DNA from: Thermovibrio ammonificans HB-1
GTDB lineage: Bacteria > Aquificota > Aquificia > Desulfurobacteriales > Desulfurobacteriaceae
Assembly: GCF_000185805.1 (NCBI RefSeq)
Contig: NC_014926.1
Location: forward strand, 1,358,501-1,422,500
Reading direction: 5' to 3'
Length of the DNA stretch: 64,000 nt
The notes beneath the pieces were generated by a model. It worked only from the letters and a program-made list of their open reading frames with translations, searched no databases and was not told the DNA's origin. Of this stretch, positions 1 through 64,000 are shown piece by piece. Numbering within the stretch: the first letter of the stretch is position 1; each line of letters opens with the position of its first letter. Both the position numbers and the translations under genes were made by a program.

Positions 1-139
1 AAAAAGCCGGAGACTCGCTCCGGCTTATAAGCTGACCCGACTTATCTATCAGGAGAACTATTTTCGACTTGCTCTCCTCATTTAAGCTGGTTAGAAGCTC
101 CCTTAACTTCTTATCCTCTTCCGGCTTAAGACTAAGCAT
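1..139 (-). CDS. N-terminal part of a small protein, possibly roadblock/LC7 (MglB-like); cut by window edge
   Basis: Reading leftward from an ATG at 139, an open frame of 46 codons runs off the window edge without a stop. Its ATG overlaps the porB stop (TGATG), which suggests translational coupling and membership of the por operon. The visible protein starts MLSLKPEEDKKLRELL and continues with a hydrophobic strand, VLLIDKSGQLIS. That helix followed by an 'I/V-D-x-x-G-x-x-I' strand resembles the start of roadblock/LC7 proteins that regulate small Ras-like GTPases. The family call is inference from this short piece; the rest lies outside the window. A GC-rich hairpin at 5-24 falls inside this frame. 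Confidence 0.45.
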   Translation of the reverse strand, partial: MLSLKPEEDKKLRELLTSLNEESKSKIVLLIDKSGQLISRSESPAF

Positions 140-1119
140 CACCCTTCCCTGTTAGTTAATTCCTCCATCTTGTTGAGCCACTCCCAGCGCCTGTCGACCT
201 CGGCCTGAAGCTCGGCCAGCTTATCCTCGTTTCCGGGCTTAAAGAGGTGCTTAAACCTCCCCTGCTTCTTGAGGAACTCAACAACCGGCTTCGGGTTCTT
301 CGGCTTGTAGGTAATCCTCCACTTGCCGTTTTCAACCTCAAACAAGGGCCAGTAATTGGTCTCTACGGCAAGCTTCGTAATAAGTATACCTTCTTCCTCC
401 TTTGAACGCCAGCCCCTGGGGCAAACGCAGAAGGCGTTTATGTAAGAAGGACCTTCGGTGAGAAGTGCCTTCTTAAACTTCTCCATGAAGTCCTTCCAGT
501 GGGAGGGGGCCACTTGAGCAACGTAGGGGATACCGTGGGCGGCAGCCACCTCGGGCATCCACTTCTTGTGCTGGGGCTTACCTAAGCTCTCAGAGCCCAC
601 CGGCTGGGTTGTGGTGTTTGCGTACTTGGGAGTGGCGGAGGAGCGCTGAATACCGGTGTTCATGTAAGCTTCGTTGTCGTAGCAAACATAGATGAAGTCG
701 TGTCCCCTCTCAAGGGCACCGGAGAGAGACTGGAAACCGATATCGTAAGTTCCGCCGTCTCCGCCGAGGGCAACAAACTTCACCTTCTTGCCGCTGGGAA
801 GCTTCCCCTTTCTCTTGAGCGCCTTGTAGGCCGCCTCTACACCGGCTATTGTGGCGGCTGCGTTCTCAAAGGCGTTGTGAATCCAGGGGCTTCTCCAAGA
901 GGTGTAAGGGTATATCGAGGTACAAACCTCAACGCAGCCCGTAGCGTTTGCAATTATCAGCTCGTAACCGAGGGCGTTGGCCGCCATGTACATCTGCCTC
1001 ACAATAATGGAGGCACCACAGCCGGCACAGAGCCTGTGGCCGGGAGCAAGCTTCTCAGGGTAGTTTGTGAGCTTCTTAAGCGGAGGTATCTTAACCTCAG
1101 CAGCGTTAACCTGTGCCAT
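139..1119 (-). CDS. porB: pyruvate:ferredoxin oxidoreductase (pyruvate synthase), beta subunit
   Basis: This is the TPP-binding subunit of the four-subunit pyruvate synthase, which in autotrophs reductively carboxylates acetyl-CoA to pyruvate with reduced ferredoxin. The 326-aa protein has the family's Cys-x2-Cys near the N-terminus (C31, C34 in LCAGCGAS), another Cys at C62 (NATGC) and one in CVCPRGW, which together ligate a [4Fe-4S] cluster. The TPP/Mg site is GGDGGTYDIG followed by the NEAYMNTGIQRSS segment typical of PorB. Length is usual for the family. It is the last por gene, 16 nt after porA, with GGAGAG upstream of the ATG. Confidence 0.95.
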   Translation of the reverse strand: MAQVNAAEVKIPPLKKLTNYPEKLAPGHRLCAGCGASIIVRQMYMAANALGYELIIANATGCVEVCTSIYPYTSWRSPWIHNAFENAAATIAGVEAAYKALKRKGKLPSGKKVKFVALGGDGGTYDIGFQSLSGALERGHDFIYVCYDNEAYMNTGIQRSSATPKYANTTTQPVGSESLGKPQHKKWMPEVAAAHGIPYVAQVAPSHWKDFMEKFKKALLTEGPSYINAFCVCPRGWRSKEEEGILITKLAVETNYWPLFEVENGKWRITYKPKNPKPVVEFLKKQGRFKHLFKPGNEDKLAELQAEVDRRWEWLNKMEELTNREG

Positions 1120-1135
1120 AACTCTCCTCCAACAA

Positions 1136-2344
1136 TTACTCGTTTAGATTAAGGTAGTTGATAAGGGGAACTTCCTTACCGGCCGCCTTCTGCATAACCT
1201 TATCTATGGCCTCCTCTATGTGGTGAACGTTGGTGTCCCTTCCGCCGAGGCCGTAGATAAAGCTGACCATCGGGTAAGTTTTGCCCCTTAAGTACATGGC
1301 AGTGGCTATATCACTGTAGAGGGGACCTCCAACGGCACCGAAAGTCTCGGCTCTGTCGAAAACACCGATAGCCTTACAGTTAGAGGCCTCTATTGCGTCC
1401 ATAACGTCGTAGTAGGGGAAGGGCCTGTAGGTCCTAATTTTAATAAGTCCAACCTTTATACCCTTCTCCTTGCGAAGCTTGTCTATCACGAACTTGGCAG
1501 TTCCGGCGGTAGAGCCGATGATAATCAGAATGTAGTCGGCGTCGTCGGTCTTATAGGTCTCTATGTGCTCGTACTTCTTACCAAAGGCCTCCTCAAAGGC
1601 CTCCCCAACCTCCCTTATTACCTTGTAGGCGTTCATCATGGCTTCCCGCTGCTGACGCTTAAACTCCATGTAGGAGTCGGTCATGGCAACGGGACCGTGG
1701 GTTACTGGGTTGTCAACGTCGAGAAGGGGGTAAAAGGGCTTCAGCTCTCCGATAAACTCCTCAACGGCCTTGTCGGGCAGAAGTCTCACCCTCTCTATAG
1801 CGTGGGAGATGACAAAGCCGTCCATACCGACCATAACGGGCAGGCGGGTCCTTTCGTCCTCGGCGATTCTGAGGGCCTGAATGAGGTTGTCGTACTGCTC
1901 TTCGGCGTTCTCGGAAAAGAGCATTATCCAGCCCTGGTCCCGGGCTCCCATGGCGTCGGACTGGTCGCCGTGAATGTTGATGGGAGCAGAAAGGGCCCTG
2001 TTAACAACGGTCATAACTATCGGCAGCCTCATGCCCGAGGCTATACCGAGAACCTCCCACATGTAGGCAAGGCCGGGACCGGCAGTTGCGGTCATAGCCC
2101 TGGAGCCTGCAGCTGCGGCTCCCACACACGCAGACATGGCAGAGTGCTCACTCTCTACGGGAATGTACTCGGTGTCTACAAGGCCGTTTGCAACAAAGTC
2201 TGCAAAGAACTGCATAAGCTCGGTCTGGGGAGTAATCGGGTAGGCGGCAACAACGTCGGGGTTAATCTGCCTCATAGCCTCGGCAGCCGCCATGTTACCG
2301 GAGTAGGGAACGTAGGTAACCTCCTTTATAAGCTCGGGCCTCAT
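1136..2344 (-). CDS. porA: pyruvate:ferredoxin oxidoreductase, alpha subunit
   Basis: This is the alpha subunit of pyruvate synthase; it carries the pyrimidine-binding domain I (about residues 15-240) and domain II (about 260-370). Family signatures seen are AAYPITPQTE near the N-terminus, the VESEHSAM segment, the TATAGPGL turn and the INIHGDQSD loop. At 402 aa it is full length. Its ATG follows the porD stop by only 2 nt, so porC-porD-porA-porB form one transcript. In the reductive TCA context the complex makes pyruvate from acetyl-CoA and CO2. A 2-oxoacid oxidoreductase for another substrate is possible, but the gene set and the PorB sequence favour pyruvate. Confidence 0.95.
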   Translation of the reverse strand: MRPELIKEVTYVPYSGNMAAAEAMRQINPDVVAAYPITPQTELMQFFADFVANGLVDTEYIPVESEHSAMSACVGAAAAGSRAMTATAGPGLAYMWEVLGIASGMRLPIVMTVVNRALSAPINIHGDQSDAMGARDQGWIMLFSENAEEQYDNLIQALRIAEDERTRLPVMVGMDGFVISHAIERVRLLPDKAVEEFIGELKPFYPLLDVDNPVTHGPVAMTDSYMEFKRQQREAMMNAYKVIREVGEAFEEAFGKKYEHIETYKTDDADYILIIIGSTAGTAKFVIDKLRKEKGIKVGLIKIRTYRPFPYYDVMDAIEASNCKAIGVFDRAETFGAVGGPLYSDIATAMYLRGKTYPMVSFIYGLGGRDTNVHHIEEAIDKVMQKAAGKEVPLINYLNLNE

Positions 2345-2346
2345 AG

Positions 2347-2643
2347 TTAGTCCTCCTCACGGAACAGGTATTCGGGTTTCATCTCAAGGGCCTTCGTCGG
2401 GCACTCAAAGGCACAGATACCGCAGCCCTTGCAGTGGTCGTAGTCTATCCCGACCATCTTCTCCTCTTTCACCAGAATGCAGGAGTCGGGACAGAAAACC
2501 CAGCAGAGCATACAGTTAACGCACTTATCCTGCTCAAAAACGGGCCTCCAAGCCCTCCACTCACCGGTGTTGTACTTCTCACTGGAACCGGGCTCGGGTA
2601 TAACCGCTCCAATCGGTAAATCTCTCCAGCTCTTCCCAATCAT
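2347..2643 (-). CDS. porD: pyruvate:ferredoxin oxidoreductase, delta (2x[4Fe-4S] ferredoxin) subunit
   Basis: This 98-aa ferredoxin-like subunit relays electrons between external ferredoxin and the PorB cluster. Two complete Cx2Cx2CxxxCP motifs are visible, C41/C44/C47/C51 (CVNCMLCWVFCP) and C71/C74/C77/C81 (CKGCGICAFECP), each for one [4Fe-4S] cluster. The 40-residue N-terminal extension before the clusters is typical of PorD. The start overlaps the end of porC by 4 nt and the stop lies 2 nt before porA, so translation is probably coupled. Confidence 0.95.
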   Translation of the reverse strand: MIGKSWRDLPIGAVIPEPGSSEKYNTGEWRAWRPVFEQDKCVNCMLCWVFCPDSCILVKEEKMVGIDYDHCKGCGICAFECPTKALEMKPEYLFREED

Positions 2644-3206
2644 TCTCCCTTTACCTCCTCATAGGCTCTGTAAAGTGCCCTAACGTTTGCGGCAAGGGCA
2701 TTTTCGGAAATTTTCTTCCCGAATGTCTTCTTGATGTCTTCCTCAACGGTCTTAATGTCTACAAGGCCGCCCAGAACCTTAACAAGGGCCCCGAGCATGG
2801 GAACGTTCATCAGGGGCCTTTTCAGCTCCTCCATGGCAATCTTCGTTGCATCTACGGTGTAGATTTTCCGCCCCTGTATGTTGTACTTCTCCCTTACCTC
2901 TTGGGGAGTTTTGTTCGTGTTGATAACGAGAACGGCGTCCTCGCTTGTCCCCTCAAGGAAGGGAACTGTTTTAAGGAGCGTAGGGTCAACTACAACAACG
3001 ATGTCGGGGTTGAGAACCATACAGTGAAGGGTGATAGGCTCTTCAGAAACTCTGTTGTAAGCCCTCAGAGGAGCACCGGAGCGCTCTGCACCGTAGTCGG
3101 GGTTGCTCTGGGCGTACTTGCCCTCCCTGATAACGGCAGAGGCGAGAATCTTCGAGGCCGTTACGGCACCCTGTCCTCCTCGGGCGTGCCACCTGATTTC
3201 AATCAT
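2640..3206 (-). CDS. porC: pyruvate:ferredoxin oxidoreductase, gamma subunit
   Basis: This 188-aa gamma subunit has the RWHARGGQGAVTAS nucleotide-like loop at residues 5-18 and the DYGAERSGAPLRAY segment typical of the CoA-binding gamma domain of 2-oxoacid:acceptor oxidoreductases. It is the first por gene and starts directly at the recR stop (single-base overlap at 3206), so recombination genes and carbon fixation genes share a transcript. The gene is called porG in some genomes. Confidence 0.93.
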   Translation of the reverse strand: MIEIRWHARGGQGAVTASKILASAVIREGKYAQSNPDYGAERSGAPLRAYNRVSEEPITLHCMVLNPDIVVVVDPTLLKTVPFLEGTSEDAVLVINTNKTPQEVREKYNIQGRKIYTVDATKIAMEELKRPLMNVPMLGALVKVLGGLVDIKTVEEDIKKTFGKKISENALAANVRALYRAYEEVKGE

Positions 3207-3811
3207 TACCGTCCTCCAGCTATTAGTTTCTTATCCTCAAAGGCCCTCTTCAGGGTCAGTTCGTCGGCGTTGTCTATGGTTCCGCCGTAGGGTATGCCGT
3301 AGCCGATTCTGAACACTTTAACACCGAGCTTCTGAAGCCTGTCAACGAGGAACTTGGCGGTTGCTTCCCCCTCAACGGTAGGGTTAAGGGCGATTATCAC
3401 CTCTTTAACGCCGAGCCTCTTTATCCTCTCAAAGAGCGACTTCACGTTAAGGTCTTCTGGGCCTATCCCTTCAAGGGGCGAGATAACCCCGCCGAGAACG
3501 TGGTAAAGGCCCTTGTACTCGCCGAGCTTCTCAATCGATATGGCGTCCCTGGGCTGTTCAACAACGCAGATGGTAGTTCTGCTCCTCTCCGGGTCGCTAC
3601 AGACCCTACACAGCTCTCCGGCGGCCGGAAGGCCGCACTCCTTACAGGGAGTTACCTGCTCGAGCTCCCTGAAGGCGTTTATAACCTGACGCCTGCGCTC
3701 TTCGGGCAGGCGGGAGAGAAGCAAAACGGCCCGCTCTGCGGCCCGCTCGCTGATGCCCGGAACCTCCGCAAGGTACTCTATGAGAAGCTCAAGGTTCTCG
3801 GGGTAAATCAA
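3206..3811 (-). CDS. recR: recombination mediator protein RecR
   Basis: RecR acts with RecO (and RecF) to load RecA on gapped DNA. The 201-aa protein shows the expected order: an N-terminal helix-hairpin-helix (about 5-35, with PGISERAAERAV), a Cys4 zinc finger (C56, C59, C68, C71), a Toprim domain (about 78-170, with VVEQPRDAISIE and ALNPTVEGEATA) and the C-terminal IGYGIPYGGTIDNADE segment. Its start overlaps the ybaB stop by 4 nt, the classic ybaB-recR arrangement. The unusual point is the direct run-on into porC. Confidence 0.96.
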   Translation of the reverse strand: MIYPENLELLIEYLAEVPGISERAAERAVLLLSRLPEERRRQVINAFRELEQVTPCKECGLPAAGELCRVCSDPERSRTTICVVEQPRDAISIEKLGEYKGLYHVLGGVISPLEGIGPEDLNVKSLFERIKRLGVKEVIIALNPTVEGEATAKFLVDRLQKLGVKVFRIGYGIPYGGTIDNADELTLKRAFEDKKLIAGGR

Positions 3812-4140
3812 AAGAGACCTCCGAGGTCTATTCCGAGGCCCCCGGTGATTTTCTCCATCTCACGGGCGAGGGTGTTCCTCGCCTCCCTGAGGGCCTGGTT
3901 GGCCGCCGCAAGAACGAGGTCCTGAATCATCTCCCTGTCGCCGGAGTCTATGAGCTCCTGGGATATCTCAACGGAGACAAGGTCTCCGGTTCCCTTTGCA
4001 ACAACCTTAACGGCACCGCCTCCGGCGGTTCCCACAAACTCCCTCTGCTCAACTTCTTCTTTCAGTTTTGCAGCCTGGGCCTGAAGCTGCTTAGCCATTT
4101 TCATCAGTTGGTTTATATTTCCCATACCGCCCTTGAACAT
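3808..4140 (-). CDS. ybaB: YbaB/EbfC family nucleoid-associated protein
   Basis: This small 110-aa DNA-binding protein of the YbaB/EbfC family forms dimers that bind and bend DNA. It has the amphipathic N-terminal helix (MKMAKQLQAQAAKLKEEVEQ), a central strand region with GGGAVKVVAKGTGDLVSVEI, and the C-terminal helix LVLAAANQALREARNTLA. It heads the ybaB-recR-por operon. The intergenic region 4141-4214 separates it from divergent hflX and must hold both promoters. Confidence 0.92.
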   Translation of the reverse strand: MFKGGMGNINQLMKMAKQLQAQAAKLKEEVEQREFVGTAGGGAVKVVAKGTGDLVSVEISQELIDSGDREMIQDLVLAAANQALREARNTLAREMEKITGGLGIDLGGLF

Positions 4141-4172
4141 TTAAGTAACCTCCGGTAGGTAGAATCACATCT

Positions 4173-4200
4173 AATTGTAAACGAATTGTAAACGGTAAAC
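4173..4200. repeat. tandem GTAAAC-containing repeat in the ybaB-hflX divergent region
   Basis: Two perfect 11-bp copies of AATTGTAAACG lie head to tail at 4173-4183 and 4184-4194, followed by a third GTAAAC at 4195-4200. They sit between two divergent genes, just upstream of the hflX ribosome binding site, so they could be an operator or part of the hflX leader. No known regulator is assigned; function is inference. Confidence 0.45.
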
Positions 4201-4214
4201 AATCGGAGGGTGAG

Positions 4215-5315
4215 GTGGAGCTGGAGAAAGAGAGAGTTGCCCTAATAGCGGTTAAAAGGCCTAAAGAAGAGGTGGACTTAGAGGAGTTAAAGGGGCTCGT
4301 AGAGGCCCTGGGCGGAGAGGTTGTTCAGGAGGTAGTTCAAAAGAGGAGGTCCTTCTCTCCCTCTACATACATAGGTAAAGGGAAGCTGAAGGAGGTAGAC
4401 ACCGAAAGAGCAACAATGATAGTGGCCTACCACCCGCTCACCTACTCCCAGAAGAGAAACATAGAGGAGTTAACCGGGCTGAAGGTGTCCGACAGAACGG
4501 AGGTAATCCTCGAGATATTTGCCCGGAGGGCACGGACAAAGGAGGCGAAGCTCCAGGTTGAGCTTGCCAAGAGCTACTACCAGCTCTCCCACATAAGGGG
4601 AATGGGAAAACAGCTCTCAAGGCTCGGAGGCGGCGTAGGAACGAGGGGGCCCGGAGAGACCAAAACGGAGGTTGAGGCAAGGGCAATCCGCCGAAGAATC
4701 CACAAGTTGAGGAAGGAGCTCGAGGAGGTTCTGAGCAGACAGGAGCTTCAACGCTACAACCGAAAGCGCAGAGGCCAGAAAACCGTTGCCGTTGTAGGCT
4801 ACACCAACGTGGGCAAGTCTACGCTCGTCAGGGCACTCACCAGGAAAGAGGTCTTCGTAAAGGACATGCCCTTTGCAACCTTAGACGTGAGAACCGGCAG
4901 CCTCTACCTAAACGGGGAGACCGTTTTAATATCGGACACGGTCGGCTTCATAAAAAACCTGCCCCACGAGCTGGTGGCCTCGTTCAGGGCAACCCTCAGC
5001 GAGGTTAAGGAGGCAGACCTACTGCTGGTTGTGTTCGACGCCTCCTCAGAGACCGCCGAAGAAGAGCTCAACTCGGTAAAAGAGGTCCTGAAAAGGCTGA
5101 GAAGCTGGGATAAACCCAAAATATTCGTGGCAAACAAAACGGATAAGCTGGTAAGCTCACCTCAAGAGCTTGAAGAGCTAAAAGGAGAGCTCCTCTTAAA
5201 GATACCCGAGGAGAACCCAAAGCTGGTTCTGATTTCTGCCGTAAAAGGGTGGGGGCTCGAAGAGCTCAAAAGGGCCATAGAGGAGGCCCTTAAATCATCT
5301 CCTCAAGAGAGGTAA
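4215..5315 (+). CDS. hflX: GTPase HflX
   Basis: HflX is a ribosome-binding GTPase that splits stalled or heat-damaged ribosomes. The 366-aa protein has the N-terminal HflX domain, a coiled region containing the family hallmark GGGVGTRGPGETKTE (about 138-152), and a TRAFAC G domain: G1 GYTNVGKSTL (195-204), G3 DTVGF, G4 NKTD and G5 SAVKG. The start is GTG at 4215 with GGAGGG four bases upstream. The 3' end overlaps the convergent TPR gene by 26 bp. Confidence 0.94.
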   Translation: MELEKERVALIAVKRPKEEVDLEELKGLVEALGGEVVQEVVQKRRSFSPSTYIGKGKLKEVDTERATMIVAYHPLTYSQKRNIEELTGLKVSDRTEVILEIFARRARTKEAKLQVELAKSYYQLSHIRGMGKQLSRLGGGVGTRGPGETKTEVEARAIRRRIHKLRKELEEVLSRQELQRYNRKRRGQKTVAVVGYTNVGKSTLVRALTRKEVFVKDMPFATLDVRTGSLYLNGETVLISDTVGFIKNLPHELVASFRATLSEVKEADLLLVVFDASSETAEEELNSVKEVLKRLRSWDKPKIFVANKTDKLVSSPQELEELKGELLLKIPEENPKLVLISAVKGWGLEELKRAIEEALKSSPQER

Positions 5316-6552
5316 TCTCCTTTATCTCCTCTATCCGCTCCTTTACCCTGGCGGCAACTTTCTGCTCGGTAGTTGTGGAGAGTATAGTGCTGTAAAGCTC
5401 GAGGGCCTCCTTGTAGCGCTTCTCCTCGAAGAAGGCGTCTGCCACAACTTCTGCAAGCTCGCAGAACTCCTCTTCGCTGAGCTCTTCGCTCTCAAGAATT
5501 TTCATACCCACCTCTATGAGGTCCGAAAGCCTGCCCTGGTCGACGAATATCAGGGCAAGCTCGGTGAAGGCATCAAGGAGCACCCAAACGTTCTCGGTTG
5601 TTTCAACTATCTCCCTGAGAATCTCTTCGGCCTGGTCGTAGCGCCCCTTCTCTATGAAGAACTCCGCAAGGAGCTTCTTAGACTCCTCGGCCACAAAACC
5701 TTCGGAGCAGGCAATCGCCTTACGGTAGTAGTGCTCGGCAAGCTCCTCGTTCCCGATAAGGTCGTAGAGGGCGGCGGCGTTCTGAAGGACATAAGGAGAG
5801 TCGGGGTAGAGGTTAAGGGTGTTCAGTATAACCTCCAGGGCCCTGTCGTAGTCTTCGCTGTTAACGAGCACCTCGGCGAGTTTGTGCCTGTACTCAAGGT
5901 TCTTGTAGTCGAGCATACAGGCCTGTTTAAGGGCCTCTACGGCCTCCTCCGTTTTGCCCCACTCGGCGAAAACCTTACCCAGCTGAAAGTAAACGGCGGC
6001 GTCTCCGGTTATCTCGGCTCCCTGTTTTAGAACGTCTACCGCCTTTGAGTAGCGCCGCCTCACGTAGTAGTAACGGCCCAACTCAAGGTAGGGGAAAGGA
6101 GAGTGGGGCTCCACGGTCATCAGGTTCTTCAGGGCCTCAACCATCTTCTTGTGGTTGCTGGTCTCCCTGTAGAGCCTGTAGAGCTCCTTGTAAACCTCGC
6201 CGTTAAAGGGGTTGAGTTTGGCAGACTCCAAAAGCTCCTTCTCGGCGGCCCTGTAGTTTTTCATAAGGGCAAGGGTGATGCCCTTCTCAAGCAGCTCCTT
6301 AGAGCGGAGCTCGGTATCGAGGAAGCGGGCCTCCTCGAAGTAGGACTCGGCCTTCTCGCTGTCGCCCAGGGCCTCGTAGGCTTCGGCAAGGAGCAAGTAG
6401 TAGTCTACGCTGTGGAATTTATGCCGCTCCAGCTCTTCAACTGCACGTTTAAAGTTCTTAGCCTTTATGTAGGAACGCGCCCTGTCGAGGACCGACTCTA
6501 AAGAGGGGCGGGATGTGTTAAAGCTCTTCTTCAAAGGGTCTGCTCCCGACAT
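5290..6552 (-). CDS. tetratricopeptide repeat protein, probably cytoplasmic
   Basis: This 420-aa protein is built of TPR helical repeats almost throughout, with units such as YYLLAEAYEALGDSEKAESY, VYFQLGKVFAEWGKTEEAVE and YRKAIACSEGF. No signal peptide or membrane segment is seen, so a scaffolding role in the cytoplasm is likely; the partner is unknown. The frame is open further upstream (to 6702), but that would overlap the divergent gene at 6623. The ATG at 6552 (MSGADPLKK) therefore fits better, although the upstream ribosome site is weak. Its 3' end overlaps hflX by 26 bp. Confidence 0.85.
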   Translation of the reverse strand: MSGADPLKKSFNTSRPSLESVLDRARSYIKAKNFKRAVEELERHKFHSVDYYLLLAEAYEALGDSEKAESYFEEARFLDTELRSKELLEKGITLALMKNYRAAEKELLESAKLNPFNGEVYKELYRLYRETSNHKKMVEALKNLMTVEPHSPFPYLELGRYYYVRRRYSKAVDVLKQGAEITGDAAVYFQLGKVFAEWGKTEEAVEALKQACMLDYKNLEYRHKLAEVLVNSEDYDRALEVILNTLNLYPDSPYVLQNAAALYDLIGNEELAEHYYRKAIACSEGFVAEESKKLLAEFFIEKGRYDQAEEILREIVETTENVWVLLDAFTELALIFVDQGRLSDLIEVGMKILESEELSEEEFCELAEVVADAFFEEKRYKEALELYSTILSTTTEQKVAARVKERIEEIKEITSLEEMI

Positions 6553-6560
6553 TTGATTAG

Positions 6561-6589
6561 TTGAGATACCTACCGAATTTAAGTATAAA
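6561..6589 (+). promoter_or_regulatory. probable sigma-70-type promoter of the ppiD-like gene
   Basis: TTGAGA at 6561-6566 and TATAAA at 6584-6589 are separated by exactly 17 bp and lie about 33 bp upstream of the ATG at 6623. The region is the short divergent space between the TPR gene and the chaperone gene. The match is by eye only. Confidence 0.5.
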
Positions 6590-6622
6590 TCTGGGGGAAC
6601 GATTTTCAACACTGGAGGATAG

Positions 6623-7933
6623 ATGCTCTCCAAGATAAGGAAAAACCTCCGGGCCTTCAGTATTCCCCTCTGGATAGTGGCGGCCTCCTTTGTGGGGACC
6701 ATTTTCCTGGTGTGGGGAAGGGGAAGCTTCTCCGGCCCCAGCGGCAGTCAGGTTGCAACGGTCAACGGCCAGCCAATAACACTCGCAGAGTTCAACAGGG
6801 AGTATAAAACCGTTGAGGACGAGCTCAGGAGAAAGCTGGGGGACAACTTCAATAAGCTCGTAAAGCCCAACGACATAAAGAGAATCGCCCTTCAAAGGCT
6901 CGTCCAGAGGGCCCTGCTGATTGAGCTCGCCAAGGAAGAGGGGTTAAAGGTAAGCGACTGGGCGGTTGCCAAGGCGATAGAGGAGATGCCGATATTCCAA
7001 GAGAACGGCAAGTTCTCGGTAAAGCTCTACAAAGCATTCCTCAGGGCCCAAGGGCTAACGCCCCAGGCTTTTGAAGAGACGGTAAGAAAAGACCTCCTCG
7101 TCCAAAAGGTCCTGACGGTTGTAAACCACGCCCCCTCGGTAACGCAGGCAGAGCTCACCGAGCTCTACAAGAAGAGCTTCGGCCAGAGGAAAATAGGCTA
7201 CAAGGTGTTTACAGCCGACCAGTTCAACCCGAAGGTGTCGGAAGAGGAGGTAGAGCAGTTCTACAAGAAACACAAAGAGCAGTTCACAAAGGAGGCCGGC
7301 GAAGAGGTTTACCTGCTGAGCTTCGAAAACACCCCCCAGGGTAAGGAGAGGGCCAAAGAGGCCTACGAGCTCGCCAAAAAGGGGGAGCTCGAAAAGCTGA
7401 AAGCCTTTAACCCGAAGCCGGCACCCGAAAAGCTGGCCAAGGAGCTTCAGAAAAGGCCCTTCATATTCAGAAGCGAAAATGGCAGGCTGATACTCGCCTT
7501 CAAGCTCAAAAAGAGCGAAACCGTTCCCCTTGAAAAGGTTAAAGCCCAAATAGAGGAGCAGCTCAAGGAGGAGAAGGCCCTTGAGCTGGCCCTCAAAGCG
7601 GCAAAGAGCTTCAACGGCACGCTCCAGAGCGGCAACTTCACCCCCCAAACTTTCGTCCAGACCTTTAAACCCTTAGACGTTCAGCAGGTAGACAGACTGT
7701 TCGTATCAACGCCTGCAGGCAGAAGAGTAATTATGCCCCTCGAAAAGGGCTACGGGGTGTTTGAGCCTGAAGGTCCGCTCACGGCCGGCAAGATAGACGA
7801 GAACAAGCTCAACGCCGTTAAACTGCTCGTTCTGAACGCAAAGGCCCAGAGCGACCTTAACTACCTGCTCACACTCCTTGAACAGAAGGCCTCCGTTAAG
7901 GTAAACCCCCAGCTGTTTAAGTCGGGAGAGTAA
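6623..7933 (+). CDS. membrane-anchored SurA/PpiD-like periplasmic folding factor
   Basis: The 436-aa protein begins with a short cytoplasmic segment and one membrane helix (about 13-32, IPLWIVAASFVGTIFLVWG), then a SurA_N-type chaperone domain recognisable by VATVNGQPITLAEFNREY. This is the topology of PpiD/PrsA-like factors that assist secreted proteins at the translocon. I do not see an intact parvulin peptidyl-prolyl isomerase core; the middle region is short and Lys/Glu-rich, so it may be a chaperone without isomerase activity. A good RBS (GGAGG) precedes the ATG. yicC starts 2 nt after its stop, so it heads an operon through gmk. Confidence 0.8.
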   Translation: MLSKIRKNLRAFSIPLWIVAASFVGTIFLVWGRGSFSGPSGSQVATVNGQPITLAEFNREYKTVEDELRRKLGDNFNKLVKPNDIKRIALQRLVQRALLIELAKEEGLKVSDWAVAKAIEEMPIFQENGKFSVKLYKAFLRAQGLTPQAFEETVRKDLLVQKVLTVVNHAPSVTQAELTELYKKSFGQRKIGYKVFTADQFNPKVSEEEVEQFYKKHKEQFTKEAGEEVYLLSFENTPQGKERAKEAYELAKKGELEKLKAFNPKPAPEKLAKELQKRPFIFRSENGRLILAFKLKKSETVPLEKVKAQIEEQLKEEKALELALKAAKSFNGTLQSGNFTPQTFVQTFKPLDVQQVDRLFVSTPAGRRVIMPLEKGYGVFEPEGPLTAGKIDENKLNAVKLLVLNAKAQSDLNYLLTLLEQKASVKVNPQLFKSGE

Positions 7934-7935
7934 CC

Positions 7936-8814
7936 ATGAAAAGTATGACCGGTTTCGGCAGGGCCGTTAAAGAGTCGGAGCTTGCCACAATCACCGTAGA
8001 GGTTAAGAGCGTAAACAGCAAGGCCCTTAAGGTGAGGGCCTCCCTTCCGCGCCTCTTCAACAGGTTCTCGGTAGAGGTTCAGAAGGCCGTTTCCGAGGTT
8101 GTAAAGAGGGGAGACGTTGACCTCTTCGTAAAGTTCACGCCCACCGAGAAGTTCACTCCCCCCATAACCGTAAACTACTCGATAGCGGAAAAGGTCATAG
8201 AGGCGGCAAAGAGGGCCGGAGCCGTTACCGGAACCGAGATAGGGGTAAGCCTGCGGGACCTCTTGGCCTTTCCGGAAGTGTTCCAGAAAGAGGAAGAAGA
8301 CCCGGAACCCTTAAAACCCCAGCTCTTTGAAGCAGTCGGAGAGGCCCTGCAGGAGCTCGATGCAAGCAGAAGGGCCGAAGGGGAGAAGCTCAAGGAGTTC
8401 TTCCTTCGTAAGATAGAGACAATAGAGGAGCTTGTAGGCAGGGTAGAGGAGAAGGCCCAAGGCATAAATAAGCTCCTCTTTGAGAGGCTTAAGGAGAAGG
8501 TGAAGAAGCTCTTAGAGGGAGAAGAGCTTCCCGAAGAGTTCACAAAGAGGGTGGAGCTTGAGGTCGCCCTTATCGCAGAGAAGCAGGACGTTACAGAGGA
8601 AATCTCCCGGCTGAAGCTCCACTGCAGGAGGTTCAGGGAGCTTCTTGAGTTTGAAGAGCCCGTCGGTAAAACCTTAGACTTCCTGTGCCAGGAGATGCAC
8701 AGGGAGGCCAACACGTTGGGGAGCAAACTCAAAGAGGTAGACGCCACCGACGAGGTTATAGCCATAAAGAGCGAAATAGCACGGATAAAGGAGCAGGTTC
8801 AAAATGTGGAGTAA
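7936..8814 (+). CDS. yicC: YicC family endoribonuclease-like protein
   Basis: The start MKSMTGFGRA is diagnostic of YicC/YloC proteins, which have RNase activity in the characterised members. The 292-aa length is usual. The N-terminal YicC domain covers about 1-155 and the C-terminal DUF1732 domain about 205-292, with the conserved ELEVALIAEKQDVTEEISRL and LDFLCQEMHREANTLGSK segments. It sits directly before gmk, overlapping it by 11 nt, the frequently seen yicC-gmk-rpoZ order. Confidence 0.93.
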   Translation: MKSMTGFGRAVKESELATITVEVKSVNSKALKVRASLPRLFNRFSVEVQKAVSEVVKRGDVDLFVKFTPTEKFTPPITVNYSIAEKVIEAAKRAGAVTGTEIGVSLRDLLAFPEVFQKEEEDPEPLKPQLFEAVGEALQELDASRRAEGEKLKEFFLRKIETIEELVGRVEEKAQGINKLLFERLKEKVKKLLEGEELPEEFTKRVELEVALIAEKQDVTEEISRLKLHCRRFRELLEFEEPVGKTLDFLCQEMHREANTLGSKLKEVDATDEVIAIKSEIARIKEQVQNVE

Positions 8815-9487
8815 CAAGCTCAAAGGGCTCCTCATAGTTGTATCGGCTCCGTCCGGCACCGGCAAAACAACCTTGTGCCACATGCTCTTAAAGGAGATAC
8901 CCACCCTTGAGTTCTCCGTTTCCTACACAACAAGGCCGCCCCGGGAAGGGGAGGTAGACGGCAGAGACTACCACTTCGTAACGAAAGAGCAGTTCGAGAG
9001 GATGATAGAGGAGGGCGACTTCCTGGAGTGGGCAAACGTTTACGGAAACCTCTACGGAACCTCCAAAAGCCAGGTTCTAAAAGCCCTCGAGGAGGGAAGG
9101 GACATACTGCTCGACATAGACACCCAGGGGGCCCTCCAGGTGAAGAAGAACTTCCCCGAAGCCGTTCTCATCTTTATCCTTCCCCCGTCGCTGGAAGAGC
9201 TCGAAAGGCGGCTGAGAAAGAGGGGAACCGACCCGGAAGAGGTGATAGAGCGCAGGCTCAAAACCGCACGGGAGGAGCTTAAAAAGGCCCTCTGCTACGA
9301 CTACCTGGTTGTGAACGACGAGCTGGAGAAGGCCTTCGACCAGCTCAAAGGGATAATAACGGCAGAGAAGCTCAAGAGCGAAAGGCTCGAAGGCCAGCTG
9401 AACAGGCTGGTGAAAGACCCCAAGGTGGTTGAGCTGGTTGAAGAGGGTAAGGGGTGCAGAGAGGAGCTTCTCAAACCCGGAAAGTAA
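8804..9487 (+). CDS. gmk: guanylate kinase
   Basis: This enzyme phosphorylates GMP to GDP with ATP. The P-loop SAPSGTGKTT is at residues 14-23. The GMP-binding segment SYTTRPPREGEVDGRDYHFV and the EWANVYGNLYGTS stretch follow, then DIDTQGALQVKKNFP and the lid with RLRKRGTD. The 227-aa length is slightly longer than E. coli Gmk because of a charged C-terminal tail. The start within the yicC end (11-nt overlap) suggests coupling. Confidence 0.96.
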   Translation: MWSNKLKGLLIVVSAPSGTGKTTLCHMLLKEIPTLEFSVSYTTRPPREGEVDGRDYHFVTKEQFERMIEEGDFLEWANVYGNLYGTSKSQVLKALEEGRDILLDIDTQGALQVKKNFPEAVLIFILPPSLEELERRLRKRGTDPEEVIERRLKTAREELKKALCYDYLVVNDELEKAFDQLKGIITAEKLKSERLEGQLNRLVKDPKVVELVEEGKGCREELLKPGK

Positions 9488-9527
9488 CGGCTATATTTAC
9501 CACCTGCAACCTTTAAAGGAGGAGAGA

Positions 9528-9737
9528 ATGAGCAAGAGGCTACCCCTTGAACCGATAGTAAAGAAGGTGGGGAACTTCTACGAGACCGTCCACGTTGCGG
9601 CAAAGAGGGCAAGACACCTCTACACCGTAGACCCTTACACCTTCGGCAAGGACTCTGAAGGAAGGGAGCACAAAAAAACCGTAATCGCCCTTTTAGAAAT
9701 CTTAGAAGGAAAAGTGTGTCCCAAAAGAGAAGGTTAA
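9528..9737 (+). CDS. rpoZ: DNA-directed RNA polymerase omega subunit
   Basis: A 69-aa protein starts at ATG 9528 behind a strong AAAGGAGGAG. It has the N-terminal charged helix and the segment NFYETVHVAAKRARHLYT that corresponds to the conserved RpoZ helix contacting the beta' subunit. Its position immediately after gmk supports the call (gmk-rpoZ). An in-frame start at 9429 would overlap gmk and lacks such a ribosome site. Omega helps assembly of RNA polymerase. Confidence 0.85.
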   Translation: MSKRLPLEPIVKKVGNFYETVHVAAKRARHLYTVDPYTFGKDSEGREHKKTVIALLEILEGKVCPKREG

Positions 9738-9739
9738 AC

Positions 9740-10486
9740 ATGGGCTACACCGTAGTTGAGAACAGACACGTTACCGGCAGAGACTACCTGCTCACAGTTG
9801 AGGCACCGGAGCAGGAGGCAGAGAGAGTAGAGCCCGGCCAGTTCGCAATGGTTCAGGTAAGAAGCAGGCTCCAGCTGGACCCGCTCCTCAGAAGGCCTTT
9901 GGGAATCTTCAACCTTGAGGGGAACAGGGTTTCGTTCCTCTACAGGGTTTACGGCAGGGGAACAAAGCTGTTAACGGAAGTTGAGGCCGGAAGCGAAATA
10001 GAGGTGCTGATGCCGCTGGGGAACAGCATTCCCCAGAGGGGAGAGAAGTTCCTCTTCATCGCCGGAGGCATAGGCATAGGAGGGCTGTTCCTTGCGGCAA
10101 GGCGGTTCAAAGAGGCCGGTAAAGAGGTTGTTGTCCTCTACGGTGAAAGGAGCAGGGAGAACCTGTCGGGCCTGCCGTTCCTTGAGGAGTTCGGCATAGA
10201 GCACGTTGTCTATACCGAAGACGGCTCGTTTGGCAAGAAGGGCTTTGTAACCCAGGACCTTCACTCCTACACCGGCTTTACCTGGGTGGCCTGCGGTCCA
10301 ACGCCTATGATGAAGGCGGTTAAAGAGGAAGCGGCCAGGCTGAAAGTTGAGTGCTACCTGTCGCTGGACAGGAGAATGGCCTGCGGTGTAGGCGCGTGTT
10401 TGGGCTGCACAGTCGAGACCGTTAACGGCTACAAGCGGTGCTGCGTTGAAGGGCCGGTCTTCAGGGCAGAAGAGGTTATTCTATAG
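9740..10486 (+). CDS. pyrK: dihydroorotate dehydrogenase electron transfer subunit (PyrK-like)
   Basis: PyrK passes electrons from dihydroorotate dehydrogenase PyrD to NAD+. The 248-aa protein has an FAD-binding barrel (about 1-95, with LLRRPLGIF and YRVYGRGT), an NAD-binding fold with AGGIGIGGLF, and the C-terminal [2Fe-2S] motif CGVGACLGC followed by CC in YKRCCVEGPVF. The ATG at 9740 is 2 nt after the rpoZ stop; an in-frame upstream start at 9716 would overlap rpoZ. No pyrD lies in the window. Confidence 0.9.
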   Translation: MGYTVVENRHVTGRDYLLTVEAPEQEAERVEPGQFAMVQVRSRLQLDPLLRRPLGIFNLEGNRVSFLYRVYGRGTKLLTEVEAGSEIEVLMPLGNSIPQRGEKFLFIAGGIGIGGLFLAARRFKEAGKEVVVLYGERSRENLSGLPFLEEFGIEHVVYTEDGSFGKKGFVTQDLHSYTGFTWVACGPTPMMKAVKEEAARLKVECYLSLDRRMACGVGACLGCTVETVNGYKRCCVEGPVFRAEEVIL

Positions 10487-10487
10487 C

Positions 10488-10515
10488 AACTGCAAGAAAG
10501 TTGCAGTTTCTTCCC
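10488..10515 (+). terminator. hairpin terminator after pyrK
   Basis: AACTGCAA (10488-10495) and TTGCAGTT (10501-10508) form a perfect 8-bp stem with a 5-nt loop, followed by a pyrimidine-rich TCTTCCCC tract. It starts one base after the pyrK stop. The right arm doubles as the -35 element of the next promoter. Confidence 0.55.
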
Positions 10516-10529
10516 CTCCCCCCTATATT
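10501..10529 (+). promoter_or_regulatory. probable promoter of the CCG-domain Fe-S protein gene
   Basis: TTGCAG at 10501-10506 and TATATT at 10524-10529 have a 17-bp spacer and end about 30 bp before the ATG at 10559. The -35 lies in the right arm of the preceding terminator hairpin. Identified by eye. Confidence 0.5.
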
Positions 10530-10558
10530 GAGTAGTCATCACCGAAAGAGCGGAAGAG

Positions 10559-11788
10559 ATGGAACAGGAGAAGATATTAGGCATAAGCGACGAGCTGGTT
10601 GAAAGGTGCGTAAGGTGCGGCTCCTGCCGGCAGGTGTGTCCGGTGTTCAACGTTACCCACGAGGAGCCCTCCGTTGCCCGCGGCAAGATATTTCTCGCAG
10701 ACATGATAAACAAGGGAAAGGCCGAGCTCGACAAGGAGGCGGCCCACTTTTTCAACCTCTGTACAACCTGCCTCCGGTGCGCGGAAATCTGCCCCGTTAT
10801 GGTTGACTACGAGAAGATAATCATCTCTGCACGGGCAAAGGCGGTAGAGAAGTTCGGCCTCCCGCCGGAGAAGGCGGCGGCGGTGAAGCTCTTTTCGAAC
10901 CCCAAACTGCTCAACCTGGCAGGGAAGGTGGCCGCTCCGCTAACAAAGCTCTTCACAAAAGCCTCTAAAAGCCCCCAGAACAGGCTTCTACCCTTTAACG
11001 TTCCCAAGCTCGGCAAGGTTCTGCTCCCGGAGCCGAAAGCAAAGCCCTTCAACAGCACAGACAGGTGGTTCAGGCCAAAAGGTAAAGAGAAGGGCAGAGC
11101 TCTGTTCTTTACAGGGTGTATGTTCAACAACTTCTACACCGAAACTGCCCAGAACGTGGTAAAGGTTTTAAACGCCCTCGGGTACTCGGTTTTCGTTCCG
11201 AAAGAGCAGAGCTGCTGCGGAGCTCCCGCCTTCTTTGCAGGAGACCTGAAGACCTTTAACCAGATGAAGCAGAAAAACCTGGGCTCGCTCAACAGGGAAG
11301 GGTTCGACTTTATCGTAACGGCGTGCGCCACCTGCGGCCACGTTTTAAAGGGGGAGTACAGCGAGCTTCGGCTCCCCGTGAAAGAGCTCATTGAGCTCCT
11401 GTTTGAGAACATAGAAACCGTTGGGAGCTGGAAGCTCCCGAGAAAGGTTAGAGTAACCTGGCACCACCCGTGCCACATAGTCAGGGGGCAGAAGATACCG
11501 CGCCACTACCCGGAAGACGTTCTGAAAGTCCTACAGAACCTCTCCTACACCCCGATGCCCGAGGCGGACAACTGCTGTGGAATGGGAGGCTCATTTAAGC
11601 TCTCCCACCCGGAAATCTCAAGGGAGATTCAGCTTAAAAAGGCAAAGAACGCAGACTCAACAGAGGCAGAGGTCGTTTTAACGGAGTGCCCGGGCTGCGT
11701 TATGAACATAGCCGAAGGCCTCGAGAGAATAGGCTCTAAGGCCTCAGCCCTCCACATAGCGGACCTCCTGGCTAAAGCCGTTAAGTAG
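10559..11788 (+). CDS. Fe-S oxidoreductase with two [4Fe-4S] and two CCG domains (GlcF/HdrD-like)
   Basis: The 409-aa protein starts with two ferredoxin-type motifs, CVRCGSCRQVCP and CTTCLRCAEICP (residues about 17-85). Two CCG cysteine-rich repeats follow: one around FFTGCMFNNF...SCCGAPAF and one around WHHPCHIVRG...NCCGMGGSF, with CATCGH and TECPGCVM as the closing pairs. This is the architecture of GlcF, LutA, HdrD and the C-terminal half of TfrB, which handle electrons for a flavoprotein partner. No flavin subunit is next to it, so the substrate is unknown. A role with a fumarate reductase or a 2-hydroxyacid dehydrogenase encoded elsewhere is possible. Confidence 0.85.
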   Translation: MEQEKILGISDELVERCVRCGSCRQVCPVFNVTHEEPSVARGKIFLADMINKGKAELDKEAAHFFNLCTTCLRCAEICPVMVDYEKIIISARAKAVEKFGLPPEKAAAVKLFSNPKLLNLAGKVAAPLTKLFTKASKSPQNRLLPFNVPKLGKVLLPEPKAKPFNSTDRWFRPKGKEKGRALFFTGCMFNNFYTETAQNVVKVLNALGYSVFVPKEQSCCGAPAFFAGDLKTFNQMKQKNLGSLNREGFDFIVTACATCGHVLKGEYSELRLPVKELIELLFENIETVGSWKLPRKVRVTWHHPCHIVRGQKIPRHYPEDVLKVLQNLSYTPMPEADNCCGMGGSFKLSHPEISREIQLKKAKNADSTEAEVVLTECPGCVMNIAEGLERIGSKASALHIADLLAKAVK

Positions 11789-11851
11789 TCTGCAAAGTTG
11801 CAAAAGGCCCGCCCTTACCTCCGTTTTACGGGAAATAAATTTAGAGACGAC

Positions 11852-12361
11852 ATGGCTAAGGGTAGAGTTGTTCTCGTTGTTTTGGCGCTACTTGCCCTTG
11901 TTACGGGGTGCTTCGGTGAACCAAGAGTCGGCGTTATAGGCGAAGAGCACACCCTTCTCCTCCCGTTTGAGGCGAGCAAGTTCCTCGGGTACTTCCAGAA
12001 GAACGGGCTCGAGGTAAGCCTCGACTGGGCAAACGGCACAGAGCTCATCAGCCTCCTCAACTTCTCTAAGTACAAGGCGGCCGTTGTAGACGGCACAACT
12101 GCAAGGAAGATAGAGGAGTTCTCTAAGGAGTGGGTGAAGCTCTGTAAGGTTGCGGTAAAAACGAAAGGGGGAAAGCCGATAAAGGGAAAACAGTTCTTCC
12201 TGCTCATCAGGAAGGAGCTCCTTCGGGAACCCGAAGAGACGGTAGTGCTCGTAAAGGGCTGGAACTCGGGGGTTGATGCCCTGAAAGACCCGGCTGTGGT
12301 TTACGCACTTACGGGGGAAGAGGCGGTTCGGGGCTACAGGTTCTACAGCTGCACGCCCTAA
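11852..12361 (+). CDS. small lipoprotein resembling a truncated NMT1/ABC substrate-binding protein
   Basis: From ATG 11852 the protein has 169 residues and a clear lipoprotein signal, MAKGRVVLVVLALLALVTGC, with the lipobox Cys at residue 20. The mature part has a motif like substrate-binding proteins of the NMT1/SsuA type: a 'FLGYFQKNGLEV' helix, then 'SKYKAAVVDG'. At about 150 mature residues it is half the usual size and may be only one lobe. No permease genes are nearby. It directly precedes the membrane HD-GYP protein, so it could be a periplasmic ligand-binding partner of it; that is inference. An in-frame start at 11798 would add 18 non-signal residues. Confidence 0.6.
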   Translation: MAKGRVVLVVLALLALVTGCFGEPRVGVIGEEHTLLLPFEASKFLGYFQKNGLEVSLDWANGTELISLLNFSKYKAAVVDGTTARKIEEFSKEWVKLCKVAVKTKGGKPIKGKQFFLLIRKELLREPEETVVLVKGWNSGVDALKDPAVVYALTGEEAVRGYRFYSCTP

Positions 12362-12383
12362 AACTGCAATTAAAAGGTAAAAG

Positions 12384-14507
12384 GTGAAGCTGGATAAGTA
12401 CCACCTGCTTACAGGTATAGCCGTGCTCGTATCGCTGCTTGTTACGGCTGCGAGCTTCTTCACGGCCTACCGCTTCACAAAGGAGCTCCTTCTGCACGAG
12501 AGCGTAATAGACGCCATCAACTACATAGAGGTGACCGCCGCGGCCGCAGGCTCAAAGAAGAACTCAAAAGAGCTCTTCAACGTTTTAAGGCGCGCTCCCT
12601 ACATCGAGTCGGTTAAAGAGGGCCCTCCGGCCGAAAAAGATGAGTTTACCCTGACGAAACGGCTCCTCTTTCCCGACGGCCCCCTTACGGTAACCGTGAA
12701 GCTCAACAGACGGGAGATAGAGTCTAAGGCCTCGAAAACTGCGGTAAAGGTCGGAGCGTTTATGGCGGTTGTTACCTCCGGCCTCCTTGCCCTCTTCCTC
12801 TTTGCAATCCACAGGCTCTACCTGGTTCCGCTGAACCGGATAAGGAAAGAGGTGGGCAAGATTCAGATGGGAGACCTCAAAAAGCTCCCCGAAGAGGGCG
12901 AAGACGAGTTCGGCCGCATAAGGGAGAGCATAAACAAGATGATAGACAGCATAAGGGAGAGGGACGAGCGGGCGGAGATAATCTCCAGCTTCATCCAGCT
13001 CCTAACGGTCGGTAAGGGATTCAACGGGGAGTTCGTTGAGCTTATGCAGAAAGTTTTGAAGCTCACAGAGGCCGACGGGATAGTAATCGGCGTTCAGAAG
13101 AGAAACAGCGACGCCATAGAGATACGGGTTATAACCCGATACGGCGAAAGGGTTTTTGAGAAAAACAGCTCCGAGCTGGACGGTATAGAGCCCTACATAC
13201 TGGCCTTAGGGAGGGAGATAGAGACCACAAAGAGCAAGATACTCTCCAAAGGGGAGAAGGCCCTCGGGATGAAGTACATCTTCGGCATGCCCTTAAAAGC
13301 AATGTCCGACAACACCGCAGGCTACGTGATTGTTTATAAAACGAAAGAGGAGCCCATAAGCGAAGAGAACAGACGCTTCATAAAGAGCATCGCAAAGTCT
13401 ATAGCGGCGGCGGTCACAATCAAGTGGCTGATAGAGGAGCTCGAGGAGAAGCTGCGAAAGGAGAAGGAGCTCAAAGAGAAAATCCTGAAGAGCTTCGTCA
13501 GGGGCATCGAGATAAGGGACTCCTACACCAGAGGACACTCAGAGAGGGTGGCCTTCTACTCCAGGGAGATAGCAAGGGCGATGGGGCTAAGAGAGGAGGC
13601 CGAATCGATATACATTGCCGGCCTCCTCCACGACATAGGAAAGATAGGAATACCCGACAGCATACTGCTGAAGCCCGAGAAGCTCACACCCGAAGAGTAC
13701 GAGATAATCAAGCTCCACCCGATACTGAGCTACGAGCTGGTTAAGAACCTTGACTTCATAAAGGAGTCCCTCGACGGCATAAAGTACCACCACGAAAGGT
13801 GGGACGGCAGCGGCTACCCGGACAACCTCCAGAGAGAGCAGATACCCCTGTCGGCACGGATAATAGCGGTGGCAGACTCCTTCGACGCCATGACCAGCGC
13901 CAGAATATACAGAAAGGGAATGAACAAACGTGCCGCCGTAGAAGAGCTGATAAAGGGCAAAGGGAAGCTATACGACCCGGAAGTTGTAGACAACGCCGTC
14001 CACATACTCCTTCACAAAACTCCCCCGCCCCCGGACGACGACTACCTCAGCGACGACCTCATAAAGGAGATAGAGGAGCGCAGGCTCGACTACTACCTGA
14101 GAGACCACCTAACGGGAGTATTCAACCGCAACGCCTTAGAGCTTGCGTTCAACCAGGCTAAGGAGAGGTTCAAGAAGTTCTCGGCCTTCGTCTTAGACGT
14201 TGAAAAGCTGAGGGAGATAAACATAGAGAAGGGGTGGCGAGAGGGAGACAGAATACTCAAAGAGATTGTAAATCACATAAAGCGGAGCTTCCCCGAGGCC
14301 ATAACCGTTCGCTACTCGGGAGACAACTTCGTCGTATTCCTGCCGGGCTCCTTCAGGGAGAAGCTCAAAAAACAGGTAGAGAAAATCGAGCGTGAGCTTA
14401 ACGTGAAGCTGAAGCTGGAGGAACTCAACAACTTCAAAGACGTTGAAGAGCTGAAAGTTATCCTCACAGAGCTGGAGTTCTCCTCCCGCCCCGCAGCCCA
14501 GATGTAA
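12384..14507 (+). CDS. membrane HD-GYP domain protein with C-terminal degenerate GGDEF domain
   Basis: The 707-aa protein has TM1 (about 9-31), a short periplasmic loop, TM2 (about 122-146), a HAMP-like segment (140-195), a GAF-like region (200-345), a coiled stretch, and an HD-GYP phosphodiesterase domain. The HD-GYP motifs are intact: LLHDIGKIGIPD (H416, D417), KYHHERWDGSGYP (GYP at 477-479) and VADSFDAMTS. A GGDEF-like domain follows (about 574-707), but its signature reads SGDNF (645-649) and the metal-site DxDxFK region reads LDVEKLREIN. It is probably not a cyclase; a sensory or GTP-binding role is possible. Start is GTG at 12384. Likely role: c-di-GMP breakdown in response to a periplasmic cue. 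Confidence 0.88.
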   Translation: MKLDKYHLLTGIAVLVSLLVTAASFFTAYRFTKELLLHESVIDAINYIEVTAAAAGSKKNSKELFNVLRRAPYIESVKEGPPAEKDEFTLTKRLLFPDGPLTVTVKLNRREIESKASKTAVKVGAFMAVVTSGLLALFLFAIHRLYLVPLNRIRKEVGKIQMGDLKKLPEEGEDEFGRIRESINKMIDSIRERDERAEIISSFIQLLTVGKGFNGEFVELMQKVLKLTEADGIVIGVQKRNSDAIEIRVITRYGERVFEKNSSELDGIEPYILALGREIETTKSKILSKGEKALGMKYIFGMPLKAMSDNTAGYVIVYKTKEEPISEENRRFIKSIAKSIAAAVTIKWLIEELEEKLRKEKELKEKILKSFVRGIEIRDSYTRGHSERVAFYSREIARAMGLREEAESIYIAGLLHDIGKIGIPDSILLKPEKLTPEEYEIIKLHPILSYELVKNLDFIKESLDGIKYHHERWDGSGYPDNLQREQIPLSARIIAVADSFDAMTSARIYRKGMNKRAAVEELIKGKGKLYDPEVVDNAVHILLHKTPPPPDDDYLSDDLIKEIEERRLDYYLRDHLTGVFNRNALELAFNQAKERFKKFSAFVLDVEKLREINIEKGWREGDRILKEIVNHIKRSFPEAITVRYSGDNFVVFLPGSFREKLKKQVEKIERELNVKLKLEELNNFKDVEELKVILTELEFSSRPAAQM

Positions 14508-14551
14508 AAATTTTGTAAAATGATTACCAACTCAACGGCGGGAGGATTAAT

Positions 14552-15721
14552 ATGAAGATACACGAGTATCAAGCCAAAGAAATCTTCAAAAAGTACGGCC
14601 TTCCCGTTCCGAGAGGCATTGTTGCCCACAACGCCCACGAAGCTGAACAGGCCGCAAAGGAACTGGGAACGCCGGTAGTAGTTGTAAAGGCCCAAGTCCA
14701 CGCAGGGGGAAGGGGTAAAGCCGGCGGCGTTAAGCTCGCAAAGTCCCCCGAAGAGGCTGCAAAAATTGCAGCGGAAATGATAGGAAGCCGGCTGAAAACC
14801 TATCAAAACCCCGAGGGACTGTCAATCAACTGTGTCCTCATTGAGGAAGGGGTAAACATAGACAAGGAGTTCTACGTAGGCCTGACCCTCGACAGGGAGA
14901 CCTCAAGGCCGGTTTTCATGGTGTCTGCAGCGGGGGGAATGGAGATTGAAGAGATTGCAAAAACGAACCCCGAGCTCATCATCAAGGAGCACGTAGACCC
15001 GGCGATAGGGCTGCTGCCCTACCAGGCCAGGAAAATCGCCTTTAAAATCGGTTTAACCGACAGGAAGCTCGTAAGTCAGTTCGTAAAAATCCTCATGACC
15101 CTCTCCAAAATGTACTTCGACCTCGACGCCTCCCTGATTGAAATCAACCCCCTTGTAAAGACCAAAGAGGACAACTTCATCTGCCTCGACGCAAAAATAG
15201 ACTTCGACGACAACGCCCTCTACCGCCACCCCGATATTCAGGAGCTTGAAGACACCACCCAGATTGACCCGCTGGAGCTCGAGGCCAAAAAGTGGGACCT
15301 CAACTACGTAAGGCTCGACGGCAACATCGGTTGCATGGTTAACGGTGCCGGCCTTGCAATGGCAACCATGGACACAATCAAGTTCTTCGGCGGAGAGCCC
15401 GCAAACTTCCTTGACGTTGGCGGAACGGCCACAGTTGAAAGGGTTGCAGCCGCGTTCAAGCTCCTGCTCTCCGACCCCAAAGTGAAGGCAATCTTCGTAA
15501 ACATCTTCGGCGGAATCGTCAGGTGCGACAGGATTGCAGGAGGAATCATAGAGGCCGCAAAGCAAGTAGAGCTCGACAGACCCCTAATTGTGAGGCTCGA
15601 GGGAACAAACGTTGAGCTTGGAAGGAAGATGCTCGAGGAGAGCGGCCTCAACATAATTCCCGCCAAAGACATGGCCGACGGCGCCCAGAAGGCGGTAAAA
15701 GCAGCAAAAGGTGAACTGTAA
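14552..15721 (+). CDS. sucC: succinate-CoA ligase (ADP-forming), beta subunit
   Basis: SucC carries the ATP-grasp nucleotide site (about 2-205) and the C-terminal ligase domain. It starts [12 protein letters not shown] and has the [16 protein letters not shown] loop and the LIEINPL metal-site segment. The [11 protein letters not shown] and [13 protein letters not shown] segments are also present. At 389 aa it is full length. In the reductive TCA cycle it makes succinyl-CoA from succinate, the substrate of the KorABCD complex encoded next. GGAGG lies 8 nt before the ATG. Confidence 0.97.
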
Positions 15722-15732
15722 GGAGGGGAAAG

Positions 15733-16635
15733 ATGAGCGTTCTCATAGATAAAAACACCAAAGTTGTAGTTCAGGGTCTTACCGGTAAGGAGGGCTCCTT
15801 CCACGCAAAGCAGTGCCTCGACTACGGAACTCAAATAGTTGCAGGAGTTACTCCCGGTAAAGGCGGAATGACCTGGACCGACGACGAAGGCAAGTACAAA
15901 GTTCCCGTTTTCAACACAGTTGAGGAGGCCGTTAAAGAAACGGGGGCAAACGCCTCCCTCATCTTCGTTCCGCCGGCCTTCGCAGCCGACGCCATAATGG
16001 AGGCGGCAGACGCAGGTATCAAGCTGATAGTCTGCATAACCGAGGGAATCCCTGTAAACGACATGGTCAAGGTTAAAAGGGCCCTTGAAGGAACAGGTGT
16101 CCGCTATGTAGGCCCCAACTGTCCGGGAGTGATTACCCCCGAAGAGTGTAAGATGGGCATCATGCCCGGCCACATCTTCAAGAAGGGAAGGGTGGGAATA
16201 GTCTCCCGCTCCGGAACCCTCACCTACGAAGCGGCCTACCAGCTCACAAGCCGCGGAATAGGCCAGTCTACCGTTATCGGAATAGGAGGCGACCCGGTTC
16301 CCGGAACAACCCACAGGGAAGCGGTTGAGATGTTCAACAACGACCCCGAAACAGACGCAATCGTTCTCATCGGTGAAATCGGCGGAACGATGGAAGAGGA
16401 GGCCGCCGAGTACATCAAGGAGCACGTTAAAAAGCCGGTAGTTGCGTACATTGCCGGCGTTACGGCACCTCCGGGAAGGAGGATGGGCCACGCGGGAGCG
16501 ATTATCTCCGGCGGCAAGGGAGACGCAAAGAGCAAAATGGAGGCCCTCAGGGAAGCCGGCGCCTACGTGTGCAACACCCCCGCCGAAATCGGCGAGATGG
16601 TAGAGAAAGCGCTTAAAGAGAGAGGTTTACTCTAA
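15733..16635 (+). CDS. sucD: succinate-CoA ligase (ADP-forming), alpha subunit
   Basis: The alpha subunit binds CoA and carries the phosphorylated histidine. The 300-aa protein begins [21 protein letters not shown] (CoA-binding Rossmann fold), has [12 protein letters not shown], and the active-site [12 protein letters not shown] near residue 257. It follows sucC by 11 nt with its own AGGAGG site, and KorD follows 13 nt after. Confidence 0.97.
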
Positions 16636-16648
16636 TAAGGAGGAAGGC

Positions 16649-16876
16649 ATGGCCGCAAAAGGGATAGTTGTTGTTAAAGAGGAGTGGTGCAAGGGTTGCA
16701 ACATCTGTGCCGCCGTTTGTCCCACCAAGGTTCTGGAGCTGGACAAAGTTAAGGCGGTTATGAAGGTGGTTGCGCCCGAGAAGTGTATCGGGTGTAAGCA
16801 GTGCGAAATGATATGCCCGGACTTCTGCATTTACGTTTTCACTCCTGAAGAGTACGAAGAAATCGCAAGCGCCTAA
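16649..16876 (+). CDS. korD: 2-oxoglutarate:ferredoxin oxidoreductase, delta (ferredoxin) subunit
   Basis: A 75-aa protein with two [4Fe-4S] motifs, CKGCNICAAVCP and CIGCKQCEMICP. Compared with PorD in this window it lacks the long N-terminal extension, as is usual for KorD. Position first in korDABC supports the assignment. It passes electrons from ferredoxin to KorB. Confidence 0.93.
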   Translation: MAAKGIVVVKEEWCKGCNICAAVCPTKVLELDKVKAVMKVVAPEKCIGCKQCEMICPDFCIYVFTPEEYEEIASA

Positions 16877-16887
16877 GGGAGGAAGGA

Positions 16888-18039
16888 ATGGCAAGATTAG
16901 AGTTAAAGTACGGTAACCACGCATGTGCCGAAGCTGCAATCCTTGCAGGGTGTAGGTTCTACGCCGGTTACCCGATTACACCCTCTTCCGAGATTGCAGA
17001 GAAGATGGCCGAGCTCCTGCCCAAGGTAGGGGGAGCCTTCATCCAGATGGAGGATGAAATCGCAGCAATGGGTGCAACTGTCGGCGCCTCTATGGCAGGT
17101 GCCAAGGCGATGACGGCAACTTCAGGCCCCGGTTTCTCCCTTAAGCAGGAGAACCTGGGATACGCGTTTATGGTTGAAGCTCCGTGCGTTGTGGTAAACG
17201 TTCAGAGGGGTGGCCCGTCTACCGGTCTTCCCACTCAGCCGGGTCAGCAGGAGATTATGCAGTCCCTCTGGGGAACCCACGGAGACAAGCTCATTCCGGT
17301 CTTCTACCCTGGAAACGTTCAGGAGATAATGGAGGAGACCATAAGGGCGTTCAACTGGGCCGAAAGGCTCAGGACTCCCGTTGTCCTGCTCCTGGACGAA
17401 GTCCTTGGCCACATGAGGGAAACGGTAGATATGGAGCAGTTCACCCCCGACAAGGTTGAAATTTGGAACAGAAAGCAACCTACGGTTCCTCCGGAGGAGT
17501 ACCTGCCCTACAAGCCCGGAGAGGACCTGGTTCCCGCAATAGCCGATTACGGAACACCCGGCTACAGGGGTCACGCCACCGGTCTCCACCACGACTACAC
17601 CGGCTTCCCCACAACCGACCCGCAGATGTGTCAGGAGCTTATAGAGAGGCTGATTAACAAGGTTAAAAGGGTTCAGCCCGAGCTGGAGAAGAACGAGTTC
17701 TACAAGTTGGACGACGCGGAGTTCGCAATTGTTACCTTCGGAACAACCGCAAGGGCCGCAAAAACTGCTGTAGATATGGCCAGGGACAAGGGCATAAAGG
17801 TGGGCCTCTTAAGAGTTGTTACCATCTGGCCCTCTCCCGAGGAGACCCTCAACAAGCTGGCAAAGAGCGTTAAGGCTATACTCGTTCCCGAGCTCAACAT
17901 GGGACAGTACGTCCTCGAGGTTGAGAGGTGCGCCAAGGGTGAGTGTCCCGTTTACAGGCTCAACAGAGCGAACGGAAAGATTATCTACCCGGGCGAAATC
18001 CTTGCAAAAATCGAGGAAATTGCCAAAGGAGGTAAGTAA
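16888..18039 (+). CDS. korA: 2-oxoglutarate:ferredoxin oxidoreductase, alpha subunit
   Basis: This 383-aa alpha subunit has the domain I signature AGYPITPSSEIAE, the QMEDEIAAMGATVGASMAG segment, TSGPGFSLKQENLG and the QRGGPSTGLPTQPGQ loop. The last is characteristic of 2-oxoglutarate rather than pyruvate enzymes. With KorB, KorC and KorD it catalyses reductive carboxylation of succinyl-CoA to 2-oxoglutarate in CO2 fixation. Its stop overlaps the korB start by one base (TAATG). Confidence 0.96.
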   Translation: MARLELKYGNHACAEAAILAGCRFYAGYPITPSSEIAEKMAELLPKVGGAFIQMEDEIAAMGATVGASMAGAKAMTATSGPGFSLKQENLGYAFMVEAPCVVVNVQRGGPSTGLPTQPGQQEIMQSLWGTHGDKLIPVFYPGNVQEIMEETIRAFNWAERLRTPVVLLLDEVLGHMRETVDMEQFTPDKVEIWNRKQPTVPPEEYLPYKPGEDLVPAIADYGTPGYRGHATGLHHDYTGFPTTDPQMCQELIERLINKVKRVQPELEKNEFYKLDDAEFAIVTFGTTARAAKTAVDMARDKGIKVGLLRVVTIWPSPEETLNKLAKSVKAILVPELNMGQYVLEVERCAKGECPVYRLNRANGKIIYPGEILAKIEEIAKGGK

Positions 18040-18896
18040 TGAGCACTCCTAACATACCTATGGAGAAAATCATAGAGAAGAAGCCCTACTTTAAGTACCT
18101 GCGCCTCGATAAGATGCCCACGATTTGGTGTCCGGGCTGCGGTATCGGGCAGGCCTTCAGGGCAACCTGTATGGCCCTTGACGAGCTCGGAATTCCCAAC
18201 GATAAGGTCGCAATGGTTTCCGGTATCGGGTGCTCTTCCAGAACCCCCGGATACTTCGACGGTTTTACGCTCCACACCACCCACGGAAGAGCTCCGACTT
18301 TTGCAACGGGGTTGAAGCTCTTTAAACCCGAGCTTACGACCATCGTTTTCACAGGAGACGGAGACGCCCTTGCAATCGGCGGTAACCACTTTATCCACGC
18401 AGCCCGTAGGAACATAGACATAACCGTAATTCTCATAAACAACTGGATTTACGGTATGACCGGCGGTCAGGTTTCCCCCACAACACCTACCGGAGCTTAC
18501 GCAACAACCACCCCCTACGGCAACTACGAGCCTCAATTTGACATCGCAAAGATGGCAATAGCCGCCGGAGCCACCTACGTGGCAAGGGGAACCGCTTACC
18601 ACGCAATGGAGCTGAAGAAGCTCATAATGGACGGTATTAAACATAAAGGGTTCTCCCTCATTGAGGTTCTCTCTCCGTGTACCATCATCTACGGTAGGAA
18701 GAACAGGATGAGCTTTGAGGAGATGTACTTCTGGTTCAAGGAAAACACCCTCCCCATAAAGGCTTGGGAGAAGCTTCCCGAGGAGAAACGTGCAGGAAAG
18801 ATACCCAGGGGAGTTCTCTACCACGACGACTCCCGTCCCGAGTACACAGAGGTCTACTGGAGCAAGGTTAAGCAGCTTTCCGGAGGTGAGAAATGA
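18039..18896 (+). CDS. korB: 2-oxoglutarate:ferredoxin oxidoreductase, beta subunit
   Basis: The 285-aa TPP-binding beta subunit shows WCPGCGIGQ, the GIGCSSRTPGYF cluster-ligand region, the TPP motif GDGDALAIGGNHFIHAARRN and INNWIYGMTGGQVSPTTP. The later CTIIYGRKN supplies the last cysteine. All are typical of KorB. The 3' end overlaps korC by 4 nt. Confidence 0.96.
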   Translation: MSTPNIPMEKIIEKKPYFKYLRLDKMPTIWCPGCGIGQAFRATCMALDELGIPNDKVAMVSGIGCSSRTPGYFDGFTLHTTHGRAPTFATGLKLFKPELTTIVFTGDGDALAIGGNHFIHAARRNIDITVILINNWIYGMTGGQVSPTTPTGAYATTTPYGNYEPQFDIAKMAIAAGATYVARGTAYHAMELKKLIMDGIKHKGFSLIEVLSPCTIIYGRKNRMSFEEMYFWFKENTLPIKAWEKLPEEKRAGKIPRGVLYHDDSRPEYTEVYWSKVKQLSGGEK

Positions 18897-19519
18897 GGTA
18901 CGAGGTTAGGGTAATAGGTTCCGCCGGTCAGGGCTCCATTCTGGCCGCAGTTGTCCTCGCCACGGCGGCAGCAGAGGAGGGGCTCTGGGCTACTCAAACA
19001 GCTACCTACGGTGCCGCAATGCGTAGCGGGGTTTCCCTCGGAGACGTTGTAATCTCCGACCAGCCGATAGACTTCCCGAAAACCACCGAGCTTGACGCAG
19101 TTGTAATCCAGTCCCAGGAAGCCTACGACGATATGATAAAGGGCAAGCCCATAAGGCTCGACCCCGAGTGCAGCGAGGCAGACGCAGATGTCCTCGTAGG
19201 GGTTAAGCCGGGGGCCCTTGTTATCGTGGATGAGGACCTCGTTCAGTGCGACCTGGACTGCAATATGTACAGGGTGGTTTCCGCTCCTATTGCAAGAACT
19301 GCAGCCGAAGTGCTCGGCAGAAGGCAGGTTATGAACATAGTGGCACTCGGCGTCTTCCAGGTGGCTACAACTTTGCAGTTTGACGGGAAACCCCTCATAT
19401 CTGAGGAGTCTTTCCTGAAAGCCATAGAAAAGAGCGTTCCTTCAAGGTTCATAGAGCTTAACAAAAACGCCTTTATGGAGGGCGTGAAAATAGGTAAAGC
19501 CACCCTTCAAAAGGCTTAA
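18893..19519 (+). CDS. korC: 2-oxoglutarate:ferredoxin oxidoreductase, gamma subunit
   Basis: The 208-aa gamma subunit begins with RVIGSAGQGSILAAVVLATA, the glycine-rich loop of this domain, and has TATYGAAMRSGVSLGDVVIS. It is the last gene of the sucCD-korDABC operon; a strong hairpin follows 3 nt after its stop. Confidence 0.95.
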   Translation: MRYEVRVIGSAGQGSILAAVVLATAAAEEGLWATQTATYGAAMRSGVSLGDVVISDQPIDFPKTTELDAVVIQSQEAYDDMIKGKPIRLDPECSEADADVLVGVKPGALVIVDEDLVQCDLDCNMYRVVSAPIARTAAEVLGRRQVMNIVALGVFQVATTLQFDGKPLISEESFLKAIEKSVPSRFIELNKNAFMEGVKIGKATLQKA

Positions 19520-19521
19520 GT

Positions 19522-19549
19522 TAAAGGGGGCGCGATACGCCCCCTTTAG
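19522..19549. terminator. bidirectional hairpin terminator between korC and a convergent lipoprotein gene
   Basis: AAAGGGGGCG (19523-19532) pairs with CGCCCCCTTT (19538-19547) around a 5-nt loop, with A and T runs on the two sides. It serves korC on the plus strand and overlaps the stop codon of the convergent minus-strand gene. Confidence 0.8.
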
Positions 19550-21012
19550 TAAATAACGAACTCTGAGCTGTTTGGCGTATCGGTTACTTTCAGAAGGGAG
19601 TTTTCCCTGCCGAGGTCAACAAAGAGAACGTCTGCATTGCCGCTCTGGTACAGCTCCTCCCCGAGGAGGCAGTTCCCTATTCCGTAGAAGAAGACCCTAG
19701 CCGTTGAATCCACACTCCCCAGCTCTTTCAGCCTGCGACCGTTTAGGTCTGTTGAGTAAAGTTTTCCGTTTTCAACAAGCAGAAGGGCATTTACGTAGTC
19801 GTCTCCTTTTCCGGAAGGTTTAACAGAGTAGCCGGCCCAATAGGCGTCCTGAACACAGATGGGGGAAGCCTTTGGCTCAGCTGAGTTCCAGATACAGGCC
19901 TCCTCTGTGCCGTTGGTAAGCAGCTTTACGTAGTAGAGCTTGTACTGAAGGGGCAGAGGCATCGGTTCAACCTGGGAGGCGATTTGGTAAGTTGAGTTCG
20001 TTTGAGGGTCGTAGTAGTAAAGGGACGGGGTTACACCTCCGTAAAGCTGAATAACAACGTAATGGCCGAGGACTTCAATACCGGAGATGGTTGCACCCGA
20101 AACGGGCGATGGAACTTGAAACTGGGAACCGTTTCTGTAAACGAAAAGGGAGCTTCCGTCGGTTCCGTAAAGGGTATCCTCGGTGGCGGCCATTGTGAAC
20201 CAGCCGGTGCAGTTTCCGTTGGGAAGCTCACCTAAAGTGGAGCCGTTCCAGCTGTAAAGTTTGGCTCCCGAGCCGAAATCTATACAGTAGTAGTGTTCAA
20301 ACCCCTGCTTCGAATGTTTATAAACGGAAAGAGCCGAAAGAAGCGTCGGCCGAGACAGAGAAGAGACTATAGAAGTGCAGTTATCAACGCCCGGCAACGA
20401 ACAGATTTCAGCAGAAGCAGCGGTAGCCCGGTAAAACAGGGCGTGCTCCACTCTAAAGCGGGAATCGGGTAAAAAGGCAATAAACTCTTTACCGTTTAGG
20501 TTAATTCCTTTTAAATCGGCCATGTCCAAAAGCCACTGTTCGTTATCCGACGCCGTTGAGCAGTTACCGTCTGAACCTGCAGTTTCGGCAACAACGTAAC
20601 CTCTATCTGTATCTATATCTGCAGCAGTGGCAACGAAAGAACAGACTCCGGAAACTCCGCTAACCGGCTCGGGAGCCGGAAGTTTCCCTTTCTTCAGGAG
20701 AGAAAGTCTATAGACCTTACCGCTTTGTAGAAAGGCAAGGTAGTTGAAGTGTCGGTCGGTATAACTCTCGTCGGCCATGTTAACGGAGGCGTTCCTAACA
20801 AAGAGCTTCACCCCTTCTACCTCCCCCGAAACCACCTTAATGGGAGAACTGGGAACACTGCAGTCGACAAAATCGATACTCGAAAGGTAGGGAAGATAAG
20901 TGGCTGTTACGTTTCCGGTTGTTCTTCCCCCCGTTACAGAAGAGGAACCTCCTCCCCCGCAGCCGGAAATCAAAAAGAGAGCAAGAACGCCTAAAAGGGA
21001 TTTACGAAACAT
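19546..21012 (-). CDS. surface/periplasmic lipoprotein, paralogue of the next gene
   Basis: From ATG 21012 (RBS GAGGGAGGGGGAG) this is a 488-aa lipoprotein with signal MFRKSLLGVLALFLISGC and a Gly/Ser tether right after the lipobox Cys (CGGGGSSSV). The rest is beta-rich with repeated short strands, many Tyr and several Cys (LFCSLPGVDNC-type pairs), suggesting a disulfide-stabilised propeller-like fold in the periplasm or outside. Its C-terminal part (AYWAGYSV, LLVENGKL, TPNSSEFVIY) matches its upstream neighbour at 21087. Function is not recognised. The frame extends to a TTG at 21027, but the ATG is better placed. Confidence 0.75.
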   Translation of the reverse strand: MFRKSLLGVLALFLISGCGGGGSSSVTGGRTTGNVTATYLPYLSSIDFVDCSVPSSPIKVVSGEVEGVKLFVRNASVNMADESYTDRHFNYLAFLQSGKVYRLSLLKKGKLPAPEPVSGVSGVCSFVATAADIDTDRGYVVAETAGSDGNCSTASDNEQWLLDMADLKGINLNGKEFIAFLPDSRFRVEHALFYRATAASAEICSLPGVDNCTSIVSSLSRPTLLSALSVYKHSKQGFEHYYCIDFGSGAKLYSWNGSTLGELPNGNCTGWFTMAATEDTLYGTDGSSLFVYRNGSQFQVPSPVSGATISGIEVLGHYVVIQLYGGVTPSLYYYDPQTNSTYQIASQVEPMPLPLQYKLYYVKLLTNGTEEACIWNSAEPKASPICVQDAYWAGYSVKPSGKGDDYVNALLLVENGKLYSTDLNGRRLKELGSVDSTARVFFYGIGNCLLGEELYQSGNADVLFVDLGRENSLLKVTDTPNSSEFVIY

Positions 21013-21086
21013 CTCCCCCTCCCTCAAAACGGTTAACCTCAGTTTTGAATCTAATAGGCGTGAGCGACCGGTTTATTAAAATCTTT

Positions 21087-22421
21087 TCAATAAACAGGAG
21101 GTCCCTCCCCTCCGGGAACGAAGGTCAGAGAGTTTGGAGTCTGGGAATCGAGAAACACAACCCTCTTCCCGAACCTCCCTCCGCTAAAGGCGGTAACCGT
21201 TCCCAGCAGCCACCTACCCACACCGAAAACGTAGAAAGTGGAGTAGTCCGGAAGGGCCCCAAGGTCTACAATCTTTTCGCCACCTTGAGAAACGGTAAAG
21301 AGCTCTCCGCCTCCGCAGGTTTCCGGGTCTTCATTCTCAACCAGGAAAAGGTTGTAACCCTTTTCTGTAACGGAGTAGCCGGCCCAGTACGAGCTGCTGT
21401 AGCACTTAACTCCGGAACCCGGCTCAAACAGACACGCCGAGAGGTTACACTTTGCGTTATAGGCGTTGTAGAAAAGCTTACCACCCAAAGATTTGCAGAA
21501 AAGAACCACAGGCCGCCTATCGAAAACGGAAACCTCTCCACCGTGGAGAAACTTTAAAAAGAGAAACCCTTCTCTCTCAAAGGCTACAACAACTCCGCTC
21601 CTTAAAGGGAGAAGCTCCTTAACCTGCCCCCTCTCTTCTAAAGAGTACACCGGAACCAAACGGCTGCCTGATAGTTCAAATACCGTCCCACCGGAAGCAG
21701 CGTAAAGCCTTCCACCGGAAAAGGCAAGAGAAGAAATAGGCTCAGAGCTCCTAAAAAGCCTCCACTTGCCGTTACTTCGAGTAAGCAGAAAAGTTCCACC
21801 GTTTAGCTTAAGGGCGTAAGCCTGAGCACCTCCGGCTCCCCGGGCACGGGCAGTTAGTGAAGCAGAAAGCACGTTGGAGGCAATTCCGAAACACTCCAGT
21901 TTTTCCTTTAGGGAACAGAGCTTCAGCTCCCTCTGGGAAAGGGCCAAAAAGAGCAGCTCCCCTTCCTTTACCGGATAGAGGAAAGAGACAAAACGGAAAG
22001 AGGCGGGCAGAACAGCAAGCTGGCCTCTATCAACGTTAAGGAGGTAGCTTCCATTAAGGTCTGTTATGTAGGCTCCACTTGCCAGAGGGTCTACCAACTT
22101 ATCGGCAATTGTGGCATTGAGGCAGTTGAACTTCATCCCCTCTGCCGTTCCCTTCAAAAGGTTTAAAACGTAAACGTCGCCCCTGTAAACAAAGACAAGC
22201 CGCGCCCAGTGAGGAGCCGAACCCTGCCCCGCCCTATAGGTGGCAAACGCCCCTTCTACACTCCCGCTGAAAAGCTTCAAGGGGGCAGACGGGTTAAGCG
22301 GGTCCAGTAAATCTACACTCCCCAAAAAGGGTAAGTAGGAAACGGGTTCCACCCTCTTTTTGGCAGGAGCGCAGGAGAAGAGTAAAAGGAAAAGAAGGAA
22401 GAAAAGTGTAAACCTAAACAC
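21087..22421 (-). CDS. surface/periplasmic lipoprotein, tandem paralogue
   Basis: The 444-aa protein starts at GTG 22421 behind GAGGGGGGAC. Its signal peptide FTLFFLLFLLLFSC ends in a lipobox Cys at about residue 17. Near both ends it parallels the gene at 19546: after the signal 'YLPFLGSVDLLDP...APLKLFSGSVEG' against 'YLPYLSSIDFVDC...PIKVVSGEVEG', and near the end SYWAGYSV and QTPNSLTFV. The two are a diverged tandem duplication. It is Cys-containing and beta-rich; the role is unknown. Confidence 0.72.
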   Translation of the reverse strand: MFRFTLFFLLFLLLFSCAPAKKRVEPVSYLPFLGSVDLLDPLNPSAPLKLFSGSVEGAFATYRAGQGSAPHWARLVFVYRGDVYVLNLLKGTAEGMKFNCLNATIADKLVDPLASGAYITDLNGSYLLNVDRGQLAVLPASFRFVSFLYPVKEGELLFLALSQRELKLCSLKEKLECFGIASNVLSASLTARARGAGGAQAYALKLNGGTFLLTRSNGKWRLFRSSEPISSLAFSGGRLYAASGGTVFELSGSRLVPVYSLEERGQVKELLPLRSGVVVAFEREGFLFLKFLHGGEVSVFDRRPVVLFCKSLGGKLFYNAYNAKCNLSACLFEPGSGVKCYSSSYWAGYSVTEKGYNLFLVENEDPETCGGGELFTVSQGGEKIVDLGALPDYSTFYVFGVGRWLLGTVTAFSGGRFGKRVVFLDSQTPNSLTFVPGGEGPPVY

Positions 22422-22651
22422 GTCCCCCCTCTTTAGTCGGTTGCAGGCGGCTGGAATAAGTATATTTCTAAGTACGGTTAAAAATTTTTATTGTTCTTTA
22501 AGAAAACAAGAAGATTAACCTTCAAAAAGAGTTAAATGAGCTCCACATTTGTATATTGAAATAGGGAATCTTTAATATTAGGGCATTCTTTAAAAGTTGG
22601 TATAAAATATTAAGACCACTTAAGAAGACCAAAACCTAAACGGAGGGGAGG
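22422..22651. promoter_or_regulatory. AT-rich divergent intergenic region with promoters for the lipoprotein genes
   Basis: This 230-bp gap separates the minus-strand lipoprotein from the plus-strand one at 22652. It is the longest gene-free stretch in the window and markedly AT-rich. A TATAAAAT at 22601-22608 is the best -10 for the plus-strand gene (weak -35 TTAGGG at 22578-22583), and TATACT on the minus strand near 22480 may serve the other gene. I see no RNA gene or coding frame in it. Confidence 0.35.
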
Positions 22652-24763
22652 ATGAGAAAACTAATACCACTACTCTCCCTTGCCCTAATAGCAGCAGGAT
22701 GCGGAGGCGGGGGAGGAGGCTCTTCACAGCTCAGCACAAGCTCAAACGGGGTAACCCTCACCACCTACGTCACGTCAAGTATTGTTAAAGGTGCCCAAGT
22801 GTGCGTAAAGGGAACCGACATCTGCGCCCAAACAGACAGCACCGGAAAGGCCCAGCTCACGGTTGACTCCCTACCCGTAACCCTTGAGGTTGTAGCAGGT
22901 GGCGTTTCCTTAGGTGAAGTTAAAGTGGGTACCGACAGCGCAGTTTTAAGCCCCACAACAGTTGCAGAGGGTAACGCAACAATCGCTGCAGCCATAGCCG
23001 CAGCAATCCACGCAATGGCCGGCGACACAACCGGAACGGCCCAAACGATAGACCTATCAAACGTTACGGTGGAGAACCCGCCGGCCGACCCGATAGAGGA
23101 GCTCGTTAAGCAGGGTAAAACCGTATCCCTCAAGGTTAAGAAGGATGACCAAGAGCACTCCATAGAGATTAAGCCGGTAGAGTCCGACAACGGAACAACC
23201 GTTGAGGTTTACTGCGACGGCGAAAAAGTAGAGGTGGCCGACGAGCTGAAAGAGCTCTATTGGAAAATGGGGACCTTCCTGACTGCAGTCGACGGCCAGA
23301 GCGTAAGCTTGGCAACTAACAAAAGTAACGAAGTTGTTCAGTGCACACTCAACGTTAACCCCGACAACCCCTATCAGTTCAAACTTACCCAGTGTTCAAA
23401 CTCTACGTACAACAGCCTCAACTGGAACACAGTTAAACTCTCCGAAGACGGCGTTCAGATTGAGGTTGCCGGCACATCGGACACCTACTGGGTAGAGGAC
23501 GTAAACCTTAAGGAGTTCAGCGTATCCTACACAGACAGAAACGGCCTCTACGGCAAACTTTGGCTCACAGGAAGCGCAACCATTACACCTCCCAACGTAA
23601 ACGACGAGGAGCTTGAAACGGCCCTTGCCCAAGGGGAGTTTGATACCGTCTATTCAGCACTCCACTCCCTCAGCAACCTAAACGATACAGAGAAGCTGCT
23701 CCTTGCCCTGGCGGTGATAGGTAAGTCTGCAAAGGACGGATTCCTCACACCGATGGGATACTCCATAGTAACACCTTCCTACTCCCCCTTCTTCAGGGTG
23801 GAGAAAACCGGTCCGGAGTTTGAGCTAAGCCCCAAAGAGTACAAAGACCACCTGAAAGACTTACTGGAGAAGCTCAACACCGCCATAGGCTACGTTGAGA
23901 GCATTCAAAACCCTGCAACAATTACCCTACCCGACTCTATCATCTCTTTCTACTCCCTAACGCCGGGAACTCACCTCGATAAAGAGACTTTAACAACCAT
24001 CAAGGCCGCCCTCTACCTTGCAAGGGCTAACGTTGAGTACTCACTCGCCTACAACTGGGAGAACGTTGACTTCAACTCCTACTCGGTTCTGAAAGAGATG
24101 GAGAAGCTCCAAATCGAAAACACCGCACTTATCGACAGTGCAAAGAACGACCTTAAAGAGGCCCTTAAGCTTGCGGCTCAGGCCGGCCAAGATTTCGGAA
24201 GCGCCATCCACAGCGGTAACTACTCCTCCCAGGACCTCACCTTTAACATCCTGATACCCGACAGCGCAAACCAGACCGTAAACGTAAGAAACGACAACTG
24301 CACAGTTAGCTACGACAACATCGACACGTTAGTAGAGAGCCTCGGGGGTCTCCCCGACGCCGTAGACAAGCAGGTAGATGTCCTGTACTCCGGAAACCTC
24401 TGCAGCGACAACGCCACATTCAAGCAGGCTACCATCTACCTGGGAACACCGTTTACACAACCCATAACCGGCGACCAGATTACCCAAGACGTAGATAACG
24501 GCAACATGCTCGAGGTTAAAGTCTGCACCGATTACTACTACTACTACGACAACGGAACCGAAGTGGAACAGTGTCTCCGCTTCGAGAGAGACATCTGGTT
24601 TAACAAAGACTCCAACCTCTACAAGTTCTTAACCTCTATGGACCCGAACGCACAGTTCGCAATCGTTAACTACAACGGAACAGAGTTCTACTCATTAGAC
24701 GGCATCTACTTCGACACCGACTACGGGACCTACTACATAGTATTCCCCACACAGAACCAGTAA
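22652..24763 (+). CDS. large lipoprotein with poly-Gly tether and N-terminal Ig-like domain
   Basis: The 703-aa protein begins MRKLIPLLSLALIAAGC with the lipobox Cys at 17, followed by GGGGGGSS. Residues about 35-95 (VKGAQVCVKG, TDSTGKAQLTVDSLPV, TLEVVAGGVSLGEV) look like a carboxypeptidase-regulatory or Big-type beta sandwich, as in many bacterial surface lipoproteins. A Thr/Ala-rich helical stretch follows, then a middle region with TPR-like helices (AALYLARANVEYSLAYNW) and a Tyr/Cys-rich C-terminus. It is probably anchored in the outer membrane. Specific function unknown. The RBS is GGAGGGGAGG. Confidence 0.75.
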   Translation: MRKLIPLLSLALIAAGCGGGGGGSSQLSTSSNGVTLTTYVTSSIVKGAQVCVKGTDICAQTDSTGKAQLTVDSLPVTLEVVAGGVSLGEVKVGTDSAVLSPTTVAEGNATIAAAIAAAIHAMAGDTTGTAQTIDLSNVTVENPPADPIEELVKQGKTVSLKVKKDDQEHSIEIKPVESDNGTTVEVYCDGEKVEVADELKELYWKMGTFLTAVDGQSVSLATNKSNEVVQCTLNVNPDNPYQFKLTQCSNSTYNSLNWNTVKLSEDGVQIEVAGTSDTYWVEDVNLKEFSVSYTDRNGLYGKLWLTGSATITPPNVNDEELETALAQGEFDTVYSALHSLSNLNDTEKLLLALAVIGKSAKDGFLTPMGYSIVTPSYSPFFRVEKTGPEFELSPKEYKDHLKDLLEKLNTAIGYVESIQNPATITLPDSIISFYSLTPGTHLDKETLTTIKAALYLARANVEYSLAYNWENVDFNSYSVLKEMEKLQIENTALIDSAKNDLKEALKLAAQAGQDFGSAIHSGNYSSQDLTFNILIPDSANQTVNVRNDNCTVSYDNIDTLVESLGGLPDAVDKQVDVLYSGNLCSDNATFKQATIYLGTPFTQPITGDQITQDVDNGNMLEVKVCTDYYYYYDNGTEVEQCLRFERDIWFNKDSNLYKFLTSMDPNAQFAIVNYNGTEFYSLDGIYFDTDYGTYYIVFPTQNQ

Positions 24764-24764
24764 G

Positions 24765-25340
24765 ATGAGAACCTCGAAGAGGTTAAAGGGAGGGGCCTTT
24801 GGGCTCCTCCTTATCTTCCTCATTACCCTTCCGCTGGCACTCAAAGAGCGAAAAAGCCAAACAACGCCCCCCGCCGAGAACTTCCCTCCGAAAGAGAAAA
24901 GAGAGGTTATCGTACAGCAGACGGAAAAGGCCCTGATAAAGGTGGTCCTCTTCAACCCTAAGAGGGCCTTACCCTCAAGGTTAAGCGGTAGCCCTACCGA
25001 AGTTACCGTAAAGTGGGAAGGGGAAGGGGAAGAGCTGAGTTGCATAGGAAAACGGGGAGAGTTAGAGGGCAACAGGTTAAAGCTGAAAGCCGTTTCGGGT
25101 AGGGTGTGCGGCTTCAACTTAGAAGCAGAGGAGCTTCGGCTGAACCTTAAAGAGCCTACAAAACTTACACTCTACCGGTTTAACATACGGAAAAGTAAAA
25201 GGGGAATTAAAGGCATCTACAGGTCCACATTTGAACTGAGAGAGCTGTGTAGCCTCCTCAGAGAGGGGCCAAAGGGGAGTGGTAATATAGTTTCCCCAAG
25301 AAAAGCCCCGGAGGCTAAAGATGGAGAGCAGGCTCCTTAA
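24765..25340 (+). CDS. small membrane-anchored hypothetical protein
   Basis: A 191-aa protein begins 1 nt after the previous stop, so it is translated with the large lipoprotein. A basic N-terminus and one hydrophobic helix (about 10-26, GAFGLLLIFLITLPLAL) anchor it; a Pro/Lys-rich linker and a small beta domain with two Cys (ELSCIG, GRVCGF) follow. The 3' end overlaps bioA by 20 nt. I do not recognise the family. Confidence 0.6.
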   Translation: MRTSKRLKGGAFGLLLIFLITLPLALKERKSQTTPPAENFPPKEKREVIVQQTEKALIKVVLFNPKRALPSRLSGSPTEVTVKWEGEGEELSCIGKRGELEGNRLKLKAVSGRVCGFNLEAEELRLNLKEPTKLTLYRFNIRKSKRGIKGIYRSTFELRELCSLLREGPKGSGNIVSPRKAPEAKDGEQAP

Positions 25341-26670
25341 AGAGTGGGATAAAACCTTCGTATGGCACCCATTCACCCAGATGGCAGAGTACGTAAAACA
25401 CGAGCCGATAGTGATAGAGCGGGGAGAGGGGTGTTGGCTGATAGATACAGACGGCAAGCGCTACCTTGACGCCGTAGGCTCAATCTGGTGTAACGTCCAC
25501 GGCCACAACGTTAAAGAGCTCAACGAGGCTTTAATCGAGCAGGTTAACAAAATTGCCCACTCAACCCTTTTGGGCCTTGCGAACGTCCCCTCCATTCTGC
25601 TTGCGAAGGCAGTTGTAGAGCTTGCCCCTGAGGGTCTAAATCACGTTTTCTACACCGACGACGGCTCAACGGCAATGGAGGCCGCCCTCAAGATGGCCTA
25701 CCAGTACTGGCAGCTGAAGGGGGAGAAGAGGAGAACCAAGTTTATAAAGCTTGAAGAGGCCTACCACGGGGACACAATCGGCTCTGTAAGCATCGGCGGA
25801 ATAGAGCTCTTCCACTCAATGTTCAAGGAGCTGATGTTTGAGACTTTCAAAATCCCGGCTCCCCACCCCTACCGGTTCAACGGAACGGCCGAAGAGTGCA
25901 GGGACTACTCCCTCTCAAAACTTGAAGAGATTCTAAAAGAAAGGGGAGAAGAGGTTGCCGCCGTAGTTATGGAGCCGCTGGTTCAGGCGGCAGCAGGGAT
26001 AATAGCCCACCCCGAAGGCTTCCTAAAGGGCGTAAGGGAGCTGTGCGACAAGTACGGAACCCTTTTGATTCTTGACGAGGTTGCCACAGGCTTTGGCAAA
26101 ACCGGAAAGTGGTTTGCCTGCCAGCACGAGGGGGTGGTTCCCGACATTATGGCAATCTCTAAGGGGTTAACGGCCGGATACATGCCCTTGGCTATAACCC
26201 TTGCAACGGACGAGGTTTACGGGGCTTTCTGGGGAGGAGACTACGGAAGCGGGAAGACCTTCTTCCACGGTCACACCTTCACCGGGAACCAGCTGGGCTG
26301 TGCGGTCGCTTTAAGGAACATAGAGCTTTTCAAGGAGAAGGGGTGGCCCGAAAGGTTAGGGCCGAAAATCGAGTACCTGTGGAGGCGGTTGAGGGAGGAG
26401 CTTGCCGATTTGAAACACGTGGGGGATATCAGGGGCAGAGGCTTTATGGTAGGCATAGAGCTTGTTAAGGATAAGAGGACGAAGGAGGGGTTCTCCTGGA
26501 GAGACGACGTGGGCAGGAGGGTTTCAAGGAGAATCATCGAGAAGGGGGTGTTTACAAGGCCCCTGGGACCGGTTCTCGTGGTGATGCCCCCGCTTGCCAT
26601 CAGCGAGGAAGAGATAGACTTTATGGTTAAGGCCTACAAGGAGGCTATAGTAGAGGTTCTGGGAGGGTAG
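25321..26670 (+). CDS. bioA: adenosylmethionine-8-amino-7-oxononanoate aminotransferase
   Basis: BioA makes 7,8-diaminopelargonate in biotin synthesis. The 449-aa class III aminotransferase shows WHPFTQM near the start, DAVGSIWCNVHGHN, YTDDGSTAMEAALKMA, the LDEVATGFGKTG segment and the PLP lysine K281 in ISKGLTAGYMPLA. The FFHGHTFTGNQLGC segment further supports BioA over other class III enzymes. No other biotin gene is adjacent. Confidence 0.94.
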   Translation: MESRLLKEWDKTFVWHPFTQMAEYVKHEPIVIERGEGCWLIDTDGKRYLDAVGSIWCNVHGHNVKELNEALIEQVNKIAHSTLLGLANVPSILLAKAVVELAPEGLNHVFYTDDGSTAMEAALKMAYQYWQLKGEKRRTKFIKLEEAYHGDTIGSVSIGGIELFHSMFKELMFETFKIPAPHPYRFNGTAEECRDYSLSKLEEILKERGEEVAAVVMEPLVQAAAGIIAHPEGFLKGVRELCDKYGTLLILDEVATGFGKTGKWFACQHEGVVPDIMAISKGLTAGYMPLAITLATDEVYGAFWGGDYGSGKTFFHGHTFTGNQLGCAVALRNIELFKEKGWPERLGPKIEYLWRRLREELADLKHVGDIRGRGFMVGIELVKDKRTKEGFSWRDDVGRRVSRRIIEKGVFTRPLGPVLVVMPPLAISEEEIDFMVKAYKEAIVEVLGG

Positions 26671-26691
26671 GGAGGAGCTTAGAGCTCCTCC
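26671..26691. terminator. hairpin between convergent bioA and universal stress protein genes
   Basis: GGAGGAGCT (26671-26679) pairs with AGCTCCTCC (26683-26691) around a 3-nt loop, immediately after the bioA stop and across the stop codon of the convergent gene. T-tracts are weak, so efficiency is uncertain. Confidence 0.5.
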
Positions 26692-27167
26692 TTGCCGTCT
26701 TCTTCCGGAGCTTTAACTATGAGAACGGGCTGCTGAACCTCTTTTATTATGTCGAGGAGTCTACCGACCCTGAAGAAGGAGAGGGATTCTGAGGTAATTC
26801 CCAGGGTTACCAAACTGATGTTGTGTTTTTTGGCGTATTCGGCTATTGTCTCGTCCAGCTCACCGGGAACGAGCACGACCCTTACGGAGATTCCCGCCTC
26901 TTCAAACTCCTTTGCCACCTCTTTCATACGCCTGTAGATTCTCACTACGGCGTCTCCGTAGCCTTCGTCGAGGGCACCTTTGAGGACCTCCAGTTTCTCT
27001 TCACAGTCGTACTCGTCCCTCGGAAGGAGGCCCCAGTCGGAGGGAATCAGAACGTAGAGCATGTGGACTTCTTTGCAGCCGGCCTCTTTCAGTTTCAATA
27101 TGTAGGGCTTTACGCTGAGGCTGGATTTTCTCATATCGAACGGGTAGAGCACTTTTTGAAACAGCAT
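26679..27167 (-). CDS. universal stress protein family protein, divergent
   Basis: From ATG 27167 this is a 162-aa UspA-fold protein (KVLYPFDMRKSS at the start, AYAKKHNISLVTLGIT and a closing PVLIVKA strand). The ATP-binding motif G-x2-G-x9-G-S/T of the neighbour is absent here, so it may not bind ATP. It overlaps the upstream usp gene stop (TGATG), so the two are translated together. A further in-frame start at 27203 would overlap that gene. Confidence 0.8.
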   Translation of the reverse strand: MLFQKVLYPFDMRKSSLSVKPYILKLKEAGCKEVHMLYVLIPSDWGLLPRDEYDCEEKLEVLKGALDEGYGDAVVRIYRRMKEVAKEFEEAGISVRVVLVPGELDETIAEYAKKHNISLVTLGITSESLSFFRVGRLLDIIKEVQQPVLIVKAPEEDGKEEL

Positions 27168-27637
27168 CACTCCTCCCTCTGTTTTACGATTAGTACGGGG
27201 CACTTGGCAAGCCTTATAACGTCGGTAGAGACGCTACCGAGTATAAGCTCGGCAAGAAGCCCCTTTCCGTGAGCACCCATCACCACTATGTTTACATTCT
27301 CTTCATCGGCAACGGAGACGATCTGTTTAGCCACGTTACCGTAGCGGAGGACTTTTTTTACCTTCAGCCCGGCCTCTTGAAGCTCTTTTTCTACGGCTTC
27401 AAGTCTCTGTATAAGGTCGAGCAGGTACTCCTGGTCGTCTTCCGGGAGGAGTTTGTAGAGCTCTTTCTCCTTCAGGAGGTCGGTTCCCTCGGGGAGCTCG
27501 GCAGATAGGTCATCTACAACGTGGACTACAACGACCTCCTCTTCTCCAGCTTCCTTCAGTTTCTTTACGTAGTTCAGGGCAACTTCTGCAAGGGGTGAGA
27601 AGTCGGTTGAGTAAAGGGTCTTTTTAAAGAGCGGCAT
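27167..27637 (-). CDS. universal stress protein (UspA family), ATP-binding type
   Basis: A 156-aa Usp with KKTLYSTDFSPLAEVALNYV at the N-terminus and a complete ATP-binding motif GAHGKGLLAELILGSVS near residue 125, then TDVIRLAKCPVLIVK. It lies 11 nt after the thiouridylase-like gene, so three minus-strand genes form an operon. UspA-type proteins are general stress factors; the precise role here is unknown. Confidence 0.88.
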   Translation of the reverse strand: MPLFKKTLYSTDFSPLAEVALNYVKKLKEAGEEEVVVVHVVDDLSAELPEGTDLLKEKELYKLLPEDDQEYLLDLIQRLEAVEKELQEAGLKVKKVLRYGNVAKQIVSVADEENVNIVVMGAHGKGLLAELILGSVSTDVIRLAKCPVLIVKQREE

Positions 27638-27648
27638 CTCTCCCTCCT

Positions 27649-28638
27649 TTAAGCTGTAACAGAGTAGGGTTGGGTGTTGTGTAGGGGCTCAACTTGCAGC
27701 TCTTTTATTAGTTTATCACCTTTGTAGAGGGCCACAGTCACAAGAGGTTGGTTCTTTGCATCGGAGTAGCGGGCAACTATAGCGGCGGCGGTTTGAAGTT
27801 CGGAGTCGGATGGAGTTGAGGGACACCTGAGAAGGGCCGTAGGGGAGGGAACGTTGGGAACGGTTAGCAGGTAGTCGGTTTCCTTCGCCCGGGAGGCAAT
27901 GCGGGCGTTTTCTTCTCTGTTCCTCCCTACTATCAGTTTACAGGAGCCTACACGGAAGTGGCGGCCGAGCTTCAGAAGCTCTATGTTCTCCCAGCTGAGC
28001 TCTTTGTGAACCATAAGGTCTTTTACTTTTTTCGCAAAGGAGGGCTCCGTTAAAAGGCAGCCTCCTGCGGGGGTGGGAAGCTCTTCCTGTGGTATCCCTA
28101 AGTTTTTCAAAATATCGGGGTACCGCTTCCGGGAACGGCCTTTAAGGTCTAAGAGTTTCTCCCTCTCTACAAGGCCCTCTTCTTCGTAAACGGTGGGGGG
28201 TAGAAGCCTTCCCGAAAGGGGCCTGAGAACTCTCTTTTTAAGCCCCGAGAGCTTCTCAATCGCGTTAAAGGCCTGTAGATGCTGAGACATGGGCCTCTGC
28301 CCCAAAACTTCCCCGGTTGCAAGAACCGCCCCTTCGGGGGCAACCTCTTTGAGCTTCCTGAGCATATAGGCTTTACAGTCTATACAGGGGTTCAAATTCT
28401 TCCCGTAACCGTACCTGGGAGAGGAGAGTATCTGAAGGTAGTCGTCGCCGGCTTCTACCAGCTTCAGCTCTATGCCGAGAATGTCTGCAAGTTTTTGAAG
28501 CTCCTTCCGGTCTTTACCGAAAAGGGGCGAGTAGATGTGAACCCCGACTACTTTAAAGCCCATATCCTGAAGTAGTTTGGCAGCTATTACGCTGTCGAGC
28601 CCTCCGGAGAAGAGGAGGTAGGCTTCCTTTTTCTCCAT
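27649..28638 (-). CDS. PP-loop tRNA-thiouridylase-like protein with NFACT-R-like C-terminal domain
   Basis: The 329-aa protein has the PP-loop ATPase motif LLFSGGLDSVIAAKLL at the N-terminus and NPCIDCKAYML, as in MnmA/ThiI-type sulfur-transfer enzymes. After a PAGGCLLT-containing middle section, the C-terminal third (LIVGRNREENARIAS, PNVPSPTALLR, AAAIVARYSDAK) resembles the NFACT-R RNA-binding domain (DUF814). That combination is known in some bacteria and archaea as MnmA-like proteins of undefined specificity. Which tRNA position it would thiolate cannot be read here. Confidence 0.8.
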   Translation of the reverse strand: MEKKEAYLLFSGGLDSVIAAKLLQDMGFKVVGVHIYSPLFGKDRKELQKLADILGIELKLVEAGDDYLQILSSPRYGYGKNLNPCIDCKAYMLRKLKEVAPEGAVLATGEVLGQRPMSQHLQAFNAIEKLSGLKKRVLRPLSGRLLPPTVYEEEGLVEREKLLDLKGRSRKRYPDILKNLGIPQEELPTPAGGCLLTEPSFAKKVKDLMVHKELSWENIELLKLGRHFRVGSCKLIVGRNREENARIASRAKETDYLLTVPNVPSPTALLRCPSTPSDSELQTAAAIVARYSDAKNQPLVTVALYKGDKLIKELQVEPLHNTQPYSVTA

Positions 28639-28699
28639 AGACAGGCCTCCGCTTAAAGGTTTAATTTAAAGGTAAGAGATAAAAGAGAAGGAGGAAGGG

Positions 28700-29263
28700 A
28701 TGGCACAGCTAAAGCTCAACCTCATCGGCGACGGCATCGACCTCACGGGGGCAATTAAGAACACCCTCGAGGAGAAGCTCTCCAAACTGGAAAAGTATCT
28801 GGGAGACGACGAAAGGAGGGAGGTGTTCGCAGACGTTATCGTAAGAAAGGAGAAGTACCGCTCCTCGGTAGAAGTGGTTATCTACAACGTTTTCGACCAC
28901 ACCTTGAGGATAAAAAAGGAGACCGACGACCTCTACACCGCCGTTGACTACGTTGTTGACGCAGCAGAAAAACAGCTGAGAAGGTTAAAGGACAAAGTAA
29001 AGTCGGCCTCCAAGAAAGAGGCCCAGAAACACAAGAAGCAGATAACCTTAGTAGAAGAAGAGGTTGTTGAAAAGCCGATTGAAATTATAGAGGTTGAGCC
29101 CGAGCTTTACAAGCCCATCTCTGTGGAAGATGCGGTGATGAAGCTCCTGGGCTCAAACAGGGAGTTTGTAGTCTTCTGTAACGTTGAAACCGGAAACGCC
29201 GCAGTGGTCTACAAGAGAAAAGACGGAAACATCGGCCTTATCCAGATGCCTTCCTGCAGGTAA
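28700..29263 (+). CDS. hpf: ribosome hibernation promoting factor, long form
   Basis: The 187-aa protein has the N-terminal HPF/YfiA domain (about 1-105, with EEKLSKLEKYL, VIVRKEKYRSSVEVVIY, DLYTAVDYVVDAAEKQLRRLKDK), a linker, and the C-terminal dimerisation domain (about 130-187, YKPISVEDAVMKLLGS, FVVFCNVETGNAAVVYKRKDG). Long HPF makes 100S ribosome dimers. A strong GGAGGAAGG precedes the ATG and a terminator follows. Confidence 0.93.
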   Translation: MAQLKLNLIGDGIDLTGAIKNTLEEKLSKLEKYLGDDERREVFADVIVRKEKYRSSVEVVIYNVFDHTLRIKKETDDLYTAVDYVVDAAEKQLRRLKDKVKSASKKEAQKHKKQITLVEEEVVEKPIEIIEVEPELYKPISVEDAVMKLLGSNREFVVFCNVETGNAAVVYKRKDGNIGLIQMPSCR

Positions 29264-29265
29264 TT

Positions 29266-29290
29266 TCGGGGGCTTTCCGCCCCCTTTTAA
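29266..29290 (+). terminator. rho-independent terminator of hpf
   Basis: GGGGGC (29268-29273), loop TTTCC, GCCCCC (29279-29284), then TTTT. It sits 5 nt after the hpf stop and can also act on the convergent gene. Confidence 0.75.
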
Positions 29291-29820
29291 GCCCTCCTCC
29301 ACACCTTTGTGAGGTTAATTTTAAAGGGGCACTCGGTTTCAAACTCTACTTCCCCCTCTTCACCGTCAAAAACCTTCCGGTAGCGGCTACCTTCAAGCCT
29401 AAAAACCCTTGCCTTACCCAGCTCCGGGTAAACGAGGGCATAGTACTTAACCCCTTCCCTCTCGTAAAGCGAAAACTTCACTTTCTCATCCTTAAAGGCC
29501 GTGCTCTTTGAGACAATCTCAAAAACAACTTCCGGAGGCTCTTTAAGGTACTCGTCAACCCTCTTACAGATTACAAATAGGTCAGGTCTTACTACCGTGT
29601 GCTCGTCAACAATCCAGTCAACTTCCTGATAGACAAAACACTCCTTCGGGCACTTCTCTAACTGCTCCTCAATTTGCCCGAAAAGTAAGCCAGAAATTCT
29701 CTGGTGCTTTCCGTAAGGAGAGGGAGCCATTGCGTAGGGTATTCCCTCTATCAACTCCCAGTCTCCCTCCCACAGTTTATAGTCCTCAACTGTGTAGCGG
29801 GGGAGCTCCGCCCTTTCCAC
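29287..29820 (-). CDS. Uma2 family protein (DUF820, PD-(D/E)XK nuclease fold)
   Basis: A 177-aa Uma2-type protein starting with the family-like YTVEDYKLWEGDWELIEGIPY, the SPYGKHQRISGLL segment, VVRPDLFVIC with the likely metal-binding Asp, PPEVVFEIVSKST with Glu and Lys, and YEREGVKYYALVYP. The family adopts a restriction-endonuclease-like fold and is often found in multiple copies in thermophiles and cyanobacteria; its role is not settled. It stands just beside lepA. Confidence 0.8.
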   Translation of the reverse strand: MERAELPRYTVEDYKLWEGDWELIEGIPYAMAPSPYGKHQRISGLLFGQIEEQLEKCPKECFVYQEVDWIVDEHTVVRPDLFVICKRVDEYLKEPPEVVFEIVSKSTAFKDEKVKFSLYEREGVKYYALVYPELGKARVFRLEGSRYRKVFDGEEGEVEFETECPFKINLTKVWRRA

Positions 29821-29851
29821 TCTAACCTCTTTAAAAGGTTCACTATTTAAC

Positions 29852-31648
29852 TTAATCCACCTTCAGGACTGCCAAAAAGGCTTCCTGAGGGACCTCAACT
29901 TTACCGAGCATCTTCATCCTCTTCTTACCCTCTTTCTGCTTCTCTAATAACTTCTTCTTCCTCGTAACGTCACCGCCGTAGCACTTTGCAAGAACGTCCT
30001 TCCTCAGGGCCTTAACGGTAGAGCGGGCAATAATCTTGTTCCCGATTGCTGCCTGTATCGCAACCTCAAAGAGCTGCCTCGGGATAATTTCTTTAAGCTT
30101 ATCTACAAGCTGCCTTCCCCGCTGGTAGGCTTTATCCCTGTGGACGATTACCGAGAGGGCATCAACGGGCTTTCCGTTAATGAGGATATCGAGTTTCACA
30201 AGGTCTGAAGGTTTGTAGCCTGCAAACTCGTAGTCAAATGAGGCGTAGCCCCTTGAGACAGACTTTAGCTTATCAAAGAAATCAAAGAGGATTTCCGATA
30301 GGGGCATGTCGTAGCGGAGCTCCACCCTCGACTGGTCAAGGTAGGTAAAGCCCGTCTGAATTCCCCGCCTATCCTGACACAGCTGCATAATCGGGCCAAC
30401 GTACTCTGCCGGGGTAATTATCGAAGCGGAGATGTAGGGCTCCTCAATCCTGTCAATCTTCTCAGGCGGAGGCATCTCGGCAGGGTTCTGAACGTCAACT
30501 ACAGTGCCGTCTTTGAGGTAAACCTTGTAGATAACGCTGGGAGCGGTAGCTATAAGGTTAAGGCCGAACTCCCTCTCTAACCTCTCTTTAATAACCTCCA
30601 TGTGGAGAAGCCCGAGGAAGCCACACCTAAATCCAAAGCCGAGTGCCGCCGAAGTTTCGGGTTCAAAGAAGAGGGCGGCATCGTTTAGCTTTAGTTTCTC
30701 TAAAGCCTCTTTTAAATTCTCGTAATCGTCAGAGTCAACCGGGTATAAACCTGCAAACACCATAGGTTTAGCAGGCCTAAAGCCCGGACAGGGCTCTGGA
30801 GTCGGATTCTCAGCATCGGTGATGGTGTCACCTACCTGAGTATCCTCAATATTCTTGATGTTTGCCGCTATCCAGCCGACCTCCCCGGCAGATAGCTTAT
30901 CAACCTTAACCATATTCGGAGACTGGGTTCCTACCTCTACTACCTCAAACTCCTTATCGTTAGACATCAGCTTAATTCTCATTCCTGGCTTTATCTCACC
31001 GTCGAAGACCCTTATGAAGGGGATAACTCCCTTGTAGTTGTCGTAGAAGGAGTCAAAGATAAGGGCCTTCAAGGGCTTATTCGGGTCGCCGCTTGGAGGG
31101 GGAACCCTCTTAACTATTGCCTCCAAAATCTCCTTAATTCCGATTCCCTCCTTTGCAGAGGCCAGAATAGCCTCTTCAGGGTCAAGGCCGAGAACCTCTG
31201 CAATCTGCTCCTTAACCCACTCGGGGTTTGCGCTTGGCAGGTCTATCTTGTTTATTACCGGGATAATCTCAAGGCCTGCGTCAAGGGCAAGGAAGAAGTT
31301 TGCAATGGTCTGGGCCTCAATCCCCTGAGTTGCGTCTATTACAAGTAGAGCTCCCTCACAGGCGGCCAAACTCCTTGAAACCTCGTAGGTAAAGTCAACG
31401 TGGCCGGGGGTGTCTATAAGGTGCATAGTGTAGGTCTTACCGTCTTCGGCCTTGTAGTTCATCCTAACAGCGTTGAGCTTAATCGTGATTCCCCTTTCTC
31501 TCTCAAGCTCTAAAGTGTCGAGCATCTGCTCCTTGAGCTCCCTCTTAGAGACCGTCCCGGTGTACTCAAGGAGCCTATCTGCCAGCGTGGATTTGCCGTG
31601 GTCTATGTGGGCAATTATGCAGAAGTTCCTGATTAACTCCTGGTTCAT
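29852..31648 (-). CDS. lepA: elongation factor 4
   Basis: LepA (EF4) is a translational GTPase that back-translocates or remodels ribosomes. The 598-aa protein has G1 [15 protein letters not shown], the switch LNAVRMNY segment, G3 DTPGHVDF, G4 NKIDLPSA, then the EF-G-like domains and the LepA-specific C-terminus ([26 protein letters not shown]). Length is standard. The ATG follows GATAGAGGAG. It is the boundary of the defence island, and a 58-codon frame ends over its start codon. Confidence 0.97.
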
Positions 31649-31821
31649 GGAGAGCTCTCCTCTATCAGAGATTCGTTTTCTGCCGATAGAATATATTTCA
31701 AACTCCTGTCTTTCTCCAAGTTGATAGTAACAATAAACTTTTCAAGGCTATTATATGGACGTCTATATCTAAAACGAGATAGAGTAGTATCTTCAGAGAG
31801 ATGAAGAACTATTTCTTGCAT
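31645..31821 (-). CDS. possible 58-aa protein between the TumE-like gene and lepA
   Basis: An ATG at 31821 opens a 58-codon frame, [20 protein letters not shown] at the start and a Lys/Glu/Ser-rich end. Its TGA overlaps the lepA start (ATGA). It begins 12 nt after the TumE-like stop and has AGGAATTAAG upstream. Composition is AT-rich like the island. It could be a small island gene, a translated lepA leader, or chance. No family is recognised. Confidence 0.35.
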
Positions 31822-31833
31822 CTAAGATGCTTC

Positions 31834-32155
31834 TTAATTCCTTTTCTGTAAAAACTCTGAAATTACAGTTAGAATCCTTTCACAGGTCGTCTCAAAACTC
31901 TCCTCAACCTTGTCGTTTATGTGCTTATGATGTGGATATGTTCTAATATTCTTATGGTGAGGAGCGTTATCCCACCTAATAATCAGTTTACCGTCTCTAC
32001 TTCGCCAATGATAAGAGTAATTTCTTTCCTCTTCATCTACATATCCTTGTATATAAAGTCCTGAATTATCTCCCAAAATAACTTAACTTTTATATGGAAT
32101 TCATTTTAAAAGTTCGAAAGTCTAAAACCTCAAAATTTTTACTATTGAGAACTGA
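31834..32155 (-). pseudogene. DUF6516/TumE-like toxin gene, apparently frameshifted twice
   Basis: The intact downstream frame (31834-32076, TTG start) encodes 80 aa with NYSYHWRSRDGKLIIRWDNA, PHHKNIRTYPHHKH and VEESFETTCERILTVI. This is the C-terminal signature of the DUF6516 family, described as TumE toxin. The missing N-terminal part is present in other frames: SKNFEVLDFRTFK, then a -1 shift at AAAA (near 32101-32106) into NEFHIKVKLF, then a -1 shift at TTTT (near 32074-32078) into LGDNSGLYIQGYV. Joined, this matches the expected family sequence. Either the gene is broken, or it uses slippage, or two bases are missing from the sequence. Confidence 0.65.
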
Positions 32156-32227
32156 TTAAGACAGTTTAATATTTCCATCTTTTATCTCTTGAAGAAGTTC
32201 TTTTCTAAGAGTGCTCAGAGTTTTCAT
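32156..32227 (-). CDS. 23-codon frame coupled to the 60-aa gene
   Basis: MKTLSTLRKELLQEIKDGNIKLS starts at ATG 32227, overlapping the TGA of the preceding 60-aa frame (ATGA). It may be a separate tiny gene, or the continuation of that gene after a one-base loss near 32227; joined, they would give an 84-aa helical protein. Its sequence shows one amphipathic helix. Confidence 0.3.
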   Translation of the reverse strand: MKTLSTLRKELLQEIKDGNIKLS

Positions 32228-32406
32228 GCAAGCTTTCCATTCCATAACGTCCTGTAATAGTCATCCCAGGCTTCAAAATTTTCAGGAGATGATTTCAACT
32301 CTCTCTCAAATTCCTCAAAAGTTTTACTATACTTAACTAATGTATAGCGCAATTCATATAGGAACTCCGCTTTGTAGATATTCAGTGGCTTCTCTTTATT
32401 AAGCAT
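32224..32406 (-). CDS. 60-aa hypothetical protein after the RT-nitrilase gene
   Basis: The 60-aa protein begins 18 nt after the RT gene stop and is acidic and helical (KYSKTFEEFERELKSSPENF, AWDDYYRTLWNGK). In position it could be the antitoxin of the TumE-like toxin that follows, or an accessory of the RT. No family is recognised, and the functional idea is inference from gene order only. Confidence 0.5.
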   Translation of the reverse strand: MLNKEKPLNIYKAEFLYELRYTLVKYSKTFEEFERELKSSPENFEAWDDYYRTLWNGKLA

Positions 32407-32424
32407 AAAAAATAGCTGAACACC

Positions 32425-34923
32425 TTAACTACCATAATTCCAAGTTTTTCTATCTTGACTTATAGATGTATGAAATCCGGGAGGGATAGGCTTAAACTCA
32501 GAACTTTCGTTAAAATAAAGTTGAGAGTGGAATTCACGCAAAGATTTTACATCGATTGTATCTACTATGAAAAATGCGTTTTTGCCACCTTTTATTCTAA
32601 TAATATCTCTTTTATAGTCTTTTCTGTAAGGAGCTCTTATTCTAGAATCTCCATACTTGCCAGAATTCACTAAAACTACAAAACAATGAAGGTCGCGCGC
32701 GGCAGACTCAATAATTGCATTAAAATAATCCAAATCCTTATTTAGAGCTACTATAAACAATGCATCTATCTTTCCTCTAAGCTTGCTTCTTAAGTTTATA
32801 TCTGCAATGTCGTAGCAGATAAGATTAGAGAAAAAGAAGTCTTGGTGTTCATAGACGACTTTTGGAGTATCATCTGCCTCTTTGTGTATATATTTATGAC
32901 CTTTAATAAGAAGAGATTCCCTCGGAGAATAGTGCACTTTTTCTTCTTCAATTAAAATATAAAAGTGCATATAGGGCGTTTCGGAGTATAATAAACTATA
33001 GACTGGATTTATTACTCTTTTATTCCTAAATCTATATTCACCCCCACTTATTAAAGATGTCTTTCTGGAAAAAAGAGGTTGTGAAACATAGATTACCCAA
33101 TCCTTCGGTAGGGCAAATTCGGGAAATAAAATATAATCAATATTATGTCTGCAGTTGATCACACCATTTATTATACGTATCAGTTGTTTAAATTTTTCTT
33201 TTGTTCTTGTTTCTTTTCTCTTTAGCTTAAGCTCTACTTCTTTCTCTTCTACAATAAAATTTGTCATACCAACATTAATAGTATCTTTTGTATCTTCCTT
33301 GCGTATAGCTATTTTCAATAAAACATCTCCTTCTTCTTGGATATTGATAGGAGAACTATAAAGGAGCACACCTTTTCCTAGTAGTAAAATTAACTTTATT
33401 AAATCTTGCAAATTTTCTGAGGTTATGATTCTTGAGTTCTCGCTTTTGCCATTTTGATTATATAGGTTTTTGTAATCTACTATAGAAAACAGGTATATAT
33501 AAGGTATCCGTATTGAAGGAAACAAAAGGAATCTAAAAAGTTTGTTTAAATCTTTTATCTTATCATTTTCTTTAGCTATGTCTTCCTCTAATACTTTAAG
33601 TTTATCAAGTAATTCTCTGAATACTATTTTAAATAGCTCGTTTTTAGGTTCCTGCTTGGGCATAGGTTGGGTAATATTGATATCACTAAAATATTCCTCT
33701 AAGAATTCCCATCTATGTTCAAAGTTAATTAGGAATTCAAAAATTTTCTCTCTTAACTCCAAGTTGTGCATTTTTAAATTTTCAATAAAATCCTTTTTTA
33801 TCTTAAGATATCTATCCTTTGCTTGAATGAAGTCTAATAGTTTATCGCTTGGAATGGCAATAGATATATTATGTTCTACAATCCGCCTTAAGTGTGATTT
33901 AAGTTTGGTTTTTATAGGTTTTGCTTCTTCATCTTTAAAGCACATAAGTCCCTTTATCTCTACTTTGTTAACCGCGTTAATGAGTTGAAATATCTCATCT
34001 TTTAAACAAAGAATTTCTTCTTTATCACTATTCCATGCCATAAGTTGTATTAGCTGCAGAACATTTTTGATATTCTCAAAGAAATTTACGGGGTCTAATA
34101 GTAGTGTTTTAATTTCTTTGTATAGTTCTTGCCTTTCATTTCTCCACTCATTACTGGGCAAATACTTACTTTGCTCCCTTAATTTAGAGATTAGGATTGA
34201 CATTCCTAGCCTACGAATTCTAACCTTGTCTACTTTTCTCAGATTATCGCCAAACTCGCCTTCAGAATATATTTGAAATACCTTTTCTAGAAGGACAGAA
34301 CTTTCATCTATAAAATCTGGCATAAGTTTACGAAGACTGGAAATTTCATTGATTTCTCTTTGAATAGCATTGATTACAGAAGGAGTAACACCTTTGGATA
34401 GGAAAAAATTTTTCTGTTTTTTTGAGTTAATTTTTATCGTTATTTTTGGACTTTGCTCACTTTCATTTGGTTGAGCAAGAGGAAAAATATATTCATCTTC
34501 GTATTTCTTTAAGCTGCCTTTAAGTTTTCTGGAGAAAAGCGCTTGTAAAGGGTCTTTATTAAAATCAATTTTATCCCCTTTTAATATTATGATAATATCG
34601 TCTATGTATCTCCCGTAAAATAGAGCACTGCTTTCATCATTAATGAATTCATCAAATTCTCTAAGGTAAAGGTTAGCCAGTATCGGTGATGGTAAAAAGC
34701 CTATAGGGAGTCCTCGGGAATTTACTTTTTCATTCCATGTTTCTATTATTTTGAATAACCTTTCATTTAAATTTTTAAGATTCTCTTTATCTGCTCCACC
34801 TTTTTCTTCTATTATGTTCTCAACTAGCTTTTTACAATAGTTTAGGTTAATGCTTGGATAGAAATCGGATATATCCAGAGTTAAGACTAAAATGTCATAA
34901 TCTTTGTGTAGCTTATTTATCAT
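32425..34923 (-). CDS. reverse transcriptase-nitrilase fusion (DRT type 1/UG1-like), main open frame
   Basis: The 832-codon frame holds reverse transcriptase motifs A (VLTLDISDFYPSIN, D17), B-like (RGLPIGFLPSPILANLYL) and C (YGRYIDDIII, YIDD at 106-109). A long helical region (about 190-560) follows, then a carbon-nitrogen hydrolase (nitrilase) domain at about 586-800: catalytic-type Glu in DYILFPEFALP (E602) and Cys in SNLICYDIAD (C703). An RT with a C-terminal nitrilase domain is the architecture of type 1 defence-associated reverse transcriptases (UG1; related groups also have it), which protect against phage. The ATG at 34923 is probably not the true start: the same frame is open to 35178 and carries RT-like sequence (IFYAPIEIHIFSALW), and the N-terminus lies in other frames up to 35470. 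Confidence 0.85.
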   Translation of the reverse strand: MINKLHKDYDILVLTLDISDFYPSINLNYCKKLVENIIEEKGGADKENLKNLNERLFKIIETWNEKVNSRGLPIGFLPSPILANLYLREFDEFINDESSALFYGRYIDDIIIILKGDKIDFNKDPLQALFSRKLKGSLKKYEDEYIFPLAQPNESEQSPKITIKINSKKQKNFFLSKGVTPSVINAIQREINEISSLRKLMPDFIDESSVLLEKVFQIYSEGEFGDNLRKVDKVRIRRLGMSILISKLREQSKYLPSNEWRNERQELYKEIKTLLLDPVNFFENIKNVLQLIQLMAWNSDKEEILCLKDEIFQLINAVNKVEIKGLMCFKDEEAKPIKTKLKSHLRRIVEHNISIAIPSDKLLDFIQAKDRYLKIKKDFIENLKMHNLELREKIFEFLINFEHRWEFLEEYFSDINITQPMPKQEPKNELFKIVFRELLDKLKVLEEDIAKENDKIKDLNKLFRFLLFPSIRIPYIYLFSIVDYKNLYNQNGKSENSRIITSENLQDLIKLILLLGKGVLLYSSPINIQEEGDVLLKIAIRKEDTKDTINVGMTNFIVEEKEVELKLKRKETRTKEKFKQLIRIINGVINCRHNIDYILFPEFALPKDWVIYVSQPLFSRKTSLISGGEYRFRNKRVINPVYSLLYSETPYMHFYILIEEEKVHYSPRESLLIKGHKYIHKEADDTPKVVYEHQDFFFSNLICYDIADINLRSKLRGKIDALFIVALNKDLDYFNAIIESAARDLHCFVVLVNSGKYGDSRIRAPYRKDYKRDIIRIKGGKNAFFIVDTIDVKSLREFHSQLYFNESSEFKPIPPGFHTSISQDRKTWNYGS

Positions 34924-35470
34924 GTCAATAGCATCTTCTCTCCATTGGGAATACTTATAGTAGTAAGGAATAAATATCCCAGGATATGCTTCATCATAGC
35001 TTCCTGATTTTGTTTCTTGACAAGAATCCAGTATAAGATTTCTTTTTAATCTACCACCATAAATATAATCTGGAAAACTTTCGTCCAGGAGACTTCCTAT
35101 TTTTTCTATCCATAAAGCACTAAATATGTGAATCTCTATAGGTGCATAAAAAATTTTCTTAAAATCAAAGTTCCTTTGCTAGCTTTCTGCATAAGATGTT
35201 GCTTACTATTTGTAATTAACACTATTGCCTGCTTATTAAAGTCATCGTCCAGCTTGAAAGAATGAGGGTATAAGAAGTAAGCATTTTCATCTATAAATTT
35301 AAGAAGTTCACCTTTTTCTATGCTACTTGCTACTTGTTTTATTTTAGAGAAAAAGGAAAGTTCAAAATTTAAAAGGTCTTCCCTATAGATATCTGGGTCC
35401 AAGCTACAAAGCTCATTTTTACTTTCCTGTATAGTCTCGCTATTCCATATTCAAACTCAGTAAACTCCAT
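34924..35470 (-). pseudogene. 5' part of the RT-nitrilase gene, split over three frames
   Basis: An ATG at 35470 directly follows the methylase stop (TAAATG) and begins MEFTEFEYGIARLYRKVK. A -1 shift at AAAAA (near 35416-35420) enters NELCSLDPDIYREDLLNF and an 88-aa frame (35136-35402). A second -1 shift at TTTTTT (near 35150-35156) enters KIFYAPIEIHIFSALWIEKI and runs on into the main frame at 34923. The segments join into one continuous RT N-terminus; the complete protein would be about 1015 aa. As read, the RT cannot be made whole without two slips or two missing bases. Confidence 0.7.
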
Positions 35471-38400
35471 TTAAACACTCCTCGCTTTTTTGAGGCGGTT
35501 TTGGACAAGCTCGGCGACAGCGTAGTAGACTTCTTTGCGTTCTTCTTCGGTTAGGCCAAGGGCGTCAAAAACTATGTCGTCAAGAGCTTTGCGGTCGGGG
35601 AGTGGATTGGGTTCCTGTTCTCTTATTGGTCTGTTTGGGTCAAAGCCAAGTTCCTTGAAAATGGAAAAAATTTCCCGTTTAAACATCGCAGGTATTTCTT
35701 TTACACCTTGTACAAAAAACGTAAACTTATTCCTAACATCATCTACTGGAAGCTCTATTATTGTTATAGCTCCCGTCATTTCCCTTGCCATTGTCTCAAT
35801 AAACAGTCTATCTAAAGTAGCATTTAAAGATACTACAAAATCTAAATCAGAAATATTTTTATCCTTCAGTTTAACATAATAGTTCCTTTGGTCGGTAGGA
35901 TAGTTATTAATATTCCAGAAAAAAGCATAACGCTCTCCTATACTTTTCCACCAAAGAAATTTCATATCTTCTTTCACTGATATTTGATACCAAAAGTTCC
36001 TACCCCTACAGGTAGGTCTCCTATTAAAACCTTGCTCCTCTCCCCACTTTATGTAGTCAAGAGCAAAGGTTCTTTTCAATTCCTTTTTAGTTTTATTGCA
36101 TAGGAAAATCCTGTATTTAGGGTCTTCTTCTCTAACTATAATTGTTTTAAGCTCTCTGGGGCTTTTTATAACTGGCCTGAGAAACTCCCTTTCAACGAGG
36201 AAAAGTTTGTAGTTTTTTGCGTTCTTTCCCCACTTGCTCGGTTTTATGATTCTGAGTCCTGCTTTTCTTATCTCTTCAACTGAAGTGAAATCCCTCAGGT
36301 TTTCAACTCTTTCAAGTTCGCCATCCTCAACTTTATCAGTTAAATCCTCAACGTAGAAAAATTCGTTTGCTCCTGTTTTTATTCCAAATTTTACTTCTGC
36401 GATGTCTCCAAGCCTTACAAATTTCCCTTTTCCTTTTCTAAGTATTGTAAAGAAGATGTCGGGAGCTCTCAGGAATTTCCCTCCCCACTTGTTCCCTTCA
36501 TATTTTCCGTCTCTCGTTCCGTCCTTCAGGAGGTCTTTATGCTTAATGGGGAATAGTCTGAAAGCCTCGGTCTTTATAACGTTCTCTGAAAGCTCCGGGA
36601 GCTCCGCCTCCTCTACCCTGGGCTGGGCTTTCTCTATGAAATTCAGATATTCCTTAAACTTCGGGCTTTTTACTACCTCCTCAAAGGGAATTTTCCACAT
36701 TACGAACTTGACTACATTCTCAAGATTTTCCTTCTCTCTCCTCTTATCAGTTGGAGCAGAAATGAAGGTTATCACCGTGTTAACATCAGCCTCTTTAAAG
36801 CTCCTTTTACTTTGATTATCGTTAATAGAGTAGATTTTCGTTCTTTTCAGAAGGAATTCCTGAAGGGTTTTACCAAATCCAACGTCAAGCCAGGAGTTTG
36901 AGGTTATGAAACCAAGAGTTCCTCTCTCATTAAGAAGACTGAAACCTTTAAAGTAGAAGTAAACATATAAATCAGCCTTGCCATCTGGTTTGAATTCTCT
37001 GCCGTATAAGGTTTCAACCATGTTCCTCAATTTCTCTTTATACTCTCTTTTAAGTTTCTTCCATTCACTCTGAGAGTAACCCTCCTCACTTTCGCTTGGT
37101 GGGGCTATGAGTTCCTGTCTTACATAGGGTGGGTTGCCTACTACCAGGTCAAAACCTTTTTTTTCGCCTTGAAATACTTCAACAAAATCTATATCCCAGA
37201 TGAATGGACGCTTACCTTTTTCAAGAGTACTTTTGACTTTTTCCCAGAATTCTTTTTCTTTTTCAAATCGTTTAAGTTTTTTCTTAAACAGTTCTTCCAT
37301 CTTTCTTTCTTTACCAAAAAGGTCTTTTTCATACGACGGGGAAGATTTTAAATTTGCCATTTGTTGTTCTATATGGTAAAGTTTATCCTCTATTATTTCC
37401 ATAAAGAGTTGAAGTTCTTCATGCTCTATCTCTTCCTTCTTGGGTGCTCCAGGTTTGTTTTCAATATATAGAAGTTTTTTCCTCTTAAGCTCTGTTATTT
37501 TCCTCTTTATTGAGGGAGAAAGAGGTAGAGCTGACTTAAACTCAGGTCTTTGACTCCTTAGAATTGAGAAGTCTAAGTTTCCAAATTCCTCAATAAGGCT
37601 GTCTCCTACTCTGATTTTAAAAGAAAGGTTTGGAAGAAGGGGATTGAGCCAGAGTTTTTCTCTGCTAAGGTCGGCCTCAACCATAAGGAAAAGCCATAGG
37701 CGGAGCTCCGCAATCCTGGCGGCCCACTCCATTACATCAACGCCGTAGACGTTATTCTCTATTATCTTTTTCCTTATGGCGTAGCCGCTTTCTACAACAT
37801 TTGGGTCAAACCTGTGAAGCTTTGAGTAGAGGTGATAGAGGGTATCAACAAGTCCGACAAGAAATGCACCACTACCGCAGGCAGGATCAACAACTTTAAG
37901 CTCGTCAAGAGCTCTCTTTAGTTCTTCAAAGGTCTGACGGTTTTCAGGAAGGAAATCATCATCGAATATGAAGTCATAAATGGTCTCTTCAGATAAAGAG
38001 GTGTTTTTACGCAGATAGTAGATTAAGCTCTGAGTTATTATAAACTTGATTTCTGGCTCTTTAGTATAGACAATTCCCTTTGTAACTCCCTCTATATCAA
38101 TTTTGGCCTCAGGGTTTTTCAAAACCTCTTTAGAATCAAGGTGAACGAGCTTTTCATAGATTGTCCCGATAAATTCGGGGTTAACCGCCAGGTCCCTATC
38201 ATCTTCAAGGTCTTCAACCATCGTGAAGTTGTAGCCGTTGAGAAACGGGATTATTCCTTCCTCTTCTTTACCAAGTTGGTCACTCTTTAAGAAGAATTCA
38301 TCAGGAATTTGAAAGTCAACTCTGTCATAGTCGTTCTCTGAAAAGAGACCGCCATTTAAGTAAGGAGCCCTAATGAAGAGCTCTTTTACCTTTTCAGGCA

Positions 38401-39307
38401 AATAGGAGTATTTAGCAGGAATTTCTGCTCTTTTCTTTCCCATGTCCTGACTGAAGGCTGAGAGGCAGAGAGGCTTTAACCACTCTGAGTAAAAGGTTCC
38501 CCCTTTTTCAGCTACAAACTTTTTGTACTCTGAAACGAGAAAATCTATTAGCTTTTGGCCATTAAGCTCCTCAAACCACCCTTCCTTTTCCTGAATGAAG
38601 TAGATGAAAATTAACCTGTTTAAAAGCTGATGAGCAGCTTCTTTTGAAAAACGCTCTGGAGTTTTTGCACTCTCAGGGAGCTCTTTCCCTTTTACCTGAT
38701 TATAGATTATTCGCCAGAGGTTCACAAATCTTTTTATATATTCCCTAAAAAACCTCTTATTTAGAGAATCTACACTAAAAACCTTAAGGAGCTGACCTGT
38801 GGTAGGATTTTTAAGGTTGAATAGCTCTGACAGTTGAAGATAAGTCGTTTTCGAGACTTTCCCTTTTCCTACTATAAATGAGAAACGCCTGAAGTTGGTC
38901 AGTTTTTTATCAATCCTGCCGTCCTTTTCGCTCCTTTCATAATCCATCTGAACGTAGGAAAGGCGCCAGATAGGGAAGTCGTCAGAGTAGAAGGCTACCA
39001 GAGCTCCATCTTTGCCCTCTCTTTCAAGATGATGAACGACAAAGTCTCTGTGGTATTTCCGAAGTTTATCTGGAGAAGGAACTTTCACTATTAGGAAATC
39101 TATATTGTAACCCTCCGAGTCTTCATACTGGCCAAGGTGCTCCGCCTCAAGTATTTTTCCTGAAAACTTCTCTTCTATCGGAAGGAGCTCACCTTCGAAC
39201 CTAATATCTGCATCCGGAAACACTGTATAGAGGAATTGAACAAAATTCTCTCTATTAAACGCGTTTTCTATCAACTTTCTTAAAGTTTTACTAACCTTCA
39301 CTTTCAA
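35471..39307 (-). CDS. large Eco57I/BREX-like adenine-specific DNA methyltransferase
   Basis: The 1278-aa protein has the N6-adenine methylase motifs: SAM-binding motif I VVDPACGSGAFLVG (about 472-485), YGVDVMEWAARIAELRLW, and the catalytic NPPY (725-728, in DLVVGNPPYVRQE). The first 450 residues form a helical domain as in Type IIG, PglX and DISARM-class methylases; the C-terminal part (LGDIAEVKFGIKTGANEFFY onward) looks like a target-recognition domain. With the PLD-helicase gene just upstream it makes a two-gene restriction-type system; a nuclease domain of its own is not evident. The gene is intact, AT-rich relative to its surroundings, and probably acquired horizontally. Confidence 0.85.
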   Translation of the reverse strand: MKVKVSKTLRKLIENAFNRENFVQFLYTVFPDADIRFEGELLPIEEKFSGKILEAEHLGQYEDSEGYNIDFLIVKVPSPDKLRKYHRDFVVHHLEREGKDGALVAFYSDDFPIWRLSYVQMDYERSEKDGRIDKKLTNFRRFSFIVGKGKVSKTTYLQLSELFNLKNPTTGQLLKVFSVDSLNKRFFREYIKRFVNLWRIIYNQVKGKELPESAKTPERFSKEAAHQLLNRLIFIYFIQEKEGWFEELNGQKLIDFLVSEYKKFVAEKGGTFYSEWLKPLCLSAFSQDMGKKRAEIPAKYSYLPEKVKELFIRAPYLNGGLFSENDYDRVDFQIPDEFFLKSDQLGKEEEGIIPFLNGYNFTMVEDLEDDRDLAVNPEFIGTIYEKLVHLDSKEVLKNPEAKIDIEGVTKGIVYTKEPEIKFIITQSLIYYLRKNTSLSEETIYDFIFDDDFLPENRQTFEELKRALDELKVVDPACGSGAFLVGLVDTLYHLYSKLHRFDPNVVESGYAIRKKIIENNVYGVDVMEWAARIAELRLWLFLMVEADLSREKLWLNPLLPNLSFKIRVGDSLIEEFGNLDFSILRSQRPEFKSALPLSPSIKRKITELKRKKLLYIENKPGAPKKEEIEHEELQLFMEIIEDKLYHIEQQMANLKSSPSYEKDLFGKERKMEELFKKKLKRFEKEKEFWEKVKSTLEKGKRPFIWDIDFVEVFQGEKKGFDLVVGNPPYVRQELIAPPSESEEGYSQSEWKKLKREYKEKLRNMVETLYGREFKPDGKADLYVYFYFKGFSLLNERGTLGFITSNSWLDVGFGKTLQEFLLKRTKIYSINDNQSKRSFKEADVNTVITFISAPTDKRREKENLENVVKFVMWKIPFEEVVKSPKFKEYLNFIEKAQPRVEEAELPELSENVIKTEAFRLFPIKHKDLLKDGTRDGKYEGNKWGGKFLRAPDIFFTILRKGKGKFVRLGDIAEVKFGIKTGANEFFYVEDLTDKVEDGELERVENLRDFTSVEEIRKAGLRIIKPSKWGKNAKNYKLFLVEREFLRPVIKSPRELKTIIVREEDPKYRIFLCNKTKKELKRTFALDYIKWGEEQGFNRRPTCRGRNFWYQISVKEDMKFLWWKSIGERYAFFWNINNYPTDQRNYYVKLKDKNISDLDFVVSLNATLDRLFIETMAREMTGAITIIELPVDDVRNKFTFFVQGVKEIPAMFKREIFSIFKELGFDPNRPIREQEPNPLPDRKALDDIVFDALGLTEEERKEVYYAVAELVQNRLKKARSV

Positions 39308-39366
39308 ACCATCCTCCTTTACTTTCTGAGGAATCTTTATTTAGCCTTCTATCAAATGATAACAAT

Positions 39367-42300
39367 TCATAGCTCCAAGTTCCTCTCCTTTAGAAACAGC
39401 TGAGAGAGAATCACTTCCAGTTCTTGGTTATCAAAAAATCCAGACTCTTCAGTAGGGCTTGAATATCTCTCAACAAACTCCTTGAGAATCTTTACCTTTT
39501 TAGGAATATCACTCTTAGACGTAACAACCTTGTAAATTTCTCTAGCCACAGATTTCGGAAGTCCGCTCTTATTTATAATATCCAGAGCTTCCCTAATTAC
39601 TTGTTTGCCCTCTTTAGAAACCCTCCCCCTTAAGGCCTTGAGTTCCCTAATAAGGCTTTTCTCGTAACTTTTTGCACCAGTGGCTGATTCATGTTTAAGC
39701 TGATTAAGCTCAGATTCAAAGGCTCTGACGTTTTCAGATAGAAGTTTATGGAAAAGCTCACGATTTAAAGGTGCTCTTCTTTCGTCTTCGTCTGCCTCAA
39801 GAAGTTCCACCGCCTCAAGGAAGTCAATCTCTCTGGCCGGCTTATCCTCGTAGCAGAGGAATATTTTCTTTACATTACCCTTCTTTAGAAGGGTTATAAG
39901 GAAGTTCTTATTCCAAAAGCGGCAGGAGCGGGCCTTTTTGGGGAATTCCTTTATTTGCTTGTATAGTTCCGGATTCTCTTCTTTAACTTTTTGAAGTTTC
40001 TTTAAGTAATAAAGGAGAGAGTTATCGTCTTCTTCCTCAACGGAAGCGTTTATCTTCTCAAACAGACCGCGGGGAGAAGTTTCCTCTTCTTCGGTTAAGT
40101 ATTTAGCATCCTCCCCAAGGGCTTCGTGAAAAGCCTGTAGTTTAGCTACAGCTGCAGCCTCAAGGCCTATCTCGCTTTCTGTTTTCTCAACTGGGAAGAA
40201 ATTAAATATATGGATTTCGCTAAAGGTTGTTCCTACCCTGTTAATTCTTCCAACCCTTTGTAGAACCCTCGTCGGGTTCCAAGGAATGTCGTAGTTTATT
40301 ATAACATTAGCACGGTGAAGGTTTATTCCCTCGGCCAGAACATCTGTAGTTATCAAAATTCTTATATCGTCCTTCTGTTTCTCTTTAGGAAGATTTGGGT
40401 CAAAGTTTTCAAGGATTTTATCCCTTTCGCTCCTTCCAGAAGTAGAGGTATAGGAGATTACACTGTTTCCAAACTCCTCTGCTAACTTTTTCTTGAGATA
40501 CTCGGCAGTTTCTGCAAATTCAGTGAAAATTAAGATTTTCCGCGCCTTAGTGAGCCTTTCATCTTTCTCCAGAAGTCTAAGGAGCTCCTCTACTTTAGGG
40601 TCAGACTTAACTTTACTCCACTTACTATAGAGCACCTCTATCGCTTTAACGTCTCTTTCCAAATTTTCATAGAACTCTCCCGTGAGCTGGTTTTTATCGT
40701 AAACCGTAACCTCTCCATCTTTTAAAATTTTTTCCAGGTCAAAACTGTCTGACTCTTCCACTTCAGCAAGGAGCTCCTCTATCCGCTCGTAGACGTTTAT
40801 CTTCTTGCTCATGTAGACTTTACCGCTCCTCTCAAACTCCTCAAGAACCTGCTTATGGGACTTTAGGAACCTCTCAAGGGAACTGACGAAAGAGTGAAAA
40901 CTACTCTCAAGGCGCTTTAGGAGAAGAACCTTCATAAGGCCTGCAAGGTTTCTCTGGGAAAGGCGTTCTATGTTTTCAGTTGACCTCTTTCTCAGGTAAA
41001 GAGCAGGAGTGTACCTTGCATAGGTCAAGCTTTTAATAGTGGCTATAGTCTCGTTAAAAAGGCTATCAAGTTCCTCATCAAGCTGATAGTAAACCTTTAC
41101 CGGTTTATTAACTTTAGGGAAGGTTACTCCTTGCTTCTCAAGGTCTTCCCTATAAAACTCCATTACCTCTTTTCTCGTCCTCCTTACCATTACATAGGTA
41201 AATACCTTTTTCCTGATTTCTTCTCCAACTTCCTTTAAGACTTTTCTATAGAACTCCGGGTTCTTCTTTCTATCTACTTTCTTTATTTTATCCTCAAGTC
41301 TTTTAAAGAAAGCGTCTATGCTGTAAATCCCTGGAATTGTAGGCCTTTTTTTATCCTGAAAGAGAAGAAGCTGAGCCCTTACATCTGAAGGCCTATTGTT
41401 ATAAGGAGTCGCCGTAACCAAAATTACATTCTTCTTTCGACAGATTTCGTGAAGAACCTTATAACTCTTTGTATCTTCATTCCTAAACCGGTGAGCTTCA
41501 TCAACTATTACAAGTTTATAGTCATCAAAATCCTTAGGGTCAAGGGAGGGAAGCTTTCCAGCTGACTCTACCAGAAAACCGGGAACAAGGAATTTCCTTA
41601 AAGTCTCCTCCCAATAATCTTTTAAGTGTGGAGGTGCAAAGACAAGAGTTCTTTTTCTAAGCTTTGAGGCAAGCATTGCTGCAATGAAGGTTTTCCCGAG
41701 GCCAACAACATCTGAAAGGAAAACTCCACCGTGAGTTCTCAGCTTTTTCTCTGCATCTATAACAGCTTCAACCTGATATTGGAGCTTCTTAAAGCCCTCT
41801 GGAAATGGTATATCCTCTTCATTCTCGACATCAATCTGCTCTCCAAAAAACTCATAGAGAAACTTCAGGTAAAGTTCATAAGGGGTAATTTCATCGTTAA
41901 GCCAGGTTTTCCCTTTTATGGTGGCAACGATATCTGCTGAAATATCTATACACTTTTCCCAGAGTTCTTCAAACCGCTCAATTGCAAATTGAACGTCAGT
42001 TGCATTTTTCAGTTCAACGTTAAACTCAAGGTTATCCTTTAAACCTGAAATGGTAAAGTTTGAGGAGCCCGTGATAACCCTACCAAAATCTATCCCGCTC
42101 CTGCTCTTAAAGATGTAGAGTTTCGCATGAAGGGGAGAGTACGGGTAATACTTTATCTGAAGCTTACCTTCCTCTATCCAGTTGATAAAGTCTCTAATTG
42201 CCTCTTCTTTCTTAAAACTCTCTTCAAAAGAGGCCGAAGAAAGCTCTTCAACAACCATATTAAGATACTCTTCTTTCTGCTTCTTTATATTCTTAGCTAA

Positions 42301-42522
42301 CTGAACCAGATTCCATACATTCTTTCCAACTTGGATTCCTACTATTATTCTTATTCTATCAACCTTTTTAAGCTCTTCATGAAGTTGATAGAGGCCAGAA
42401 AGATAAAAATAACCTACTATCACGTCAAGCTCTTTTGTATCTTTAAAAAGAGTTTTAAATCTATCTATGAGTTTCCTTCCTGGTTCATTCGTAAAAAAGG
42501 TCAAATCATTAAGCTGGTTCAT
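39367..42522 (-). CDS. PLD-nuclease/SNF2-type helicase fusion protein
   Basis: The 1051-aa protein has an N-terminal phospholipase D-type nuclease domain (about 5-190) with one HKD motif (H132-A-K134, then GSSNFT at 152-157). A superfamily 2 SNF2-like helicase follows: motif I DVVGLGKT (271-278), motif II DEAH (341-344), SAT-like VTATPYN, and motifs V/VI in TDVLAEGINLHRA and VLQRVGRINRVG. Helicases with a PLD domain cut or remodel DNA in several defence systems (DISARM-like, Type I/III-like). It is the first gene of the island operon, transcribed with the methylase 59 nt later. RBS is AAGG. Confidence 0.87.
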   Translation of the reverse strand: MNQLNDLTFFTNEPGRKLIDRFKTLFKDTKELDVIVGYFYLSGLYQLHEELKKVDRIRIIVGIQVGKNVWNLVQLAKNIKKQKEEYLNMVVEELSSASFEESFKKEEAIRDFINWIEEGKLQIKYYPYSPLHAKLYIFKSRSGIDFGRVITGSSNFTISGLKDNLEFNVELKNATDVQFAIERFEELWEKCIDISADIVATIKGKTWLNDEITPYELYLKFLYEFFGEQIDVENEEDIPFPEGFKKLQYQVEAVIDAEKKLRTHGGVFLSDVVGLGKTFIAAMLASKLRKRTLVFAPPHLKDYWEETLRKFLVPGFLVESAGKLPSLDPKDFDDYKLVIVDEAHRFRNEDTKSYKVLHEICRKKNVILVTATPYNNRPSDVRAQLLLFQDKKRPTIPGIYSIDAFFKRLEDKIKKVDRKKNPEFYRKVLKEVGEEIRKKVFTYVMVRRTRKEVMEFYREDLEKQGVTFPKVNKPVKVYYQLDEELDSLFNETIATIKSLTYARYTPALYLRKRSTENIERLSQRNLAGLMKVLLLKRLESSFHSFVSSLERFLKSHKQVLEEFERSGKVYMSKKINVYERIEELLAEVEESDSFDLEKILKDGEVTVYDKNQLTGEFYENLERDVKAIEVLYSKWSKVKSDPKVEELLRLLEKDERLTKARKILIFTEFAETAEYLKKKLAEEFGNSVISYTSTSGRSERDKILENFDPNLPKEKQKDDIRILITTDVLAEGINLHRANVIINYDIPWNPTRVLQRVGRINRVGTTFSEIHIFNFFPVEKTESEIGLEAAAVAKLQAFHEALGEDAKYLTEEEETSPRGLFEKINASVEEEDDNSLLYYLKKLQKVKEENPELYKQIKEFPKKARSCRFWNKNFLITLLKKGNVKKIFLCYEDKPAREIDFLEAVELLEADEDERRAPLNRELFHKLLSENVRAFESELNQLKHESATGAKSYEKSLIRELKALRGRVSKEGKQVIREALDIINKSGLPKSVAREIYKVVTSKSDIPKKVKILKEFVERYSSPTEESGFFDNQELEVILSQLFLKERNLEL

Positions 42523-42556
42523 TATTCTACCTTATGAAATTGGTTTCAAAAGCAAA

Positions 42557-42574
42557 GGGGAGCTCCCGCTCCCC
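42557..42574 (-). terminator. hairpin terminator downstream of ppa
   Basis: GGGGAGC (42557-42563) and GCTCCCC (42568-42574) form a 7-bp stem with a 4-nt loop a few bases after the ppa stop, followed on the minus strand by TTTGCTTTT. It separates ppa from the island operon. Confidence 0.65.
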
Positions 42575-42580
42575 AAAATT

Positions 42581-43102
42581 CTACTTACAGTTCTCAATTG
42601 CCCTCTTAATCATCTCCTTGGCTTCGGCGCTACCCTTGTATTCTTTAACCTTCACCCACTTGCCGGGCTCAAGGTCCTTGTAGTGTTCAAAGAAGTGTTT
42701 GATTTCGTTGAGGGTGGCCTCGGGAAGGTCGGTAATCTCCTTAACGTTCTTGAACGTAAGGTCGAGTTTGTCAACGGGAACGGCAAGGATTTTCTCGTCC
42801 TGACCGCTCTCATCTTCCATAACTAAAACCCCGATAGGCCTGCACCTTATTACGCTTCCGGGAACTACGGGTTGGCGGGAGATTACCAGAACGTCTATGG
42901 GGTCGCCGTCGTCTGCAAGGGTGTTTGGAACGAAGCCGTAGTTTGCAGGGTAGAACATGGGGGTAAAGAGGAAGCGGTCAACGAAAATCGCTCCGCTCTC
43001 TTTGTCAACTTCGTACTTAACGTTTGAGCCCTGAGGAATTTCTATAACAGCGTAGATGTCCTCTGGCGGGTTCTTGCCCGGGGGTATTTTCTTTACGTCC
43101 AT
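42581..43102 (-). CDS. ppa: inorganic pyrophosphatase
   Basis: This family I soluble pyrophosphatase hydrolyses PPi to drive biosynthesis. The 173-aa protein has the conserved [17 protein letters not shown], the [12 protein letters not shown] segment and the metal-binding [11 protein letters not shown], plus later acidic residues ([13 protein letters not shown]). Length matches bacterial Ppa. It borders the defence island on the right, as lepA does on the left. RBS is GGAAGGAGG. Confidence 0.96.
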
Positions 43103-43158
43103 AGAGCCCTCCTTCCGGTTGTTTTATAGGTTGTCAGATTATATAAACTGGACCGCCG

Positions 43159-43187
43159 TTGACACTATTTAACAAAGTTAATACTAT
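43159..43187 (+). promoter_or_regulatory. sigma-70-type promoter of feoAB
   Basis: A perfect -35 TTGACA (43159-43164), 17-bp spacer and -10 TACTAT (43182-43187) lie just before the AGGAGGAGC ribosome site of feoA. It drives feoA-feoB. No clear Fur box is visible by eye. Confidence 0.7.
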
Positions 43188-43208
43188 CTAACTTAGGAGG
43201 AGCTAAGT

Positions 43209-43430
43209 ATGAAGTTACTTGAAGCAAGGGAAGGAAGCACGGTTGAGATTCTAAATATAGAAGGCGGACTCGGGGTAAGGAACAGGCTCGCAGCAATAGG
43301 GATATACCCGGGAGCACGGGTAAGGGTGATTAAATCCCCTCCCGGCCCGTTTATAGTAGAGGTTGCCGGAAGTAGGGTGGCAATAGGAAAGGGAATGGCA
43401 GCCAAGGTAGAGGTTAGGGAGGTTGAATGA
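43209..43430 (+). CDS. feoA: ferrous iron transport protein A
   Basis: This 73-aa SH3-like FeoA has the family pattern 'G-L-x-x-R-L-x-x-I-G-I-Y-P-G' (LGVRNRLAAIGIYPGARV) and the closing GSRVAIGKGMAAKVEV. It works with FeoB in Fe2+ uptake. Its end overlaps feoB by 4 nt (ATGA). Confidence 0.9.
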   Translation: MKLLEAREGSTVEILNIEGGLGVRNRLAAIGIYPGARVRVIKSPPGPFIVEVAGSRVAIGKGMAAKVEVREVE

Positions 43431-45442
43431 AAAGGGTAAAGGTGGCTCTTGTAGGTAACCCAAACGTAGGTAAAACGGCCATTATGAACGCCCTTGCCGG
43501 CACAAGTGAGAAGGTTGGAAACTGGCCGGGGGTAACTGTTCAGAAGAAGGTAGGGAAATACCACTTTAAAGGCTTTGAGATTGAACTTATAGACCTCCCC
43601 GGTATATACAGCCTTACATCTTTTACCCTCGAGGAGCGGGTAACGAGGAACTTCCTCTTAAGCGGCGACTACAACGTAGTTGCAAACGTTATAGACGCAA
43701 CGCTCCTGGGAAGAAACCTCTACCTTACCTTAGAGCTTTTAGAGATGGGCATCAGGCCCGTGGTAGCACTCAACAAGGTAGATGAGCTGAAAGAGTTCGG
43801 CTTTTCGGTGAACTCAAAAGAGCTTGCCAAGCTTTTACGCCTTCCGGTTGTAGAGGTTTCCGCCCTTAAAAGGAAAGGGCTGGAGGAGTTATCAGAAACG
43901 TTTCTAATGGTGGCAACCGGGGACCTTAAACCTGAAGGATTCACGCCCACATACTCGGAAAAAGTGGAAAACGCTATTGAGCTTTTAAAGCTAAAGCTGA
44001 AAGGCGAGCTTCCCCCCAACTTCCCCTTCAACTTAAGGTGGTTTGCGGTGAAGCTCCTGGAAAAGGACGAGGAAGTCACCCAGTACCTAAAGAACCACTT
44101 TAAGAACTCAGACGAAATCCTGAAAGAGATTGAGAGAATCGAGAAAGAGCTTCACCCCCTCTACAACTGCGACCTCCCCTCCCTCATCGCCAGGGAGCGG
44201 TTCCTGCTAGCCTCAAAAATAGCGAGAAAAGTTGTAAAAAGCGGGGAGAAAGAGCCCGAAGTAGAAAGATTAAGCGATAAAGTGGACAAAATCGTAACAA
44301 ACCCCCTAACCGGGATTCCCATATTCTTTGCAGTAATGTGGGCAGTTTTCAAGCTCACCTTTACCCTTTCGCAGCCGCTGAGCGAGGCGATAGACTGGCT
44401 CTTCAGCGGCCTACTGCCTGAGGTTGTGGGAAAGGTGATTCAAAACCCAACACTACTCTCCCTGGTAAACGACGGTATTCTTGCAGGCATCGGCGCCGTT
44501 ATGGTCTTCCTTCCGGTTCTTGCCATCCTCTACCTGTTGATGGCCGTACTTGAAGACACCGGATACATGGCAAGGGCAGCGGCCCTTTGGGACAACTTCA
44601 TGAGGAAATTCGGCCTCAGCGGAGCCTCGGTGATTCCCATGATACTGGGGTTCGGGTGCAACGTTCCGGCCGTTTACGCAACCAGGGCAATGAGGTCGCA
44701 CTACCAGAAGCTCATAACAATGGCAATAATCCCCTGGATGTCCTGCAGCGCACGGCTTACAGTGTACACAGTATTCGTAGCGGCCTTCTTCCGAGAGCAC
44801 CAGGCATCGGTTATGCTCGGCCTATACGGTTTTGGCGTTCTCCTTGCGCTCGGGCTGGCCACCGTTATGTCCAAGTTCTTAAAGAGCGAAGAAGACGACT
44901 TCTTCATAGAGCTTCCCCCCTACAAACTGCCGGCCTGGAGCGTTGTAGTGAACCAGACCCTAATTGAGGTAAGAGAGTTTATAACCAAAGCGGGAACCGT
45001 TATATTCGCAGCCTCCCTCGTTATATGGGCCCTTGCCTCCCTTCCACCGGGAAGCGGGTACGCAGGAGAGAACAGCCTCGTAGGCAGAGTGGGGAAGGCC
45101 CTGCTGCCGGTATTTGAGCCTATAGGCATCCAAGACTGGAAGCCGATAGTGGCGCTGATATTCGGGGCACTGGCGAAGGAAGTTGTGGTAGGAACAATGG
45201 GAACCCTTTACGGAACCGGAGAAAGCGGCCTGATAAAGGTAATCCAGAGCACCTTCACCCCCGAAAGCGCATTCGCCTTCTTAGTGTTCACCCTCCTTTA
45301 CATCCCCTGCGTTGCAACAATTGCCGCAATAAAGCAGGAGAGCGGAAGCTGGAAGTTCCCAGCAGGGGTTGTAGCAGTTGAGCTTGCCGTTGCTTGGAGC
45401 GCCGCCTTCCTCACATACAACGCCGCACGGGCTATCTTTTAA
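43427..45442 (+). CDS. feoB: ferrous iron transporter FeoB
   Basis: FeoB imports Fe2+ across the inner membrane. The 671-aa protein has an N-terminal G domain with G1 GNPNVGKTAI (10-19), the SGTSEKVGNWPGVTV switch, G3 DLPGIYSL and G4 NKVDE, a helical GDI domain, then membrane segments from about residue 290. The two Gate motifs are seen as MILGFGCNVPAVYATR and FIPCVATIAAIKQE-type segments. It is slightly shorter than E. coli FeoB (no FeoC region). Confidence 0.95.
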   Translation: MKRVKVALVGNPNVGKTAIMNALAGTSEKVGNWPGVTVQKKVGKYHFKGFEIELIDLPGIYSLTSFTLEERVTRNFLLSGDYNVVANVIDATLLGRNLYLTLELLEMGIRPVVALNKVDELKEFGFSVNSKELAKLLRLPVVEVSALKRKGLEELSETFLMVATGDLKPEGFTPTYSEKVENAIELLKLKLKGELPPNFPFNLRWFAVKLLEKDEEVTQYLKNHFKNSDEILKEIERIEKELHPLYNCDLPSLIARERFLLASKIARKVVKSGEKEPEVERLSDKVDKIVTNPLTGIPIFFAVMWAVFKLTFTLSQPLSEAIDWLFSGLLPEVVGKVIQNPTLLSLVNDGILAGIGAVMVFLPVLAILYLLMAVLEDTGYMARAAALWDNFMRKFGLSGASVIPMILGFGCNVPAVYATRAMRSHYQKLITMAIIPWMSCSARLTVYTVFVAAFFREHQASVMLGLYGFGVLLALGLATVMSKFLKSEEDDFFIELPPYKLPAWSVVVNQTLIEVREFITKAGTVIFAASLVIWALASLPPGSGYAGENSLVGRVGKALLPVFEPIGIQDWKPIVALIFGALAKEVVVGTMGTLYGTGESGLIKVIQSTFTPESAFAFLVFTLLYIPCVATIAAIKQESGSWKFPAGVVAVELAVAWSAAFLTYNAARAIF

Positions 45443-45466
45443 GCGAGAACCCCTTTCGGAGGCGGG

Positions 45467-46768
45467 TTGGCCAAAAAGAGAACCGTTTTTGTCTGTCAGG
45501 AGTGCGGCTACAGGACTCCCAAGTGGGCCGGCAGGTGCCCCGAGTGCGGCAGCTGGGGCAGCTTCGTAGAGGAAGTAGAGAGCCCCAAGCCAAAGAGACA
45601 AAGGCGTTGGGTAGAGAGCGAAATCTCCGAGCCCGTTCCCATAGGAGAAGTAACGGGGAAACCGCAGGAGAGGCTCAGAACCGGCATAGAGGAGCTCGAT
45701 AGGGTTCTCGGAGGGGGAATCGTAAAGGGCTCGGTCTCACTTTTCTCCGGAGAGCCGGGCGTAGGGAAATCCACCCTGCTACTCCAGGTGGCGGGGCTAC
45801 TGGCCGAAAAGGGCAGGGTTCTATACGTAACAGCTGAGGAATCTCCGGAGCAGGTGGCGCTGAGAGCAAGAAGACTCGGCGTAGAGAGCAAGAACCTCTA
45901 CCTACTCGCCGAGAACAACCTGGAGGCAATTGCACAGGCCGTAGAGAAGCTGAACCCCCTGTTCGCGGTTTTCGACTCCATCCAGACCCTCTACCTTCCC
46001 GAAATAGAGTCTGCAGCCGGTTCTGTATCTCAGGTTAGGGAGTCGGCGGCCTTCATAACAAACCTCTCAAAGAGAAGGAGGCTCACCTCCTTCATAGTAG
46101 GCCACGTGACAAAGGAAGGGAGCATTGCAGGCCCCAAGGTTTTGGAACACATAGTAGATGCCGTTTTCCAGTTTGAAGGGGACAGGGGCTACAACTTCAG
46201 GATTCTAAAGAGCTTAAAAAACAGGTTCGGAAGCTCGGGGGAGCTCGCCGTTTTCGAGATGACAGAGTCGGGCCTAAAAGAGGTTCCCAATCCTTCACAG
46301 TTCTTCCTGGCAGAAAGGCCTAAAGGGAAGGCGGGCTCTGTCATCTTTGCGGGAATAGAGGGGAGTAGGCCGATACTCTTAGAGGTCCAAGCCCTTGTAA
46401 CGAGGGCAATATTCACAACCCCCCAGAGGAAGGCCAAGGGGATAAGCCCCAACAGGCTCTCGATAATCGTTGCAGTCCTGGAGAAGGAGCTGGGAATTCC
46501 GCTCAGGAACTTCGACGTTTTCGTAAACGTTGTGGGAGGGGTAAAGGTGGACGAGCCGGCCGTAGACCTCCCGGTTGCGGCGGCAATAGTCTCAAGTTAC
46601 TTTGAGAGGCCGGTTAGGGAAGACGTTGCACTGTTTGGTGAGATTGGACTTACAGGGGAGGTAAGAAGGGTAAAGCTGGAAGAGGTGCGCGAAAAGGAAG
46701 CCAAGAAAAATAACCTCAAAACCTTTAAAAGCATCAAGACATTAAAAGATTTAACAAAACTTATTTAA
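45467..46768 (+). CDS. radA: DNA repair protein RadA
   Basis: RadA/Sms is a RecA-like helicase that promotes branch migration in recombination. The 433-aa protein has an N-terminal Cys4 zinc finger (C10, C13, C24, C27), Walker A GEPGVGKSTL (95-104), Walker B FAVFDSIQTLY, the RadA-specific KNRFG motif (LKNRFGSSGELAVF) and a C-terminal Lon-like domain. The start is TTG at 45467 behind GGAGGCGGG. The C-terminus is slightly shorter than usual and ends Lys-rich. Confidence 0.93.
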   Translation: MAKKRTVFVCQECGYRTPKWAGRCPECGSWGSFVEEVESPKPKRQRRWVESEISEPVPIGEVTGKPQERLRTGIEELDRVLGGGIVKGSVSLFSGEPGVGKSTLLLQVAGLLAEKGRVLYVTAEESPEQVALRARRLGVESKNLYLLAENNLEAIAQAVEKLNPLFAVFDSIQTLYLPEIESAAGSVSQVRESAAFITNLSKRRRLTSFIVGHVTKEGSIAGPKVLEHIVDAVFQFEGDRGYNFRILKSLKNRFGSSGELAVFEMTESGLKEVPNPSQFFLAERPKGKAGSVIFAGIEGSRPILLEVQALVTRAIFTTPQRKAKGISPNRLSIIVAVLEKELGIPLRNFDVFVNVVGGVKVDEPAVDLPVAAAIVSSYFERPVREDVALFGEIGLTGEVRRVKLEEVREKEAKKNNLKTFKSIKTLKDLTKLI

Positions 46769-46850
46769 CATAACCCTGTAAATATTTTATCTTGACCAAT
46801 GAAATTCATTATAAACACAGCAGCAAAAGAAAAAACCAGGAGGGAGAAAG

Positions 46851-47855
46851 ATGAAAAAAAGTCTAACTCTACTAACATTGTTAGTCGCTTTAAGCAGCTG
46901 CGGAGGCGGAGGTGGAGGAAGCACTAATCTATCTAGTGAAAATACTACTGCAACCTCCGTTACATACTTAGGCGCCGCATCTCAAGGTGATCTAGCTAAA
47001 TTTTCACTCAACGGGAACAGCTTAACCTATGAAGTCCAAGGTCCCGTATTTGGAGATGTCAAAGGGAACATGACTATTCAAGTAAACCAACAAAAACCCT
47101 TCTACAAGGGTGAAGTTAATGGAACGCAAGTATATATGATGTTATCCGGAAACATAGGTTTCGCAGACGTCATAATAAACGGAACAGACACTCTTCTCGT
47201 AGGACTTAGCAATATAGGTAACTTGACAGATTCTGAAATAGCAGGGAAAGATTTTGTTTATGTAGAAGTTTTAAATACTGGTGAGGTAGGCGGATACACT
47301 ATCAGACTAAACTCCGACCACACTTGGACAATGTACGATTTCTCTGGAAATCTTGAGGACTCCGGTTCTTGGCAGATGACAAGTGAAAATTATGTTAACG
47401 CCACCGACAGCTACGGAAATACCTACCATGTAATAATTAAACCAGGCATTAGTAGAGCAGGTTTTATAGTTGACCTACCAAATGGCTTTGGTATCGGTTT
47501 AGAGCAAAAAGCACTTACTCAAAACGAGATAACCGGAACATACAGTTATTACTCCTACGACGTTCAATACGATGAAGACTGCTTTGGAACTGTCAAAGTT
47601 TGGTATGACAATTCAACTAATACATATAAATACTTAGCAAAAACCATTTGGTGCGACGACCCAGCAGATATAGGATACGAAGAAAATGGCACTTTAACTC
47701 CTAATTCCCCTGTTAATGGAACTTTAACTCTAACAGATCCTCAGGGCAACAAAGGATATATATTCCTTGACCCCGAGGACGGATACTTTACAGGAGTTGG
47801 GGTAGATTCAAATGGTTACATAACTGACTACATGATAGGTTCAAATAAATACTAA
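46851..47855 (+). CDS. lipoprotein with poly-Gly tether, AT-rich
   Basis: The 334-aa protein begins MKKSLTLLTLLVALSSC with the lipobox Cys at 17 and then GGGGGGSTN. The body is beta-rich, acidic and Tyr/Asn/Thr-rich, with a calcium-like NSDHTWTMYDFSGNLEDSGSW segment. Codon use is clearly more AT-rich than the flanking radA and PHP genes. The N-terminus is built like the lipoproteins at 19546 and 22652; the rest is different. Function unknown. RBS is AGGAGGG; a terminator follows. Confidence 0.75.
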   Translation: MKKSLTLLTLLVALSSCGGGGGGSTNLSSENTTATSVTYLGAASQGDLAKFSLNGNSLTYEVQGPVFGDVKGNMTIQVNQQKPFYKGEVNGTQVYMMLSGNIGFADVIINGTDTLLVGLSNIGNLTDSEIAGKDFVYVEVLNTGEVGGYTIRLNSDHTWTMYDFSGNLEDSGSWQMTSENYVNATDSYGNTYHVIIKPGISRAGFIVDLPNGFGIGLEQKALTQNEITGTYSYYSYDVQYDEDCFGTVKVWYDNSTNTYKYLAKTIWCDDPADIGYEENGTLTPNSPVNGTLTLTDPQGNKGYIFLDPEDGYFTGVGVDSNGYITDYMIGSNKY

Positions 47856-47881
47856 GCTACAAACGGCTTAATTATTATCTC

Positions 47882-47916
47882 AAGGGGAGAGGTAATTCCT
47901 CTCCCCTTAGTTTTTT
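47882..47916. terminator. strong terminator after the lipoprotein gene
   Basis: AAGGGGAGAGG (47882-47892) and CCTCTCCCCTT (47898-47908) form an 11-bp stem with a 5-nt loop, followed by AG and TTTTTT. It ends the plus-strand lipoprotein gene and can also serve the minus-strand tRNA gene that points toward it. Confidence 0.88.
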
Positions 47917-47936
47917 ATCTCAACTAAAGCAAAATA

Positions 47937-48031
47937 TGGCGGAGGCGGATGGGAATCGAACCCACCACCCCGCTCCAAGCGGGGCCACCGGATTTGAAGT
48001 CCGGGGGGGACACCAGCCCCCGTCCGCCTCC
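47937..48031 (-). tRNA. selC: tRNA-Sec (anticodon UCA)
   Basis: The 95-nt minus-strand RNA has an 8-bp acceptor stem (GGAGGCGG with CCGCCTCC), a long 6-bp D stem (GGGGGC region), an anticodon arm CCGGA-CTTCAAA-TCCGG with anticodon TCA, a long variable arm (GCCCCGC...GCGGGG) and a T arm with GGTTCGATTCC. An extra-long acceptor/D arm, the big variable arm and the UCA anticodon define selenocysteine tRNA. The discriminator G and CCA are encoded. It lies 12 nt after the PHP gene stop and is probably cotranscribed with it. The organism therefore should make selenoproteins. Confidence 0.95.
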
Positions 48032-48043
48032 AGGAGAAAATTT

Positions 48044-48706
48044 CTACCCTAAGCTACGGCCAGTCAAGCGTTTAACGAGCGTTTCACTGTTTACAAAGCA
48101 GGCGTCCACTTCGCTAACCGTAAGCCCGGCCCCCACTCCTACGGTAACGGCAAAGGCCCTTGTTATGAGGTCCGAGGGGGAATGGGCGTCGGTGTTTATA
48201 ACCAGCTTTGCCCCCGCTTCCCTCGCAAGCCTCACAACGTGGCCGTTGGTGATGTTGTGGCCCCGCCTGGCGGTTATCTCAAGGTAAACGCCCTTTTCTG
48301 CGGCAAATTCGGCCTCCCTCTCGGTTAAGAGGCCGGGGTGGGCAAGGATGTCGGCACCCCCCTCTATGGCGGCAAGGTTGGTTCCCGGCGCAACGGGTTC
48401 AACAACGGTCTCCCCGTGAACAACCACTATAAGGGCCCCGGCGTTCCTGCACCTGTGTATGAGCTCGGGAATTGCGGCAGGCGGAACGTGGGTTATCTCT
48501 ACGCCGGGAATAACAACCAGGGATGTTTCTCTGTTCAAGAGCTCGCAGGCCCTTGAAACCCTCTCTATCACGAAGTCGTAGTTTGAGTGGTCTACATGGT
48601 CGGTCAGAGCTATGGCCCTGTAGCCTTTGGCCTCTGCCCTTCTCACAAGCTCGCTGGGGATAAGCTCTCCGTCGCTGAAGATTGTGTGAGTGTGAAGGTC
48701 TATCAT
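48044..48706 (-). CDS. PHP domain phosphoesterase
   Basis: The 220-aa PHP domain protein starts MIDLHTHTIFSDGE (metal-binding HxHxxxSDG), continues with ALTDHVDH, PGVEITHV, VVHGETVV, ILAHPG, and closes with NTDAHSP. These are the metal-ligand motifs of PHP phosphoesterases (histidinol-phosphatase-like, PolX-like). Substrate not identifiable. It directly precedes the selenocysteine tRNA gene on the same strand. Confidence 0.87.
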   Translation of the reverse strand: MIDLHTHTIFSDGELIPSELVRRAEAKGYRAIALTDHVDHSNYDFVIERVSRACELLNRETSLVVIPGVEITHVPPAAIPELIHRCRNAGALIVVVHGETVVEPVAPGTNLAAIEGGADILAHPGLLTEREAEFAAEKGVYLEITARRGHNITNGHVVRLAREAGAKLVINTDAHSPSDLITRAFAVTVGVGAGLTVSEVDACFVNSETLVKRLTGRSLG

Positions 48707-48735
48707 GGGCTGCTCTCCGGGTTTAAATTTTCGGT

Positions 48736-49401
48736 ATGGCAGGTTTAAGTATAGCCCAACTGCTTCAAGTTCTCCTTGAGCACTTCGGCCCCCAGAACTG
48801 GTGGCCGGCAGAGACGCCGTTTGAGGTGTGCGTAGGGGCAGTGCTCACTCAAAATACAACTTGGGAGAACGCCTCAAGGGCCGTAGGAAACCTTAAGAAG
48901 GCGAACCTGTTAACCCCCGAGGCCCTGAGTTCAACCGATGAAGGAGAGCTTCAAAACCTCATAAAGCCGGCGGGCTTTTTCAGGCAGAAGGCCCGGTATC
49001 TAAAGGAGCTCTCCCGGTTTGTGGTAAGGGAAGGGGGAATAGAGGGGTTAAAGGCACAACCCCTTAAAGTTTTAAGGCCGAAGCTCTTAAACGTAAAAGG
49101 GATAGGGCCGGAAACGGCCGATTCCATACTGCTTTACGCCCTCGATAAGCCCTCCTTCGTTGTAGATAAGTACACAAAGAGGCTCCTTTACAGGCTTGGG
49201 GTTCTGGAGGGCGAGTCGGTTAGCTACAACCGGGTGAAGACCCTCGTTGAGGGGGAGATTCCGCCTACAGAGGAGCACCTAAAGGAGTATAAAGAGCTTC
49301 ACGCCCTAATAGTGGAGCTCTGCAAGAGATACTGTAAAACGCGGCCGAACTGCCGAGAATGTCCATTAAGGGAGCTATGCTACAATCAACACAACCCATA
49401 A
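48736..49401 (+). CDS. HhH-GPD DNA glycosylase, MagIII-like (endonuclease III superfamily)
   Basis: The 221-aa protein has the endonuclease III fold: GAVLTQNTTWENASRAV, the helix-hairpin-helix VKGIGPETADSILLYA, the catalytic-type Asp in FVVDKYTKRLLYRLG and a C-terminal Cys cluster (CKTRPNCRECPLREL C). The GIGPETAD stretch has Glu where Nth has its catalytic Lys, so it is a monofunctional glycosylase in type. GIGxExADxILxY and VVDKY match 3-methyladenine glycosylase MagIII as I know it. The Cys spacing (x5, x2, x5) differs slightly from the usual [4Fe-4S] loop. Confidence 0.82.
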   Translation: MAGLSIAQLLQVLLEHFGPQNWWPAETPFEVCVGAVLTQNTTWENASRAVGNLKKANLLTPEALSSTDEGELQNLIKPAGFFRQKARYLKELSRFVVREGGIEGLKAQPLKVLRPKLLNVKGIGPETADSILLYALDKPSFVVDKYTKRLLYRLGVLEGESVSYNRVKTLVEGEIPPTEEHLKEYKELHALIVELCKRYCKTRPNCRECPLRELCYNQHNP

Positions 49402-49414
49402 TGAGGACGAGGGA

Positions 49415-50440
49415 GTGAGAGACCTCAGCTTTCTCCGGTTTCCTGCGGCGAAAATAGAGACGATTCTGATATTCATCCTGCTGCTTGTCAGCATAATCCT
49501 CTTTTTCATACTGGCGGGGCTTATAAGGGAGTACCTGCGAACCAAAAGGCTCAGGGAGTCGTTCTTCAAGGAGGCCCTTGAGAGGGGCCTAACGGAGAGG
49601 GAGGCGGAAATCCTCTGGACCTACTCTCAGAAGCTCGGGAGAGACCCATTCCTCACCCTCGAGTTTAAGGCTCCCTTCGAGAAAGTTGTAGACCTCTACT
49701 TAAAAACCGACCCCAATCCCGACGAGAAGCTCATCCAAGACATGCGCTCAAAGCTGGGGTTCGACTACGTTCCCTACTTCGTTCCCCTTGTGAGCACGAA
49801 AGACATAGAGCTCTTCCAGCCGGCAAAGCTCTACCTGCCCGACAACACCCGGATAGACATAGCCCTCTTCGACAAAGACGAGCGCTACATGTACTGGGCC
49901 GTTATAGAGGGAAGGCCCCACCTTGAGCCGGGCCAGAAAGTTACCGTCTCCTTCATACGGAAGGGAGACGGCATCTACAAGTTTGAAAACACCGTAGAGC
50001 GGGTGTTCACAGAGAACGGGAAGCTGGTTATCCAGATGCCCCACACCTTCGAAATGACCCGCTACCAGCGCAGGGAGTACGCAAGGGTTGAAGTTGAGCT
50101 CCCAGCCCAGGTAGGCCTCTACGACAAGGAGAAGGAGCAGGTTCGCTGGATTCCAGCAGAAATCGTTGACATCTCTGCCGGAGGCGCCAAGGTGTGCATC
50201 TCCTTAGAGGACTTACAGGAGGAGCTCCTGCCCACAACGGAGCTGATTCTGAAGTTCTCCCTCAACGGCAGGAACTACACCCTGAAGAGCTCGGTTGTAA
50301 ACGTTTACCCGCGCCGCCATACAACCTGCTACGGCGTGAAGTTCGAGAAGATAAAGCCGGATGAGCAAAAGAGCATTCACGACTTTGTGAAAAAGGAGCA
50401 GCAGAAGCTCGCCCAGCTGGCCCTTAAGAACAGAGGATGA
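49415..50440 (+). CDS. PilZ domain membrane protein, probable c-di-GMP-binding flagellar regulator
   Basis: The 341-aa protein starts at GTG 49415 with one TM helix (about 16-38, ILIFILLLVSIILFFILAGL), then a YcgR-like N-domain and a C-terminal PilZ domain with the c-di-GMP motifs YQRREYAR (RxxxR) and DISAGGAKV (DxSxxG). It lies directly before the fliJ-like and motE-like genes, so it is likely part of motility control. It could be the effector for the HD-GYP protein encoded at 12384, by inference. Confidence 0.82.
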   Translation: MRDLSFLRFPAAKIETILIFILLLVSIILFFILAGLIREYLRTKRLRESFFKEALERGLTEREAEILWTYSQKLGRDPFLTLEFKAPFEKVVDLYLKTDPNPDEKLIQDMRSKLGFDYVPYFVPLVSTKDIELFQPAKLYLPDNTRIDIALFDKDERYMYWAVIEGRPHLEPGQKVTVSFIRKGDGIYKFENTVERVFTENGKLVIQMPHTFEMTRYQRREYARVEVELPAQVGLYDKEKEQVRWIPAEIVDISAGGAKVCISLEDLQEELLPTTELILKFSLNGRNYTLKSSVVNVYPRRHTTCYGVKFEKIKPDEQKSIHDFVKKEQQKLAQLALKNRG

Positions 50441-50844
50441 AAAAGGTAAAGCTTGTAGAGAAGCTCAAGGAAAGGGAGTTAACAGAGCTCAAGCGGAAAC
50501 TCCAGCAGCTTCTTAAGGAGCTTAGCGAAACCAGGAGGGCCATCTCCGAAAGGGAGAGCAGGCTCGAAGGCCTGTTCAAGGCCGGCACCTCCCCCGCTGT
50601 GGAACTATGGCTCACCGCTCAGTTCGGCCATGAAACCCTTAAAGAGATAGAGGCGCTCAGGGCAAAAGAGGCAAAGCTCGAGAGCGAGATAGAGGCCCTA
50701 AAGGAGCAGATGGGCCTGCTGAACGCCCAGGTGAAACTACTGAAGAGCTTCAGAAAGAAAAGAGAGCTTCAGGAAACCAAGAAGGAGGAGATACTCCTTG
50801 AGAGGCTCGTTTACCAAGCTCTTAGCGGCAGCGGTGGCGGTTAA
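50437..50844 (+). CDS. fliJ: FliJ-like flagellar export coiled-coil protein
   Basis: A 135-aa, almost wholly coiled-coil protein (KLKERELTELKRKLQQLLKE, RAKEAKLESEIEALKEQMG) with a Lys/Glu pattern typical of FliJ, which links the export ATPase FliI to the gate FlhA. Sequence alone is not decisive, but its position with a PilZ protein and a MotE-like gene beside the flagellar operon supports it. It overlaps the PilZ stop by 4 nt and the next gene by 47 nt. Confidence 0.6.
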   Translation: MKKVKLVEKLKERELTELKRKLQQLLKELSETRRAISERESRLEGLFKAGTSPAVELWLTAQFGHETLKEIEALRAKEAKLESEIEALKEQMGLLNAQVKLLKSFRKKRELQETKKEEILLERLVYQALSGSGGG

Positions 50845-51316
50845 CCTGGCAACCTCTACCGCCGCACTCGCCCAGAAGGCCCAGAAAGTAGAGATAGAGA
50901 AAGAGCTGAAGCGGCTCGAACAGATGAGAAAGCAGGTAAAGGTGCTCATTCAGGAGAACCGGAAGCTCCTGCAGAAAATAGAGGCAGAGCGCAAAGCCCT
51001 GGAGGAGGCCCGCAGAGAGCTCGAAAAAGAGCTCAAACAGGCCCAGAGCGAGAGGTACAAAAAGCTGGCCCAGATGTTTTCCAAAATGGACCCGGAGCTT
51101 GCCGGCCAGAAGATATCGGCCCTTCAAGACCCCAAAGAGGCCGCCCTGATTCTCTACAACATGAAGGCCAGAAAGGCGGGGGCCATACTCGACTACGTAG
51201 ACCCGAAAGTGGTGAGCCAGATTGTAAAGTACCTCACAACCTTTAAAAGCGCCGCCGCCGTCTGTAAATCTTTGCAAGAATCCGGGCAACAGCTCGGTAA
51301 AACTCCTCAGGAATGA
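50798..51316 (+). CDS. MotE-like flagellar protein with MgtE-N domain
   Basis: From TTG 50798 (RBS GGAGGAG) the 172-aa protein has a signal or anchor segment (KLLAAAVAVNLATSTAALAQ), a long coiled coil (about 30-95) and an MgtE intracellular-N-like domain (FSKMDPELAGQKISALQDPKEAALIL, DPKVVSQIVKYL). This is the build of MotE/FliG-linked periplasmic chaperones that aid motor assembly. The 3' end overlaps convergent flhB by 74 bp. Confidence 0.7.
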   Translation: MRGSFTKLLAAAVAVNLATSTAALAQKAQKVEIEKELKRLEQMRKQVKVLIQENRKLLQKIEAERKALEEARRELEKELKQAQSERYKKLAQMFSKMDPELAGQKISALQDPKEAALILYNMKARKAGAILDYVDPKVVSQIVKYLTTFKSAAAVCKSLQESGQQLGKTPQE

Positions 51317-52286
51317 AGTCCCCCACCTCGCAGCTCTCGTAGAGGGCCCTTGCAAGGGGAGGGTTCTCCTCTACGGGAACGCCGTGTTCAAGGGCAATCT
51401 CCTTAATCTTCAGGGCAACCGAATCGACCCCCTTTGCCACAACCTTGGGGGCGTACATCTTACCCCTCTCGTACTTAAGGGCAACGGCGTAGTGCTCCGG
51501 GTTCGTTATAACAACGTCCGCTTTAGGGACTTCGGCCATCATACGGCGCATGGCAAGCTGCCGCTGTCTCTTCCTGATTTCAGACTTTATAAGCGGGTGG
51601 CCCTCGTACTGCTTCCGCTCCTCCTTTACCTCCTGCTTGCTCATCTTAAGGTTCTCCTCGTACTCCCAGCGGCGGTAGAGGAAGTCGAGGCCGGCTACGG
51701 GAACGGCTAAAAGGGCAAAGGCCACAACGAGAACAACCAGACTCTTGGCAAGGTAGTAGAGCTGAACCTCCAGTGGGAAGGAGGCGTAAGAGGTGAAGTA
51801 TCGGGTAAGGTACTTTACCGCAAAGTAGCCCACGGCCGAGGCAAAACCCAGCTTCACCAGGCTTTTAACAAGCTCAAACAGGGTCTTCAGCGAAAAAAGC
51901 CGCTGGAACCCCTTAACGGGGTTTATGGGGTCGAGCTTCGGAACGAGGGGCTTAAGGGTAAAGAGAAAGCCGAACTGGACAACGTTACTCAAAACCCCCC
52001 CGACGAGTAGAACCAAGAAAACGGGGAAGGTTAAAAGGGCCAAAATCTCAAGCGAGACAAAAACGAACTGGTTCAGCTCAAGGAAGGGTAGCTCTTCAAA
52101 AGTGTAGTTAAAGAGCTTCAAAAGCTCCCTAAAGGCAAAGGGCAGGTAGAAAAAGAGGGTGACCGCAACAAGAACCAGCGAAAAGGCGATAGAGAGGTCC
52201 TGGCTCCTTAAGACCTGTCCCTCTTCACGGGCCTTCTGACGCCGCCGCGGCGTCGCCTTTTCGGTTTTTGAAGGGTCCTTAGCCAC
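51243..52286 (-). CDS. flhB: flagellar biosynthesis protein FlhB
   Basis: FlhB is the export-gate switch protein. The 347-aa protein has the N-terminal SKTEKATPRRRQKAREEGQV, four membrane helices (from about 30 to 205) and the cytoplasmic domain with MSKQEVKEERKQYEGHP. The autocleavage motif reads NPEH (262-265, in TNPEHYAVAL) rather than the usual NPTH. It is the last gene of the flagellar operon, 8 nt inside the fliR end, and its tail ends in RRRRRF overlapping the plus-strand motE-like gene. Confidence 0.93.
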   Translation of the reverse strand: MAKDPSKTEKATPRRRQKAREEGQVLRSQDLSIAFSLVLVAVTLFFYLPFAFRELLKLFNYTFEELPFLELNQFVFVSLEILALLTFPVFLVLLVGGVLSNVVQFGFLFTLKPLVPKLDPINPVKGFQRLFSLKTLFELVKSLVKLGFASAVGYFAVKYLTRYFTSYASFPLEVQLYYLAKSLVVLVVAFALLAVPVAGLDFLYRRWEYEENLKMSKQEVKEERKQYEGHPLIKSEIRKRQRQLAMRRMMAEVPKADVVITNPEHYAVALKYERGKMYAPKVVAKGVDSVALKIKEIALEHGVPVEENPPLARALYESCEVGDFIPEEFYRAVARILAKIYRRRRRF

Positions 52287-53058
52287 CGCCGGTTAACCTC
52301 AAAAGGGTTATAAGGTCTTCCACAAGGCGCTGAATGAGGTTCTCGCCAAATAGGACAACAACCGAAAAGCCCACAGAGAGGGCAACGAGCCCAACGAAAA
52401 GCTGCAGGGGCAGTCCCACAATAAAAACGTTAATCTGGGGAATGAGCCTGTTAACGAGGGCAAGGGCAAGGTTGGTTATGAAGAGAACCAGCAGAAAAGG
52501 GAAGGCCATCTGGAAGCCGAAGGAGAAGATTAGGCCAGCCTCCTGAAAGAGGAACTTGAAAAGGGGGCCTTTAAAACTTGCGCCTCCCGGGGGAATGAGC
52601 TTGAAGCTCTCAACCAAGGCTCCTATAAAGAGCCTGTAGGCTCCCGTGGCGAAGAAGAGGGCGTAGAAAACGTAAACGAAAAACCTACCCAGAACCGAAA
52701 CCATCCCGAAGGTGGGGTCGAACATGTTAACAACGGTCAGGCCCATCAGGTAACTAATCTGGTCGGCGGCAAACAGAAAAACGGCGTAGAAGATGTAAAC
52801 AACGAGAGCAAGGGAAAGGCCCAAAAGCAACTCTTTTAAAACCGCAAGGGCAAACTCAAAGAGCGTCAGGCTCCCGGGCTCAACCGTAACGAATGAAGAG
52901 ACGAAAAACGAGAAGGCAAGAACCAGGACAACCCTAACCGTAAGGGGGACGTTAAGGCCCGAAATAAAGGGGAAGGCGATGAAAAGGGAGGAGAGCCGCA
53001 GGAAAACAAACAGAAAGCTCCAAAAGTGGGAGGAGAAGTAGGTGAGAAGCTCACTCAT
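52279..53058 (-). CDS. fliR: flagellar biosynthesis protein FliR
   Basis: A 259-aa inner-membrane export-gate protein with repeated hydrophobic helices and a FliR-like ending (LPLQLFVGLVALSVGFSVVVLFG). Its start overlaps fliQ and its stop overlaps the flhB start by 8 nt. With FliP and FliQ it forms the export channel. Confidence 0.92.
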   Translation of the reverse strand: MSELLTYFSSHFWSFLFVFLRLSSLFIAFPFISGLNVPLTVRVVLVLAFSFFVSSFVTVEPGSLTLFEFALAVLKELLLGLSLALVVYIFYAVFLFAADQISYLMGLTVVNMFDPTFGMVSVLGRFFVYVFYALFFATGAYRLFIGALVESFKLIPPGGASFKGPLFKFLFQEAGLIFSFGFQMAFPFLLVLFITNLALALVNRLIPQINVFIVGLPLQLFVGLVALSVGFSVVVLFGENLIQRLVEDLITLLRLTGGG

Positions 53059-53324
53059 CTTACCATCTGAAGCAGAAGCTGGAAGTTCTCCTTGGTGTAC
53101 TCAACCAGTTTCATAAACATCCAACCGCCGAAGATAAAAATAGCAACAAAGGCGGCGAGAATTTTGGGAATAAAGGTTAACGTCATCTCGTGAATCTGGG
53201 TGGCGGCCTGCAGAACGCTTATGGCTATACCTACAAAAAAAGTTATCAGGAGAACGGGTGCCCCAACCAACAACGCCACCTCGAGCATCTGCCTGCCGAG
53301 AAAAATTATCTGCTCAACCGTCAT
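53055..53324 (-). CDS. fliQ: flagellar biosynthesis protein FliQ
   Basis: The 89-aa protein has two membrane helices and the FliQ-type segments LEVALLVGAPVLLITFFVGIA and ISVLQAATQIHEMTLTFIPK, part of the flagellar export gate. It overlaps fliP and fliR by 4 nt each. Confidence 0.95.
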   Translation of the reverse strand: MTVEQIIFLGRQMLEVALLVGAPVLLITFFVGIAISVLQAATQIHEMTLTFIPKILAAFVAIFIFGGWMFMKLVEYTKENFQLLLQMVR

Positions 53325-54031
53325 CGGTAGCTCACTATAATCGACTTTATTAGAAGCTCCCAGCCGCCGGAAACCACAAACAGAATGAGCTTAAAGGGCA
53401 ACGAGAGCATCATAGGCGGAATCATCATCATACCCATAGACATCAGAATGCTGGCAACAAGCAGGTCTATAACCATAAAGGGCAGGAATATGACGAACAC
53501 AAACTCAAAGGCCGTTTTTATCTCGCTCACCATAAAGGCGGGAACCAGCGTTACAAAGGAGACCTCCTCGGGGCCTTTGGGCCTTTCGTTCCGTATATCA
53601 AGGAAGAGCTTCAAATCCTCCTTCCTCGTGTTGTGAAGCATAAACTCCTTTAAGGGGCGAGAGGCCCTTTCCACCGCCTCAACGGCAGTTATCTGGCCGT
53701 TCAGGTAAGGCTTTAAGGCCTCTTTGTCTATCTTCTCGAAGGTGGGGGCCATCGTAAAGAAGGTGAGAAAGAGCGAAAGGGCTATAACTACTTGGTTTGG
53801 AGGAGTCTGCGGCGTTCCAAGGGCGTGCCTTAAAAGCGACAGAATGATAACGATGCGGGTGAAGCTGGTCAGCGCAATAAGGAGCGAAGGAACAACTGCA
53901 AGAAGCGTAACGAGGAAAACGAGCTTTAAAGTTATATCTAAGTTACCCAGCTTCGCCGTCAGCTCGTTGAGGGTTGCTCCCTGCGCCTGAAGGGGAAAGA
54001 GAGTCGCAGTAAGGAACACCACCTTCCTCAT
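53321..54031 (-). CDS. fliP: flagellar biosynthesis protein FliP
   Basis: The 236-aa protein has an N-terminal signal-like segment, the FliP signatures SLLIALTSFTRIVIILSLLR and ALGTPQTPPNQVVIALSLFLTFF, LVPAFMVSEIKTAF and PFMVIDLLVASILMSMGMMM. Full length for the family. The start codon at 54031 lies inside the fliO-like frame, overlapping it by 89 nt. Confidence 0.95.
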   Translation of the reverse strand: MRKVVFLTATLFPLQAQGATLNELTAKLGNLDITLKLVFLVTLLAVVPSLLIALTSFTRIVIILSLLRHALGTPQTPPNQVVIALSLFLTFFTMAPTFEKIDKEALKPYLNGQITAVEAVERASRPLKEFMLHNTRKEDLKLFLDIRNERPKGPEEVSFVTLVPAFMVSEIKTAFEFVFVIFLPFMVIDLLVASILMSMGMMMIPPMMLSLPFKLILFVVSGGWELLIKSIIVSYR

Positions 54032-54284
54032 CGCCCCACTCTTTAAGTAGAGTCGCCCCGGAAGGGCCGTAGTGCAAAAGTAAAAGCCGTCCCCTGCACC
54101 TCAAAAGGAGGATTCCCGAGTCCTTCGTTAAAGGAACCCTCTCCACAACCGTTACGTACCGCCTGCCGGAAAAGGGAAGAGCTCCCCTGCCGAACCGCTG
54201 AACCAGCAGATAAACGGCAAAAAGCAGGGCAATAAAAGCCCCGCTTGTTATAAGGAAACGAAGCTCCTCACTATACAAGGTCAA
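53943..54284 (-). CDS. fliO: FliO-like flagellar biosynthesis protein
   Basis: This 113-aa protein has one membrane helix (about 9-29, FLITSGAFIALLFAVYLLVQRF) and a small beta domain (RRYVTVVERVPLTKDSGILLLRCRG), as in FliO, which helps FliP assemble. Position between fliN and fliP supports it. The C-terminal tail (after about residue 84) overlaps fliP by 89 nt. Confidence 0.75.
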   Translation of the reverse strand: MTLYSEELRFLITSGAFIALLFAVYLLVQRFGRGALPFSGRRYVTVVERVPLTKDSGILLLRCRGRLLLLHYGPSGATLLKEWGDEEGGVPYCDSLSPSGAGSNPQRADGEAG

Positions 54285-54525
54285 CCAACCTCAAACTGAC
54301 CTTATCGTTAATCACTATAAGCTCGCCTATCCCAAACTCCTGGTCGTTCAGAGTCACCTCAAGGTAGTCGTCGAGCTTCTTATCAAGGGTGATAATGTCA
54401 CCCTCCTTCAACTTCAAAACCTTAGAAAAGGGCATAACCTTCCTGCCAACAACGAGCGATATCTTCAGCTCTATATCGCTAAAACGCTCCAGCTTCTCGG
54501 TTAACTCCTTCTCAACCTCCATCAC
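54271..54525 (-). CDS. fliN: flagellar motor switch protein FliN
   Basis: An 84-aa protein with one SpoA domain: LKISLVVGRKVMPFSKVLKLKEGDIITLDKK, then VTLNDQEFGIGELIVINDKVSLRLVDLV. It is a short FliN without an N-terminal extension. It follows fliL directly (fliL stop 54526), and no fliM is present between them. Confidence 0.93.
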   Translation of the reverse strand: MMEVEKELTEKLERFSDIELKISLVVGRKVMPFSKVLKLKEGDIITLDKKLDDYLEVTLNDQEFGIGELIVINDKVSLRLVDLV

Positions 54526-55038
54526 CTACCCTGTCTGGATGATAAACTCGGTGAAGTAAACGTTCTTAACGCCGCCCAGAGGCAATATGGCGTTCACCCT
54601 CTTTGCAATCTCCTCCTTCAAGAACTCTATACCCTCGGGAGTCCTTATCTCCGAAGACTTCTTAGTCAGGAGGAGAGTAGTTATGGCGTCTTTAATCTCC
54701 GGCAAACGCTTTTGAGCCTCCTGCTGAACCTTCTGGTCCTTAAGCTCAAGAACGATAGAGACCTTCAGGTAACGCTCAATATCGGGGTCTGCAAGGTTAA
54801 CAACGAAAGTCCCCAGGTCAAACATCACCCCAACGTTCTCGGTGGCCTTAATCTCCTCTATTATCTTCTGGGCCTGCTTCTCCTTACTCTGGGCCTTCTT
54901 ATCTAAAACGAGAAACTTATAGGCGGCACCGCCGCCACCGGCCAAAAGGAGGAGAAGAACAAGGAGAATGATGAGCTTCTTCTTACCTCCTCCCTTCTTC
55001 TCCTCCTGACCCTGCTTCTCCTTTTCCTCTTCAGCCAT
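54526..55038 (-). CDS. fliL: flagellar basal body-associated protein FliL
   Basis: The 170-aa protein has a charged cytoplasmic N-terminus (EKEKQGQEEKKGGGKKK), one membrane helix (about 21-40, LIILLVLLLLLAGGGGAAYK) and a periplasmic FliL domain with MFDLGTFVVNLADPDIERYLKVSIVLEL. FliL stabilises stators and the basal body. It lies between flgE and fliN. Confidence 0.92.
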   Translation of the reverse strand: MAEEEKEKQGQEEKKGGGKKKLIILLVLLLLLAGGGGAAYKFLVLDKKAQSKEKQAQKIIEEIKATENVGVMFDLGTFVVNLADPDIERYLKVSIVLELKDQKVQQEAQKRLPEIKDAITTLLLTKKSSEIRTPEGIEFLKEEIAKRVNAILPLGGVKNVYFTEFIIQTG

Positions 55039-55049
55039 CTACAACCCCG

Positions 55050-56618
55050 TTACCTCTTGATATTCATGGTCTCTTGAAGAATCTGGTCGTCGGTGGTAAT
55101 CACCCTTGCGTTCGCCTGGTAAGAGCGCTGCGCCGTTATGAGGTTTATAAACTCGTTGGCTATATCAACGTTGGACATCTCCAGCATACCGCTTCTCACC
55201 TTAGAGATAACACCTCCCGGCATTATCACCGGCGTAAAGGTCTGAACGTTGGGAACGTAAAGCCAGCTACCCTTACGAACGAGCATCTCCTTGTCCTTAA
55301 ACGTAGCTATGGCAAGGCGGGCGATATCCTTTACCTTCCCGTTAGAGTAGGTAGCCTTAATAACGCCGTCCTCACTTACGGCAACAGCCATAAGGTCTCC
55401 CTTGCTGTTTCCATCCTGCTGAGCGTAGAAGATAAAGTCGGAAGCCAGCTGCCTAAGCTTCTCGTAATTAACGGCAAAAGTGAAAGGAGTTTGAGCCCCG
55501 GTATTGGGGTCGTAACCGGTTATGGTGATATCCTTGTAGTCGAGGGTAGCCGTGGCCGCAGTCGGGTTGTAAAGGTAGTCAACGGTTATAGAAGAGGAGT
55601 TGGCGTAATCCCCCTCAAGCTGAATCTCGCCGGTTGCGTAGTTAATGGTTCCCACAACGTTACCGTTCTCATCAACAAGGTTCCCTATGCCGTCGCCGTC
55701 GCCGTCTCCCTCGTCGTGGATGTTAACGGTAACGCCGTCTATCGCCTTTATGTGAACGCTGCCTATAACCGGCGGGTTGGCAAGGGTAAAGGCGCCGTTG
55801 GTTCCCGTATCCTGCTCGTTCTGGGCAAGGGAGACCTGAGTGTCGGAACCGGCAGAAACAACATTACCGTTGCTGTCAAACTTCAGAGTTACGTACTCGT
55901 AGTAGTTACCGTTACCGTCGGTTACCGGAGTAAGCGTGCCGTCTATAAGGGTGTAAACCCTCCAGGTTCCGGTATCTATCTTCTGGAAGTAGTAGGTGAG
56001 AGTATGGGGATTTCCGAGGGAGTCGTAAACAGTCTGAGAGTTCACGTAGTTGTAGGTTGTGGAGTTCGCCGGGTCGAACTGGGCGGTGATAACATCGGCC
56101 CTCGAATCAAGGTTCGAAGGCTCCTCAAAAGAGATATTCTTCGTAACTTTCGGGTCCATACTCATGGGAACCGTAATGTTACTTATGGCTCCCGCCATGT
56201 TGCCGTTATCATCGAGCATCCAGCCCTGAACCTTCATCCCTAGCATGTTTATAAGGTCGCCGTTGGCGTCGAGCCTGAACTCACCGTTCCTGGTGTAGTA
56301 GGTCAGCCCTTGGTTGTCCCTCACCATGAAGAAACCTTCGCCGTCGAGGGCAAGGTCGAGGGGATTGTTGGTGTTCATAAAGGTTCCCTGGCTGAAGTCC
56401 TTAACGGTGGCGCTTACGAAAACTCCTCCCCCGATTTCGGTGTTCACAGGCGCACCGTTCTTAAAAGTGGTGAGGCTCCTTGCAAGCAGGTCCTCGAAAA
56501 CGGCCCTTTCGGCCTTGAAGCCCACGGTGTTAACGTTGGCAATGTTGTCGGATATAATGGAGAGCCAACGCTTATCTGCCGTTAACCCTGTAAAAGCCGT
56601 GTAGAAAGACTGTAACAT
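55050..56618 (-). CDS. flgE: flagellar hook protein FlgE
   Basis: The 522-aa hook protein has the flagellar basal-body rod motif at the N-terminus (FYTAFTGLTADKRWLSIISDNIANVNTVGFK), FLMVRDNQG-like and DANGDLINMLGMKVQGWM segments, and a C-terminal rod-type tail (SGMLEMSNVDIANEFINLITAQRSYQANARVITT). It is followed by fliL with 11 nt. An insertion near residues 295-315 contains the acidic run DEGDGDGDGIGNLVDENGN, like a calcium-binding loop. Confidence 0.93.
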   Translation of the reverse strand: MLQSFYTAFTGLTADKRWLSIISDNIANVNTVGFKAERAVFEDLLARSLTTFKNGAPVNTEIGGGVFVSATVKDFSQGTFMNTNNPLDLALDGEGFFMVRDNQGLTYYTRNGEFRLDANGDLINMLGMKVQGWMLDDNGNMAGAISNITVPMSMDPKVTKNISFEEPSNLDSRADVITAQFDPANSTTYNYVNSQTVYDSLGNPHTLTYYFQKIDTGTWRVYTLIDGTLTPVTDGNGNYYEYVTLKFDSNGNVVSAGSDTQVSLAQNEQDTGTNGAFTLANPPVIGSVHIKAIDGVTVNIHDEGDGDGDGIGNLVDENGNVVGTINYATGEIQLEGDYANSSSITVDYLYNPTAATATLDYKDITITGYDPNTGAQTPFTFAVNYEKLRQLASDFIFYAQQDGNSKGDLMAVAVSEDGVIKATYSNGKVKDIARLAIATFKDKEMLVRKGSWLYVPNVQTFTPVIMPGGVISKVRSGMLEMSNVDIANEFINLITAQRSYQANARVITTDDQILQETMNIKR

Positions 56619-56620
56619 GG

Positions 56621-57277
56621 CTACCCTCCTATCCCGATGATTTCATCAAGAGGTATTTCGGAAACGGCGGTTTTTATGTAAACCTTGCCGTCGTCTCCCT
56701 TAACAACGGACTGAACTAAAGCTCGTGATTCAACAGTCATATCTATAGAGTTTCCGTTTGCGTCCTTCGCCGTAACGTAAACCGTGTAGTAGCCGTCGGG
56801 TAGGTCGGGGTTGTCTATCTCAAAGGGATAAGTTCCGGCAGAGAGGTTCGTTAGCTCCTTCTCTTCAACAACGTTGCCGTTTTGGTCAAGAACCTCAACG
56901 GTAACAGAAGCGGCATCGGAAGGAAGGGTAAACGAAACATACCCCTTCCCGTTCTCTACGTAAGTCTGGTTCCCCTTGTAGAGAATCAGCTTACCTATAA
57001 AGCCGGAGGCGTAAAAGAGCGACAGGGAGTTTAAAGTGGAAACCATCTTATCGACAGAGTTTTCAAAGTCGTTGAGGGCCTCCATCTCCCTCAGCTTTAC
57101 GCTGTCGTCTATGAACTGGCTTATATCCTCTGCCTGGAGGGGGTCCTGCCACTGGAGGTTGGCAAGGAGGATCTTCAAAAAGTCCTCTTTACTCATTTTT
57201 GAGTTGTCGTAGTCGGGCCCCACAACTTTAACGTTTGAATCAGTATTCAAACTGGCCGTTATTCCATCTAACGCCAT
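56621..57277 (-). CDS. flgD: flagellar hook capping protein FlgD
   Basis: From ATG 57277 (RBS GGAGGGAAG) the protein has 218 residues. The FlgD signature is KMSKEDFLKILLANLQWQDPLQ, then the QFIDDSVKLREMEALND segment; an Ig-like domain follows (GYVSFTLPSDAASVTVEVLDQNGNV). FlgD caps the growing hook. The frame continues to 57295, but the ATG has the better ribosome site. It overlaps the fliI end by 38 nt. Confidence 0.9.
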   Translation of the reverse strand: MALDGITASLNTDSNVKVVGPDYDNSKMSKEDFLKILLANLQWQDPLQAEDISQFIDDSVKLREMEALNDFENSVDKMVSTLNSLSLFYASGFIGKLILYKGNQTYVENGKGYVSFTLPSDAASVTVEVLDQNGNVVEEKELTNLSAGTYPFEIDNPDLPDGYYTVYVTAKDANGNSIDMTVESRALVQSVVKGDDGKVYIKTAVSEIPLDEIIGIGG

Positions 57278-58580
57278 GGCGACTTCCCTCCTCAAGAATT
57301 GAGTTTACCAAACTGAGTAGCTGCTCAAAACTCTCCTTTAGGTTAACCCGTTGGTTTATACCCTGCCTTATGTAACCTTCAAGCCTTGAGTGGGCCCAGA
57401 TGGCAAGGTCAATCAGGGGAGAGGTGCCCTTTTTATAGAGGCCGAGCTGAATGAGGTCGCTATTTTCCCTGTAAATAGATTCAAGTTCAAAAATAACCGA
57501 CTGTGCAGTAAGTATCTCTTCGGGAACTATCTGGGGGGTAAGCCTGCTGATGCTCTTTAAAACATCTACCGCAGGGAAGAGGCGCCTGTTTGCCATCTCC
57601 CTCGACAGAACTATATGACCGTCTAAAAGACCGACGGCGGCATCTGCAACGGGGTCGAGGGAGATGTCGTCTCCCTCCACCAAAACCGTAAATATCCCGG
57701 TAATACTGCCGCCCGAGCCGAAGTTCCCGGCCCTCTCAACGAGCCTTGCCATGGCAGAGAAAACCGAAGGGGTGTAGCCCTTTGAAGTGGGCGGCTCCCC
57801 AACAGAAAGCCCGATTTCCCTCTGGGCCATTGCAAAGCGGGTAAGGGAGTCGAGCAAAAGCAGAACTTTCTTACCCCGGGCGGAGAAGTACTCGGCAACT
57901 GCAAAAGCGGCATAAGCGGCCCTCACCTTTGCAAGGGGAGGCATATCGGAAGTCGCAACAACCACAACCGAGCGGTTTATGCCGTCACCGAGGGCATCCT
58001 CCAAGAACTCCCTTACCTCCCTTCCCCGCTCACCGATGAGGGCAACTACGGTAACGTCTGCCTCGGTGTAGCGGGCAACCATTCCCAGCAGGGTACTCTT
58101 GCCAACCCCGGCACCCGCAAACACCCCGAGTCTTTGCCCCCTGCCTACGGTGAGCAGGCCGTTTATCACTCTGATGCCCAAATCAAGGGGCTCCCTTATC
58201 CTCTCCCGCTCCATAGGGTTAACCGGGTCGGGTTTCAGGGGAACGAAGTCGGTCGGGGTGAATTCTTTCCCGTTTAAAACCTTACCGAAGGGGTCTATAA
58301 CCGCACCAAGCAGCTCGTCCGACACCCCCAGTTTCAGCCCCGAGAGCTTCACCTCAACGGGGTTACCCGTGGTTATACCGTCTGTATCGCTGTAGGCCAT
58401 AAGCAGGGCCTTACCCTCTTTAAACCCAACAACTTCCGCAGGAAGCTTTCCGTCAACCGTGCAGAAGTCCCCTATACAGACGCCGGGGAGCTTCGCCTCT
58501 ATAACCTCCCCCTTAACGCCGGTAACCTGCCCCACAACCTTATACCTGGGCAGCCTTCTTAGCCTCTCTTTTAAGCTCAT
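57240..58580 (-). CDS. fliI: flagellum-specific ATPase FliI
   Basis: The 446-aa F1-type ATPase powers flagellar export. Walker A is FAGAGVGKSTLLGMVARY (about 160-177), with the DSLTRFAMAQREIGLSVGEPP segment, Walker B KVLLLLDSLT and the family's GYTPSVFSAMARLVERAG. It follows fliH with an overlap of 41 nt. Confidence 0.96.
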   Translation of the reverse strand: MSLKERLRRLPRYKVVGQVTGVKGEVIEAKLPGVCIGDFCTVDGKLPAEVVGFKEGKALLMAYSDTDGITTGNPVEVKLSGLKLGVSDELLGAVIDPFGKVLNGKEFTPTDFVPLKPDPVNPMERERIREPLDLGIRVINGLLTVGRGQRLGVFAGAGVGKSTLLGMVARYTEADVTVVALIGERGREVREFLEDALGDGINRSVVVVATSDMPPLAKVRAAYAAFAVAEYFSARGKKVLLLLDSLTRFAMAQREIGLSVGEPPTSKGYTPSVFSAMARLVERAGNFGSGGSITGIFTVLVEGDDISLDPVADAAVGLLDGHIVLSREMANRRLFPAVDVLKSISRLTPQIVPEEILTAQSVIFELESIYRENSDLIQLGLYKKGTSPLIDLAIWAHSRLEGYIRQGINQRVNLKESFEQLLSLVNSILEEGSRHGVRWNNGQFEY

Positions 58581-59181
58581 CTCTCACCAAGTTAATCTTT
58601 TCCCGGAGGGAGGACTCAACGGTGAACTCTTTAAACTTCACTCTAAAGTCGTTATCGCCGAGCTCGGGGTTCACTTTAACGAACTCGCCGGTAACGTGCT
58701 CGGCAAGCCCCTTACCTACTTCAACGGTAAGGAGGGGCTCATCTTTAAATTCCTCAAGTAGCTCCTGAAGTTTCTCTTTAACGAAGGGAGCGTTTGAAGG
58801 GTCGATGTAGAGGAAACTTAAAAGCTCAACAAGGGCCTCCGAAACGGCCTCGAGGAAGTTATTCTGAACCTGAGAGAGGGAGCCGTTGAGCTCCTCAACT
58901 AACGAATCAATATTCACAGAGAGGGAAGAGAGCCTCTCCTCGTAAGAGCGTTTTACCTGGTTAAGCTCCTTTGAAAACCGCTTCTCAAGCTCTGCAGAGG
59001 CCTTCTTCACCCCCTCTTCAAACCCCTTGCGGTAAGCCTCCCGACGCACCCTCTCCAGCTCCTTCTGGAACTGCTCCCTTAGGGCAAGAAGCTGCTTCTG
59101 GTAAAAGGCCTCCTTATCCTCCTCCTCTTTAGAGGCCTGAATGCACTCAACGAGGGGTGTAAAGTCCTCAAGGTCTATCAT
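58540..59181 (-). CDS. fliH: flagellar assembly protein FliH
   Basis: From ATG 59181, overlapping the fliF stop (ATGA), the 213-aa protein has a long coiled-coil region (KQLLALREQFQKELERVRREAYRKGFEEGV) and a C-terminal domain like FliH/V-ATPase E (LQELLEEFKDEPLLTVEVGKGLAEHV). FliH binds and restrains FliI. An in-frame GTG at 59205 lies inside fliF and is less likely. Confidence 0.85.
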   Translation of the reverse strand: MIDLEDFTPLVECIQASKEEEDKEAFYQKQLLALREQFQKELERVRREAYRKGFEEGVKKASAELEKRFSKELNQVKRSYEERLSSLSVNIDSLVEELNGSLSQVQNNFLEAVSEALVELLSFLYIDPSNAPFVKEKLQELLEEFKDEPLLTVEVGKGLAEHVTGEFVKVNPELGDNDFRVKFKEFTVESSLREKINLVRDELKREAKKAAQV

Positions 59182-60776
59182 CTCAGCCCCTCTTCTCTCA
59201 TCCACTTGGTTATAACGTTACTGATTAAGTCGGGGTAGTCCTTGGCCACTTCAACTATTTTTAAATATATGGGGTCGCTCTCAAGGTTAATCTCCTCAAT
59301 CTCCTCCTTCCGTGCGGCAAGCCCCTCTTCAAGCGACTGGGCAAGGGTCTCTCCGGGCTGAAGGCCGGCGGGAGGAGCCTCGGCCTTGGGCTTCTTCAAC
59401 AGCTTCATAAGAAGCAATCCCAGTAGAACGGCAACCAGCGCCCCTACGCCGGCAGCATACTGCCACGGAAAGCCCTTCTCCTCTTTGGGCTTGTTTCCGG
59501 CAAGGAGCTGGGTCTCAAAAGGCACGCTCGCAACGGTAACCCTATCGCCCCTCTTGGGGTCGTAGCCGATTACGCTCTTAACAATCTCCTCGTAGGTTTT
59601 AATCTCCTGAGGGGAGCGGGGAACGAACTTGTACTCAACGGTCCCTTTGGGGCCTTTAACTTTCTCGTACCTGCCGTCTACTAAAACTCCTACCGTAATC
59701 CTCTTTATCCTGAAAACGGGCGTAACGGAGCGCTCAATCGTTTTAGAAACGTCGTAGTTGGTGGTAACGTCTTTCTTCTCTTTCTGAACCACCTTGGCGT
59801 TCGGGCCGAAGTTAACAACGGGCGGAACGTTTGTGGTGGTACCGGGAGCCCCTTGGGGCTGCTTCTGGGTGGCAACCTCCTTCTCCTGCACTTTTCTCTG
59901 GCTAACAACGGCGGTCATGTCGGGGTCGTATATCTCTTTCTGGGTCTCAACTTTGCCGGTCTCTACCTCAACAGAGGCCCTAACCACAACTTTTCCGCCC
60001 CCGAGCACCTGAGAGAGCATACTCTCCACTTTCCGCTCTATGTCCCGCTCAAGCTGACGCTTAATCTTCAGCTCCTTGGAGCTTACGGCATAGGTTGAGT
60101 TGTCGCTCTCCACAAGGTCCGAAAGGACCCTGCCCCGGGTATCAACAACCGTAACGTTTTCGGGCTTTAAACCCGGAACTGCGTGGGAAACGAGGAAGAT
60201 TATCGCCTTAACCTGTTCGGGGGTAAGGTCTCTACCGGGCCAGAGGTCAACGAGAACGGAGGCCTTAGGCTCCTGCTCGGGCCTTACGAATATGGAGTCT
60301 TTGGGGAGGGCTATATTTACCTTTGCGCTCCTCACCGCGTCGAGCTGCTCTATGGTCCGCTCCAGCTCCCCTTCAAGGGCCCTCAGGTACTCAACGTTCT
60401 GCTGAAACTGGGTGATTCCCAGTTTGGGCTTGTCGAAAATCTCAAAGCCCACAACTTTTCCGTGGGGAAGCCCCTTGGCTGCAAGCTGAAGCCTGACCTC
60501 GTAAACTTTATCCTTCGGAACGAGGATTATGGAGCCGTCCCCTTCTACTTTGTAGGGAATCTTCTCCTGCTGTAAAACGGTGAGGATTTCGCCTGCGTCG
60601 TCGGGGCTCAAGTGGGTGTAGAGAACGGCGTACTCCTGGTTGGAGTAGCTCCTTACGAGAACCAAGGAGAGGAAAACGACAAGGGTGAGGGCCCCGAGAA
60701 CGAGGACAATGTTCCGGGGGTTTGCCTTCTCCCTTAAAAAGGCCGTCAGTTTATCCGAAAGCTCCCTAAGCTCCAA
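59178..60776 (-). CDS. fliF: flagellar MS-ring protein FliF
   Basis: The 532-aa FliF has an N-terminal membrane helix (about 25-45, IVLVLGALTLVVFLSLVLV), the secretin-ring RBM domains (SPDDAGEILTVLQQEKIPYKVEGDGSI and RALEGELERTIEQLDAVRSAKVNIALPKDS), a Pro/Thr loop region, a second TM (about 437-459) and the FliG-binding C-terminus (SDPIYLKIVEVAKDYPDLISNVITKWM). No fliG follows it here, unlike most operons. Confidence 0.94.
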   Translation of the reverse strand: MELRELSDKLTAFLREKANPRNIVLVLGALTLVVFLSLVLVRSYSNQEYAVLYTHLSPDDAGEILTVLQQEKIPYKVEGDGSIILVPKDKVYEVRLQLAAKGLPHGKVVGFEIFDKPKLGITQFQQNVEYLRALEGELERTIEQLDAVRSAKVNIALPKDSIFVRPEQEPKASVLVDLWPGRDLTPEQVKAIIFLVSHAVPGLKPENVTVVDTRGRVLSDLVESDNSTYAVSSKELKIKRQLERDIERKVESMLSQVLGGGKVVVRASVEVETGKVETQKEIYDPDMTAVVSQRKVQEKEVATQKQPQGAPGTTTNVPPVVNFGPNAKVVQKEKKDVTTNYDVSKTIERSVTPVFRIKRITVGVLVDGRYEKVKGPKGTVEYKFVPRSPQEIKTYEEIVKSVIGYDPKRGDRVTVASVPFETQLLAGNKPKEEKGFPWQYAAGVGALVAVLLGLLLMKLLKKPKAEAPPAGLQPGETLAQSLEEGLAARKEEIEEINLESDPIYLKIVEVAKDYPDLISNVITKWMREEGLR

Positions 60777-60788
60777 TTAACTACCCCT

Positions 60789-61073
60789 TTAGACCTGCAT
60801 TCTCATTATTTCTTGGTAGCTCTCAAGGGCCTTGTTCCTGAGCTCCACAAGGAGCCTTAAGGATAGGTCGGCTTTCTCTATTGTCAGGACCGCCTCTTCA
60901 AGGTTTTTCACCTCGCCCCGGGAGAGGGCCTTCTCCACCTCCCTGGCCTTCAGTTGGTCGGCGTTTACAGAGGCTATGAAGTTGGTGAGAAGCTCTTCAA
61001 AACCGGAGCTTTCTTGTTTTTTCTCCCTTGAAAGGGGAAGGAGGTTAAAGGAGCTGTTGAACTCTACCTTCAT
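60789..61073 (-). CDS. fliE: flagellar hook-basal body complex protein FliE
   Basis: A 94-aa protein with the FliE ending, EEAVLTIEKADLSLRLLVELRNKALESYQEIMRMQV, which joins the MS ring to the rod. It lies between flgC and fliF, the usual place. Confidence 0.92.
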   Translation of the reverse strand: MKVEFNSSFNLLPLSREKKQESSGFEELLTNFIASVNADQLKAREVEKALSRGEVKNLEEAVLTIEKADLSLRLLVELRNKALESYQEIMRMQV

Positions 61074-61084
61074 GACACCCCCTT

Positions 61085-61492
61085 TTAGGCTTTAAGGATA
61101 TCTATGGTGTTCACTATCATGTTCTTCCTTGTGTTAAAGGCCGTAAGGTTGGCCTCGTAGCTTCTCATGGCCGATATCATATCCACCATCTCCCTCAGAG
61201 GGTCCACGTTGGGCAGGGTAACGTAGCCGTCGGGGCCTGCAAGGGGGTTCGAGGGGTCGTAGATTTTTCTAAAGGGCGAAGGGTCCTCCACTATCTTCTT
61301 CACCTTTACCCGGTAAGTTTTCACGCCGTTGACTTCATCTAAAACGGCCTCGAATATCGGAACCCTCCTCCGGTAGGGTTGGCCGTTGTCGTCTACCGAG
61401 TTGGCGTTTGCAAGGTTGCTTGCGGCAACGTCCATACGAACCCGCTGGGCAAGCATTCCGGTGACCGAAACCTCAAGCCCCTTGAATATCAC
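61085..61492 (-). CDS. flgC: flagellar basal-body rod protein FlgC
   Basis: The 135-aa proximal rod protein has the N-terminal rod motif (EVSVTGMLAQRVRMDVAASNLANANSV), then GYVTLPNVDPLREMVDMISAMRSYEANLTAFN at the C-terminus. It follows flgB by 2 nt. Confidence 0.95.
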   Translation of the reverse strand: MIFKGLEVSVTGMLAQRVRMDVAASNLANANSVDDNGQPYRRRVPIFEAVLDEVNGVKTYRVKVKKIVEDPSPFRKIYDPSNPLAGPDGYVTLPNVDPLREMVDMISAMRSYEANLTAFNTRKNMIVNTIDILKA

Positions 61493-61494
61493 GG

Positions 61495-61869
61495 CTACCT
61501 CCCTGTAATGGCGAGCTTCAGCTTACCTATCTCTTTCTTTATGGCTTCGTCTAAGAGCTTCGTCATAAGGGCCGTTTCGGCAAGCTTGGCAAGCTCCTTG
61601 GTAACGTTAACCTTGTTGCCGTCGTAGCCGGTAACGTCGTTGAGAACCACCTCTTTGAAGGGCCGAGAGGGCTCGGTAGGGTCCATGTGCTTGGGAGAGG
61701 TTCTCTTTAAGTGGAGCTGGTTTTGAAGCTCCTGTTCAAAAACCAAGTCCCGCGGCCTGTAAAACGGCGTATCGGCATTGGCTATGTTGCCCTGAATAAC
61801 AACGGCCCGCTGGTAGAAGTAGTTCGCTCCCTCCTCAAGGCTTTTTAACGCCTGAGAGAACAGCTCCAT
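61495..61869 (-). CDS. flgB: flagellar basal-body rod protein FlgB
   Basis: The 124-aa proximal rod protein starts MELFSQALKSLEEGANYFYQRAVVIQGNIANADTPFYRPRDLVFEQ and ends in the conserved helix ELAKLAETALMTKLLDEAIK. It is the first classical flagellar gene of the operon and overlaps the TPR gene end by 35 nt. Confidence 0.94.
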   Translation of the reverse strand: MELFSQALKSLEEGANYFYQRAVVIQGNIANADTPFYRPRDLVFEQELQNQLHLKRTSPKHMDPTEPSRPFKEVVLNDVTGYDGNKVNVTKELAKLAETALMTKLLDEAIKKEIGKLKLAITGR

Positions 61870-63787
61870 CTCTCAACTCCTCCTCAAGCAGAGAGTCGTC
61901 ATAAACCGCCTTTGCAAGGGTAGAGAGGGAATCTACACACCCCTTTATGGCCTTCACCTCTTTAGAAGCCTCGTTAAGCAGACCGAGCCTTACGGCTGCA
62001 ATTGTGTAGTAGCTCCCGACAACGCAGTCGTTCACCCCCGCCTTTAAAAGGGCGGAAGCCACCTTATAGAGGACGGCGTAATCTTCCCTTTCAAGGGCAC
62101 TTTCCATAAGTCTATCGACAGCCGCCCTCACAACCAGCTCCTTCTTGTATTTTCTTACGAGCTCTTTCTGAGCTTCCCGGAACTTCTGAAACGCTGATTC
62201 AATATTACCACTTTTAGAGAGGTAGTAAATGGCAAGTGAAGTAGATTCTAAACCCTTTATGGGACACTCCTGCACGAACTTACTGGGCTCTATACCCTTC
62301 ACCGGAATAAACAGGGCCAGCTTTAAAAGGAGGCGCCTGTAGTCGCAGGAGTTTTTATTTTTAACTTTCTTTAAAACTTTCAGGGCACCCCGGAAGTCCC
62401 TATCCTCAAAGAGGGCCTCGGCCATCATAAGGAGGCTTGCGTCGTCGTGCCAGCGGGAAACCATGTACTTAAAAAGCTCCACCCTCAACCGGCGCATGTT
62501 ACAGGCTTTAAGGTCGCTGGCAAACTTTAAAAGCACCCTTTTACCGAAGAGCTCCTGGAAAAACCGCGGGTTGGAGCGGTAGAGCTGACACCCCTTCTTG
62601 TAGGGGAGCTTCAGCAGGTAAGGGGTCCAGAGATACCTTAGGAACTCCCTCTGTTCGTACTTCACCTCCTCGGGGAAAACGAGCGACACCTCCCAGGTTA
62701 GCCGCTTAAAAACGGTTTCCGGTGAGCCGAGGTTAAAAACGAGGTAACCCAGGTCTGCAAGTGCGTAAATCCCCACGTAAGTTGTCCTGTAGTTAACGAG
62801 AACTTGGGCAACGTACTTAACAGGGTCTTTAAAGGCGGGGTCCTTGGAGAGCATGGCCCTGTACTTAACAACCGGATTCTTCAAAAGCGGAATTATCTTC
62901 AGCCTTGCAACTATCGCCTCCTGAGAGTTAGGGTAGTCGCTTATAACGGTGTAGTAGTAAACAAAGGCGAGCTTCAGATTTTTGCGGCGAAGCTCTATAT
63001 CGCCGAGCCTCAGGTAGGCCTTCCTTATGACTTCCGGGTCCCGGGTTAGGCTAACTATCCGCTGAAAGAGCTGCTCTGCAAGGTTCAAGTTGCCGAGCCT
63101 GTAGATATCCTCGGCAACAAGGAAGTAGTATTCCGGGTTGTCTATCAGATAGGACTCGTAGAGCTTGTAGAGCCTGAAGAAGTAGGGAAGCGCCTCTCTG
63201 TACTTACCCTGGGAGAAGAGAACAAGCCCCCTAACGAACTCAACTTCCCGCTCCTGCTGGGGGGTGAGCTTGGCGGTGCTTATGAGTATGTAGTACTCAT
63301 CTACGATATCGGGCCTCCGAACCCAAACGGCGGTTCTCACTATGCCTATAGTGGTCTCTATCCTCTGCTGCTCGGTTTTCGCCGCAAGGAAGGCCACCCT
63401 ATAGAGGGCAAGGGCCTGCTCGTAAAAGGAGAGGGACTCGTAGATTTGGGCCCGAAGGTAGTAGTAGTCCCAGGGGAGCTTGTGGTTACCAACGGCTATA
63501 AAGTAGAGCTCAAGGTAGTTAAGGGCCTGCCAAAGGTACTGCTTGTTCCCGAGTTTCTTCCCTATGGCGTAGTAGGTTTTCGCAAGCATAAAGAGGGCCT
63601 TCTTGTAGTACTTGCTCCCGGGCTTTAAAGCCCTTATAAAGTACTCAAGGGCCGTAGAGTAAGAGCCTATCTTAAACTGCTGAAGGCCCTTCTGAAACAG
63701 CTTAGCCTCAACGTCAACTTTTACGGTGGCATACGAGTTTACTGCTAAAAAGAGAACAACCAGCAAAGCGGCAAAGAGCTTCCTCAA
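61835..63787 (-). CDS. secreted TPR-repeat protein upstream of the flagellar operon
   Basis: The 650-aa protein has a signal peptide (MRKLFAALLVVLFLAVNSYA) and TPR or Sel1-like helical repeats over its whole length (GLQQFKIGSYSTALEYFIRAL, YESLSFYEQALALYRVAF, AEDIYRLGNLNLAEQLFQRI). It overlaps flgB by 35 nt and the 69-aa gene by 4 nt, so it is translated with them and may help build or stabilise the basal body in the periplasm. The exact role is unknown; it resembles tetratricopeptide lytic-transglycosylase-associated proteins only in fold. Confidence 0.75.
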   Translation of the reverse strand: MRKLFAALLVVLFLAVNSYATVKVDVEAKLFQKGLQQFKIGSYSTALEYFIRALKPGSKYYKKALFMLAKTYYAIGKKLGNKQYLWQALNYLELYFIAVGNHKLPWDYYYLRAQIYESLSFYEQALALYRVAFLAAKTEQQRIETTIGIVRTAVWVRRPDIVDEYYILISTAKLTPQQEREVEFVRGLVLFSQGKYREALPYFFRLYKLYESYLIDNPEYYFLVAEDIYRLGNLNLAEQLFQRIVSLTRDPEVIRKAYLRLGDIELRRKNLKLAFVYYYTVISDYPNSQEAIVARLKIIPLLKNPVVKYRAMLSKDPAFKDPVKYVAQVLVNYRTTYVGIYALADLGYLVFNLGSPETVFKRLTWEVSLVFPEEVKYEQREFLRYLWTPYLLKLPYKKGCQLYRSNPRFFQELFGKRVLLKFASDLKACNMRRLRVELFKYMVSRWHDDASLLMMAEALFEDRDFRGALKVLKKVKNKNSCDYRRLLLKLALFIPVKGIEPSKFVQECPIKGLESTSLAIYYLSKSGNIESAFQKFREAQKELVRKYKKELVVRAAVDRLMESALEREDYAVLYKVASALLKAGVNDCVVGSYYTIAAVRLGLLNEASKEVKAIKGCVDSLSTLAKAVYDDSLLEEELRDGAVLSGVKKP

Positions 63788-63993
63788 ACCTTTAACTCCA
63801 CCGTCTCCCTTTGGGTTTTCTTAGGCGATGTTCCGTAAACCTTCCCCTTACCCCTCAGAACTATTCTCCCCGGAACGAAACCGGAGCTCTCTATAACCTC
63901 CCGAACCTCGTCAAGTATTGCGGGCGTAACTGTGAAGTGGTCTCCGAGCTGCAGGTTAAGGTTGAAAACCTTCCTAACAACCGAAACCGCCAT
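63784..63993 (-). CDS. 69-aa hypothetical protein
   Basis: A 69-aa basic protein (MAVSVVRKVFNLNLQLGDHF; later GRIVLRGKGKVYGTSPKK) starts at ATG 63993, close to the window edge, and overlaps the TPR gene by 4 nt. Strand-helix pattern suggests a small ab fold. It heads the visible part of the flagellar operon. No family recognised. Upstream sequence, and so any promoter, is outside the window. Confidence 0.5.
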   Translation of the reverse strand: MAVSVVRKVFNLNLQLGDHFTVTPAILDEVREVIESSGFVPGRIVLRGKGKVYGTSPKKTQRETVELKV

Positions 63994-64000
63994 TTTAAGG

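Follow-up and report, generated by a model that had tools for sequence, protein, structure and literature searches.

Which family of reverse transcriptases (RTs) owns a gene that joins an RT to a nitrilase domain in Thermovibrio ammonificans HB-1, a vent bacterium with a growth optimum of 75 C (PMC3570795), and does this copy still encode a working protein? Here we address both points from a 64-kb stretch of the HB-1 genome (hereafter the window), together with the relatives of the gene and the operons in which these relatives lie.

Family assignment

The gene runs on the minus strand from 35470 to 32425 and holds the sole RVT_1 match in the HB-1 genome (1,759,526 bases, two contigs), with E 1.2e-10 for the RT domain; the nitrilase domain was not detected by Pfam. 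The PADLOC profile RT_UG5-nitrilase matched at E 1.6e-182 and 607 bits, residues 6-913 corresponding to positions 107-899 of the 907 in the model, whereas the competing profiles scored 131 bits (Drt1a, UG1), 55 bits (St85 retron) and 40 bits (group II intron). In a maximum-likelihood tree of 77 UG5 and 4 UG1 proteins, the HB-1 RT fell inside the 77-row UG5 side, with the 4 UG1 rows outside (97*). Its branch there is deep and long, with Sulfuricurvum and a Bacteroidota/Bacillota group nearby, and the exact sister of the RT is unsure because long branches meet in this part of the tree; its nearest relative shares 32% identity. Among 136 genomes of the phylum no other carries the RT, in contrast to the helicase encoded upstream, found in 35 of the 136.

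Judged by its sequence, the gene is thus a member of the UG5 RT-nitrilase family (DRT5L, class 3 UG/Abi) rather than of type 1 (UG1). The RT core is common to all the candidate groups, and the RVT_1, St85 retron and group II profiles do match weakly, but the score differences, the continuation of the sequence into a nitrilase and the tree leave virtually no chance of a retron, group II intron or UG1 (DRT1) identity, which we reject. An earlier note, made from the DNA letters, had placed RT motifs and a C-terminal nitrilase at these coordinates in a thermophilic autotroph; RVT_1, PADLOC UG5, Foldseek and the alignment to the DRT1 structure (PDB 9YFD) agree with this description on the minus strand and support a defence protein of the RT-nitrilase type. 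The phylogeny of UG groups that it proposed gave the UG5 placement, with no retron or group II intron affiliation found, and its label of type 1 DRT has to be given up.

The N-terminal part is spread over three reading frames

The gene and its reading frames are as follows.

32425..35470, minus strand: UG5 RT-nitrilase (DRT5L-type) gene with two frame changes (frames, profile and conservation)
35369..35470, minus strand: frame A, 33 aa, with the UG5 N-terminal motif ..LYRKVK (ORF, stop to stop)
35136..35450, minus strand: frame B, 104 aa, UG5 N-terminal segment, model 59-131 (ORF and profile)
32425..35178, minus strand: frame C, 917 aa stop to stop, RT domain, helical middle and nitrilase (ORF and profile)

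The gene has no single open frame: its first ~110 residues are distributed over three successive frames, after which 917 codons are open. A protein of about 1015 aa, as initially proposed, is therefore a count that runs straight through two frame changes and three ORFs. A profile of the UG5 N-terminus matched frame B at model positions 59-131 (E 0.001) and frame C at 129-180 (E 4e-16), while frame A showed only the motif, at model positions 43-47 and without significance; the residues of this YRKxK motif are ~90% conserved among relatives. The order on the profile is collinear over frames A, B and C and nearly without overlap, which argues for two one-base frame changes. These can be placed within 35450-35372 and 35178-35139, both near A/T (A-rich) runs. 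Translation begun at the internal ATG (34923) would leave out the conserved N-terminal RT residues W23, R43, Y72 and W79. With its N-terminal part split in this way, the full protein is probably not made in HB-1, and in this assembly the gene is by sequence a broken UG5 member that lacks a single functional reading frame.

The most likely reading, which we hold with good confidence, is that the HB-1 gene is a recently disabled copy. Errors in the public assembly would instead leave an intact gene, expressed as a thermostable UG5 protein of ~1015 aa; both changes do lie in short A/T runs, where 454 reads typically err, and beyond them the frame stays open for 917 codons with every catalytic residue retained. 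The published assembly, however, combined 40x 454 with ~4,285x Illumina coverage and was polished (PMC3570795), which argues against a simple homopolymer error, and although the gene contains 32 A/T runs of at least five, none is broken downstream of the N-terminus. The other genes of the window look unbroken, except in a decayed-looking stretch beside the RT gene (31.65-32.4 kb), which consists of fragments and an apparently N-truncated TumE, and we regard an assembly error as unlikely. Slippage during translation or transcription at the two A-rich sites, which would allow a regulated low expression of the full protein, is a weaker possibility still and a very improbable one. In its favour, an A followed by a Lys AAA codon stands at both sites, so placed that slipping back by one base would bring the frames together, but the A runs are short (four and five A), UG5 relatives are mostly single frames of ~1000 aa, and two low-efficiency slips in succession would yield very little protein.

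Directly downstream of the RT gene, with fragments in between, lies a TumE-type toxin gene (31834-32076, minus strand; Pfam E 6e-21) that has no recognisable intact partner adjoining and looks like a decaying island end. A 60-codon ORF without Pfam match is found just past the RT gene (32245-32424, minus strand).

Catalytic residues and predicted structure

The following parts of the protein were located by conservation and alignment.

34597..34875, minus strand: RT catalytic core, motif A Asp D102 and YxDD (Y191, D193, D194), invariant in 76 relatives; profile to 9YFD
34336..34338, minus strand: S281, candidate DNA-priming serine, invariant in 76 relatives
32440..33140, minus strand: nitrilase domain with the tetrad E687, K747, E754, C788 (conservation, Foldseek, 9YFD alignment)
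32473..32493, minus strand: C-terminal lid motif KPIPPGF with K896 and P899 (conservation and 9YFD alignment)

All 76 relatives share, and HB-1 keeps, D102, Y191, D193, D194 and K254 of the RT, the four residues of the nitrilase tetrad, and K896 and P899 in the tail. The earlier note had asked whether the nitrilase Lys and the catalytic triad are conserved in homologues: K747 is present throughout, and Glu-Lys-Glu-Cys is intact. An AlphaFold model of the HB-1 protein (pLDDT 80, pTM 0.82) shows a nitrilase fold, and a Foldseek search of the PDB with this model returned amidases, carbamoylases and nitrilases on top (probability 1.00, TM up to 0.67 on the target). Against a library of viral structures, its matches were RTs.

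The mechanistic guide is DRT1, for which a 2026 study reported that S402 primes DNA synthesis without a template, that tetramers and filaments form in dependence on DNA, and that a domain-swapped C-terminal lid covers the nitrilase (PMC13275509). DRT1 defence was lost in an RT mutant and in C1116A, K1219A, A1223F and S402A, and purified DRT5S and DRT5L likewise make protein-linked DNA without a template (PMC13275509). The nitrilase Cys is required for DRT1 abortive infection (PMC13275509), so that the role of this domain, called unclear in the earlier note, is in part no longer so.

The UG5 profile aligned to 9YFD up to residue 1226, through its last residues, with C788 at C1116 and FKPxPxGF at TKTQPAGF, where K896 meets K1219 and P899 meets P1222. 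The lid motif KxxPxG(F) is present in the HB-1 protein by this alignment, and on these grounds the lid looks common to UG1 and UG5. The priming residue is a more doubtful matter. S281 is the sole Ser/Thr invariant in UG5 (76 relatives) outside the catalytic motifs; it lies beyond the helix that succeeds the RT core and is two residues off the DRT1 S402 column in a phmmer alignment, a few more in the multiple alignment. As S402 is, according to the DRT1 authors, not conserved elsewhere in class 3 (PMC13275509), we offer S281 only tentatively as the residue that might prime DNA in UG5.

Operon setting in Thermovibrio ammonificans

The RT gene is the last gene after a two-gene restriction-modification (R-M)-like operon, in which the helicase precedes the methylase.

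39367..42522, minus strand: PLD(HKD)-SNF2 helicase, 1051 aa, RT-gene operon (profile searches)
35471..39307, minus strand: N6-adenine DNA methylase, Eco57I/PglX-like, 1278 aa, RT-gene operon (profile searches)

The RT start codon (35470) abuts the methylase stop (taaATG), with an AGGAG-like ribosome site just upstream. G+C is 31% in the RT gene, 39-40% in the methylase and helicase genes, and 50% in the neighbouring lepA, a contrast from which the island looks foreign; the RT gene may have arrived separately from the methylase and helicase. Relatives of the helicase at ~60% identity are usually followed by the methylase, and the slot behind it is empty or holds other genes. Three genomes of the phylum (L110, L113 and L121) have in this variable slot an uncharacterised 273-aa gene, an OLD/AbiEii-like AAA ATPase and a DUF5131 gene. 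Elsewhere in the window, ARAGORN found a selenocysteine tRNA gene (47937-48031, minus strand).

UG5 relatives recur in BREX and Type I R-M operons

Genomic context was scored for 80 UG5 loci, 78 from species genomes and 2 from plasmids. BREX operons accounted for 14 of the 80 (13 recognised by clustering, plus L027 with PglZ/BrxHI) and Type I R-M operons for another 14, or 28/80 together; three more loci were linked by proximity only, and 49 had no R-M or BREX linkage. Since more than half of the UG5 loci stand alone, R-M genes are not required. Several relatives lie among housekeeping genes (methylmalonyl-CoA mutase, pyruvate dehydrogenase, PEP carboxylase), and such neighbours did not enter the counts. 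Within operons, UG5 junctions are often four-base ATGA overlaps or abutting codons, and at BREX-I loci the UG5 gene is typically flanked by pglX and pglZ or by two pglX-like genes. Such embedded genes occur in Pseudomonadota, Chlorobiota, Kiritimatiellota and Actinomycetota, and the embedded and stand-alone states changed at least 17 times on a tree of 76 tips, which indicates that the UG5 gene has frequently entered and left such operons. None of four UG1 loci lay in an R-M or BREX operon, a number too small to serve as a control for linkage frequency; a UG1 control sample of 369 genomes of one class returned no loci, and plasmids contributed a handful. Phage records contained no UG5, and viral contigs gave four long UG5-like matches only.

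The main text of a BREX survey that lists embedded back-up effectors names neither an RT nor a nitrilase (PMC12839542). No description of UG5 in BREX or R-M operons was found in that main text or in those of the RT classification papers covered, Mestre et al. 2022 excepted.

Several loci have further genes of note. One UG5 gene lies beside KwaB (L050). Behind the Type I R-M operon of L081, the RT and nitrilase halves are two overlapping genes (534 and 454 aa), either a natural split or a frameshift. A gene of ~1130 aa without Pfam or PADLOC match lies 6 nt upstream of UG5 in L016 (732-4130), and one of ~1130 aa just upstream in L020 (1026-4418). Directly downstream of the UG5 gene, L036, L038 and L065 encode proteins of 146-165 aa whose N-terminal part includes a hydrophobic segment and which recall the drt1b next to DRT1; the two that were scanned had no Pfam match.

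Proposed function

We think it probable, taken as a whole, that the locus represents a UG5 RT-nitrilase closing an R-M-like operon, a DRT1-like second-line abortive effector of which HB-1 carries a disabled copy. By analogy with DRT1, the RT would use a side chain of its own, with S281 as the candidate, to prime the synthesis of short untemplated DNA, and the DNA adduct would drive assembly into tetramers or filaments. The C-terminal KxxP tail would shut over the nitrilase pocket like a lid, keeping the enzyme dormant; phage infection would open the lid, and the nitrilase would then destroy a vital metabolite, so that the infected cell dies or stalls. Inside an R-M or BREX operon, such a protein could form a second line against phages that get past DNA restriction, in a logic comparable to that of PrrC beside EcoprrI, and the likeliest function is that of an abortive effector which backs up a DNA-modification system as its second line.

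The linkage might also reflect ordinary clustering in defence islands, without functional coupling. The 49 unlinked loci, the three linked by proximity alone and the 17 changes on 76 tips, which mark a very mobile gene, all fit this reading, but in-operon positions with four-base overlaps or abutting codons in four phyla are tighter than neighbourhood alone would give, and we rate mere clustering as a serious contender that falls somewhat short of an even chance. A bolder extension of the second-line effector is speculative and, in our estimate, rather unlikely: BREX and Type I R-M systems would repeatedly carry UG5 as a built-in suicide module, which the Ser281 DNA adduct and the KxxP lid keep silent and which is released when a phage blocks or escapes the host DNA-modification machinery.

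The protein family was already known; the repeated capture of UG5 into BREX or R-M operons, seen in at least four phyla, points to a possible trigger, namely that DNA modification fails or is inhibited. The invariant Ser281 and the tail lysine provide single-residue handles on priming and latching in DRT5. The hope that a thermophile version might be a robust biochemical model is weakened by a gene that is frameshifted in the HB-1 genome at such assembly depth: the thermophilic host stands, and its copy, which appears broken, has limited use.

Comparison with known systems

Compared with other UG5-nitrilase/DRT5L proteins, HB-1 agrees in its domain order over the full length, in the catalytic residues, in the C-terminal FKPxPxGF and in the invariant S281; it differs in its deep divergent branch, in having CYDI where other UG5 have CSEL after the catalytic Cys, in its 75 C organism and in a gene spread over three frames. 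With DRT1 it shares the RT DD, the nitrilase tetrad and the tail lid residues, but it is ~200 aa shorter, has no drt1b partner, lies outside the UG1 clade and has no counterpart of S402 at the same column. The two upstream genes match the build of type-2 BREX-related systems, which combine an HKD-SNF2 helicase with an N6 methylase (PMC12839542), whereas no DUF499 or DUF3780 gene was seen in the window. PrrC is reportedly kept inactive by the Type I R-M enzyme to which it is linked, and an anti-restriction factor from the phage sets it free. PrrC-EcoprrI resembles UG5 in placing a suicide-type effector gene inside a DNA-modification operon, an analogy of layout between proteins that have no sequence relation.
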